This document shows positions 1 through 64,000 of a stretch of DNA of 64,000 bases, in pieces. Origin of the DNA: Halichondria panicea (Eukaryota > Porifera > Demospongiae > Suberitida > Halichondriidae). Both the position numbers and the translations under genes were made by a program. The stretch spans positions 17,340,518 to 17,404,517 of the forward strand of contig NC_087377.1 in assembly GCF_963675165.1 (NCBI RefSeq), given 5' to 3'. Numbering within the stretch: position 1 is the stretch's first letter; each line of letters opens with the position of its first letter. The notes beneath the pieces are model-generated. The model was not told the DNA's origin. It was given only the letters and a program-made list of their open reading frames with translations, and did not search any database.

Positions 1-1609
1 AAAGACACAAGGACGAGCATGACAACCTTCACTCAAATGAAGGACACTAAAGGTATGAGTGTTTGGCCAACTTGATATCCTATAATCTTTCTTTTAGATA
101 CAAGAGGCTCGGACACAGTGGAGGCAACAAAGAGGGAGTCAAAGGACACTCAACCAGTCAAGAAGGTGCGTACATGTAGTGTGATAATGAGATTCCCACA
201 GCAACAATAGTATTGTACCTTAACATGCATGGATGCTGTCTCATGTGTTAAGCCGTAACTACACATCTGTTTGAGTGTGCCTATAATTATGTACTTCATT
301 TAGCGCAAATTGTTGATTGTTCTCGTTCTGTTGTAGAATTTCCACAATGATATTCACGTCTGTGTTTTAGATTTCCACCAACGTTCCCCTGTACAGGCTC
401 ACTGTGAGCAGATTGAGCACAAAGATGCTGAGCTGGTCAGGAGAGACGCCATCATTCAACAGCAGAGACAGGTGAGACAAAATGCACCATTATATTATTG
501 CAGAGCTATAGTAGAAGCTTTGATCTCTTATAATCGTACTGTACATTCTATTAGACTAGTGGGCGTGGCCTCTTAAGCTAATTAGAGAAAGTGATTTAGT
601 GTGCATGCAATTATTGCTACAAGTAACACTCGCTTGTTAGTAGACACTATCCTAATTACACTCATTCATTATTCAGGGTCCCCCTCCCAGAGAGTTGAGA
701 CCTCCACTCACTCTGAAATGGAGAAGAGGAAAAGACATGCCAATCAAGATAGGTGACTCGGTACAGAGTGTTGTTATCGGTGACACGGTGTATGTTGGTG
801 GAGGTAATGCAGGCAATAATCGTGACATGTGTACAGTGATGAAGCTCGAGCAAGATCAATGGACCAAACTACCAGAGTACACTGCCTGGTACTTCGCTAT
901 GACATCACTCGCTAATCGACTAGTGCTGGTGGGAGGATATGATCCAAGAAACAAAAAACGCACCAATCAACTTGCAGTGTTTGAGTCAGGGGAATGGACT
1001 CACCCGTACCCACCAATGAACATTGCTCGTGATTTCTCAACAGCTGTCTCCTTCAACAACCACATCATTGTAGCTGGTGGGCATGATGATAAAAGACGTA
1101 CCTCCTCTGTGGAGGTGTTGGACGTGGCATCAAGAAGATGGTACATTGCTCAGTCACTACCTAACCCACGATCACATCTGAAATCTACTCTCATAGGAAA
1201 CACCCTCTACCTAATGGGAGGGTGGGATCACACTCGGAGTGCAACCAAGACAGTGTACCACGTCGACCTCACTGAACTCGTTGCAAAGGCCCATTCGAAC
1301 CTGGACACACCCACTCTCTGGCAGACCTTACAGGAAGCACCACTCGAGTTGTCAGCTCCTCTCAGTATTGGGAGGTCACTATTAGCCGTTGGTGGACGAG
1401 ACGACAGAGCCAACCCAAGTTCATCGATCCACCTCTACCAGCCTGACACAAGGAGGTGGGTGAAAGTGGGAGACCTGCCTACTGCACGATACTTCTGCAC
1501 ATGCTCAGTACTTCCTAGTGGAGAGGTCATTGTAGCCGGAGGACAGACAAGTGCATATCTGCTTACTTTTAGTCCAACTGTTGGTTTCTTCACTATAAGT
1601 GCTAATTAG
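1..1609 (+). CDS. Gene A: 3' part of a Kelch-propeller gene, probably CARD-headed (5' end outside window)
   Basis: Visible exons are 1-52, 97-165, 397-471 (25-residue coiled-coil exon) and 677-1609 (Kelch exon with stop). Each boundary has a GT donor and AG acceptor, and the phases agree. The first 52 bases match the end of the linker exon of gene E (40808-40859), so the missing head is probably CARD-like rather than Death-kinase; this is inference. The last exon encodes about 310 residues with six Kelch repeats, each with a hydrophobic strand followed by a GG doublet (VYVGGG, LVLVGG, IIVAGG, LYLMGG, LLAVGG, VIVAGG), which predicts a six-bladed beta-propeller, usually a protein-recognition domain. 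No stop or frameshift is seen in the visible part. The copy differs from its neighbours mainly at loop positions flanking each GG. Confidence 0.8.
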
Positions 1610-1807
1610 TTATTTTGTTAATTGTTTCTCTTTAATTGTGCGATGAGTTTATAACGATATTGATATTCTTTTTATTATGTTGAGACAATTAAGTTGCAAC
1701 AGAATTTTATCGCATAATTATAGTTATTATGATGACATGAAGTGGTACATACATAATTACATTGCCAGAAAATAGTACAAAAACAGACAAAATAATATTT
1801 AACAGCC

Positions 1808-2760
1808 TCATAACAAGTTCAGGTCCTTGGTTGGGGTCTTGTCCGAGGGTAGGGTGGACGCCTTCTCCCAGAATACAAAGTCTATCTCCTCTTCCGAGTC
1901 AGACAGTGAGGGGTGGGGCTCGGGAACTGAGGGGTTAAAGAGTCACATGATCATAGTCACACTGAGTGGCCAGTTTACGTGAGGCCCCTCTCTTTCTTAG
2001 CAGCATAGTAGGCTTATCTTTTCTGGCCCCCAGTTATCCTAATGGAACTGAGGGGTTAAAGAGTCACACGGTCATAGTCACACTGAGTGGCCTTCTTAGC
2101 AGCATAGTACGCCTAAAGGTGTGTGTGTGTGTGTGTGGGGGGGGGGGGGTCGTACATGATTGTACATTGCACACCTCAAATAGGACACACTATAGCTGAC
2201 CTTGAATGACTTTAAGGGACTCTACAAAGTATGACACAAATGCATTTTCCAGCTAATGTACTCTGTACCTCTACCTCCATTCTCAGTGCCTCTTCTTGTC
2301 TCCTCAACACTTGGCCGGGCTGAAAAATGGCTGCATAACTGGGGGCCGGAAAAGATGAGGGGCGGAAAAATCAAACAATAGTACAGAAGACAAATCGATC
2401 AGTCAATCTACAATTAGAACTAGAGCACTGAAGTGCTACCCTCGGCAGTGTCCTGTAGCCAGGATAAACAACACATGGACACATTCAAACTGGTAGTGTG
2501 ATGAAGGGTCTGGTACACGTACTGTACAATGTCATGTACAAATATTGTGAGCTAGTGTTCTCAATTGACAGACGTTTCCCTGTACACACCTAAACTGCAT
2601 ACATTGTATACAAGTGCATGTACATACAGACTAGTAAGCATGCTAGGTTCCCATTCTTTGTACTGTACATTCAATAGTACACAGTCAACTCATTGCACTG
2701 CATAACTACACATTATACACACGTACCTTGTTCTTGATGAAGGTTCTTCTCAATGCCAGC
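1808..2760 (-). other. Exon-like fragments of an unidentified minus-strand gene
   Basis: Downstream of Kelch gene A, three minus-strand pieces read like coding exons. A terminal piece at 1808-1906 (ending in TGA) reads SDSEEEIDFVFWEKAS and ends DLNLL. A piece at 2269-2319 reads PGQVLRRQEEALRMEVE behind a CAG acceptor. A piece near 2730-2760 reads ALRRTFIKNK before a GTACG donor. The first recurs after every Kelch gene (near 10461, 18152, 25126, 44380 and 49770). The set looks like the 3' part of a gene copied along with the array. I do not recognise the protein, and continuous splicing of the pieces could not be shown. The rest of 1610-2900 holds a GT microsatellite (2119-2150) and duplicated non-coding sequence. 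Confidence 0.35.
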
Positions 2761-3046
2761 TAATGGTTAGCTCATGCACAAGCAGTCGATTACCAGGCCA
2801 ACTTTCGAGGAAGTGCCGCTTGAGAAGGAGGCTAGGCTGCACATAATTATAATGGGCGTGGTTACATATAAATGGGCTTTGCTACAATATTTTTCTCAAA
2901 GAGCTCCACACAAATATCATGTATAAAAACTATGTATACATAATAATACTGACAATGTAGCTATAGTAAGTGAAGGAGAGATTACTAAAAAACACACGTT
3001 AAAACTAGAACAGTATAAACAGTCCACAATTATAATATACTGTACA

Positions 3047-6000
3047 CTACTGTTGAGAGGATTGGTCCACCGTTTCCATAGACATTGAATCTTGCCCGGG
3101 GCTACCAGCACTTGAGTTGCTTGTGAGCACATTCTGAGCCAGAATCAGAGTGTTGAGCAGACTAGCAGCAGCCGCGGCAGAGAGACCACCACCACCACCA
3201 CCCCCGCCATTGTTGTTGGCTTGTGACAGCATTTATAATATATACTATACATTATTGTTGAGAGGATTGAAATACGAGCTCTTTCAAGTAGTCCACTGTC
3301 TTGTCCAGTACCGTTCCCTTGCTGTACACATACTGCAGTCAGGGAAACATGACGTGAGGGTGAGACATGTACGTGGAGATAACAAAAAAACATACTTAGT
3401 TGCTGTTAAAAAATAGCAATTATATTTTATGTGTAACTAACTACATGTGTTATATACGATGAACTCTGCTGGATTCTATGCTACTACTAACATAACACTG
3501 TGCTCTACACTAATGCATGCTTAAAAAAGCTTAGCAATAATATTAAGAAATTTAGGCTTAAAAAAAACCAAGTAAGTAGTTATTTCGATGGCTTTCAATA
3601 GTACTTTAGTACACACACTCACAGACACACACACTCACCCCGACAATGCAACCAGTATAGTTGCGTCTTTCTTCTGACAAGCAGGCACTATCTGAGCCAG
3701 TATCTTGATGAGCTCGTTGATCCTGTCCCGACGCCGACGCTCAACTGGGCGTGGGAAGAACAACAACAACTGGTAATTATCGTGTTTAGGGCATGTATAC
3801 AATGAAGCTGAGCCAATTGGCAAAATGAATGAACCTTGACCTCACACACACACACGTACACCACTGTACAGTATAAAAACCAAGGCATAATTAATAATTA
3901 AGAATGCGTTTACAGCATTAGATAGCCTCTACAAAACAAGTTATTAGTTATGCCTCGAGGCGTAGCCGCACGAGAGATACGGTAAAGCTGACTGTGTGTG
4001 TCTGTCTGTCTGTCTGTCTGTGTATTCCAGCTATAACTGCTCAATGGTTGCAATGCGACGAAAACTAACAGCTTCTATAGGCTTCTAGCCACGTTCTCTT
4101 GGATTATGATTCTTGGATTAGCAAACTAAAGCTTCTTTCTCGAGTTATGGCTAGTTTGACTCACATTGAAGGCTGTTGCAGTCTCTTCAGAATCTTTCAT
4201 AGCATCATCTGTCCTCACAAACTTTCTATTCAATATATGAGTTAGCCTTGCACTAAAGCGCTAGCTTTTTGTTAGCTACAATACTCAGAAAATATCTGTT
4301 AAAACAGCTAGCTAGCAGTAGCCATTTATCTCTTTGGACACACCCTTTAATTATTCCTGTGGATGTAATGCGCATGCGCGCTCATTCCCCACGTGTGATA
4401 TCCAAGATCCAGATCCTCCTGGCAGAATCATCTTTGTCTTGACGGCCTGGTATTAGCCACAAAACACTACCATATAACAATATAGATAACAATATGCATG
4501 TACACAGGTCTTTTCTTCTTAGATATTATATACACTGAACTACAGATCCTGGAAGAATCAATTTTCTTCTTTCTTGAGGTCCTGGTAAGCCACATAATAC
4601 AATAAATAACAACAATAGATGCATGTAAATAAGTCTTTTCTTCTCAGTGACTTTATATAGATAAGCTAACTTTAATATAAAATTCATTATAGATAACACT
4701 CTAATACTTTTGAGCGAAAGCAAAAACATGGCGAGAGGCATTAGCACAGCGCCAGCTTGAACACTAGTTTTAGAAGTGGCAGATTTGATGTTAAAGCTTC
4801 GTAACTGTACTTTGTGGGAAATGCTTCTATTTGATTATGACCACGTACGTACATGTACATCTGTTGTACACTCTAACTTTCAGTATTGAATTTGCAGCAC
4901 CTTCATTGTGTGTAGCCTTCCTCTGAGCTTCCCTGTTGGCCGCCATATCCCCAGACCTGCAAACCAACCACCATAATAACAACACTCCTCACAGTTACCG
5001 TATTACTAGAATGTTTACGAGCATAATTATGCGAATTTTTAAACAATAAAATTGCAAAACCTAATTTTGGGTAAATACACACGATCCTTGCCAGAACGCA
5101 ATAGTTAGATCGCAAAGGGTTGCCGATTTGGCTGATTCGCAAAGGTTTTTCACCAACAGCAAAATATTCTAGTAATACGGTATGTAGCAAGAATGATGCT
5201 TTCCCTAACATACTGTCATACATGTTATGCAGAGGTAGGCAATCACATGAACTGTGTACTCACAACTGCATTTGAACGATGGGGTCGGCCGTGTGATAAT
5301 CCATAGTTGATATCCCGCTCATCTTGGGTGCTATAGGTCGACCCATTGCATGCAGTATCTCAGCACTACTGGATGGTGGGATCATCACATACAGAGGACC
5401 TCAACACACACAACAACATAGTAAAAACTGACTATTTTTCAACACCACTTCCAAGAAACCTTATTTTATAATTATTTTATATCAAACATTAGCAATAATA
5501 CTCATGGTTCTACATGTAATTAGTATGTACAAGCACTTGGATAACTTATCGAGGCCTATATATAACTTTTGGATTTGCCCCAAAAAATGTATCGTCACAC
5601 TGATAAAATTGGCCTCCATTACTCACCATTTTGGCCAGACTCTGAACCAGATGAGGTGCTCCTAGTGATGAGGAACTGAGATGAGGGGGTGGTCTGTCCA
5701 CCTTGCTGCATCTGGATGAGGGCGTGGCCTATAGCGTTGAGGGTGGAGCCATCCTCAGAGGTCATGTCAGAGGGCAAACCATCATCGCTAGTTAGCGTGT
5801 GGACCTCCTGTGTGAGTGGGCGGGAACAACAAGCGTGTGTGTGTGTGTGTGTGTGTTCGTTATTTGGGAGGTAGTTACCATCATGCAAATTCTAACCATG
5901 TAATACGAAAGCGAAAATAATACGAAAACGAAACGTCCTAGGATACCTTTAAAAAACCGTTTAAAGTGCTAGTTTTTATATGTTACTTGGTGTGAATTGT

Positions 6001-6200
6001 GTGTGTGTGTGTTACCTGGGTATCATGCACAAGGCCAAAGTTAGGGCCCAAGTCACTGGCCTGTAGCTGCTCCACACTCTCCCCATCATCACTATGACTT
6101 ATCTCTATCTCAAACTGTGAACTGGGTACCACCTCTTCAGTAACGATAGTAACCGTCTCCACGTCGGTCGGCTCTGTCCCTACGTGTAGTATCTCTGTAT
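3047..6200 (-). pseudogene. USF-like bHLH-zip pseudogene, copy 1
   Basis: Homologous exon by exon to the intact USF gene at 50823-53840. Retained parts are the C-terminal segment (stop at 3047), the end of the helix-loop-helix (about 3265-3345), the bHLH exon (about 3645-3750, containing ERRRRDRINELI), the basic-region exon (about 4903-4960), the exon around 5270-5400, the TSDDGLPSDMTSEDG exon (about 5627-5810) and the 3' part of exon 1 (about 6016-6196). Damage: the 5' half of exon 1 with the start codons is missing; two extra bases in the bHLH exon shift the frame; and about 600 bp encoding the leucine zipper and Q/S/T-rich tail is deleted, so the helix runs directly into SSQQ-stop. An insertion of about 815 bp sits in an intron. 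Transcription of the remnant cannot be excluded. Confidence 0.8.
3948..4763. mobile_element. Intronic insertion (~815 bp) containing a dispersed repeat, shared by USF copies 1 and 2
   Basis: USF copies 3 and 4 read GTTATTAG directly into TTTTAGAAGTGG at this point, while copies 1 and 2 (here and about 12621-13440) carry extra sequence beginning TTATGCCTCGAGGCG. Its first ~390 bp resembles 31539-31880 inside the large transposon (shared stretches around CTTCTATAGG, CTTGGAT and the CTCGAGTTA region), which marks it as a dispersed repeat. The second half holds a degenerate internal duplication around 4405-4480 and 4540-4625 (AGATCCTGG-type units). No coding potential is seen. Terminal repeats are not clear, so the class of element is unknown. 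Confidence 0.6.
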
Positions 6201-6309
6201 TAAAACAGTTTTTAAGTGTTTGCTTTTATGTTACTTGGTGTGAACTCTGTGTGGGTACATACCTGGGTATCATGCACAAGACCAAAGTTAGGGCCCACAT
6301 TATAACCAA

Positions 6310-6640
6310 CTACACATTATACACAAGTACCGTACTTGTTCAATTTAAGGCGACCCTCCAAATATGTGACACCCTCGATCTTAGGTAATATTCTGACCTC
6401 TAAAAGTAGCGACTGCTGCGTGTGACAATTATTTTTTATGTGGCGTCCTAAATAGAGGTCAAACCACAGCCTCGATTCCAGGCCGCTAGAAACAATATAA
6501 TTTTAAGCATCCTATAATCGAGGATAGTAGAGTAACCTCCAATTAGATACGACCCTCTAAATATGCGACACCAGGAATTTTTCTAAACCTCCAAAAAGAA
6601 ATGACCTCTCGCTTTGTAATTTAATATTTATGAATAACTG
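6310..6640. repeat. Dispersed non-coding repeat, family also at 21305-21600 and 30090-30640
   Basis: The stretch with CCCTCCAAATATG, CTAAATAGAGGTCAAACC and AACCTCCAAAA is found next to USF copies 1 and 3 (there as part of the array duplication) and independently inside the large transposon at about 30090-30640, where a MITE splits it. The independent copy shows that it is mobile or once was. No ORF is seen. Confidence 0.6.
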
Positions 6641-6649
6641 TACCTTGTT

Positions 6650-6770
6650 AATGTTCTTGATGAAGGTTCCTCAGTAGTCCCTGTCCATGGACTCATGTCT
6701 TCAGCCTCCACCAATACAGACAAATAGTTTGACCACTTGCTCAGAGCTTCAAAACTGACTGCACAATTTC
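6650..6770 (-). other. Exon-like fragment (AEDMSPWTGTTEE), unidentified
   Basis: The minus strand reads SFEALSKWSNYLSVLVEAE then DMSPWTGTTEEPSSRT, ending at a GTAC donor-like site. The same reading is preserved near 14716-14840 and 21630-21740 with few changes (for example NMWSNY in the second copy). It lies just upstream of each Death-kinase gene on the opposite strand. The protein is not recognised; it could be an exon of a passenger gene duplicated with the array, or chance conservation of young duplicates. Confidence 0.3.
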
Positions 6771-7102
6771 TTCTTCTCTCTAGCTAGCAGTGAAAGACCA
6801 GCCACGTGGTTTAGCAATGGTATCGCACGTGACAGCTATTGTTTATTGCAGAGAAAGAGGGCGGGTCTCGTTGTAGCTGAGCTAGCTGTTGTCCTGTATT
6901 TCTGTATCGTGCCTGGTATCAAGCTGTGAAGATACTGTAGCTCTGGATTATTATCAGTAAGCGCAGACAGCACTGTTTTATTTTCTGCATATAGATCTAC
7001 GGTACATGGTTTTGATGATATAATTTGCACACACCAAATATTTAAACATAATTACATGACCTTCATATCATTTCTTATCTTATTCCACACTCTACAGAGA
7101 AG

Positions 7103-10100
7103 ATGTCTGACTATCTCACGATAGCAGATCTAAAGAAATTGTACCTTGTCACGTTTAATGCTCGAATTAAGTGGCGAAACATCTTGCTTATTCTTGACGT
7201 ACCCTCGGATACCATCGATAGTATTGGTACGAAATGGCGAGACAATCCTGATGAATGCTATCGTGAGGGTTTGAAAGAATGGCTGAAAGGTGAAGAGAGA
7301 CGCTGGGAAGATGTTGTCAAAGCTTTGTCCAGTCCCATTGTGGGCCACGTTGGCATAGCTAATACCATCGAGAAAGATCATCTACAGTCTACTGATGCAA
7401 GCAATCCTACTGATGTGAAGTCAGAGGGTAAGCACTAGTTCAGCACAGGAATCATACAGTCATAATGCTTAGTTCGTTAGCTGCTATATATAATATAATA
7501 TTCACCCCCCCCACCCCCACACACACACACACACACAATGTTCTACAGTTGACCAAAACCGCCAGAAGATCAACAATGATTTGACTGTTTTCTTAAACGA
7601 ACCTCTCGGTAAAGGTGCATTTGGAGCAGTCTTCAAAGGCAGCTACAGGAGCGAGATTTGTGCGGTCAAACTTCTGATTTACGAGGCTGTAGAAATGCAG
7701 ACAGGTTTCCCAGCCGGTAAAAGTGAAGAATCCAGCAAAGCATTTGATCGTGAGTGTGAGTATCTCCAGTCACTCCAGCACCCAAACGTTGTTCAGTATT
7801 TATCGACAGCTAAGCATCCCAAATCAGGTGGTACAATCCTCGTTGTTGAGCTGATGGATTGCAATCTGAGATCCTATTTCTCCGGCCTTGATGAAGAGTC
7901 TATCACTAGCGAATGTGAAATTAGCCTGTCCAAAGACATGGCTTGTGGTCTGGCCTACATTCACAGCAAGCAGATTATCCACCGTGACCTCTGTGGCGAT
8001 AACGTCTTGCTGAAGCTAACACTGCCAGTGCCTGTTGCAAAGATTTCCGACTTTGGCATGTCACGGCTATATGATCCCTCCAAGCTTAGCCACACCCTCA
8101 CGGCCGTTGGTCACCGTATGGGGTATCTACCTCTCGAGGCTATTCGATTGGACAAGGAGACTTACGATAATAGCGTGGATGTGTTTTCCCTTGGGGCGAT
8201 TATGGTACAGATCGTTTGCAAGCTGAAGACAGTCAAATCTGTGGAAGATCGATTAGACCATGTTGCCCAGGTCCCTCACACACACAAGTTGAGGAAGCTT
8301 ATCGACAGTTGTTTGCAAGAAGACATGAGGAGGAGACCATCTGCCAGGGACATATGTAAGTCAATTAGTGTTGTACATTTTACCGCAAATAATTTGTAAG
8401 TCAATTTGTGTGTTGTACGATTCCGAAATTTTATTCGGAAAAAATTCCTTATTGAAGATTTAACTTTTACTTTAGATGCTTCACTGACAAGCCACTCTGA
8501 CACAGTGGAGGCAACAAAGAGGGAGTCCAAGGACACTCAAGTAAATCAACTTTTACATCAAGTATCTGAGAAAGACACTCATTCACAAGCATCTATCGAT
8601 CGGCTTCAAGCTGAGCAAGTTTGTGGACTAGAAGAAGTGACCACTCCTAAACAAGAACAGTTTGAAGTTCAACCCAGAGAAATTAATCATCTAGTGAAAT
8701 CTCTGCAGATACAACCTCGGAAGGACACTCAACCAGATAATAACTTAGCTGCAGATGTTGACCTGACAAGTGGCTCGAACCCAGTGGAGGCAACAAAGAG
8801 GGAGTCAAAGGACACTCAACCAGTCAAGAAGGTGCGTACATGTAGTGTGTGAATGAGATTCCCACAGCAACAATAGTATTGTACCTTAACATGCATGGAT
8901 GCTGTCTCATGTGTTAAGCCGTAACTACACATCCGTTTGAGTGTGCCTATAATTATGTACTTCCTTTAGTGAAGATTGTCTCGTTCTGTTGTAGAATTTC
9001 TACAATGATATTCACGTCTGTGTTTTAGATTTCCACCAACGTTCCCCTGTACAGGCTCACAGGGAGCACAAAGATGCTGAGCTGGTCAGGAGAGACGCCA
9101 TCATTCAACAGCAGAGACAGGTGAGACAAAATGCACCATTATATTATTGCAGAGCTATAGTAGAAGCTTTGATCTCTTATAATCGTACTGTACATTCTAT
9201 TAGACTGGTGGGTGTGGCCTCTTAAGTTAATTAGAGAAAGTGATTTAGTGTGCATGCAATTATTGCTACAAGTAACACTCGCTTGTTAGTAGACACTATC
9301 CTAATTACACTCATTCATTATTCAGGGTCCCCCTCCCAGAGAGTTGAGACCTCCACTCACTCTGAAATGGAGAAAAAGAAAAGACATGCCAATCGAGATG
9401 GGCTACTCGGTACAGAGTGTTGTTATCGGTGACGCAGTGTATGTTGGTGGAGGTGATGCAGGCGATGATCGTAATAGCTGTACAGTGATGAAGCTGGAGC
9501 AAGATCAATGGACCAAACTACCAGAGTACACTGCCAAGTACTTCGCTATGACATCACTCGCTAATCGACTAGTGCTGGTGGGAGGATTTGATTCAAGAAA
9601 CAACAAACCCACCAATCAGCTTGCAGTGTTTGAATCAGGGGAATGGCCTCACCCGTACCCACCAATGAACATTGCTCGCCATTTCTCAACAGCTGTCTCC
9701 TTCAACAACTACATCATTGTAGCTGGTGGGGATGATGATAAAGGACGTATCTCCTCTGTGGAGGTGTTGGACGTGGCATCAAGAAGATGGTACATTGCTC
9801 AGTCACTACCTAACCCACGATCATCACTGAAATCGACTCTCATAGGAAACACCCTCTACCTAATGGGAGGGTGTGATCAAAATGTGACGGCAACCAAGAC
9901 AGTGCATCACGTCGACCTCAGTGAACTCATTGCAAAGGCCCTTTCCAACCTGGACATACCCACTCTCTGGCAGACCTTACAGGAAGTACCACTCGTGCTC
10001 TCAGCTCCTCTCAGTATTGGGAGGTCACTATTAGCCGTTGGTGGACGGGACGACAGATTCAACCCAAGTTCATCAATCCACCTCTACCAGCCTGACACCA

Positions 10101-10270
10101 GGAGGTGGGTGAAAGTGGGAGACCTGCCTACTGCACGATACTGCTGCACATGCTCAGTGCTTCCTAGTGGAGAGGTCATTGTAGCCGGAGGACGGACAAA
10201 TTATTATACTAATATACTAATGTTTACTTATATTCAAACTGTTGATTTCTTCTCTATAAGTGCTAATTAG
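7103..10270 (+). CDS. Gene B: Death domain - TKL kinase - coiled coil - Kelch protein
   Basis: Exons 7103-7427, 7549-8355, 8476-8831, 9055-9120 and 9326-10270 join in phase to 832 residues. Residues 1-108 form a Death-type helical domain (MSDYLTIADLKKLY start; W and L pattern; ends at IEKDHL). Residues 109-377 form a kinase with all key motifs: GKGAFGAV loop near 129, CAVKLL lysine at 149, HRDLCGDN with catalytic Asp 255, DFG at 276 and PLEAI in place of APE. It should therefore be active and is closest to the tyrosine-kinase-like (RIPK/IRAK/LRRK) group. The linker exon is 356 nt against 77 nt in genes C and D, with [12 protein letters not shown] at both ends. A 22-residue coiled-coil exon and a six-repeat Kelch propeller follow. 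An acceptor-like CTCTACAG lies just upstream of the ATG, so a 5'UTR intron is likely. Probable role: intracellular receptor kinase using the propeller for recognition (inference). Confidence 0.87.
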
Positions 10271-11711
10271 TTATTTTGTTAATTGTTTCTCTTTAATTGT
10301 GCGATGAGTTTATAACGATATTGATATTATTTTTATCATGTTGAGAAAATTAAGTTGCAACAGAATTTAATTATAGTTATTATGATGACATGAAGTGGTA
10401 CATACATAATTACATTGCCAGAAAATAGTACAAAAACAGACAAAATAATATTTAACAGTCTCATAACAAGTTCAGGTCCTTGGTTGGGGTCTTGTCCGAG
10501 GGTAGGGTGGACGCCTTCTCCCAGAATACAAAGTCTATCTCCTCTTCCGAGTCAGACAGTGAGGGGTGGGGCTCGGGAACTGAGGGGTTAAAGAGTCACA
10601 TGATCACAGTCACACTGAGTGGCCAGTTTACGTGAGGCCCCTCTCTTTCTTAGCAGCATAGTAGGCTTATCTTTTCCGGCCCCCAGTTATCCTAATGGAA
10701 CTGAGGGGTTAAAGAGTCACACGGTCATAGTCACACTGAGTGGCCTTCTTAGCAGCATAGTACGCCTAAAGGTGTGTGTGTGTGTGTGTGTGGGGGGGGG
10801 GGTCGTACATGATTGTACATTGCACACCTCAAATAGGACACACTATAGCTGACCTTGAATGACTTTAAGGGACTCTACAAAGTATGACACAAATGCATTT
10901 TCCAGCTAATGTACTCTGTACCTCTACCTCCATTCTCAGTGCCTCTTCTTGTCTCCTCAACACTTGGCCGGGCTGAAAAATGGCCACATAACTGGGGGGC
11001 GGAAAAGATGAGGGGCGGAAAAATCAAACAATAGTACAGAAGACAAATCGATCAGTCAATCTACAATTAGAACTAGAGCACTGAAGTGCTACCCTCGGCA
11101 GTGTCCTGTAGCCAGGATAAACAACACATGGATACATTCAAACTGGTAGTGTGATGAAGGGTCTGGTACACGTACTGTACAATGTCATGTACAAATATTG
11201 TGAGCTAGTGTTCTCAATTGACACACGTTTCCCTGTACACACCTAAACTGCATACATTGAAGCATACCTTGTATACAAGTGCATGTACATACAGACAAGT
11301 AAGCATGCTAGGTTCCCATTCTTTGTACTGTACATTCAATAGTACACAGTCAACTCATTGCACTGCATAACTACACATTATACACAAGTACCTTGTTCTT
11401 GATGAAGGTTCTTCTCAATGCCAGCTAATGGTTAGCTCATGCACAAGCAGTCGATTACCAGGCTAACTTTCTAGGAAGTGCGGCTTGAGATGGAGGCTAG
11501 GCTGCACATAATTATAATGGGCGTGGTTACATATAAATGGGCTTTGCTACAATATTCTTCTGAAAGAGCTCCACACAAATATCATGTATAAAAACTATGT
11601 ATACATAATAATACTGACAATGTAGCTATAGTAAGTGAAGGAGAGATTACTAAAAAACACACGTTAAAACTAGAACAGTATAAACAGTCCACAATTATAA
11701 TACACTGTACA

Positions 11712-14700
11712 CTACTGTTGAGAGGATTGGTCCACCGTTTCCATAGACATTGAATCTTGCCCGGGGCTACCAGCACTTGAGTTGCTTGTGAGCACATTCT
11801 GAGCCAGAATCAGAGTGTTGAGCAGACTAGCAGCAGCCGCGGCAGAGAGACCACCACCACTACCACCGCCATTGTTGTTGGTTTGTGACAGCATTTATAA
11901 TATATACTGTACACTACTGTTGAGAGGATTGAAATACGAGCTCTTTCAAGTAGTCCACTGTCTTGTCCAGTACCGTTCCCTTGCTGTACACATACTGTAC
12001 ACATACTGCAGTCAGGGAAACATGACGTGAGGGTGAGACATGTACGTGGAGATAACAAAAAAACATACTTAGTTGCTGTTAAAAAATAGCAATTATATTT
12101 TATGTGTAACTAACTACATGTGTTATATACGATGGCCTCTGCTGGATTCTATGATACTAGTAACTAACATAACACTGTGCTCTACACTAATGCATGCTTA
12201 AAAAAGCTTAGCAATAATATTAAGAAATTTAGGCTTAAAAAAAACCAAGTTAGTAGTTATTTCGATGGCTTTCAATAGTACTTTAGTATACACATGAACA
12301 GACACACACACTCACCCCGACAATGCAACCAGTATAGTTGCGTCTTTCTTCTGACAAGCAGGCACTATCTGAGCCAGTATCTTGATGAGCTCGTTGATCC
12401 TGTCCCGACGCCAACAACGCTCAACTGGGCGTGGGAAGAACAACAACAACTGGTAATTATCGTGTTTAGGGCATGTACAATGAAGCTGAGCCAATTGGCA
12501 AAATGAATGAACCTTGACCTCACACACACACACGTACACCACTGTACAGTATAAAAACCAAGGCATAATTAAGGATGCGTTTACAGCATTAGATAGCCTC
12601 TACAAAACAAGTTATTAGTTATGCCTCGAGGCGTAGCCGCACGAGAGATACGGTAAAGCTGACTGTGTGTGTGTCTGTCTGTCTGTCTGTGTGGGTATTC
12701 CAGCTATAACTGCTCAACGGTTGCAATGCGACGAAAACTAACAGCTTCTATAGGCTTCTAGCCACGTTCTCTTGGATTTTGATTCTTGGATTAGCAAACT
12801 AAAGCTTCTTTCTTGAGTTATGGCTAGTTTGACTCACATTGAAGGCTGTTGCAGTCTCTTCAGAATCTTTCATAGCATCATCTGTCCTCACAAACTTTCT
12901 ATTCAACATATGAGTTAGCCTTGCAGTAAAGCGCTAGCTTTTTGTTAGCTACAATACTCAGAAAATATCTGTTAAAACAGCTAGCTAGCAGTAGCCATTT
13001 ATCTCTTTGGACACACCCTTTAATTATTCCTGTGTATGTAATGCGCATGCGCGCTCATTCCCCATGTGTGATATCCAAGATCCAGATTCTTCTGGCAAAA
13101 TCATCTTTGTCTTGAGGGCCTGGTATTAGCCACAAAACACTACCATATAACAATATAGATAACAATATGCATGTACACAGGTCTTTTCTTCTTAGATATT
13201 ATATACACTGAACTACAGATCCTGGAAGAATCAATTTTCTTCTTTCTTGAGGTCCTGGTAAGCCACATAATACAATAAATAACAACAATAGATGCATGTA
13301 AATAAGTCTTTTCTTCTCAGTGACTTTATATAGATAAGCTAACTTTAATATAAAATTCATTATAGATAACACTCTAATACTTTTGAGCGAAAGCAAAAAC
13401 ATGGCGAGAGGCATTAGCACAGCGCCAGCTTGAACACTAGTTTTAGAAGTGGCAGATTTGATGTTAAAGCTTCGTAACTGTACTTTGTGGGAAATGCTTC
13501 TATTTGATTATGACCACGTACGTACATGTACATCTGTTGTACACTCTAACTTTCAGTATTGAATTTGCAGCACCTTCATTGTGTGTAGCCTTCCTCTGAG
13601 CTTCCCTGTTGGCCGCCATATCCCCAGACCTGCAAACCAACCACCATAATAACAACACTCCTCACAGTTACCGTATTACTAGAATGTTTACGAGCATAAT
13701 TATGCGAATTTTTAAACAATAAAATTGCAAAACCTAATTTTGGGTAAATACACACGATCCTTGCCGAACGCAATAGTTAGATCGCAAAGGGTTGCCGATT
13801 TGGCTGATTCGCAAAGGTTTTTCACCAACAGCAAAATATTCTAGTAATACTGTATGTAGCAAGAATGATGCTTTCCCTAACACATACTGTCATACATGTT
13901 ATGCAGAGGTAGGCAATCACATGAACTGTGTACTCACAACTGCATTTGAACGATGGGGTCGGCCGTGTGATAATCCATAGTTGATATCCCGCTCATCTTG
14001 GGTGCTATAGTCGACCCATTGCATGCAGTATCTCAGCACTACTGGATGGTGGGATCATCACATACAGAGGACCTGAACACACACAACAACATAGTAAAAA
14101 CTGACTATTTTTCAACACCACTTCCAAGAAACCTTATTTTATAATTATTTTATATCAAACATTAGCAATAATACTCATGGTTCTACATGTAATTAGTATG
14201 TACAAGCACTTGGATAACTTATCGAAGCCAATAACTTTTGGATTTACCTCAAAAAATGTATCGTCACACTGATAAATTTGGCCTCCATTACTCACCATTT
14301 TGGCCAGACTCTGAACCAGATGAGGTGCTCCTAGTGATGAGGAACTGAGATGAGGGGGTGGTCTGTCCACCTTGCTGCATCTGGATGAGGGCGTGGCCTA
14401 TAGCGTTGAGGGTGGAGCCATCCTCAGAGGTCATGTTAGAGGGCAAACCATCATCGCTAGTTAGCGTGTGGACCTCCTGTGTGAGTGGGCGGGAACAACA
14501 AGTGTGTGTGTGTGTGTGTTCGTTATTTGGGAGGTAGTTACCATCATGCAAATTCTAACCATGTAATACGAAAGTGAACGAAAACGAAACGTCTTAGGAG
14601 ACCTTGTTTTTAAGTGCTAGCTTTATATGTTCTTTATATGTTACTTGGAACTGTGTGTGTATGTGTTACCTGGGTATCATGCACAAGGCCAAAGTTAACT
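11712..14700 (-). pseudogene. USF-like bHLH-zip pseudogene, copy 2
   Basis: This copy is collinear with copy 1 and shares its diagnostic lesions: the deleted zipper/tail region with the helix reading KELVFQSSQQ-stop, two extra bases in the bHLH exon, and the ~815-bp intronic insertion (here about 12621-13440). It has lost more than copy 1, since only LVHDTQ remains of exon 1 (about 14665-14690). The shared lesions show that copies 1 and 2 descend from one already broken copy. Single-base differences from copy 1 are scattered. Confidence 0.8.
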
Positions 14701-15146
14701 ACACATTAATATTAACATGTACCTTGTTCTTGATGAAGGTTCCTCAGTAGTCCCTGTCCATGGACTCATGTCTTCAGCCTCCACCAATACAGATAAATAG
14801 TTTGACCACATGTTCAGAGCTTCAAAACTGACTGCACAATTTCTTCTCTTCTGTTTCTTTTGAAGCACCACGTGGTTTAGTAATGTATGTGTTATTGCAC
14901 GTGACAGATTATTGTTTATTCTGCAGAGAAAGAGGGCCTGTCTTGTTAGCTGCTTTTTCTGTATTTCTGTATCATGCTGTGAAGATACTGTACTGTACAG
15001 AGCCTCTGGATTATTATCAGTGAGTGCAGACAGCACTGTTTACTGCATGTACATGATTTAGATGGCATGATATAATTTGCACACACTAATTCTGACATAA
15101 TATATAATTATTATACATTCATCTTATTCCACTCTCTACAGAGAAG

Positions 15147-17952
15147 ATGTCTGACTATCTCACAATAGCAGATCTAGGAAAACTATACATAGCTACGTTT
15201 GATGCTCGAATCAAGTGGAGAAACTTCTTGCTGGTTCTTGAGATACCCTCGGATACCATCGACAGCATTGGGAAAGATTGGAGCAACAATCCTGATGACT
15301 GCTATCGTGAGGGTTTGAAAGAATGGCTGAAAGGTGGTGAGAGAAGCTGGGAAGATGTTGTCAAAGCTTTGTCAAGTCCCATCGTGGGTGAAGTTCACAT
15401 AGCCAGGACCATCGAGAAAGATCATCCTAGTGCAAGCAATCCTAAAAGAATAAAATTACAAAGTAGGTACCAATGGCACATTAATATATAATACATGTTA
15501 ATACGTTATCTTTCATGCACACAATATTCTTTAGTTGACGAAAACCGCCAGAAGATCAACGATGATTTGACTGTTTTCCTAGACGAACTCGGTAGTGGTG
15601 CATTTGGAGCAGTCTTCAAAGGCAGCTTCAAGGGCAATCCTTGTGCTATCAAACTTCTACATCAGATTGCTATGGAGATGCAGGCAAGTATTCCAGTCGG
15701 TAAAAACGAAGAAGCTAGCGATGCAATTGATCGTGAAAGTGATTTTCTCAAGTCGTTCCAGCACCCAAATGTTGTCCAGTTTTTGTCGACTGCCAAGCAC
15801 CCCAAATCAGGGAGTACAATCCTTGTTGTTGAGCTGATGGATTGCAATCTGAGATCCTATTTCTCTGGCCTTGATGAAGAGTCCCTCACTAGCAAATGTG
15901 AAATTAGCCTCTCTAAAGACATAGCTTGTGGTCTGGCCTACATTCATAGCAAGAAGATTATCCACCGTGACCTCTGTGGCGATAACGTCTTACTGAAACT
16001 TACACGACCAGTGCCTGTTGCAAAGATTTCCGACTTTGGCATGTCACGGCTATATGATCCCTCCAAGCTTAGCCACACCCTTACAGCCATTGGTCACCGT
16101 ATGGGGTATCTACCTCTCGAGGCTATTCGATTGGACAAGGATAATTACGATAATAGCTTGGATGTGTTCTCTCTTGGGGCGATTATGATGCAGATTGTTT
16201 GCAAGCTGAAGACAGTCAAATCTGTGGAAGATCGATCATTCCATGTTGCCCAGATACCTCACACACACAGGTTGAGGAAGCTTATCGACAGTTGTTTACA
16301 AGAAGACATGAGGAGGAGACCATCTGCCAGGGACATCTGTGAGTCAAATATAAGTATGTGTTTTACGTTTCCACTAACCCCTAACTCTAACACAAAAATC
16401 ATTTTATTTTGGTATTGATTTTTTTTACTTTTTAGATGCTGACCTGACAACAGGCTCGGACCCAGTGGAGGCAACAAAGAGGGAGTTCAAGAACACTCAA
16501 CCAGTCAATATGGTGCGTACATGTAGTGTGATAATGAGATTCCCACAGCAACAATAGTATTGTACCTTAACATGCATGGATGCTGTCTCATGTGTTAAGC
16601 CGTAACTACACATCCGTTTGAGTGTGCCTATAATTATGTACTTCCTTTAGCGTAAATTGTTGTTTGTTCTCGTTCTATTTTCATTAATGATATTCACATC
16701 TGTGAAAGATTCCACCAACGTTCCCCTGTACAGACACACAGTGAACAGATTGAGCACAAAGATGCTGAGCTGGTCAGGAGAGACGCCATCATTCAACAGC
16801 AGAGACAGGTGAGACAAAATGCACCATTATATTATTTCAGAGCTATAGTAGAAGCTTTGATCTCTTATAATCGTACTGTACATTCTATTAGACTGGTGGG
16901 CGTGGCCTCTTAAGCTAATTAGAGAAAGTGATTTAGTGTGCATGCAATTATTGCTACAAGTAACACTCGCTTGTTAGTAGACACTATCCTAATTACACTC
17001 ATTCATTATTCAGGGTCCCCCTCCCAGAGAGTTGAGACCTCCACTCACTCTGAAATGGAGAAGAGGAAAAGATATGCCAATCAAGATGGGTCGCTCGGTA
17101 CAGAGTGTTGTTATCGGTGACACGGTGTATGTTGGTGGAGGGCTTGCAGACAATGGTCGTGATGAGTGTACAGTGATGAAGCTCGATCAAGATCAATGGA
17201 CCGAACTACCAGAGTACACTGCCGAGTGTTTCGCTATGACGTCACTTGCTAATCGACTAGTGCTGATGGGAGGATATGATCCAATAGACATCAAACCAAC
17301 CAATCAACTTGCAGTGTTTGAGTCAGAGGAATGGACTCACCCGTACCCACCAATGAACATTGCTCGCCATTCCTCAACAGCTGTCTCCTTTAACAACTAC
17401 ATCATTGTAGCTGGTGGGCATGATGATAAAGTACGTGTCCTCTCCTCTGTGGAGGTGTTGGACGTGGCATCAAGAAGATGGTACATTGCTCAGTCACTAC
17501 CTAACCCACTATCAGAACTGAAATCGACTCTCATAGGAAACACCCTCTACCTAATGGGAGGGTTCGATCACACTCTGAGTGCAACCAAGACAGTGCACCA
17601 CGTCGACCTCAATGAACTCATTGCAAAAGCCCTTTCCAACCTGGACACACCCACTCTCTGGCAGACCTTACAGGAAGCACCACTCGAGTTGTCAGCTCCT
17701 CTCAGTATTGGGAGGTCACTATTAGCCGTTGGTGGACGGGACGACAGAGACTACCTAAATTCATCGATCCACCTCTACCAGCCTGACACCAGGAGGTGGG
17801 TGAAAGTGGGAGACCTGCCTACTGCACGATACTTCTGCACATGCTCAGTACTTCCTAGTGGAGAGGTCATTGTAGCCGGAGGACAGACAAAACTGTTTAT
17901 AATTACTGATTATATTCCAACTGTTGATTTCTTCTCTATAAGTGCTAATTAG
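15147..17952 (+). CDS. Gene C: Death domain - TKL kinase - coiled coil - Kelch protein
   Basis: Exons 15147-15462, 15535-16338, 16436-16512, 16734-16808 and 17014-17952 join in phase to 736 residues. The Death exon ends differently from B and D (KRIKLQ in place of DVKSEG) because a GTAGGT donor is used. The kinase keeps its glycine loop (GSGAFGAV), CAIKLL lysine, HRDLCGDN, DFG and PLEAI. The linker is short and ends QPVNM; the coiled coil reads THSEQIEHKDAELV. The Kelch exon has six GG blades. Compared with B, substitutions fall mostly in the Death helix ends and the propeller loops. No lesion is seen. Confidence 0.87.
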
Positions 17953-19051
17953 TTATTTTGTTAATTGTTTCTCTTTAATTGTGCGATGAGTTTATAACGA
18001 TATTGATATTCTTTTTATTATGTTGAGACAATTAAGGTTGCAACAGAATTTTATCGCATATAATTATAGTTATTATGATGACATGAAGTGGTACATACAT
18101 AATTACATTGCCAGAAAATAGTACAAAAACAGACAAAATAATATTTAACAGTCTCATAACAAGTTCAGGTCCTTGGTTGGGGTCTTGTCCGAGGGTAGGG
18201 TGGACGCCTTCTCCCAGAATACAAAGTCTATCTCCTCTTCCGAGTCAGACAGTGAGGGGTGGGGCTCGGGAACTGAGGGGTTAAAGAGTCACATGATCAT
18301 AGTCACACTGAGTGGCCAGTTTACGTGAGGCCCCTCTCTTTCTTAGCAGCATAGTAGGCTTATCTTACAATAGTACAGAAGACAAATCGATCAGTCAATC
18401 TACAATTAGAACTAGAGCACTGAAGTGCTACCGTCGGCAGTGTCCTGTAGCCAGGATAAACAACACATGGACACATTCAAACTGGTAGTGTGATGAAGGG
18501 TCTGGTACACGTACTGTACAATGTCATGTACAAATATTGTGAGCTAGTGTTCTCAATTGACACACGTTTCCCTGTACACACCTAAACTGCATACATTGAA
18601 GCATACCTTGTATACAAGTGCATGTACATACAGACTAGTAAGCATGCTAGGTTCCCATTCTTTGTACTGTACATTCAATAGTACACAGTCAACTCATTGC
18701 ACTGCATATACTACACATTATACACACGTACCTTGTTCTTGATGAAGGTTCTTCTCAATGCCAGCTAATGGTTAGCTCATGCACAAGCAGTCGATTACCA
18801 GGCCAACTTTCGAGGAAGTGCGGCTTGAGATGGAGGCTACGCTGCACATAATTATAATGGGCGTGGTTACATATAAATGGGCTTTGCTACAATATTTTTC
18901 TCAAAGAGCTCCACACAAATATCATGTATAAAAACTATGTATACATAATAATACTGACAATGTAGCTATAGTAAGTGAAGGAGAGATTACTAAAAAACAC
19001 ACGTTAAAACTAGAACAGTATAAACAGTCCACAATTATAATATACTGTACA

Positions 19052-21290
19052 CTACTGTTGAGAGGATTGGTCCACCGTTTCCATAGACATTGAATCTTGC
19101 CCGGGGCTACCAGCACTTGAGTTGCTTGTGAGCACATTCTGAGCCAGAATCAGAGTGTTGAGCAGACTAGCACCAGCCGCGGCAGAGAGACCACCACCAC
19201 CACCACCGCCATTGTTGTTGGCTTGTGACAGCATGGAGGATTTCGGTACAGGAGTGGACGGAGAAGTGGTCGTGCTCGCAATGGAGGATAGAGTTTGTAC
19301 GAGTGAGCTTAAGAGTGGTGTGTTTGGATTAGAGGCTCCAGTCGGCAGCGATGATTGTAAGAGGGGAGAGAATTGTGACGAAGCTGACAAGTGCATAGGT
19401 TGTGCTTGCGAAGGTGCCAGACTGTCTTGTCCAGTACCGTTCCCTTGCTGTACACATACTGCAGTCAGGGAAACATGACGTGAGGGTGAGACATGAACGT
19501 GGAGATAACAAAAAAACATGCTTAGCTATTAAAAAATAGCATAAATTATTAATTTTATGTGCAACTAACTACATGTGTTATATACGATGGCCTCTGCTGG
19601 ATTCTATGATACTAGTAACTAACATAACACTGTGCTCTACACTAATGCATGCTTAGCAATAATATTAGGAAATTTAGGCTTAAAAAAAACCAAGTTAGTA
19701 GATATTTCGATGGCTTTCAATAGTACTTTAGTACACACATGAACAGACACACACACTAAGACGTTTACAGCATGGATGGATAGCCTCCACACAAATATGT
19801 TATTAGTTTTAGAAGTGGCAGATTTGATATTAAAGCTTCGTTAACTGTATTTTGTGGGAAATGCTTCTATTTGATTATGACCACATAAGTACATGTACAT
19901 CTGTTGTACACTCTAACTTTCAGTATTGAATTTGCATCACCTTCATTGTGTGTAGCCTTCCTCTGAGCTTCCCTGTTGGCGGCCATATCCCCAGACCTGC
20001 AAACCAACCACCATAATAACAACACTCCTCACAGTTACCGTATTACTAGAATGTTTTATGAGCATATGCGAATTTTTAAACAATAAAATCGCAAAACCTA
20101 ATTTCGGGTAAATACACACGATCCTTGCCAGAACGCAATAGTTAGCACAATCGCAAAGGATCAACTTTGTTGCTAATTGGCAAAGGTTTTTACGAGCAAA
20201 ATATTCTAGTAATACTGTATGTAGCAAGAATGATGCTTTCCCTAACACATACTGTCATACATGTTATGCAGAGGTAGGCAATCACATGAACTGTGTACTC
20301 ACAACTGCATTTGAACGATGGGGTCGGCTGTGTGATAATCCATAGTTGATATCCCGCTCATCTTGGGTGCTATAGGTCGACCCATTGCATGCAGTATCTC
20401 AGCACTACTGGATGGTGGGATCATCACATACAGAGGACCTCAACACACACAACAACATAGTAAAAACTCAACACCACTTCCAAGAAACCTCAAATATTAG
20501 CAATAATACTCATGGTTCTACATGTAATTAGTACGTACAAGCACTTGGATAACTTATCGAGGACTATAACTTCTGGATTTGGCAAAAAAGCAATCGTCAC
20601 ACTGATAAATTTGGCCTTCTTTATTCACCATTAATTTTTGGCCAGACTCTGAAAGGGGGTGGTCTGTCCACCATGCTGCATTCGTGGCCTATAGCGTTGA
20701 GGGTGGAGCTATCCTCAGAGGTCATGTCAGAGGGCAAACCATCATCGCTAGTTAGCGTGTGGACCTCCTGTGTGAGTGGGCAGGAACAACAAGTGTGTGT
20801 GTGTGTGTGTGGTGTGTGTGTGTGTTCGTTATTTGGGAGGTAGTTACCATCATGCAAATTCTAACCATGTAATACGAAAGCGAAAATAATACGAAAACGA
20901 AACGTCTTAGAAGCCGGATACCTTTAAAAAAGCGTTTTTAAGTGCTAGTTTTTATATGTTACTTGGTGTGAACTGTGTGTGTGTGTTACCTGGGTATCAT
21001 GCACAAGGCCAAAGTTAGGGCCCAAGTCACTGGCCTGTAGCTGCTCCACACTCTCCCCATCATCACTCTGACTTATCTCTATCTCAAACTGTGAACTGGG
21101 TACCACCTCTTCAGTAGCGATAGTAACCGTCTCCACGTCGGTCGGCTCTGTTCCTACGTGTAGTATCTCTGTATTAAAACAGTTTTTAAGTGTTTGCTTT
21201 TATGTTACTTGGTGTGAACTCTGTGTGGGTACATACCTGGGTATCATGTACAAGACCAAAGTTAGGGTCCACATTATAACCAACTACACA
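19052..21290 (-). pseudogene. USF-like bHLH-zip pseudogene, copy 3
   Basis: The copy keeps part of the Q/S/T-rich tail (SQAQPMHLSASSQF to SSQQ-stop at 19052), lost in copies 1 and 2, but a deletion joins this tail out of frame to the GTVLDKTV helix codons near 19420. The bHLH exon is missing altogether between about 19757 and 19770, and the start half of exon 1 is gone. A second degenerate copy of the exon-1 end lies at about 21175-21285, as it does in copy 1. It lacks the ~815-bp insertion. Its decay history is therefore different from copies 1 and 2. Confidence 0.8.
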
Positions 21291-22101
21291 TTATACACAA
21301 GTACCGTACTTGTTCAATTTAAGGCCACCCTCCAAATATGCGACACCCTCGATCTTAGGTAATATTCTGACCTCTAAAAGTAGCGACTGCTGCGTGTGAC
21401 AATTATTTTTATATGTCGCGTCCTAAATAGAGGTCAAACCACAGCCTCGATTCCAGGCCGCTAGAAACAATATAATTTTAAGCATCCTGTAATCGAGGAT
21501 AGTAGAGTAACCTCCAATTAGATGCGACCCTCTAAATATGCGACACCAGGAATTTTTCTAAACCTCCAAAAAGAAATGACCTCTCGCTTTGTAATTTAAT
21601 ATTTATGAATAACTGTACCTTGTTAATGTTCTTGATGAAGGTTCCTCAGTAGTCCCTGTCCATGGACTCATGTCTTCAGCCTCCACCAATACAGACAAAT
21701 AGTTTGACCACTTGCTCAGAGCTTCAAAATTGACAGCATAATTTCTTCTTCTCTCTAGCTAGCTAGCTATGGAAGTGCAGTGAAAGATCAGCCACGTGGT
21801 TTAGCAATGTTATCGCACGTGACAGCTATTGTTTATTCTGCAGAGAAACAGGGCGGGTCTCGTTGTAGCTGAGCTAACTGTTGTCCTGTACTTCTGTATC
21901 GTGCCTGGTATCAAGCTGTGAAGATACTGTAGCTCTGGATTATTATCAGTAAGTGCAGACAGCACTGTTTTATTTTCTGCATATAGATCTACGGTATTTA
22001 TGGTTTTGATGATATAATTTGCACACACCAAATATTTATACATAATTACATGTACCTTCATAATTATCATTGTTTATCTTATTCCACACTCTACACAGAA
22101 G

Positions 22102-24961
22102 ATGTCGGACTATCTCACAATAGCAGATCTAAAGAAATTGTACCTCGTCACGTTTGATGCTCGAATTAAGTGGCGAAACATCTTGCTTATTCTTGACGTA
22201 CCCCAGGCTACAATCCACAGCATCGGGAAAGAATGGAGCAACAATCCTGATGACTGCTATCGTGAGGGTTTGATTAAATGGCTTAATGAAGGAGGGAAGA
22301 GCTGGAAAGAGATGGTGGAGGCATTGACCAGTCCCATCGTGGGTGAAGCTCACATAGCCCAGACCATCGAGAAAGATCATCTACAGTCTACTGGTCCAAG
22401 CAATCCTACTGATGTGAAGTCAGAGGGTAAGCACTAGTTCAGCACAGGAATCATACAGTCATAATGCTTAGTTCGTTAGCTGCTATAATATTCACCCCCC
22501 CCCACACACACACACACACACACACACACAATGTTGTACAGTTGACCAAACCCGCCAGAAGATTAACGATGATTTGACTGTTTTCTTAGACAAGCCTCTC
22601 GGTAAAGGTGCATTTGGAGCAGTCTTCAAAGGCAGCTACAAGGGCGAGATTTGTGCAGTCAAAGTGCTGCTTCACGATGCTATGGAGATGCAGGCAAGTA
22701 TTCCAATCGCCAAAGACGAAGAAGCTAGCAATGCAATTGATCGTGAGAGTGATTTTCTCAAGTCGTTCCAGCACCCAAACATTGTTCAGTTTTTGTCGAC
22801 TGCCAAGCACCCCAAATCAGGGAGTACAATCCTCGTTGTTGAGCTGATGGATTGCAATCTGAGATCCTATTTTTCTGGCCTTGATGAAGAGTCCCTCACT
22901 AGCGAATGTGAAATTAGCCTCTCCAAAGACATAGCTTGTGGTCTGGCCTACATTCATAGCAAGCAGATTATCCACCGTGACCTCTGTGGTGATAACGTTT
23001 TGCTGAATCTTTCACGACCAATGCCTGTTGCAAAGATATCCGACTTTGGCATGTCACGGCTATACGATCCCTCCAAGCTTAGCCACACTCTCACAGCCAT
23101 TGGTCACCGTATGGGGTATCTACCTCTCGAGGCTATACGATTGGAAGAGAAGAAATACGATAACAGCCTGGATGTGTTTTCCTATGGGGTGATTGTGACG
23201 CAAATTGTTTGCAAGCTGGAGACGATCAAATCAGTCAAGGATCGATTATTCCATGTTGCCCAGATCCCTCACACACACAGGTTAAGGAAGCTTATCGACA
23301 GTTGCTTGCAAGAAGACATGACGAGGAGACCATCTGCCAGGGACATCTGTGAGTCAATTATAATTATGTGTTTTACGTTTCCACTAACTCCTAGCTCTAA
23401 CAGAAAAATCATTTTATGTTGGTATCGATTTTCTTTTACTTTAGATGCTGACCTGACAACAAGCTCGGACACAGTGGAGGCAACAAAGAGGGAGTCAAAG
23501 GACCCTCAACCAGTCAAAAAGGTTCGTACATGTACTGTGATAATGAGATTCCCACAGCAACAATAGTATTGTACCTTAACATGCATGGATGCTATCTCAT
23601 GTGTTAAGCCGTAACTACACATCCGTTTGAGTGTGCCTATAATTATGTACTTCCTTTAGTGAAGATTGTCTCGTTCTGTTGTAGATTTTTCTGTAATGTT
23701 ATTCACGTCTGTGTTTGATTTCCACCAACGTTCCCCTGTACAGACACACGGGGAACAGATTAAGCACAAAGATGCTGAGCTGGTCAGGAGAGACGCCATC
23801 ATTCAACAGCAGAGACAGGTGAGACAAAATGCACCATTATATTATTGCAGAGCTATAGTAGAAGCTTTGATCTCTTATAATCGTACTGTACATTCTATTA
23901 GACTGGTGGGCGTGGCGTGGCCTCTTAAGCTAATTAGAGAAAGTGATTTAGTGTGCATGCAATTATTGCTACAAGTAACACTCGCTTGTTAGTAGACACT
24001 ATCCTAATTACACTCATTCATTATTCAGGGTCCCCCTCCCAGAGAGTTGAGACCTCCACTCACTCTGAAATGGAGAAGAGGAAAAGACATACCAATCAAG
24101 ATGGGTACCACGGTACAGAGTGTTGTTATCGGTGACACGGTGTATGTTGGTGGAGGGCGTGCAGGCAATGATCGTGACGTGTGTACAGTGATGAAGCTCG
24201 AGCAAGATCAATGGACCAATCTACCAGAGTACACTGTCAAGTACTTCGCTATGACATCACTCGCTAATCGACTAGTGCTGGTGGGAGGACGTGATCTAAG
24301 AAACAACAAACCCACCAATCAGCTTGCAGTGTTTGAATCAGGGGAATGGACTCGCCCGTACCCACCAATGAACATTGCTCGTGATTCCTCAACAGCTGTC
24401 TCCTTCAACAACCACATCATTGTAGCTGGTGGGCGTGATGATGAAGAACGTACCTCCTCCTCTGTGGAGGTGTTGGACGTGGCATCAAGAAGATGGTACA
24501 TTGCTCAGTCACTACCTAACCCACGATCAATACTGAAATCAACTCTCATAGGAAACACCCTCTACCTAATGGGAGGGTGGGATCACACTGGGAGGCCAAC
24601 CAAGACAGTGCACCACGTCGACCTCAATGAACTGATTGCAAAGGCCCATTCGAACCTGGACACACCCACTCTCTGGCAGACCTTACAGGAAGTACCACTC
24701 GTGTGGTTAGCTCCTCTCAGTATTGGGAGGTCACTATTAGCCGTTGGTGGACGAGACGACAGACGCAACCCAAGTTCAACGATCCACCTCTACCAGCCTG
24801 ACACCAGGAGGTGGGTGAAAGTGGGAGACCTGCCTACTGCACGATACTGCTGCACATGCTCAGTACTTCCTAGTGGAGAGGTCATTGTAGCCGGAGGACA
24901 GACAAAACTGTTTACTGCATATACTCCAACTGTTGATTTCTTCTCTATAAGTGCTAATTAG
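22102..24961 (+). CDS. Gene D: Death domain - TKL kinase - coiled coil - Kelch protein
   Basis: Exons 22102-22426, 22542-23348, 23445-23521, 23744-23818 and 24029-24961 join in phase to 738 residues. The Death domain diverges most in its second half (LIKWLNEGGKSWKEM). The kinase has GKGAFGAV, CAVKVL, HRDLCGDN, DFG and PLEAI and is predicted active; its helix F reads DVFSYGVIV where B and C have DVFSLGAIM. The 96-nt intron after the kinase exon has no stop and is a multiple of three, so a retained form stays in frame. Coiled coil THGEQIKHKDAEL; Kelch tail with six blades. An AC microsatellite (22495-22530) sits just before the second exon's acceptor. Confidence 0.87.
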
Positions 24962-25700
24962 TTATTTTGTTAATTGTTTCTCTTTAATATATATTGTGCG
25001 TTAACGATATGAAATTTTTTATTATGTTCTAATTAAGAAGTTGCAACAGAATTAATAATAAGTTAATAATAATATTATTATGACACGAAGTACATAATAA
25101 TACTACAAAATAATATTTAACAGTCTCATAACAAGTTCAGGTCCTTGGTTGGGGGTCTTGTCCGAGGGTAGGGTGGACACCTTCTCCCAGAATACAAAGT
25201 CTATCTCCTCTTCCGAGTCAGACAGTGAGGGGTGGGGCTCGGGAACTGAGGGGTTAAAGAGTCACATGGTCATAGTCACACTGAGTGGCCAGTTTACGTG
25301 AGGCCCCTCTCTTTCTTAGCAGCATAGTAGGCCTAACGGTGTGTGTGTGTGGGGGGGGGTCGTACATGATTGTACATTGCACACCTTCAAGTAGGACACA
25401 CTATAGCTGACCTTGAATGAATTTAAGGAACTCCACAAAGTATGACACAAATGCATTTTCCAGCTAACGTACTCTGTACCTCTACCTCCATTGTCAGTGC
25501 CTCTTCTTGTCTCCTCAACACTTGGCCGGGCTGAAAAATGGCCGCATAACTAGGGGCCGGAAAAGATGAGGGGTGGAAAAATCAAACAATAGTACAGAAG
25601 ACAAATCAATCAGTCAATCTACAATTAGAACTAGAGCACTGAAGTGCTACCCTCGGCTGTTGACATAAATAATAAAGATCTATAGAAACCAGAGGAGTGT
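24962..25700. other. Array remnant downstream of gene D (no gene)
   Basis: The sequence repeats the 3' flank found after genes A-C: a degenerate copy of the SDSEEEIDFVFWEK terminal piece on the minus strand (about 25126-25225), a GT/G-run microsatellite (25338-25358) and the PGQVLRRQEEAL piece (about 25480-25530). The similarity to the other units then stops near 25650, with no USF copy following. This marks a break in the tandem array. Confidence 0.5.
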
Positions 25701-25702
25701 TA

Positions 25703-25916
25703 TACTGTATAGCGGGTAATTTTCAGGGGACAAAATATTCGTGGTTCAGCAATATTGAGACATTTCGTGGGTAATATTTTCGTGGTTGCTGCTTGCACTG
25801 CAGGTAAAGGTAGGCATGGTCGCTTCATTCGTGGGTAATATTCATGGTCAGACCTCCAACCACGAAAACGAAAACCACGAATATTTTGCCCCACGAAAAT
25901 TACATGCTATACGGTA
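25703..25916. mobile_element. MITE with terminal inverted repeats and TA ends
   Basis: The two ends are inverted copies over about 40 bp: the left begins TACTGTATAGCGGGTAAT and the right, read on the minus strand, begins TACCGTATAGCATGTAAT, both continuing through AAAATATTCGTGG. TA at each end fits a Tc1/mariner-like target. There is no coding capacity. A relative lies at 30157-30488. Confidence 0.7.
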
Positions 25917-26223
25917 CAATAGTATGATCTGGCTAAGCAGCAAGTAACGGGAGCAAAAAAATAAAACTAGACTTAGATAGGGCTGAAACTTTTGAGAACG
26001 AGTTTTAGTAGAATCATAACACTAATAGTATCTTATTGCACTAGATTATAATGTTACTTCAAGATATACAGTGAAACAGTATAGCTGTACTCTAGAGGTG
26101 GCATAGGTCCGCTATGGAGTCCATTAATTAACCTGACTGTATTCTATAATAATCTCTATAGAGTGACTAGAATAAGAAAAGCTTCACTACAACTCTACAC
26201 ACTAACTGACATGACACAACTCA

Positions 26224-26840
26224 CTAGTCGAGCCACTTTGATTTCTTGCTCTTGGACTTAAACAAAGCCGAGTCAGCACTCATCCACAGAGAACAGTTAG
26301 CTACTTAACTTCTTGGGAGGCAATAAAGAGAGTGATGGTGCTTTATCTGCATTCAAGTAGTTGTATAGTGATATACAGTGTTAGCATGTACTGTAGCAGG
26401 TGAGGTGCAAAATTTTGCGTTTTTCGAGGGCAGAGCAGCTAACGTGAACATTAAAACTGGGATAAAGCTATTGATGGGTGTGGTTTCCTAACATTGAAAC
26501 GTGAATATTAGACCCCATGAACATTTCTGATAGCCCAAGAGCCGCTATACAGCAAAACTAAGGATTATGATGACTGTTTTACAAAATACTACACGATGAC
26601 CCTTTACCTAGTATGCTCCACTAAGATCTTACCTAACATAACACGTTATAATAACAGTAAGTAAATAACAGGACCTTTACCTAATAGCGAGAGGTACTTC
26701 TCTTTGTACTCATTTTTCCGCTCCTTCTCAAAGTCCTTACGTAAACTTTTACCTCCAGTTTGGTGACACAAGCAGAAACGGAATTATTTTGCTCCTGTAG
26801 GGCAGAGGCTGAGGACTCGACAGTCGCCTTGTCTCTGTGG
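26224..26840 (-). other. Exon-like coiled-coil fragments, unidentified gene remnant
   Basis: On the minus strand, 26750-26840 reads ATVESSASALQEQNNSVSA and 26690-26745 reads SLRKDFEKERKNEYKEKYL, both helix/coiled-coil-like but in different frames, separated by a short A run. Further on, 26224-26284 reads MSADSALFKSKSKKSKWLD-stop. The last piece recurs at 45024-45084 with a clean CAG acceptor, which is lost here. Together they look like the decayed 3' end of a gene; I do not recognise it. Confidence 0.3.
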
Positions 26841-26859
26841 TAGGGGTGAGTGAGGGGGC

Positions 26860-26893
<34 letters not shown>

Positions 26894-26989
26894 AGAAATA
26901 AGGGTAACTAGTAAAATCATAAATTCAATAATAATTATTACATGAAATTATAGAGAGAAATGGGAGGAATACAGATGACCTTAATCAAA

Positions 26990-27870
26990 AACTTGCAGTT
27001 AAGCATGGGCTTATAATCGAGTAAGCGCTAATAATCCAGTTTCTACAGGTACAATAACCAATACTCTAGCCTTTATAGGAGTACTAAAACAGAGCACTGG
27101 TTTGGTGGCAACATTCCTGTCCTATGAATTGCATTTTATGACGTGTTCAAATAGTTATTCATGGACACAGACACGTAAACCACAAATTAGAACTAACAAT
27201 TAACAAATGCATATAAATAAGCATAATCACAATTTGCAGAACGGAGCTTTGACTCCAACATGGTCTCAGACAAGGCCCAAGGCTACGACCCAAAGGCCCC
27301 GGCAGGCAGAAATATGACTTGTGCATAAACAAATGGCTCTGGCCAAACACAAAAAGTGTGAAAACTCCTAATATTGATTCCAGTAGGACACTTCTAGGGG
27401 AGTTGTCCTTTTGGGTACTACAGAGCATTTATAAAGTCCACTGCTAAGCAACAATTATACAACCAACTGAAAATGCATTCTCAATATGCAATAATAATTA
27501 GATGTCCTTTTTGCCAGCTAGTTTCGTAGTTCTGGATGGGGATGAATCCCGTACATGTACAATGATAATACTAAGATCATCATGGCAGATTGTTCATGCA
27601 TGCACGAGCTCAAAGACAGATTATTATGGCCGGGGTATGCATATTTTGATATTCGAAATTCGGGAAAAGCTATTTCACAATTATAATAATTATGATTGCA
27701 TTTACCGGAGAGTGTGGAGGAGGCAGTGACCACTGGAGAGAAGCTTGCTCTCGGAGGTTTGAACTCTTAGGCATTCAGCTTGAACTTGACGTCTTTGCAT
27801 TGGGGTTCAGCTTGAACATGGCCCTGAGGAATCGCAAACTCAGTACACGTACACGCGCATGTACTAAACT
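26990..27870. repeat. Segmental duplication, second copy at about 45290-46070
   Basis: About 750 bp (27040-27830) is nearly identical to 45295-46070, including the TGGTCTCAGACAAGGCCC stretch and the end at TTCAGCTTGAAC. The 44-kb copy lacks the 26490-27040 interval. Open frames inside it (for example minus strand 27159-27428) are shared only because the DNA is a recent duplicate, and they resemble no known protein. The rest of 27870-28560 shows no gene. Confidence 0.65.
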
Positions 27871-28559
27871 ATGCGTGTTATTTATGCGTGTTATTTAAAT
27901 ATTGTCCACGCTTATTTTCCACAATTTGGGCATGAATTTCATATTGATTTAAGCACACTATGCACTATAAAGAAGCTACCGTAGATAGCGGGTATATTTC
28001 GAGGGTATAAAAAAGGTAGACTGGCGCGTAGCGTGAGCGACTGGCCAACTGCTTATCAGTCACTCGTCTCAGCGGAATATATGGATCATAATAATGACAT
28101 TACCAAACATGAATATCGTTATAGATAATGTGGTTAAATTTTGCTTTAGCTACTATGGAATATAATGTACTCAATCCCTGAAGTGTAAGTGCGGTTACAA
28201 TTACAGGGCTAATATGACATTGAGCAATCTGATAGGCTGCAATGCTCGTTGTGATAACACGACCCCTGGCTATAAGGTCAAATACTCGTGTCATTAGAGC
28301 CCTTGTCAGAGCTTGCTACATGATGGTAGTCTACTGGCGCACTCTTCAACACACAGTTTCAAACAGCTTTCCGGACCATCCAAACAAAATCAAATGCGTC
28401 CTATAGGAACAGTGTACATGAAAATGTTGACAGTAGGTATATCCTATCAGGCTATTAAATAACAACACTATCACTCACTCATCATCCTGAGTTTGTCATC
28501 AGACTTGCATCTTTACGAGCAGCTTCGTCATGTAGGATCATCTGATTGGTCAGGAACTT

Positions 28560-28690
28560 GCCATTCCCACCTCCTCAGCAATGGTCTCTCTCCATGGTCC
28601 TGGCTATGTCACTGTGACTCACAATAGGACTGGACAAAGCCTCCAGCCGCTCCAGCCCAGGCAATAGATTTTGGCCATCTTCAAAACGTG
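28560..28690 (-). pseudogene. Antisense relic of a Death-domain exon
   Basis: The minus strand reads LERLEALSSPIVSHSDIAR then TMERDH, closely matching the end of the Death exons of genes B-D (VVKALSSPIVG, IEKDH). Only the last third of the domain remains and it is followed by a stop. Orientation is opposite to the array genes. Its 5' side lies close to the left end of the large transposon, so the rest was probably lost before or at that insertion. Confidence 0.5.
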
Positions 28691-30156
28691 ATTTGCTGAT
28701 TCAGCATTTTTATTACAGAAAGTATGAGGGGTGAGTAGTGCCAAAAGGAGGGTGTTTGTTTGGTGGCGGCGGCTTAACTTCGAAGGTGGCGGCGGCTTAA
28801 CCTCGAATGTGGCGGAGGCTGTTTCCTTCTTCTATCTATGGCGGCTGGTGTTTTTTGGTGGCGGTAGTATGGCAAGCGGTTTGTAACATAAAGAAATGAT
28901 GGCGTTATGACGTTTGAATGTTATAACATGACGTACGTGACCTTATAACGTGGCATACAGCATGACGTACGTATGGGTACGTGACCTTATAACGTGGCGT
29001 ACATAACCTTATAGCATGACGTATGTGACCTTATAACCTTTTCATATGCGCATGCGCATAAGCAACCTTGCATGCCTTAGCTTTCATAACAAGCTAGCTA
29101 GCTAGAATGGCTGAGCAGGATGAATTGTTTGGAGCATGGAGTCAATACTTTATTGATGTCAGTAGATTCCTAGAGAACACAGAACATCAACATGAATAGC
29201 GAATCGAGAATTTTGTGACTATGTTTTGTCAAGACTAGAAGTTTGTCTGAGTACTTGCATGCAACTATCTGATCAAATGCTGCAAGGGGGTTCTGAAGTT
29301 GGAGAAGAAGATGAGCTAGTAATCAATCGAATTTGGCTCATCTACTAGAGTGCCTGAGAAGTGTACACAGACAGTGGGTGCAATATGAAGAGATGTTGGA
29401 TGTAGAAACCAACAAATTCCAGTATCAAGCTGCTAGAAGAATCTTGGGAAGAGGAAGACCTAAGTTTGAAATTGAAAAGGAACAACTAGTGTACCTATCA
29501 TCACTAAATTTTAACTAGACTGAAATTGCGGCCCTGCTGGGTGTGTCTTGTATGATAAGTTTTTGACTGATAAACATAAGTAATACATGTTTTACTAGTG
29601 TATACAGAAGACGAGTTGAGTTTGAATTGCTGGATGACTCTGCAACAACTTTATCAAATGATGAGCTCAATAGAATTGTCAAGGAAATTCATTCAGAATC
29701 CCCGACGTTAAGAGTCATTATGATGGTATGTGGAAGGCTGAGAAGAATGGGATTAATGTCAAGGGATAGAGTCCGATGTTCTCTAAGGTCATCTGACCCA
29801 TTAAGTGCAGCTTCAAGATTGATGGGTGGTCTTAGTCGACGATAGCCTTACTCAGTTGCTGGTCCAAACTCCCTCTGGCATATTGGTGGGTATAATTATT
29901 ATTTGTACAAGTTTTTGTAAATGCATATTGAAAACTGGAACCATATACATGTAGATATAATTATAGGAAAAATAGGAAAGAGGGATTAATCTTGTCCCCC
30001 GCAATAACTTTAAGGCCTTACAGGCCTTCTTTAAGTCTCCCAAAAGCTTGATGTTGATTGTTGGAAAATAGCTAAAGGTATCCATGTAAAGCAGCCCTCC
30101 AAATATGGGACATGCACGGCCCTCCATAATATGCAATTTTGTAACCTCTAAAAGTA

Positions 30157-30488
30157 CTGTATAGCAGGTTATTTCGGGTTATTTAGTCAGCAGGGTGTCA
30201 TTTACAGGACTTTGAAGTAGCGAGTGGAAATAAGGGGGGTCTAAAAGTCACCATAATTATTTTAACACCCTGTTTAATAATTAATAACAGAGACATGACT
30301 GGTGTTCATTCGAAGGTCAATCTAGGATAAATTCTAGTGGGTTTTGAGATTGCCTTTCCATATTCCTGAATGCAGATGTTTAGGGGGGGAGCGGGAGGAA
30401 GTCCATTCGTGGATCTTATTTTCTGCTTGCACTGCAGGTAAAGGTAGTCAAGGTCGCTGGGTAAAATATTCGTGGTCCGGCTATACTG
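30157..30488. mobile_element. MITE inserted at TA inside an older repeat
   Basis: The ends are CTGTATAGC and GCTATACTG, flanked by TA on both sides (30155-30156 and 30489-30490). Removing the insert restores CTAAAAGTAGCGACTGCTG, the exact sequence of the uninterrupted repeat at about 6400. The interior shares TGCTTGCACTGCAGGTAAAG with the MITE at 25703. Confidence 0.75.
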
Positions 30489-31538
30489 TAGCGACTGCTG
30501 TGTTGACAATATTTTTGTATGTCACATTCTAAATAGAGGTCAAACTATATAGCCTCTATAGAGAAACAACGATCAAATATGCAACACCAAGACTTCAACA
30601 TAATTTTTCAACCTCCAAAATTAGGCTTTAAAAGTGTCACCTTAGATCGAATAAATATACGGTATCATCCTTTTGATATTCGTCAAAATCTGCCCTTGTA
30701 TAAAGCCCACACTCAAATAGTAGTAGCCTCTAAAATTAATCCCCATCTTCAGTGCGATAAAAGCCGCTCTCAAATAGTAGCCTCAATAAACTTTAACCGT
30801 AATCACCTCTGAGTCATATTGATACTGGTATCTACAGTAGCTGCTAGCTAAGTAGCAGCTTTTTAGTGTAGACTTTCACATGGTAGACTTTGAGTTTGTG
30901 CAGGTGAAAAGAACTTACCTGCTAAACCACTTCCTGTTGAACTGGTATGCTACTTATCAAAGAGTTGTCCCAGCGTAGAACTAACCACAAATTACATAAT
31001 GCGTGGATGGATGCCAAACATTTAGCCGCGACAAGCAGCCATAGATGTGTTTGTAATTGAGTCTGCATGGTAACATTAATAAATAAGCGCGAGTATTAAT
31101 TTGTGACTTGTGTATTCTTATCAAAGAAGAGTTATTCCGTGCGTGAGATTCTTTACGCACGGTTAAAAGTAGCCCTTTCCAAAGGCAAAAAAGGAAGCGG
31201 TCTCATTTTACTGGAGCGTTAGTAGACGTAATGAACACCTTTCTGGTCTCTCGAATTCTAATTGCTAGCAAAATATCGTATATAGCTGCAGCCTCTGATC
31301 AAGTAGTACGAGTAACAAGCAATGGCAAGGCTTCTAATTGGCCCTTGCCTGTGTTTGTTATGAGTGTTCTTAATCCCTTATACGAGTAACCTAATCGTTT
31401 ATGATGCCGTTCTCAGGAATTTTAATAATATTTTTAGCCGCAGCTGTTGTTTGAACCCTGTGCAATTACTGATCCGTATGTGATACGCTTTTAATTACCC
31501 TGGGCAGCCCCGTAAACCCAAACCAGTTAGACCATTAT

Positions 31539-31880
31539 TATGCCTCGGTGCGCATGCGCAAGCGAGGTATACGTTTGTGTGTCTATGTGTGTGTAGACTG
31601 CAATCAAGTGCAAGTAAGAGTTTCTATAGGATTCTATAGTCATGTTTACTTGGATTTTAATTCGTGGATTTGCAAAATAATGCTTCGTTCTCGAGTTACG
31701 CCTAGTTTTGCTTACTTGGAATGCCATTGCAGTCTTTTCAGAAGCCGGGCACGTAGCCAAACTTATTTACCGAGTGTTGCTACTCTACTTAGTAGTTAGC
31801 TCTGCACTAGAATGCTAGCTATTGGTAGCTGCATTACAAGAGTGAGAAGAGAGCTGCAAGGCTCTGCTGATGCAGCCATT
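31539..31880. repeat. Dispersed repeat related to the USF intronic insertion
   Basis: Starts TTATGCCTCGGTGCGC and shares several blocks with 3948-4345 and 12621-13010 (TTCTATAGG, CTTGGATTTTAATTC-like, CTCGAGTTA). The diverged similarity shows an old repeat family present both in the transposon intron and in the USF pseudogenes. Confidence 0.55.
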
Positions 31881-34540
31881 AATTTTAGACTTGAACTTTT
31901 GGCATCGATTGTTTTATTGTTTAAATAATCATGGTCAATCATTACCCACTCTAAGTTTGCATGCAGCAAAATCAAAAATGTTTATCATGTGTATAAAAGC
32001 TATTAGTAGCTTTATGTTATGTAGCTTTGGCATCTCCATCGAGGCGTCAGCACCCGCGGTGCTTTCATTATAGTATTGACTAATTTTCATCACATTAAAA
32101 TTAATTATGGTTGAATTATCTTGTTTCAGATTCACATCATAAGCTTATTAGATGGAGAATCGTCACTCGTGGCTGCATTGACGGCTGCAGTAGGCTGGTG
32201 ACTTTCTTGAAGTGTTGTGGCAATAATAAATCGTCAACCGTGTACGAATTATTTTTGTGTGCAGTTCAAAAGCATCAGCTGCCATCTCGTATAATTATAA
32301 GAATGGACCAAGGTGGGGAAAATGTATTGGTCGCACGTCACATGTTAGGACATGATATGAGGAGTGTGATTGTAGGAGCCTCGGTCCATAATCAACGCAT
32401 AGAGCGACTATATGGAGGGACATGCACCGCTGTGACTATTCTCTTTTACAAGCTGTTTTACTTTATGGAACAAGTGGATCTATTAGACTGTTTGAATGAG
32501 ACACATCTGTATTCCCTTCATTATAATGTGTTCATTCCACGTATTAATCAGGCACTTGCACTGTTCATTGGTGGATGGAACCATCACTCAATCCGAACTG
32601 CACACCGTAAGTCTCCACACCAGTTGTTTACAACAGGGGCACTACTTTTGCAGCACGACTCGCAGCTTTGGATTTTTTTGAGAATGTGGAGGAAGAATAT
32701 GGAATTGATATGGAAGGCCCCATCCCGTCTCAGGGACGTTCTATAGTTGTGCCTGAGGTGCCAATAAGGCTAAGTTCAGAGAATTTTGCTCTCCTACAGC
32801 AAGCTGTTAATCCGTTAGCACCTTCTGATGAGTTTGGCATTGATTTGTATGAACAAGTTTTGCAGTTTATGTTAACGATTACGGTATAAAACATGACCAT
32901 GATGACTCAATTTTGATGTTATTCTTACATAATTATTATTTTGATGCATGCCATTGTGATGCTCAGTAAACAAAGCTCATAATTATCAACATGAAAAATG
33001 ATTAATGAGAGTATGCATGCAGTACATAGCTATAAGCCAAAACAATACTACCTATATAATGAAAGGGAGTTATTGTTAGAATTGACGATAATCATATAAT
33101 TATTATGAACATCCATGAAGGTGATTGATTGAAATGAAGGATGACACTGAGAGTAAGCTAGCTATAGCACAGCAAAAACACATATGTTATATGGGATGCA
33201 TCATCGTATTTTAGTGTTAAAATGACAGAAATTTATGTCTTTCAATGAAGTAAAACATGTAGTAATAATTATCATGCATGTTACAACAGTAATAACAATT
33301 AACACACCACCAGAGATAGGTGTACAAGTGTATAAATTATTACAAGTATATAGTGTAAAGATAAAAATTAATAGTTTAGTATTCGTGAGGAATAGTAAGT
33401 CCAACTTATAGTCAATGGCAGCAGATAGAGTTAATGATCATTGATGTTTCTTCCTGCGTGTTAAAGGAGATGCGGCCAATACAATTGTGTAGCTATAGAT
33501 TAGACTCATGCATAAAAAAACTATTTTTGCATGCAATGTATGCGTGTGCATGTTCAAGACATGGCAAGGTACATTCCAAATTTAATCTACATCTGAATTG
33601 TCGTAGCTTTATATTATAGCTAGCCTCGATCCCAGGCCGAGTTTTCGCTTTTATAACGTTTAGGTGAACAACTATAGGCCTGCACTAGTTGTCTGCGCAT
33701 GCATGCGCCAGTCATTCAAGTAGATTAAAAATTAGACTAATGGATATTTTTGTTCACATTTATATTCGTGTACTATCGTACTAGCAGTCAGTATCCCGTT
33801 TATCATTAATCGATTGGAATGGCTCTTAATTATTTAGAAAACATTATTCTGAAGACAGAAGAACAAGTGAGGAGGCTACAAATCTTGACAATTAAAGCTC
33901 GTCAAGGTCAGATTTGTTGTGTGGTTCTATCATATCAAGTCATTTTTGTTTGGAAAGATCTAGATCCATTATTGGTATAATTATCTTATGGTGGATGAAG
34001 TGAAGAGTGCATGTGAGCTAGAGGACTTGGTGGTGCCATCATCAGGGGGATTGACAATGACCTGTTTAATACGACACATTTAATTTACATCGCATGTACA
34101 CATATATTATTATAGAATGTCTATACTTCTCTGCACAAGAGCAATGATAATATCCAGCTATCCCAACAGTGCTCCTCTTTTCTACTAAGGGAGGAGACTG
34201 GATAGTGTGAGGTAAGGTTGAAACCCTCTTTTTGTCTTTGGTAATCTTTCCTATACTCACAGGACTGGAGTGTATATGTATACCTGTTCATTCGAGTGTT
34301 GTTTCTGGCAGCTCAGAGCCATGAAGAGAATCTACCTTTCTCAAACATAAATTATGAGTTACAAATAGAGGTCTAGAATATCAGAGAGGTCCAGCAGCCT
34401 GCTAAACCTTCATAATTTGAGGCATTCAATCATCATCCATGAAGTTACATGCCCTAGCTGGGTCACTATAATCATGCTGCAGCACAACTGCATGGCAACT
34501 CTCCTTGTGAAGCAGCTCTCTATAATGTGTATACTATATG

Positions 34541-34723
34541 TACCATACGGGTGGAAAATTTTCAATATTTAGAACATTTCGCGGGTAGTAGGGTGTTGTG
34601 GCACCTATCTTGCATGCGCATATGAAGCCTTCCACGGGTTCTAATTTTCGTGTTCTGCATGCAGCCACCCACAAAAAACGCGAAATTAAAAAACACCTCG
34701 AAATTTTCCACCGGCATACGGTA
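34541..34723. mobile_element. Short MITE with inverted ends
   Basis: Left TACCATACGGGTGGAAAAT and right (minus strand) TACCGTATGCCGGTGGAAA are inverted copies of roughly 22 bp, with TA at each end. There is no ORF, and the length is about 180 bp. Confidence 0.6.
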
Positions 34724-34880
34724 TCTGTGAATTTTCTATAATACAATGTATTATTGGTTAATTAGCCGACACAAATACAATGAAAATTTTAAGCATGCGC
34801 TGACAACTATAATTTATAGGACCATAGTTAGTTCTGAGACACCAGTGACAAATTAAATCTTATTTCAGAAAACACATGCA

Positions 34881-35838
34881 TGGCATTAGCCTCGATCCCA
34901 GGCCGAGTTTTCGCTTTTATAACAGTTAGGCGAACAACGAGGCTAGCATGGCATAAACACAAAAATCACGTGAGGATAAAATATACATAATAATAATTTA
35001 TAAGATTTATAAGTAAATAGGTTCAACGAGTTTAGAGTTCAGTTACTATATACAGTTTATTATTCCAGAGTGAACATTAATTTTATGAGCTAAAAATATA
35101 TAACATTGCAGTCTTACCATGGCATTAGCCTCGATCCCAGGCCGAGTTTTCGCTTTTATAACAGTTAGGCAAACAACGAGGCTAGCATGGCATAAACACA
35201 AAAATCACGTGAGGATAAAATATACATAATAATAATTTATAAGATTTATAAGTAAATAGGTTCAACGAGTTTAGAGTTCAGTTACTATATACAGTTTATT
35301 ATTCCAGAGTGAACATTAATTTTATGAGCTAAAAATATATAACATTGCAGTCTTACCATGGCATTAGCCTCGATCCCAGGCCGAGTTTTCGCTTTTATAA
35401 CAGTTAGGCAAACAACGAGGCTAGCATGGCATAAACACAAAAATCACGTGAGGATAAAATATACATAATAATAATTTATAAGATTTATAAGTAAATAGGT
35501 TCAACGAGTTTAGAGTTCAGTTACTATATACAGTTTATTATTCCAGAGTGAACATTAATTTTATGAGCTAAAAATATATAACATTGCAGTCTTACCATGG
35601 CATTAGCCTCGATCCCAGGCCGAGTTTTCGCTTTTATAACAGTTAGGCAAACAACGAGGCTAGCATGGCATAAACACAAAAATCACGTGAGGATAAAATA
35701 TACATAATAATAATTTATAAGATTTATAAGTAAATAGGTTCAACGAGTTTAGAGTTCAGTTACTATATACAGTTTATTATTCCAGAGTGAACATTAATTT
35801 TATGAGCTAAAAATATAGCATAACATTGCAGTCTTACC
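34881..35838. repeat. Tandem array, four units of 239-240 bp
   Basis: Units begin GGCATTAGCCTCGATCCC at 34881, 35121, 35360 and 35599 and are almost identical, differing by one or two bases and a short indel at the end of the last unit. Each unit starts with a ~60-bp module bounded by TAGCCTCG and CGAGGCTA in inverted orientation; a lone related module sits at 33622-33680. Near-identity implies recent unequal exchange or replication slippage. Confidence 0.9.
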
Positions 35839-36780
35839 AGGATTTCTATATATAGCGGCTTTAGCAGTTGCCGATTATTATTATCCTTGTGTATATATAT
35901 AATTCCATTAAACGACAGATTATCGTTTCTTGTTGGTAGTGTCCTATACACCAATTTCAACAGTATCATAATATCTGACAAACCACTTTAAAGAAACTCA
36001 GGTACTCAGATTTGCTTTGCTTTCTTTCTCTATCTTTATTACCTGGAATTCTTAAGAACCGTTAGTTCTAACACTTCCATTCATATTGGATACTTGTTGC
36101 ACATTGGATAAGGAGTGAAGGCTATTGAGGGTGCATATGCATGGTATTGTAGCAGCTATAAGGTGAATCAACAAATCTTAGACCTGGTATACATAATTGC
36201 TGATGGATCAGTGGACCAAAGTGGCCAACTTCAATTTAGAATCTGGTGCGTATATGAAATTAGGTTCTGCTGCCATGGCTATGAGCTTTTACACAGTGCA
36301 TGCGCAGTGGACCAAAATGGCCAAGTTAAATTTAGGACTGCCATCACAGAATCTGGTGCTATCAGCTCGTGTATGCATAGCTATCACTGGACCATGCAAA
36401 GTGAAGTGAGCTCTGACAGTCTGTGCATGAGGTTCCATTCAGCAAGCTTTTTTTAGGTGATCAATGCAGTTATACCAGGAACAGCTAATATAATTCTAGC
36501 TTCCTGTAAAAGGTATAAATAAATTATAGCAGATTAAATATAATTATTGTATCTATAGACCAATCGTTACTGCATGAGCTGGACTTGATCGAAGCATAAT
36601 TATAATTATATATAAGCGTACAGATCTTAACACAACAATCTACCTATATAGTGACCATGTCCACTCTATCAGGCAAGCTGCTATTTCAGAAAATAGCCAA
36701 GGCTTAAAAACTCACGCTGGATACAGCATTATTATTATAAATGGCCGCACACTACCATGCATCTCAACAGCTTAATTCAA

Positions 36781-37308
36781 TCATAGATTGAAGAGTTATA
36801 GGGATAGGAAACGGTTGGTATCTCGAGTAACATCTGCGCTATATACGCTGCAGTTTAATCGAGGCCACCACAACAATATCTATTTCTACACCCATGCAGT
36901 GCATAATAAACTACAAGTAACTGTGCTTAGTCCGTGCAACTCACTTATATTTCAAGGTCTATACCTATTGTAGTAGTCATAACCAGCACGCTTACACGTT
37001 ACATGTTCCAATAGCTCTAAAACAGCCTTGGGAACATATATAACTTTATTGGAAAGTCTCTTTTTACTGGGTGTGGTCAGTCATTAGCAAGTACTACACG
37101 TGGCTCATGGACTAGGCGTGTTATAAGTTGCTGAAAGAGATGATTTCTCGAGGAAACACAGCTTTGGGAGTTACCCGGCAAAAATGTGCTTAATAGCCTC
37201 ATTCATAGGGAGTAACGCGGATAATTTTCGAGGCTCCACTGCAGATTCAATGTAAAATCATCACGTGCACCACTCCGCTTCCTATCCCTCTAACTCTTCA
37301 ATCTATGA
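36781..37308. mobile_element. 528-bp MITE with 5-bp target duplication TTCAA
   Basis: The left end TCATAGATTGAAGAGTTA and the right end, read on the minus strand, are the same for about 28 bp (through AGGGATAGGAA with one mismatch). TTCAA occurs immediately outside both ends (36776-36780 and 37309-37313). One end of a third copy is at 54283-54300. It lies nested in the large transposon and has no coding capacity. Confidence 0.8.
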
Positions 37309-38273
37309 TTCAATCAACTCAAAAACCTGAATGGAAAACACAACGATAAAACACACTTTATTAATTTGCACACACACATGCATGCAATACCATGCACATA
37401 CATTGTTAATCCAGCCACACTTAGACAGTGGAGCTTGGCAAGAATAGCGAGGTAGCCACATTTCAGAAAATAGCCACGGCTAAAACGACCCTACCTCGAA
37501 TCTAATGACTGAATGATTTTGCGGTGCAAAGATAATGCTCTTGTCTGCCAAACTACACCCAAAACGTCACATCCGGCCGTAATAAAAATAAAAACGTATA
37601 TATCACATATAGTTAGGGGCAGCCAGAACTGGCAGGTATACATTTCAAGGCAAGTGTGTAGTATAAACAACTATAGCTAGCAATCCGTGCCAAACCAAAT
37701 GGCGGGTATATTGAGGTGGCCGTACTTCAGAGAGCCAGAATAGCGAGAGTCGATGATACTGTACACACATAATATACTTTATACCCACCTCATGATAGTG
37801 TTCTCCTCTGTGGATCATTCAGATCACCACAGTCTTGTGTAGTCAGAGAGGGAGCCGATTTTAGAGGCTCTGCCTTCAGTTGAGAAAGCTACTGTAAAAG
37901 GTTTCTTCACAGGGCACTTGCATTTCCTCCACAAGGAGATTAATAACCAGCCAAATAGCACATTCACCAATGCTAGTATATACATCAGTGTTGTGATGAT
38001 TGAGGGGAAAAATAAACTGCACTGCACTTGTGAAGAGTTGAGAGTAAGGCTTCCACTGTCTGTTTGTACATCAACCGTTATGATTTAAAGTTGAGCCGCT
38101 TACACCTTTTGCATCATCACAACACCATGACATCAGGAAAGAGAGTTAACAGTCTCTGATATAGAGGGACATCCAGCCACCATGTATAACTGCAGTAGCA
38201 CTCGTGCTCCAAGGAGGTCCACATACCTTTTCCATTTTGCGCATGCGCGGTTCCTTGCACATCCTACATTACG

Positions 38274-38337
38274 TGACGTGCTTTACAGCATGACATGAGG
38301 GCCGTAAGGCCCTCACGTCATGCTGTAAAGCACGTCA
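38274..38337. other. Near-perfect 30-bp hairpin in the transposon right arm
   Basis: Two 30-base arms (38274-38303 and 38308-38337) are complementary at 29 of 30 positions around a GTAA loop. Position inside the right subterminal region suggests a structural or protein-binding role in transposition. Confidence 0.85.
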
Positions 38338-38624
38338 ACGTCATAATAATACTTATGTTACAAACCGCTTGCCATAAAGCCGCCGCCAACAACTGACACC
38401 TGCCGCCACCCTCGAGGTTAAGCCGCCGCCACCAAGTAAACACCGCCTCCTAACACAGCAAATTCGTTTTCTTTTGGCACTATTCACCTCTCATAAGAAA
38501 GGGGGTGTATCTTGTAGAGAGATAATACTGAGAAGCTGAGATTATCAGTGGTTTTGTGGGTCCTTCACCAGTTCACTTCCTATCTATTATCCCTTGACTT
38601 TAATAGAGCTAGCTAGGGCCTATA

Positions 38625-39285
38625 CAGGGGCGGATCCAGAGGTAGTTCGTTGGGTTCGTACGAACTACCCTTCCAGCTAGTATATATTAGCTAGCTAGCT
38701 ATATTATAGCTGTACTGTCGTGACAAAGTACGTCCTCTCTGCCTAATAAAAGGGTGGGGCTGGTTCTCTTTGCATAATAAAAGGGTGGGGCTGGTTCTCT
38801 CTACATAACAAGAGGGTGGGGCTGGCTACTGCAGCCACATTGATTTGCACCGTGGTCAAGCGATAATATTATTATATCTAGCCATGAATCCTTGACTCCT
38901 GGTGTAAGAAGAGGAAAGTTTCAGGTAAGGGAGAGTGCATGACACTGCATATTGAATGACACTGCATACTTACATGTATAATTGCTATAATCATTAATAA
39001 TATTGATGGTCAAGTTCTACAAGTCTATAGAAGTCTCCTCTTCACCAGCCACCACCGTCTGTCTTTCCACTGGGGACCACTACTATCTCTCCTCCAGTCA
39101 CAACCATCTCCTGTGTTTATAAATCATGAGGGAGAACATGAGGGTTAATTAGTGGGCGTGGTACTTTAAAAAGGGCGTGGTCACAAAAATTTCGGCGCTG
39201 CGCGCCGAGTGAACTTCTTGCCCGCGCTTTGCGGACAAGAAGTACTATAGGAACCCCCCTTCCTTAAATCCTGGATCCGCCCCTG
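38625..39285. mobile_element. Non-autonomous hAT-like element (661 bp)
   Basis: It begins CAGGGGCGGATCCAG and ends CTGGATCCGCCCCTG, the typical inverted end of hAT-type MITEs. CTATA flanks both sides (38620-38624 and 39286-39290); hAT target duplications are usually 8 bp and some groups use 5-6, so the subgroup is uncertain. The interior holds three short tandem units around AGGGTGGGGCTGG (38750-38825). It sits less than 200 bp upstream of gene E's coding start and may overlap its promoter. Confidence 0.75.
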
Positions 39286-39479
39286 CTATAAGGAGTGAGT
39301 AGCCACCAAGGTGAGTGCGTGATTCATATCTCATTCTATAGCCCATCTCAAAGTTGCAATAGTCTCAGTTTAACTTCACTGAATAATATAATGAGCCTTT
39401 TAGATTGTACATGCTAAAATTGATGTGCACCATATGCCATTGTATGAAATGCCCTGGTCCACTCACAGGCTAACTGTCA

Positions 39480-42263
39480 ATGGCCACTCAAGCAACCCCC
39501 GACCATTCTCCAGAGTATCTGTCCTTCCAAGAGAACTTTGAAGCATTGGTGTCCACATTCAAAGCTCAACCTGCTGCATACGCTGATAGCCTCTTCTCCA
39601 ATGGCTACATACCAGATGAAGTTCTCGAGTACTCTAGACTAAATGGAGTTATGAACTCGGATAAATCTCGAAAGATTCTGGATACTATCATCCATCAAAT
39701 TAAGCTCAATCCCAGTGTATTCCACGACTTTATCGCTGCCATTGCTGGCCCTTCTACTGACGATGTTGTCAAGAAGCTACATGATAGTTACGAGCTTCAC
39801 AAGACTGCGACCAGCCGTGTTGAACAGCCGCAACTCTCTCCACCCCCACACCAGCAACCTCCACCAGAGGCTCCGACGTCCTTCAGCTTCCCACACCTCA
39901 ACACCTCTAGCCTTGATGATGATGTTAAAATTGAATTAGAGGATCGGCTCATACGTGATACAAGAGAAATGATTATTAGGTTCACTGCTTTTACTCTAAT
40001 TATACAAAGATCATTTGAAAACCAACGGATCCCATTGGATCAGATTAAAGATTCTCTTCTCAGCCTCGAATCTTTCAACGACGGGATTGGAGTTAAAGTC
40101 CTTGAGGAAAAAGATAAGCAAAAGATTGAAAATGCCAAAAATTTGTCCCAAGTCTTCATGACTCTACGTGCTTTCATCTCCTTCAATTATGAGATAGTGC
40201 AGTACCTCATCCAGCTGCTGGGATCACCAGACGACCGAACACAACTGCGTGAGTATTGTTCTGCACTTAATGAGTTCTGCCAGCGAAATGTGTTTGAAGT
40301 TCCGGCCGAAGCTTTCTCTTCAATATCTCGTATCAAAACGGCTAAAATGTTTGTTCTCAAGTGCACTGAGCGAGTAGCCACACTGGAGTATGTAAAAAGG
40401 CTGATTCCGAGAATTGCTGAAGCCCTTGGTCTACAAAGAGCAGCGCTACAACTCAGTTCAGTCAGACAAGGCTGCTTGGAGCTCCACTTTCTCATCACTG
40501 TAGCTGTTGCCAAGTGTATCTACCCAGTGTCTCCTACTGTACAGTCTGCTCTCAGTGCGATGGGGGTCAAAGTTCTCACCTGTGGAAGTACGGATGAGGT
40601 GGAGACATTACTGCTGGAACAGTAAGTTCTTGAAGAGGCACTATATACCCGTACTCCTGCATAATTATAATAATTATATACCGTAAGTTAATTAACTAAC
40701 AAGCGTAGGCCCTATATATATTATAATGAATATATAATTACAAGTATGTACATGTCATGTACAGGGATCTGAGCAAACTCAAACTAGAAGGTGTTGAGAA
40801 GATGTCTAAAGACACAAGAACGAGCACGACAACCTTCACTCAAATGAAGGACACTAAAGGTATGAGTGTTTGGCCAACTTGATATCCTATAATCTTTCTT
40901 TTAGATACAAGAGGCTCGGACACAGTGGAGGCAACAAAGAGGGAGTCCAAGAACACTCAACCAGTCAAGAAGGTGCGTACATGTAGTGTGATAATGAGAT
41001 TCCCACAGCAATAATAGTATTGTACCTTAACATGCATGGATGCTGTCTCATGTGTTAACCGAATATACGCCATGACGTCACGTTGCGAAACACCCCCGCA
41101 GCCATATTGATTTTTTAAAAATGCACAAATTTAATCAGTTCTTAGAAAACTGTTTGTAACTTGTCGACTTTTGATTGTGCAAGTTAGACTAGGAAGAAAG
41201 ACCAGTCAAAGATCTACAAGATGATGCCCGAATCGCTTACTATCTCGAAGGATTGGTTGTGATCTGCTTCTGTCAAGCGGTAAGTAGTAGTTACGTATAA
41301 TACTGCTTTGTTACATGGCTTTTTAGATTCGCTAGAAGCTTCATACAGCCTAATACTTATTGTAGTAAGTATATAGGACGTAGCTGTAAAGTTTGTAGTG
41401 CTGAGAAGCGTTGCTTAGCGTTTTTTTGTGCAGCTACACAAGGTACTGGGGACGGTGGCTTATAACCTGAGGCAGCTATGTGTAAAGAGAAACAGTGGCA
41501 GTGGTAAAAAGGTGAGTACAAGCTTCCTAAGCTGTATGTTGACTCTACTGAATGTTTAGAGTCTACTTTAGGGCCTGCATCACCTATCATAGACTTCAAT
41601 TTATTTAAAATCAGGCCCATAAAATTAATATTAAAAGTACAACCGGTTGTAGTTGCTACAGTACTTGTTTGTACTTGTTGCATGCGTTTGTAGAATCGCT
41701 AGAAGCTCTGGTACTGACTGTACATGGTAGATAGTAGTTGTATCTAGAATTAGTAGTGCTAAGCAGCATTGATTAGCCTTCTTTGTGTACGTACGTACAC
41801 TACATGTAGGTGTGACTGGATCCAATAATCCGGAGGTGGGGCCACGTATGTACAGTGAACAGAGGAACAGTGGCAGTAGCAGCGAGGTGAGCCAGGATAC
41901 GTATTACGTTTGTTGACTACACTAACATTATGTTTAGAACTCGTGTGTATAACCTATTATGTAATTATAATTATATAGCCCTTGAATAGTAAAATAATAG
42001 CCTCGCCTTTTGTTCTTCGAGCCTTGAAAAACTTTTTTTTTACCATCAGTAACGATTATAATTCTTTGCGTAACTAACAATAGATATAAAAAGTGTCTGA
42101 TGTCTGTGGCTACTGCTGATACTTTGCTGTCACACTATGCACTGCCACTGGGTCCCTTTTGGAGTACCTTGGAGTCGCCTCTGTCAAGAGTAGAATACAC
42201 GGTTAGACACACGCACACATACAAGCATACACAAACACTCCCGTACACACACACACACACACT

Positions 42264-42294
<31 letters not shown>

Positions 42295-42399
42295 GCGCAC
42301 GCAAACACACACACACACACATACGTACGCAAACACACGCACGCAAACACACGCACGCAAACACACACACACACACACATACGTATGCAAACACACACA

Positions 42400-42436
<37 letters not shown>

Positions 42437-44181
42437 CCATTTACACGCATACACGCGCACAGACAATGCCATGTACAGGAAGGTTGACGTTGGTGGTAGG
42501 ACGTTCACAACAGTGCTCAGCTCATGCAGTGTCGATGTCCTATCCAGATCTACATTTTTGATAATTTAATGTTGTAATTATTGTTGTACTGTACCGGGTA
42601 TTTGATGTTCTTGTTTTTATTCTATACATTGAGTGAAGCCATTTTATTTGTTGCATTTACCTTCAAGCTCCTCTCCAAACTGTTCTCAATCAGAAAACTC
42701 ATCATCACTGCCCTCCATGACTGGCACATCTCTGTTACCTTGCTGTACTCTGGCTACTGGGTCTTCTATGTCAATCTGTGCAGGTCCCAGAGCTAGTGGG
42801 TAGCCTACAATTTCATGCAGCACCTCCTCACTGATCTAGTGTGGCCTCTTAGCCATGCTAGTAGCTCTATATAATTTTTTGATAGTGTTTGTTCATGCCA
42901 ATAATTAATATTTAATTTGTAAACTAGCTACATATTCAAGCGTGTATTGCCAAAATATTTTCTGCACAGTACGAAGTTTTGACTGCATAATTATATACTT
43001 ACCTGAACAGTAACTGGACATAGTAGTAGCGTTAAAATAGCAGCAGCCGCTCCCTGGTTTCTTTAGAGCATGCAGAGAGAAGCCGGATTACTGCGGTTGA
43101 CACAAAAATGCGTCTATGGCGTCATACCGACATGACGCTTAAATGCATCTGCGGCTAATTAGAGAAAGTGATTTAGTGTGCATGCAATTATTGCTACAAG
43201 TAACACTCGCTTGTTAGTTAGTAGACACTATCCTAATTACACTCATTCATTATTCAGGGTCCCCCTCCCAGAGAGTTGAGACCTGCACTCACTCTGAAAT
43301 GGAGAAGAGGAAAAGACATGCCAATCAAGATGGGCATCTCGGTACAGAGTGTTGTTATCGGTGACACGGTGTATGTTGGTGGAGGGTTTGCAGACAATGA
43401 TCGTGACAGGTGTACAGTGATGAAGCTCGAGCAAGATCAATGGACCAAACTACCAGAGTACACTGCCATGTACTTCGCTATGACATCACTCGCTAATCGA
43501 CTAGTGCTGGTTGGAGGATATGATCCAAGTAACAAGAAACGCACCAATCAGCTTGCAGTGTTTGGGTCAGGGGAATGGACTCACCCGTACCCACCAATGA
43601 ACATTGCTCGTAATTCCTCAACAGCTGTCTCCTTCAACAACCACATCATTGTAGCTGGTGGGCGTAATGAAGAACCTACCTCCTCTGTGGAGGTGTTGGA
43701 CGTGGCATCAAGAAGATGGTACATTGCTCAGTCACTACCTAACCAACGATCAGTACTGAAATCGACCCTCATAGGAAACACCCTCTACCTATTGGGAGGG
43801 TACGATCACACTGGGAGTGCAACCAAGACAGTGCACCACGTCGACCTCAATGAACTCATTGCAAAGGCCCTTTCCAATCTGGACACACCCACTCTCTGGC
43901 AGACCTTACAAGAAGTACCACTCGTGTGGTCAGCTCCTCTCAGTATTGGGAGGTCACTATTAGCCATTGGTGGACGCGATGACAGAGACAACCCAAGTTC
44001 ATCGATCCACATCTACCAGCTTGACACCAGGAGGTGGGTGAAAGTGGGAGACCTGCCTACTGCACGATACAGCTGCACATGCTCAGTACTTCCTAGTGGA
44101 GAGGTCATTGTAGCCGGAGGACTGACAAAACCGTTTACTAGTATTCAAACTGTTGATTTCTTCTCTATAAGTGCTAATTAG
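39480..44181 (+). CDS. Gene E: CARD-like head joined to the Kelch propeller
   Basis: Exons 39480-40621, 40765-40859, 40905-40972 and 43258-44181 join in phase to 742 residues. Residues about 15-95 have the six-helix CARD pattern (LADSLF-like [35 protein letters not shown]). A Pro-rich spacer follows (about 118-135), then a helical region of about 240 residues that I do not recognise. The linker ([12 protein letters not shown]) and the six-blade Kelch tail are the same as in genes A-D. An acceptor (CACTCACAG) just before the ATG implies a 5'UTR intron. The short coiled-coil exon present in all other copies is absent: about 2.1 kb of unrelated sequence replaces it. CARD domains recruit other CARDs, so this is a plausible signalling adaptor/receptor. 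The CARD call is from pattern only. Confidence 0.75.
41056..43145. other. Foreign segment in gene E's last intron, with CA microsatellite
   Basis: Similarity to the equivalent introns of genes A-D stops after ATGTGTTAA (41059) and resumes at CTAATTAGAGAAAG (about 43155). The roughly 2.1 kb between replaces about 320 bp that includes the coiled-coil exon. It contains a compound CA/CACG microsatellite (about 42203-42440), which creates long His-Thr and Cys-Val frames on both strands that are not genes. Short echoes of ATGACGTCA-type sequence occur at both ends but no clear inverted repeat was found. Confidence 0.6.
42686..42775 (-). other. Possible terminal exon ([12 protein letters not shown]...DDEFSD-stop)
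   Basis: Behind a GGACCTGCACAG acceptor, the minus strand reads 29 residues (starts [16 protein letters not shown], ends GSDDEFSD) and then TGA. The composition looks coding and the acidic end is gene-like. No upstream exon was identified; it may be a captured gene or transposon fragment carried by the foreign segment. Confidence 0.25.
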
Positions 44182-44369
44182 TTATTTTGTTAATTGTTTC
44201 TCTTTAATTGTGCGATGAGTTTATAACGATATTGATATTTTTTATCATGTTGAGAAAATTAAGTTGCAACAGAATTTTATCGCATAAAATTATAGTTATT
44301 ATGATGACATGAAGTGGTACATACATAATTACATTGCCAGAAAATAGTACAAAAACAGATAAAATAATA

Positions 44370-46130
44370 TTTAACAGTCTCATAACAAGTTCAGGTCCTT
44401 GGTTGGGGTCTTGTCCGAGGGTAGGGTGGACGCCTTCTCCCAGAATACAAAGTCTATCTCCTCTTCCGAGTCAGACATTGAGGGGTGGGGCTCGGGAACT
44501 GAGGGGTTAAAGAGTCACATGGTCATAGTCACACTGAGTGGAAGTTTGAGGGCTTAGGAAGTAAGGGGTGAGAAAATCACATGATAATAGTAGCTATAAT
44601 TTATACTGCAAAATGGCTCAACTATGATAAAGGGACACCACACACAACACATGTACTGGTATACAATATGTACGTACTTACATGCTGAAGTGCCTACCCA
44701 CACAAATAATCAAAGTGTTATACAATAGTAAGCAGTAGTGTACAATAGTATGTATGATCTGGCTAAGCAAGTAACGGGAGTAATAAAATAAAACTAGACT
44801 ATAGGCTGAAACTTTTGAGAAAAGAGTTTTAGTAGAATCATAGACACGTACTTTATTGCACTACATAATTATACTTCCAGTGAAACAGTAAAACTACTAC
44901 TGTACTCTATAATTTATAGAACCCCTATAGAGTGACAAGATTAAGTAGGCACTTGCAAGAAAACGTATGTACAGGTGTATCGATCACTACAACTCTACAC
45001 ACTAACTGACGTGACACAACTCACTAGTCGAGCCACTTTGATTTCTTGCTCTTGGACTTAAACAAAGCCGAGTCAGCACTCATCCTGTGCAACAGAGAAC
45101 AGTTAGCTACTTAACTTCTAGGGAGACAATAAAAAGAGTGATTGTGCTTTATCTGCATTCAAGTGGTTGTATAGTGATATACAGTGTTAGCATGTACCGT
45201 AGCAGGTGAGGTGCAACATTTCACGTTTTTCGGGGCAGAGCAGCAAACGTGAACATTAAAACTGGGATAAAGCTATTGATGGGTGTACATTGAAACGTAC
45301 AATAACCAATACTCTAGCCTTTATAGGAGTACTAAAACAGGGCCCACATTAGTTGGTGGCAACATTCCTGTCCTATGAATTGCATTTTTTGACATGCTCA
45401 AATAGTTATTCATGGACACAGACACGTAAACCACAAATTAGAACTAACAATTAACAAACGCATATAAATAAGCATAATCACAATTTGCAGAACGGAGCTT
45501 TGGCTCCAACATGGTCTCAGACAAGGCCCAAGGCTAAGGCCCAAAGGCCCAGTCAGGCAGAAATATGACTTGTGCATAAACAAATGGCTCTGGCCAAACA
45601 CAAAAAGTGTGAAAACTCCTAATATTGATTCCAGTAGGACACTTCTAGGGGAGTTGTCCTTTTGGGTACTACAGAGCATTTATAAAGTCCACTGCTAAGC
45701 AACAATTATACAACCAACTGAAAATGCATTCTCAATATGCAATAATAATTAGATGTCCTTTTTGCCAGCTAGTTTCGTAGTTCTGGATGGGGATCAATCC
45801 CGTACATGTACAATGATAATACTAAGATCATCATGGCAGATTGTTCATGCATGCACGAGCTCAAAGACAGATTATTATGGCCTGGGGGTATGCACATTTT
45901 GACATTCGAAATTCGGGAAAAGCTATTTCACAATTATGATATGATTGCATTTACCGGAGAGGTGTGGAGGAGGCAGTGACCACTGGAGAGAAGCTTGCTC
46001 TCGGAGGTTTGAACTCTTGGGCATTCAGGTTGAACTTGACGTCTTTGCATTGGGGTTCAGCTTGAACCACGTGGTTTGCTGATTCAGCAGTTATTTGCAT
46101 GTGATTGAATAAGAAAAGGGGCGTATCTTG
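44370..46130. repeat. Array remnant and segmental duplication between genes E and F
   Basis: 44370-44560 repeats the flank after other Kelch genes, including the SDSEEEIDFVFWEK piece. 44700-46070 duplicates 25900-27830 with an internal deletion near 45290. 45024-45084 (minus) carries the intact version of the MSADSALFKSKSKKSKWLD terminal piece. 46071-46130 corresponds to both flanks of the large transposon joined without the transposon. No complete gene is present. Confidence 0.6.
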
Positions 46131-46171
46131 TGTAGCTGTCAAGCTAGCTAGCTGAGTCAACTTAACTACCA

Positions 46172-49100
46172 ATGTTTTCTTTGCGAGATGATGCTGACTT
46201 GAGGGAGTTTGTGCTGGAGAATGTGGAGCACTTTGGAGAGGAGAGAGCTCTAGGAACTGGCTCCTATGGCTCTGTTCAAGAGGTCAGTCACTGCATGCTC
46301 TGTTTCTGTGCTCTGTCTCTAGTGTATCTGCTAGCTATTCAAGTGTGACTGCCTCCATGCACAGGTGATGATCAATGGTGAGGTGTATGCAGCCAAGAAG
46401 ATCCACGAGGTTCTCCTGGAGACGGACGAGCGTGGTGGAGTGGCCAACCTAGCTGGGAACTACCGCCGAGAGTGTCGACTCATGGCTCGCATCCGTCACC
46501 CCAACATCACCCAGTTCATTGGGCTGTGTTTCGTGACTGGCTCTCGACTGCCCCTCCTGGTCATGGAGAGACTGGACTCAAGTCTGGACGATCTCCTGGA
46601 GTCCACCCCCAACATCCCCCTCTCTGTCACCCAGTACATTCTGGTCTGTGTGGCTCGAGGGCTGCTCCACCTGCATCGTGAGTCCGTGGTCCATCGTGAT
46701 CTCACTGCCAGGAACGTCCTGCTGACGGCATCTCTGAGAGCCAAGATCACCGACTTTGGTAACTCTCGTATCGTGAATCTGGAGCCTGGTCGACTGGCCA
46801 GGACTCTAACGAGGTTTCCTGGGACACTGGTGTACATGCCGCCCGAGGCCCTCTCTGACAGAGGTCACAGTGTGTACGGACCCAGTCTGGACGTCTTCTC
46901 TTTCGGAGTGCTACAACTGTTTGCACTCACACAAGTACGTGTGTAGTTAATGATATTCATAGGTTAGATTCCTGGTGACCTTTCATGCAGTGAATTACCT
47001 TATAAGTATTGTGGTTGTATGTGTTGGGGAGATCCCCCTTTAATATTGTTGACCTTCAGCAAATGCATTTTGTATGTATGATTGTGAATATACGTGCACT
47101 CATTTTCTCCAGACATACAGACATACATAAAAACAATCACGACAGTCAGTATTCACATGTTCTTTCACTCGTGTCATTGGACTAGGTGTTTCCAGGAGAT
47201 CTCCTTGCCCCCACGTACAGCGACCCCAACAACCCAGACCACCTCCTGGCTCGCTCAGAGTTTGAGCGTCGAGGTCCCTACACGGCTCTTCTTGAGAGGA
47301 GTCTGGCGGGTGGACGTGAGCACCCTCTGTTTGGTCTGGTGAGGGAGTGTCTGGCCAACACCCCAGAGAGAAGACCGACCACCGCTGAGCTCCTCTCGTC
47401 TCTGGAGGAGGTGGAGAGGGAGATGGACGGAGGACTGCTCCAGCTGGACATTGGACGAGTGAAGACTGCCAGGACCCTCAGGGCAAAGGAGAAGAGGATA
47501 GAGGCTCTACAGGTGAGTCCAGTCCAGTGAGCTAGTAGGTGCAAGGGTCTGACACTGCATGCTGTACTCTGTTTTCAGAGAGAGGTGGTCCAGAAGGACA
47601 GGATACTGGAGAGGAAAGATGAGCAAATAGTACAGAAAGATGAGCAACTTACTGAGAAAGATGCACTTCTAGTGCAAAAAGACAACCAACTCGAACAGAG
47701 CGTTGCACTACTGGCACAAAAAGACGATCAACTTGTTCAAAAAGATGAGGAAGTAGCGGACAAAGATATTCAGCTGGCTAGACAGCAACAGGTCAGCAGA
47801 ACCAGTTTATTTTGTTTATTATAAGCTATTTTGTTCAACAAGCTAGCATGTTGATAACCTTTTTTTATACAGATATTGAATAGTGTCCGTGCTAATGCTG
47901 CCACCAAAGATGGTGTGATTGCTGACAAGGACAGACGACTCAGTGAACAAGAGTCAACGATCGCTGATCTCATTTCCCAGAGAGAGGCTGCTCTAGTTGA
48001 GAGGGCCGCTCTCTTACAGGTATTATAGTAGTCACCAAATGCACACACTCTTATACGCTAGTATTATACTACAATAATGATATTTGTTTGCGTACATGTA
48101 GCTAAGTGTGTCGATGAGATTCCAACAATAGTATTATACCTCAACAATTGATGCTATTGTATAAATCATGCTAAGCTGCTAAATACACCTCCGTTTGAGT
48201 GTGCCTATAATTATGTACTTCCTTTAGTGAAGATTGTTGTTTGTTCTCGTTCTGTTGTAGAATTTTCTCTAATGTTATTCATGTCTGTGTTTGATTTCCA
48301 CCAACGTTCCCCTGTACAGGCACACAGGGAACAAATTGGGCACAAAGATGCTGAGCTGGTCAGGAGAGACGCCATAATTCAACAGCAGAGACAGGTGAGA
48401 TTAGTACATTAGAGAAAGTGATTTAGTGTGCATGCAATTATTGCTACAAGTAACACTCGCTTGTTAGTAGACACTATCCTAATTACACTCATTCATTATT
48501 CAGGGCCCCCCTCCCAGAGAGTTGAGACCTCCACTCACTCTGAAATGGAGAAGAGGAAAAGACATGCCAATCAAGATGGGCATCTTGGTACAGAGTGTTG
48601 TTATCGGTGACACGGTGTATTTTGGTGGTGACAGGTGTACAGTGATGAAGCTCGAGCAAGATCAATGGACCAAACTACCAGAGTACACTGCCAGGTTCTT
48701 TGCTATGACATCACTCGCTAATCGACTAGTGCTGGTGGGAGGATATGATCCAAGAAACAAAAAACGCACCAATCAGCTTGCAGCGTTTGAATCAGGGGAA
48801 TGGACTCACCCGTACCCACCAATGAACATTGCTCGTGATTGCTCAACAGCTGTCTCCTTCAACAACCACATCATTGTAGCTGGTGGGGATGATGATAAAG
48901 GACGTACCTCCACTGTGGAGGTGTTGGACGTGGCATCAAGAAGATGGTACATTGCTCAGTCACTACCTAACCCACTATCAGAACTGAAATCGACTCTCAT
49001 AGGAAACACCCTCTACCTAATGGGAGGGTGGGATCACACTGGGATAACCAAGACAGTGCATCACGTCGACCTCAATGAACTCATCGCAAAGGCCCTTTCC

Positions 49101-49406
49101 AACCTGGACACACCCACTCTCTGGCAGACCTTACAGGAAGTACCACTCGTGTGGTCAGCTCCTCTCAGTATTGGGAGGTCACTATTAGCCGTTGGTGGAC
49201 AGGACGACAGAGACAACTCAAGTTCATCGATCCACCTCTACCAGCCTGACACCAGGAGGTGGGTGAAAGTGGGAGACCTGCCTACTGCACGATACCGCTG
49301 CACATGCTCAGTACTTCCTAGTGGAGAGGTTATTGTAGCCGGAGGACAGACAAAACCATTTCGTAATTTTGTTCAAACAGTTGATTTCTTTTGTATAAGC
49401 GATTAA
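46172..49406 (+). CDS. Gene F: TKL kinase - long coiled coil - Kelch protein
   Basis: Exons 46172-46282, 46365-46934, 47186-47512, 47579-47791, 47873-48019, 48320-48394 and 48504-49406 join in phase to 781 residues. The kinase (about 10-300) has GTGSYGSV, lysine 48 (VYAAKKI), HRDLTARN with Asp 149, DFG-type ITDFGNS at 167 and MPPEAL; all catalytic residues are present. Residues 337-481 form a charged coiled coil built from QKDxQL-type heptads, ending in the same HREQIGHKDAEL exon as the other genes. The Kelch tail (482-781) lacks about eight residues after the first blade and ends FCISD. There is no Death domain. The kinase differs clearly from those of B-D and its exons are more GC-rich, so this may be the older gene type that donated the Kelch tail (inference). 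Confidence 0.9.
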
Positions 49407-49689
49407 TTAGTTATTGTAATATGTTGTGCATTGTTAACAATCTTTTTGAAAAAAGTTTTATAATTAAGTTCGCATATTTCATTTATTTTTATTCGAACTG
49501 TTGATCTATAAGTGCTAAATACCGTATAGAGCGAAATTTTTGAGGCATTTATATTTTGTGGATAGGCCTCTTTTCGTTGCACAATGTTCGCGGAATGACT
49601 GCTTACCGGAAGCCACGCCTTAAATATTTGCACGTTATAAGCAGGTAAGAGAAAATTAAGTTGCAACAGAATTTTATCGCATATAAAGT

Positions 49690-50215
49690 TATTATGATGA
49701 CATGAAGTGGTACATACATAATTACATTGCCAGAAAATAGTACAAAAACAGACAAAATAATATTTAACAGTCTCATAACAAGTTCAGGTCCTTGGTTGGG
49801 GTCTTGTCCGAGGGTAGGGTGGACGCCTTCTCCCAGAATACAAAGTCTATCTCCTCTTCCGAGACAGACCAGTGAGGGGTGGGGCTCGGGAACTGAGGGT
49901 TTAAAGAGTCACATGGTCATAGTCACACCGAGTGGAAGTTTGAGGGCTTAGGAAGTAAGGGGTGTGGAAATAACATGATAATAGTAGCTATAATTTATAC
50001 TGGCTAAATGCAAAATGGCTCAACTATGATAAAGGGACACCACACACAACACATGTACTGGTATACAATATGTACGTACTTACATTATGAATACTAGAAT
50101 AATCGTAAGAGTCAGTTAAAGTGATACCTTTTGTGGAGAGTGAGAGCTGCTGAGCTTTGGCACTCTCCAGAAACTTGTCAAAGTCCTCCTCGTCCTGAGT
50201 CAGTGTTCTGTAGCC
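49690..50215 (-). other. Exon-like fragments downstream of gene F
   Basis: The terminal SDSEEEIDFVFWEK piece recurs at about 49770-49870. A further piece at 50128-50207 reads TLTQDEEDFDKFLESAKAQ with a CTACAG acceptor before it and a GTATC donor after it; it is missing from the other units. Together they suggest that the 3' end of an unidentified minus-strand gene was once upstream of the array copies. Continuity is not established. 50216-50820 is non-coding duplicated sequence. Confidence 0.35.
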
Positions 50216-50822
50216 AGGATAAACAACACATGGACACATTCAAACTGGTAGTGTGATGAAGGGTCTGGTACACGTACTGTACAATGTCATGTACAAATAT
50301 TGTGAGCTAGTGTTCTCAATTGACACACGTTTCCCTGTACACACCTAAACTGCATACATTGAAGCATACCTTGTACACAAGTACGTGCATGTACATACAG
50401 ACTAGTAAGCATGCTAGGTTCCCATTCTGTGTACTGTACATTCAATAGTACACAGTGGACTCATTGCACTGCATAACTACACATTATACACACGTACCTA
50501 GCTTGTTCTTGATGAAGGTTCTTCTCAATGCCAGTAATAGCTAATGCGAAAGCAGTCGATAAAATTTACCAGGCCAACTTTCTAGGAAGTGCGGCTTGAG
50601 ATGGAGGCTAGGCTGCACATAATTATAATGGGCGTGGTTACATATAAATGGGCTTTGCTACAATATTTTTCTCAAAGAGCTCCACACAAATATCATGTAT
50701 AAAAACTATGTATACATAATAATACTGACAATGTAGCTATAGTAAGTGAAGGAGAGATTACTAAAAAACACACGTTAAAACTAGAACAGTATAAACAGTC
50801 CACAATTATAATATACTGTACA

Positions 50823-52220
50823 CTACTGTTGAGAGGATTGGTCCACCGTTTCCATAGACATTGAATCTTGCCCGGGGCTACCAGCACTTGAGTTGCTTGT
50901 GAGCACATTCTGAGCCAGAATCAGAGTGTTGAGCAGACTAGCAGCAGCCGCGGCAGAGAGACCACCACCACCACCACCACCGCCATTGTTGTTGGCTTGT
51001 GACAGCATGGAGGATTTCGGTACAGGAGTGGACGGAGAAGTGGTCGTGCTCGCAATAGAGGATAGAGTTTGTACGAGTGAGCTTAAGAGTGGTGTGTTTG
51101 GATTAGAGGCTCCAGTCGGCAGCGATGATTGTAAGAGAGGAGAGAATTGTGACGAAGCTGACAAGTGCATAGGTTGTGCTTGCGAAGGTGTCAGGCTGGA
51201 GACAATGCCACCTAGTTGTTGTAGGGATGAGATAGAACTTGGTGTTTGGTTGTGTGCCAGTGAGGTCAACAGAGGGCTGTTGGTGAGGTTCTGCGCCAGG
51301 GATAGTAGTAGTTGCTGTGCTGCTACATTGTTAGTTTGTTGTGTGGATTGTTGTGGAGGGGAGACAGAAGTGGTCGGTGGTGAGTGGGTCACTACTGTGT
51401 TGAGGAGACTCTGGGCCAGAGGAGAGTTTAGAAGTTGCTGGTTAGGTTGCTTTTGACCAGAGGAAGCAGCTGCATCGATTCCAAACTGGATAATCTGTGC
51501 TCGAAGAAATGCGTTCTCTTTCTCTAGGACTTGGATCTGGTTTTGAAGCATTGCTAAAGCGTTGGTTGATTTCTCTGCGATTTTGGCACTGGCTGTGAGT
51601 TGTTCGTTTTGAAACACGAGCTCTTTCAAGTAGTCGACTGTCTTGTCCAGTACCGTTCCCTTGCTGTACACATACTGCAGTCAGGGAAACATGACGTGAG
51701 GGTGAGACATGTACGTGGAGATACAAAAAAAACATGCTTAACTATTAGCATATTAATATTATGTGCAACTACAATCATGTGTTATATACGATGGCCTCTG
51801 CTGGATTCTATGCTACTAGTAACTAACATAACACTGGGCTCTACACTAATGCATGCTTAGCAATTTAGGCTTAAAAAAACCAGACATTTCGAGGGCTAGT
51901 ACTTTTCTAATAGAAACAAAATTATAACTGAAAAATGAAGGACTGCGAAAACCAAGTTAGTAGATATTTCGATGGCTTTTCCAATAGTACTTTAGTACAC
52001 ACACTCACAGACACACACACTCACCCCGACAATGGAACCAGTAGTTGCGTCTTTCTTCTGACAAGCAGGCACTATCTGAGCCAGTACCTTGATGAGCTCG
52101 TTGATCCTGTCTCGACGCCGACGCTCAACTGGGCGTGGGAAGAACAACAACAACCGGTAATTAACGTGTTTAGGGCATGTACAATGAAGCTGAGCCAATT
52201 GGCAAAATGAATGAATCTTG

Positions 52221-52271
<51 letters not shown>

Positions 52272-53840
52272 GCGCGTACACCTACTGTACAGTATAAAAT
52301 TAAAATCAAGGCATACTTAGACGTTTACAGCATGGATGGATAGCCCCCACACAGCAAATAAGTTATTAGTTTTAGAAGTGGCAAATTTGTATTTTGTGGG
52401 AAATGCTTCTATTTGATTATGACCACGTAAGTACATGTACATCTGTTGTACACTCTAACTTTCAGTATTGAATTTGCAGCACCTTCATTGTGTGTAGCCT
52501 TCCTCTGAGCTTCCCTGTTGGCGGCCATATCCCCAGACCTGCAAACCAACCACCATAATAACAACACTCCTCACAGTTACCGTATTACAGCGAGCATATG
52601 CGAATTTTTGCCAGAACGAAATAGTTAGATCGCAAAGGGTTGCCGATTTGGCTGATTCGCAAAGGTTTTCACCAACAGCAAAATATTCTAGTAATACTGT
52701 ATGTAGCAAGAATGATGCTTTCCCTAACACATACTGTCATACATGTTATGCAGAGGTAGGCAATCACATGAACTGTGTACTCACAACTGCATTTGAACGA
52801 TAGGGTCGGCCGTGTGATAATCCATAGTTGATATCCCACTCATCTTGGGTGCTATAGGTCGACCCATTGCATGCAGTATCTCAGCACTACTGGATGGTGG
52901 GATCATCACATACAGAGGACCTGAACACACACAACAACATAATAAAAACTGACTATTAACATTTTTCAACACCACTTCCAAGAAACCTCAAACATTAGCA
53001 ATAATACTCATGGTTCTACATGTAATTAGTATGTACAAGCACTTGGATAACTTATCGAAGCCTATATATAACTTTTGGATTTGCCCCAAAAAATGTATCG
53101 TCACACTGATAAATTTGGCCTCCATTACTCACCATTTTGGCCAGACTCTGAACCAGAAGAGGTGCTCCTAGTGATGAGGAACTGAGATGAGGGGGTGGTC
53201 TGTCCACCTTGCTGCATCTGGATGAGGGCGTGGCCTATAGCGTTGAGGGTGGAGCCATCCTCAGAGGTCATGTCAGAGGGCAAACCATCATCGCTAGTGA
53301 GCGTGTGGACCTCCTGTGTGAGTGGGCAGGAACAACAAGTGTGTGTGTGTGTGTATGTGTGTGTGTGTGTGTGTGTGTGTTCGTTATTTGGGAGGTAGTT
53401 ACCATCATGCAAATTCTAACCATGTAATACGAAAGCGAAAATAGTACAAAACGAAACGTCTTAGAAGCCAGATACTTTTAAAAGGCGTTTTAAGTGCTAG
53501 TTTTTAAGTGCTAAGTTTTTATATGTTACTTGGTGTGAACTGTGTGTGTGTGTGTTACCTGGGTATCATGCACAAGGCCAAAGTTAGGGCCCAAGTCACT
53601 GGCCTGTAGCTGCTCCACACTCTCCCCATCATCACTCTGACTTATCTCTATCTCAAACTGTGAACTGGGTACCACCTCTTCAGTAGCGATAGTAACCGTC
53701 TCTACGTCTGTCGGCTCTGTTCCTACGTGTAGTATCTCCGTTTCTGTGTGCTCGTAGCGAGGTCGCTTGGAGGCGCTTGTACCCACTTCTAGTTCAAAAG
53801 AACCGCTTCGAAACTTACTACTCATTGCCTTGGCTTTCAA
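50823..53840 (-). CDS. USF: USF-family bHLH leucine-zipper transcription factor
   Basis: Exons (minus) 53559-53840, 53133-53313, 52785-52920, 52483-52538, 52025-52128 and 50823-51674 join in phase to 536 residues. The N-terminal half is acidic and Ser/Thr-rich. The basic region reads QRKATHNEVERRRRDRINE, the standard E-box-contacting pattern (H, E and R spaced as in USF/MYC). Helix 2 carries KGTVLDKTVDYLKEL, and the zipper ends with ENAFLRAQIIQFGID, like the USF signature NLLLRAQ. The tail is rich in Q, S, T and a poly-Gly/Ala run. USF proteins bind CACGTG as dimers. Two in-frame ATGs lie at the start (53840 and 53825); the first is used here. It is the only undamaged copy of four. Confidence 0.9.
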
Positions 53841-54055
53841 CTGTCACGAGGGAATGTCACATAAAACTGACCAAGAAGCTGACTTGTCACAAGCTTTACA
53901 AAATACAATGACAAAATGGAGGAGGAATTTGCTTGCGGAATAGAAATCTGATTGGTCCGTTATCTATTTGTCATTTGATAATGGGGCGTGGCCTAAGCTT
54001 TTTCATTAGCCTAAAGATCGTCAGTAGAACTAGCAAAACATAGCCAAGAGTAGTA

Positions 54056-54116
54056 CTAGTTGGGCGTGGCCCGACCGTCTCCTTGACGGGAGGACGGTCG
54101 AGCCACGCCCAACTAG
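54056..54116. other. Imperfect hairpin between USF and the SHFL-ZU5-Death gene
   Basis: CTAGTTGGGCGTGGC at the left is the inverse of GCCACGCCCAACTAG at the right, and the stem continues through GACCGTC/GACGGTC. The stem contains GGGCGTGG, a GT-box-like motif frequent in this window. It may be a fold-back mobile element or a regulatory palindrome in the shared upstream region of two divergent genes. Confidence 0.8.
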
Positions 54117-54478
54117 AGTAGTACCTGTGTTATAATATCTACTCTTGCATATCGCTCCAACACTTTAGCTAGTTAGTTCCAATAAATAGACATTTTTTAT
54201 TGACAGTAGTTTTCCCTTCCTTTTTTTAACTTACACAAACTGTCAGTGCTTTACTTACTGTACTGCTCAGCTGTATACAATCATAGATTGAAGAGTTAGA
54301 TCATGATACAATCCAGCAAAACCATGCAGTTAATGATGAGAACACTTAGATATTGTGCATGTGTGCATAAATGGCAGCTCTATGATAATTATTTATAGTC
54401 ATAATGCATGATAGACATAGTACAGTGTTTCTAATGATGTAATTAGGGGTTGTGCCAAACCCCTGAAATAAACACTGA

Positions 54479-54486
54479 TATAAAAG
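54479..54486 (+). promoter_or_regulatory. TATA box of the SHFL-ZU5-Death gene
   Basis: TATAAAAG lies 46 bases before the predicted ATG at 54532. That spacing would put the transcription start about 20 bases before the ATG, a short leader. Confidence 0.45.
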
Positions 54487-54531
54487 CAGGAGGCATAGAT
54501 AGATACCAGCAGTATACCAGCAAAGCTAGCT

Positions 54532-57500
54532 ATGGCAACACATCAAGAGGTAAATAATAAAATTAATATAATTATGACACAATGAATGTCTTGTCTTAAT
54601 CTTGCTGTTGATACAGGGATTTTTCATCAAACGTCTGGAGTTGAGTGAAAAATACCAATTTGAAAGTAATCGGATCCTTTACAATGTGCAGAGCGATAGG
54701 AGGGTATACACGATGTAGAATCGATATTCAAATTATGCGTACTGGTGTTCGTTTCGAAGTAATCGGTTCCTGGAGTGGCGTCAAGAAAGCACTGGAAAAC
54801 ATACAGCAAAATTTCTGCCGAGTAAGGAGTATAGCTAGCTATTATTGTATAATTATACGTACATGCAGGCAACAATTACTGGAGACAAAGATGCCAAAGC
54901 TCACAGCTCAAGAAAAGTATTGCGATCTATGAAAAAGGAAGACCAGAACAAAATCCTTGAAGGTGGTGTTGACCCTGGACAACCTCTCTTAACAGAGGCT
55001 GTTCTCAGACAGCACAACTTGCTTCATGAGGTATATGAACTTCGAGAGTTTGCTTGTCTCCGTTGTAGGCAGTATTGGTGGAGAAAAGTCCTCACCACAA
55101 AGCGTGTATCTATGTGCAAAGGGTGTGGTGTAAAATACGATGCCCTCCGTCGAGACAAAGAGTTTGGTATCGGTCGCTATATGTGTCAGAATAAAAATTG
55201 TAATCGCACATTTTATCGATTCTGTCATGCTACCTTGGCCTGTAAATGTAAGGAATGCTATGAGATGGTTCATCATCCACATGTTCATCCCAGGTTTCGT
55301 ACTTTGCTTAAGATACGCAAACCCTTAGATCCTGATACTACACTGTATGACCCATATGAAGGAGAAGCTGTTCAGAAAAAATCAGGTGGAGAAGGTTTTG
55401 AGCCGTATGAACGTAAAAAAAAGAGGAAGTATATTTTTAACCCAAGTACTCGACATCAGTCAACAGGATCGACTGAAATGACATTCCTAACGCAAGCAAT
55501 TCGTTCGGATATAGGTGATGACAACAACTCAGAAATTATATCAATTGCCAGCAGTACTGATTCATTCTCAAGCAGTGACAATGGAAGCGACTCTGACTCC
55601 ACACCTAATCAATCTGATGATGACTCTCAAATAGAAAGTTCAGTATCAACAATACCACCTTCAGATTCAGACAACGATAGTGAATGTGATATGAGCTCCA
55701 GTCATCCAAATCAAAAACGTGAATTGGGAACATATTCCTCTGATGATTCCTCTGAGAATGATGACAATGATGACAAAACGCCCTCTGAAACTGAGTCAGC
55801 CGATTCTGGGAAGTTTTCTTCTCTAGCATCTACCATCAAGGACTCTGGTATCGGTACTGCTAGTAACATTGACACAGTTAGCACTGCTGACAGTGCAAAC
55901 AATACTGCTGACAGTGCAAATACTACTGCTGCTACTGTTCACACAACTTCTCATGGTATTTTTACAATTGATGCGTAATTTTTACAATTGATGTGTAATT
56001 AAAATTAATTATGTGTATTTATCATAATCGTTTATCATTCCAGGTTGGAAGCGTTCCTCAACGATTAAGCCTGATTACCTTCCAGTTAAGTTCTCACGGA
56101 GGGAATTTCGAGAAAATGTCGACCATCATGGAGCTGATATCATCGGTGAAGGAATTCATGTCATCATTCCTCCTAACGCAATCCGTCATGGTAATATTTC
56201 TGTGACTGTTCAAGCATGTCTAGGGGGTCCGTTCGAAATTCCCTCTGATTATGAGCCCATCAGCCCTGTCTACCTGCTCCACCCACCGTATGTATTTCAA
56301 ACCGAGGTTGAACTTAAGATTAAGGTCTTTGCTGATATCGAGGAGAACGATGACATCATATTTCTCACAAGCCAAGATAAGCCTACTGTTCGGAAAAAGC
56401 AAAACATATGGATTTTCATGGAAGAAGCTAAGGATGTGTCTGCTAAAGTTCAACCATTTTCTGCTGGAAGTCGGGAGGTCTCGGTATCAGTGCGGCACTT
56501 TTGCTTCGGACTGCTTGCAAGACGCAGAAAGAAGAGTGAGTGGATTAAAACTGTTAATTGTGCCAATCAGTACTTTTTCCTTTTATAGGGCAAAAGAGTT
56601 TGTATGTTGTCTGCCTGTACTATTTTCTGGTGCCTTCTTGCCGTGCCATCTTTACAGCTTCGTTGGACAGTGATGTGTACATAAATGTAAGAAACCTTCA
56701 TATTATGTGTTTGTCTAAATTCCTTGTACTCATTATCATTACTTTTTAGGAGTTTGAAGAATATCTGAAAAGAGATTACAAAGATAATCAACGTTATGGC
56801 ACGCCACGTCATACTCGTCTGTCTGCGGACAAAATTGAGCTTGTGTTACCCAAAAGCACTGAAGTACAGATCATACTCGATTCTTCTCCTTGCATTGTAA
56901 TAAGCTGCTACTCTCTATAACTTGTGGTTGTTTATAGTTATATTATTCTGCAGATCAAGAAAGAGTTTTTAGACCTGCCAAAGAGGAAGAAACGTGGTAC
57001 CTCATCACTGTATCCTCCATGGTTCTCTATGTCCATCCACGGGACCTCAGAACAGCATCAGGTGTGCACATTTGGAGTGAAGGGAACAGAAGAAGAAATC
57101 GAGTTCAATGTTGAAGTTCCCCCCTCCAGACCCCCCTCTTTGTCCACACACTCATCCCGGAGTGAAGCTAGTGATTGTAAGTGAAGGCATTCATTAATTG
57201 CATGTATTTACTGTTGTATGTAGGTCCTACGTATGTGTCTATCGTTGACCATGTTGGTGTTTCTGAGTCACTGCTGAGTAGAAAATGCTCATCTGAACAC
57301 CTCAAAAAAATTGCTGATTTTGTTCCAAATTGGAAAGAGTTGGCGATGAGTTTGGGAGTTCAAAAAGGCTACATTATAGACATTAACAGCGATCGACAGC
57401 TCACTGGTCCTGTAATGAAAGCACAGAGTGTTTTGGACCAATGGCATCGCTCCAACGGGTTTATGGCATCGCACAAAATGTTAATAGAAGCTTTTATAAG

Positions 57501-57635
57501 TCAAGGTGATGCAGATCTGGCGGAGCGTGTTTGCAGAATTGCTAAAAAAGGTTGTGTGGTTCATACATGTTGTGTATCTTTTGATAATGTTATGTTATGT
57601 TTACAGAATTGGAGCCAGATATTGGGAAGTGTTAA
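54532..57635 (+). CDS. SHFL-like zinc domain - ZU5 - UPA-like - Death domain protein
   Basis: Nine exons: 54532-54549, 54617-54821, 54869-55955, 56044-56535, 56589-56686, 56750-56896, 56954-57176, 57224-57550, 57607-57635. All junctions agree in phase except inside exon 2, where an AAAAA run (54648-54652) must lose one base; with that, about 874 residues result. An in-frame ATG later in exon 2 (near 54678) would avoid the problem. Residues about 136-205 match vertebrate Shiftless (SHFL/C19orf66): FACLRC then YWWRKV, CKGC, CQNKNC and CKCKEC zinc ligands, followed further on by STGSTEMTFLTQA (human ISSGSTVATCLSQ). A 120-residue acidic Ser/Asp stretch follows. Residues about 450-600 are ZU5 (GIHVIIPPNAI, CLGGPFEIPSDYEPISP), then a UPA-like region and a Death domain (about 755-865; FVPNWKELAMSLGV). 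SHFL is an interferon-induced inhibitor of -1 frameshifting in vertebrates; ZU5-Death proteins are apoptosis/inflammation adaptors. The fused role is inference. Confidence 0.85.
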
Positions 57636-57906
57636 TTTACAGAACTGAATTGAACTACTTTTTATTTTATTTTATCAAGTGTGTATAAATTTATATGCAA
57701 AGTGCATCCCTTCTACCCACCCACTCAGTGCATGGATGGCATCATAATCAGAGGCCAGGAGCGGATTTGTTTCAATAGAAGAAATTAGGGGAAAGGTCGT
57801 CGTTGAAAAAACTGTGTCCGGAAATAGGGGGAAAGATCATCATTAGTTGGTAAAACAACTGATGAGAATTCAGCTACTGTATATATTTATAGCTGCTAGA
57901 TATAGT

Positions 57907-61013
<3,107 letters not shown>

Positions 61014-61273
61014 TCTCTGATCATTAATCTTACAACATACATGTACGCACATATAAAATTATATAATAATCTTTATTAAAATTTAATTGAACAGTTGAAC
61101 TGAAGCATGATCGATAAAGACAAGTGCTTGTAATTAATAGCATCGTTCTATTTAGCTAATTTTATTTCTATAGCCGATTATTTTTTCTTTAAATAATACT
61201 TATTATAATTATGTGCATACAGAGGATTATAATTATAGGAAAAGGTGATAGTGACTAGTAAGTATTTCTGGAG

Positions 61274-63614
61274 CTATTTGCAGTATCTGTCTGCCTTCAT
61301 CTTCTCCCTCCTGTCCAGTAGAGCCTCGTGCAGTTTGCCCTTGGCCTGTGCTTTACTCAAATCAGTAGTGCCTCCATCGTTGATTCTCAGTTTGCGGTCT
61401 TGGAAGCTCTGGAACTTCTTCCTGTGTGGGTGTATGTGTGGGGGGAGGGGTCAAGTTGTAGTCCACTGTATCAGGAGTACATGAACTCCTGACTCCTGAC
61501 TGTAAGAGGTGTAATAACTAGGGACAGAATAGGTGTGGCTTAGTGGTTAAGGTGGTGGCTTAGTAGATTAGATGATAGATTAGGCGTGGGTTTGATTCCC
61601 TCTTGGGGGACTTTTCTTCATTTCTTTACAAATCAGTTAGTAATTTCCCTAAATTTTGAATACCACAAGTACATAATCAAGTTGGGGCGTCGCCCGGTTT
61701 CTGTGAAATGAAGTTTAAAGTGCATCTGAAACGAAGTTTCACGGAAACCGGGCGACGACCCAACTTTCCCTTTTTAGGTAGATTAGGTTCTGTCTTTCTT
61801 TATTTTCTCAGATCTGCACTAAATTTTGTAGAATCAGAAATGGCCAAAATATAATTTCCTAAACATCATTTCCCCTTTCAGTTTGGCATATTAAAGTGCA
61901 TCTGGCAACCTAATTGTAGTTTACTCTCTAGCTGTTGCAATACTAGCCTGGTAAGGATTTCCATCACCACAAATCACTATTGGACGCCTAGTCTGATCAA
62001 TTGGTACGGTAGATGTGTGATGAAGTATTGCGACTAAAAAAGGCAATAAAAATTAATACCAATTTACTTGCAGGTTAACGATTACTTACACGTATCCCAC
62101 TTCAAAGCCTTTCATGTCTTTAGTGGCTTCTTCCGCTTCCGTTTCCGTGTCCGTTTTGACCTTTTTGATCCCGGACATGTCCGTATACATCTGTAGAAGT
62201 ATAACACACACACACACACACTCTAAATGATATTTAGCATAATTTTTATTCTTAAGACTTTAATAATATTATGGGGGCAACAGTGATTCTATGTACCGTA
62301 GTACATCATGTAGGTTACTGGATCAAATCTCAAGGGCCCTATATTGCGTTGATTTGGATTGTTTCCTGATATTAATTATCACATTGGGCGTGTAATACTT
62401 CACACACACACACACACACACACACATACCACAAGTATCTCCTTCTCTTTGGCTTGCTCGCTACTTGCCATTAGTTTATGGTCGCTAGTCACGGTCACAA
62501 AGCGATGAGTGCACGCACACAATGCCAGCTTACTCTGTCAGGGGGTGGGCATACATATACATATATTAAAGGTACTTCATCTACGATATAGGCTTGTAAG
62601 TGAAGTGGACAGAATTCGCGAAGTGGTGGGCTATATGCCTAAATCTCAAAATGAAGTAACGTTAAATAGAGCATTTTTGAACGGCCATAACTTCAGTTTC
62701 GTTAAAATTTTAATAATTATTATTTAGCGAATTAGTACAATACTAGGCCACACCCACCTCCTCAAACACAGGATCCCACGTCTCCCTAGGTCCCACAGCT
62801 TCTGAGCGCCCAATCAGCTCGCCCGCTGAGTTGACACTTACATAGCGACCAAAAGCTGTCTTCAGCGCTATCTTGTTGTCGGACACACGTACCACAGTGA
62901 ATACTTCGGCAGGATCTGGTTGGTCGCCTGTGTAAGGGGGTGGGGTAATGTATGCCTGGAATACTTACGATCTAAAATAATAATTATGGTGCAAATAAAT
63001 AATTATTGATTGGATCAAAATTATTATTATTATTTTCTTCAAAAAAAGTTATTGACAGCCAAAGAGAGCGAACAAATAATCTTAGAAAAAAATTTGCAAT
63101 TCAATTCTCTTCACCAAATTACACCTACCCTCTTCCTTGGTACCGCCCACAGTGAAGTATCCCGTGTCCAGGGCGATGATATAACCACCTGTGTGTACCT
63201 CAAACACTGCCTTGTCTTTGGCCTCCATCAGCTCTGACACCTGTCGCCAGCTGCCTGTACATGCACAGAGAGAGAACACACTAGTAACTTAAACATGGAC
63301 TCCTTTAATGCCGTACTTATAAAGTTGTCGTAATTACAGCGCCAGAAAAATTTGTGAGACTGTGTACAAAATAATTAAGGTGATCCTGTATGCGTACGTA
63401 TATGGATTTCCCACTGGAGCTTGTACTATTACAAACAGATGTGCATGGTTAATTTATTATTCTCTCTTCTTTTTATACCATGTCTCAGTGGTCCTTCCCC
63501 AGTCTCCTCTGATTTGGAGTGGTGTCTCTTTCTCTTCCTCTTCTTACCACCCAGCGTTCCCTTGCCTCCCTTCAGCTTCAACTTCCCCACACGCACAGCA
63601 GAGTACTCACTCAT
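61274..63614 (-). CDS. FRG1: FRG1 homologue
   Basis: Exons (minus) 63479-63614, 63129-63254, 62758-62927, 62430-62534, 62090-62190 and 61274-61421 join in phase to 261 residues (human 258). Exon 1 reads [17 protein letters not shown] then a Lys/Arg-rich nuclear signal. The fascin-like beta-trefoil follows: [16 protein letters not shown] (human YIHALDNGLFTLG), [20 protein letters not shown] (human KLSDSRIALKSGYGKYL) and [17 protein letters not shown] (human VGRSDAIGPREQWEPVF). The end, [13 protein letters not shown] and [19 protein letters not shown], matches the human end almost residue for residue. FRG1 is a nucleolar/spliceosome-associated, actin-bundling protein. Donor GTAAGT at 62089 gives the YVKKF junction. 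Confidence 0.95.
61529..61607 (+). repeat. tRNA-like promoter region (possible SINE head) in FRG1's last intron
   Basis: TGGCTTAGTGG at 61536 fits an A box and GGTTTGATTCC at 61589-61599 fits a B box, at tRNA-like spacing. The acceptor arms do not pair, so it is not a functional tRNA; a tRNA-derived SINE is more likely. Confidence 0.35.
61681..61764. other. 28-bp hairpin in FRG1's last intron
   Basis: Arms 61681-61708 and 61737-61764 are complementary at 26 of 28 positions (core CGTCGCCCGGTTTC) around a 28-base loop. Probably the ends of a very small fold-back element; transcribed in FRG1 pre-mRNA it would form a strong stem. Confidence 0.85.
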
Positions 63615-63961
63615 ATCATCTGCCCTAAAGATTAATAGTCTTTGAGCTGTCAGTTCCTCTACTGAAGGATCGTTAAACTGTTTAGTGAATAATGCATTGG
63701 TAAATGTGTTGAGAGCAGGTTTGTCAAGGATGAGCAGAATAAACGCCGGAAATGTGGAGCTTCTTTTAATTGGTAACCTTTTACTGTTCTGCATGTGCAC
63801 TGCATTTGGTGAGAGGTAACTAGGTGTACGTGTGTACCAGTTCTCCTGGCACTTCACGCTATAAAGAAAGAGCAGCTGCTACAGCTAGAGCTAGAGCTAG
63901 CTATCAAATTGCAAAGGTGAGAGGTATTTCTATTGTTTAATTAATTAATACTTTTTTGTAG

Positions 63962-64000
63962 ATGTCCAAGAGTAGTGAGCCACACGAGGTTGACTACTAT
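63962..64000 (+). CDS. First codons of an unidentified gene, cut by the window edge
   Basis: After a TTTTTGTAG acceptor, an ATG opens MSKSSEPHEVDYY to the end of the window with no stop. A plausible 5'UTR exon ends at GCAAAG before GTGAGAGG (63917). The gene is divergent from FRG1, with about 350 bp between coding starts, suggesting a shared bidirectional promoter. Too short to identify. Confidence 0.5.
   Translation, partial: MSKSSEPHEVDYY

Follow-up and report, generated by a model that had tools for sequence, protein, structure and literature searches.

A SHFL-like domain joined to ZU5 and Death domains in one predicted protein of the sponge Halichondria panicea

Does the sponge Halichondria panicea carry a gene in which a domain of SHFL (Shiftless, C19orf66), studied as a vertebrate interferon-induced factor, is joined to ZU5 and Death domains, and, if so, what might its product do? 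Human SHFL is described as a stand-alone protein of 291 amino acids whose N-terminal domain is globular and whose C-terminus forms a helix, with reported binding to the frameshift element and to the translating ribosome (PMC11055011). One proposal is that it halts frameshifted ribosomes at an early step of ribosome quality control (PMC10747187). The sponge locus lies in a 64,000-nucleotide stretch of DNA, here called the window (contig NC_087377.1; C1:17340518-17404517, forward strand), and the genome searched alongside it comprises 131 Mb in 39 contigs.

A reading made from the sequence alone had placed a single exon chain, phase-consistent from exon 3, in the interval 54532 to 57635 of the window. 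Translation of this chain fills the interval exactly, as one open frame of 835 codons in nine exons, from the ATG at 54532 to the TAA at 57635 and with zero internal stops. All eight introns are of the GT-AG type, with lengths of 47-165 nt. The exons of this copy (copy A) are listed here, with its paralogue B, found on another contig, given for comparison.

54532..54549, + strand: exon 1, with the ATG, encoding MATHQE (MATHQK at the same place in paralogue B)
54617..54703, + strand: exon 2, short form, running in phase 0 into exon 3
ending at 54821, + strand: exon 2, long B-like form, out of frame with exon 1
54869..55955, + strand: exon 3, SHFL-like domain (genome-search match 54989-55495) followed by an acidic Ser-rich linker
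56044..56535, + strand: exon 4, ZU5 domain (Pfam match at about 56115-56375)
56589-56686, 56750-56896 and 56954-57176, + strand: exons 5-7, the expected UPA region, by position only
57224..57550, + strand: exon 8, Death domain (match at about 57295-57531)
57607..57635, + strand: exon 9, last codons and TAA

The N-terminus of copy A is ambiguous, having two open options. Against paralogue B, exon 2 shows an insertion of 4 nt, which puts its long form out of frame with exon 1; the start at 54532 is open with the short exon 2, and an alternative start, ATG 54684 with the long exon 2, gives an open frame of 846 aa. Exons 3-9 are identical under either start. A programmed +1 frameshift in exon 2, where B reads straight through, was considered and dropped because the short exon 2 already preserves the frame. 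The donor of exon 6 at 56863 was likewise replaced, by 56896, which has a parallel in B and, by eye, in a third copy, paralogue C. At the junction of exons 3 and 4 (55955 to 56044), the Gly codon noted in that reading is indeed rebuilt, as GGT in copy A, with Asp in paralogue B.

The identity of exon 3 with the SHFL family, first proposed without any database search, passes the profile search that had been set as its refuting test. In a Pfam search of the protein, exon 3 of copy A matches PF15135 (UPF0515, the SHFL family) at E 2.1e-22, and copy A (80.2 bits), paralogue B (77.8) and a database protein, P0006 (71.5), all score above the cut-off of 29.8. Across the genome, where all eight candidates were scored, there are six PF15135 matches, namely the window (E 7.4e-22), paralogues B and C, and three short ones; all six exceed the cut-off, two of the three short matches doing so only jointly with in-frame neighbours. 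Against PDB sequences, phmmer returned human SHFL (9kbo, E 1.1e-11) as the sole match at E <= 1, aligning query residues 42-210 to human residues 88-258, and a six-sequence SHFL profile matched 9kbo more strongly than the single query (E 9.2e-25). Two parts of the alignment are placed as follows.

55049..55258, + strand: Cys pairs of the SHFL core (FACLRC, MCKGC, CQNKNC, CKCKEC) and WW, aligned with human SHFL
55460..55474, + strand: STGST block, aligned with the SSGST that closes the human SHFL match

Human residue numbers were obtained by counting along the alignment of copy A with 9kbo, and by this count copy A keeps the equivalents of C112/C115, C132/C135, C155/C158, C174/C177 and W119/W120. 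The third Cys pair is CQNKNC in copy A; its second Cys is absent in the database proteins P0002-P0004. The RAA region (human aa 164-199) is also present, aligned with one 1-residue gap, and together with the four Cys pairs, the WW and the STGST/SSGST block makes up the likeness to vertebrate SHFL. The PF15135 match begins at profile position 88 of 271 in copy A and 68 in paralogue B, and the N-terminal globular domain of human SHFL (aa 1-103) was not recognisable in either by Pfam search. At its other end the match stops at the STGST block, and the human-type C-terminal helix, with export signal and Glu-rich end, is absent. What follows in copy A is the acidic Ser-rich linker and then ZU5; compared with human SHFL, the fusion swaps the C-terminal part for acidic linker, ZU5 and Death.

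The zinc-ribbon Cys and the WW pair conserved here have been linked to ribosome binding in human SHFL. A human zinc-ribbon Cys mutant is reported to lose self-interaction, ribosome binding and RNA binding, and W119/W120 are suggested by the authors to be important for self-interaction and ribosome binding (PMC11055011). The Cys mutant is also reported still to restrict HIV-1 infectivity (PMC11055011), which counts against too simple a view of the fusion and indicates that ribosome binding is not the whole of SHFL's activity. For mouse SHFL with a mutated finger, loss of both antiviral activity and co-localisation with viral dsRNA has been described (PMC10433982).

The ZU5 and Death assignments of the sequence-only reading are supported. 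ZU5 (PF00791, cut-off 21 bits) is over the cut-off in paralogue B (21.7 bits) and P0006 (23.5), whereas the window exon falls just under it when taken alone (20.3) and scores 16.1 bits within the whole protein A. A ZU5 family profile of 10 sequences, the window exon among them, matches ZO-1 (E 3.6e-14), ankyrin-1 (1.1e-11) and UNC5B (9e-6) in the PDB, whereas a two-sequence ZU5-to-Death profile of A and B found no ZU5 there and nothing significant, so that the ten-sequence match supports the family more than it supports the window exon by itself. Death (PF00531, cut-off 22.6 bits) stands for exon 8 of copy A by itself (26.7 bits, E 6e-6) but drops below the cut-off in the whole proteins (A 21.7, B 17.8 bits); the frame of paralogue C reaches 28.1 bits. 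Searched against the PDB, the Death exon gave a best E of 0.052, below significance. Pfam gave no match of any kind, UPA included, at E <= 5 in exons 5-7 of A or B, and no LRR family at E <= 0.1 in either protein.

The fusion architecture is confirmed in the DNA, where it is repeated and conserved. Paralogue B (L064; C2:7129007-7125776, minus strand) has nine exons with 855 intact codons and the same phases as copy A, and paralogue C (L065; C2, frames between 8293107 and 8290054, minus strand) repeats A's order of SHFL, ZU5 and Death. P0006, a protein of 497 aa from a 2507-bp contig (source ENA), is not among this assembly's six SHFL matches; it holds PF15135 (E 9.8e-20) and ZU5 (E 6.7e-5) within one frame and ends before any Death domain. 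Its identity to the query is 34% over 41% of the query, and 42 of 83 residues of the SHFL core are identical to copy A. Between its linker and ZU5 lies a hydrophobic stretch that resembles a short intron read through in frame. As order and phases recur in B, order in C, and SHFL with ZU5 in P0006, the fusion goes beyond chance, and copy A almost certainly encodes one protein of the order SHFL-ZU5-Death. Among other database entries, P0001 is exactly exon 3 of paralogue B, and P0007 is identical to the window exon 3 at 366 of 371 residues, so the window gene is present in other records too.

Beyond these records, none of the 7999 candidates scored in a search with the full-length protein was a relative at E <= 0.001, and P0001 had none in viral and prokaryote contig collections, from which records near the window's genome may be excluded. 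The sequence-only reading knew of no described protein with this architecture, and in the open-licence PMC titles and abstract openings listed no protein of this kind was found, nor any description of SHFL joined with sponge, ZU5 or a Death-domain fusion. What is new is the predicted ZU5...Death adaptor carrying a SHFL head.

Several known systems resemble parts of this arrangement. UNC5, a receptor, and the ankyrins, which bear ankyrin repeats, share ZU5 ... Death at the C-terminus, but neither has SHFL. PIDD1 (LRR, ZU5, UPA, Death) likewise has a head, a ZU5 that closes with HF and a possible nucleophile, and a C-terminal Death domain; the fusion differs in having a SHFL head for LRR, HFC for HFS, and a UPA region without a Pfam match. 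In NLRP1 and CARD8 (FIIND, which is ZU5-UPA, then CARD) a ZU5-type module also precedes a death-fold domain, whereas the fusion has a ribosome-linked domain within the protein and ends in Death, not CARD. The Tube-like adaptors, with which the protein had earlier been compared, are a loose match since Tube is not known to have a ZU5; UNC5, PIDD1, the ankyrins and NLRP1/CARD8 are better comparisons.

We lean, with slightly more belief than doubt, towards a fusion protein that would work as a cytosolic sensor-adaptor, relaying from a sensor to Death. Such a sensor head is suggested by the fusion of SHFL's ribosome role to ZU5 and Death, and has a human parallel in NLRP1, which ribotoxic stress is reported to switch on (PMC9623368). 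The N-terminal SHFL module would self-associate and bind viral RNA or ribosomes that have stalled or shifted frame. Behind it, across a long acidic linker that is probably phosphorylated, would lie a ZU5-(UPA-like)-Death module like that of UNC5 or PIDD, inactive until the SHFL head is engaged or removed; the Death domain would then recruit other Death-domain proteins and lead to caspases or inflammatory signalling. Beyond the domain identities, each of these steps (ligand, phosphorylation, autoinhibition and output) is inferred.

The genome offers possible partners for such a protein, with at least 148 Death matches (a lower bound, from scoring 150 of 503 candidates) and 33 caspase-family matches, both counted as matches and not as genes. 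It also holds 27 ZU5 matches. One of these genes (L030) combines ZU5 ending in HFS with LRR-like repeats, whose matches are all under Pfam's cut-offs (the best, LRR_4, E 1.8e-5, has 25.3 bits against 27). Other ZU5 genes appear to bear other heads (LRR-like, signal/TM-like or unannotated), so that SHFL may be read as one of several swapped sensors; the Pfam scan of these genes covered six of nine frames (L008, L009, L017, L018, L022 and L030). Outside A and B, the Death domain that comes nearest (46%) lies in a gene on C14 with a frame that is ZU5-like by eye. Also by eye, the starts of L007 and L008 are signal/TM-like, and the N-terminus looks helical in L017, L018, L022 and L029.

How such a module might be switched is a question raised by two short motifs, one in the linker and one at the end of ZU5.

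55841..55858, + strand: DSGIGT, conserved linker motif, found in 8 of the 10 sequences examined
56493..56510, + strand: RHFCFG, end of ZU5, at the position of PIDD HF/S or CARD8/NLRP1 SF/S, with Cys for Ser

These would fit a CARD8/NLRP1-like functional degradation, which we regard as unlikely. ZU5 would self-cleave between HF and C with the halves staying together, and phosphorylation of DSGIGT would then mark the SHFL-linker-ZU5 half for removal, freeing the UPA-like/Death half to oligomerise. NLRP1 and CARD8, whose activity through functional degradation has been described (PMC7794386), provide the precedent. The autocleavage site is reported as HF/S in PIDD and SF/S in CARD8/NLRP1, with cleavage beginning by attack of Ser, Thr or Cys (PMC3210808). 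Neither HF/S nor SF/S occurs in copy A, where HFC stands instead; HFC closes ZU5 at the corresponding alignment position in A, B and P0006, and in C also, and its Cys is a possible cleavage nucleophile. Against this, HFC ends 10 of the 27 genomic ZU5 matches (B included), as opposed to 2 with HFS and 15 with neither, so it may be structural. The exons 5-7 that would supply the UPA-like part lack a Pfam UPA match, which also counts against such a release.

The linker motif is similarly two-sided. DSGI[GS]T is present in A, B, C, P0001, P0002, P0003, P0006 and P0007, which amount to six distinct genes since P0001 is B and P0007 nearly A, and of the two exceptions P0004 stops before the linker and P0005 at ...GDSG. 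When the A linker is shuffled, it arises 5 times in 5000, and the score at which the P0006 linker aligns is equalled in 3 of 1000 shuffles against A and 0 of 1000 against B. The motif has what we take to be the shape of a beta-TrCP phosphodegron. The looser DSG..[ST], however, turns up 589 times when the P0006 linker is shuffled 5000 times, which tells against a degradation signal.

A further possibility, also rather improbable, is that the SHFL head is itself the effector, binding ribosomes or RNA in the manner of vertebrate SHFL, and that ZU5-Death merely places it at a scaffold, membrane or the cytoskeleton, as in ankyrins and UNC5, with no death signalling. The nearness of the ZU5 family profile to the ZU5 of ZO-1 and ankyrin would suit this, as would the strong constraint on the SHFL core. 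Copy A and paralogue B have 74.2% identity over 821 codons, with dN 0.153, dS 0.374 and dN/dS 0.41 (Nei-Gojobori), and both are under purifying selection. Constraint is strongest in the SHFL core (dN/dS 0.22, within a range of 0.22-0.49 for all segments), with values of 0.45 for the N-terminus, 0.41 from SHFL to STGST, 0.46 for the linker, 0.42 for ZU5 and 0.49 for exons 5-7. The Death domain is constrained too, however (0.41), which argues against a role in placement only.

Distinctly less probable is a full ribosome-fault alarm in one protein, in which SHFL would capture ribosomes that have shifted frame or collided on viral mRNA, the DSGIGT linker would be phosphorylated and degraded, ZU5 would be self-cleaved between HF and C by a Cys-driven acyl shift, and the released Death half would cause death.

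It is very unlikely that the gene family is decaying and without present function. Paralogue C has decayed, since its SHFL frame is broken at LLTEATLAKHDLL and its ZU5 exon carries a TAG at 8291467, and the 4-nt insertion in exon 2 of copy A would point the same way; B, however, is intact at 855 aa and A open at 835 or 846 aa, and their overall dN/dS is that of constrained genes. Pseudogene status is accordingly accepted for C and rejected for A and B. In the SHFL core, ZU5 and Death, C differs from A and B by dN of 0.32-0.67 and dS of 1.4-1.9 or undefined, and this saturated or undefined synonymous distance suggests that the SHFL-ZU5-Death fusion is probably old.

The weakest alternative is that two neighbouring genes, one for SHFL and one for ZU5-Death, have been misjoined. 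The frame of exon 3 does continue past its donor, as HGIFTIDA, to an in-frame TAA at 55976-55978 where a separate SHFL would end, and databases hold the exon as stand-alone predicted proteins (P0001, P0002, P0003 and P0007). Relatives of exon 3, however, match up to HTTSHG and differ immediately after it (IFTIDA, NFL, NCL), as is expected at a donor site. In the ZU5 exon of copy A the Pfam ZU5 match spans residues 24-110 and HFC stands at 151; the first Met, at residue 125, falls between them, so an upstream exon is needed. With no early Met in the ZU5 exon and the fusion recurring elsewhere, the two-gene artefact is most improbable and was set aside.

A single protein in which SHFL is wired to ZU5 and Death in a sponge would suggest that the defensive role of SHFL predates interferon. 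By 'Rosetta stone' logic the fusion would tie SHFL to death-fold signalling, and, as a natural fusion, it would make ribosome surveillance and death output testable within one molecule. If the ribosome-fault alarm were true, an early animal lineage would have coupled the surveillance of translation directly to the death fold, in contrast to the human relay that runs from the ribosome through ZAK and p38 to NLRP1.

Relative to paralogue B, the intact copy on contig C2, exon 2 of the window gene (copy A) carries a 4-nt insertion within window positions 54660-54690, which is apparently circumvented via a shorter exon or a start further downstream. A mobile-element-like inverted repeat sits 5' of exon 1, in the stretch that separates this exon from a minus-strand neighbour. 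Retroelement-like integrase frames, judged by eye, lie upstream of paralogue B (L064). Paralogue C (L065, C2 about 8.290-8.293 Mb) is a decayed copy, with a frame break in SHFL and a TAG in ZU5.

Window 54056-54116: inverted repeat, exact 15-base arms (54056-54070 and 54102-54116)
About C2:7129734-7131894, minus strand: retroelement-like integrase frames upstream of L064

Elsewhere in the genome, profile searches returned the following matches.

C2:8190919-8192970, minus strand: three short SHFL-like frames in tandem, L066, PF15135 matches
C17:5477671-5477847, minus strand: LRR-like and ZU5 gene, L030
C9:4321925-4351215: five ZU5 matches
C10:5297404-5300680: one ZU5 match

The L066 frames, of 139-156 aa, scored 33.7, 32.6 and 32.8 bits against PF15135 (Pfam cut-off 29.8), with neither ZU5 nor Death beside them among the genome profile matches listed; one of the three, searched against PDB sequences, gave no match at E <= 1. 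L030 resembles PIDD1 in having LRR-like repeats (matches below the Pfam cut-off) and ZU5, the latter preceded by a TDSGYES motif and followed by THFS.

Most of the C9 and C10 ZU5 matches have HFC. Three of the five on C9, and the sole C10 match, are followed on their own strand by Death matches, among those listed, at a distance of about 3-4 kb. Genome-wide, 10 of 27 ZU5 matches end in HFC rather than HFS (L007, L008, L015, L016, L017, L018, L022, L027, L029 and L033). Cys-type autocleavage may perhaps be common in this genome.
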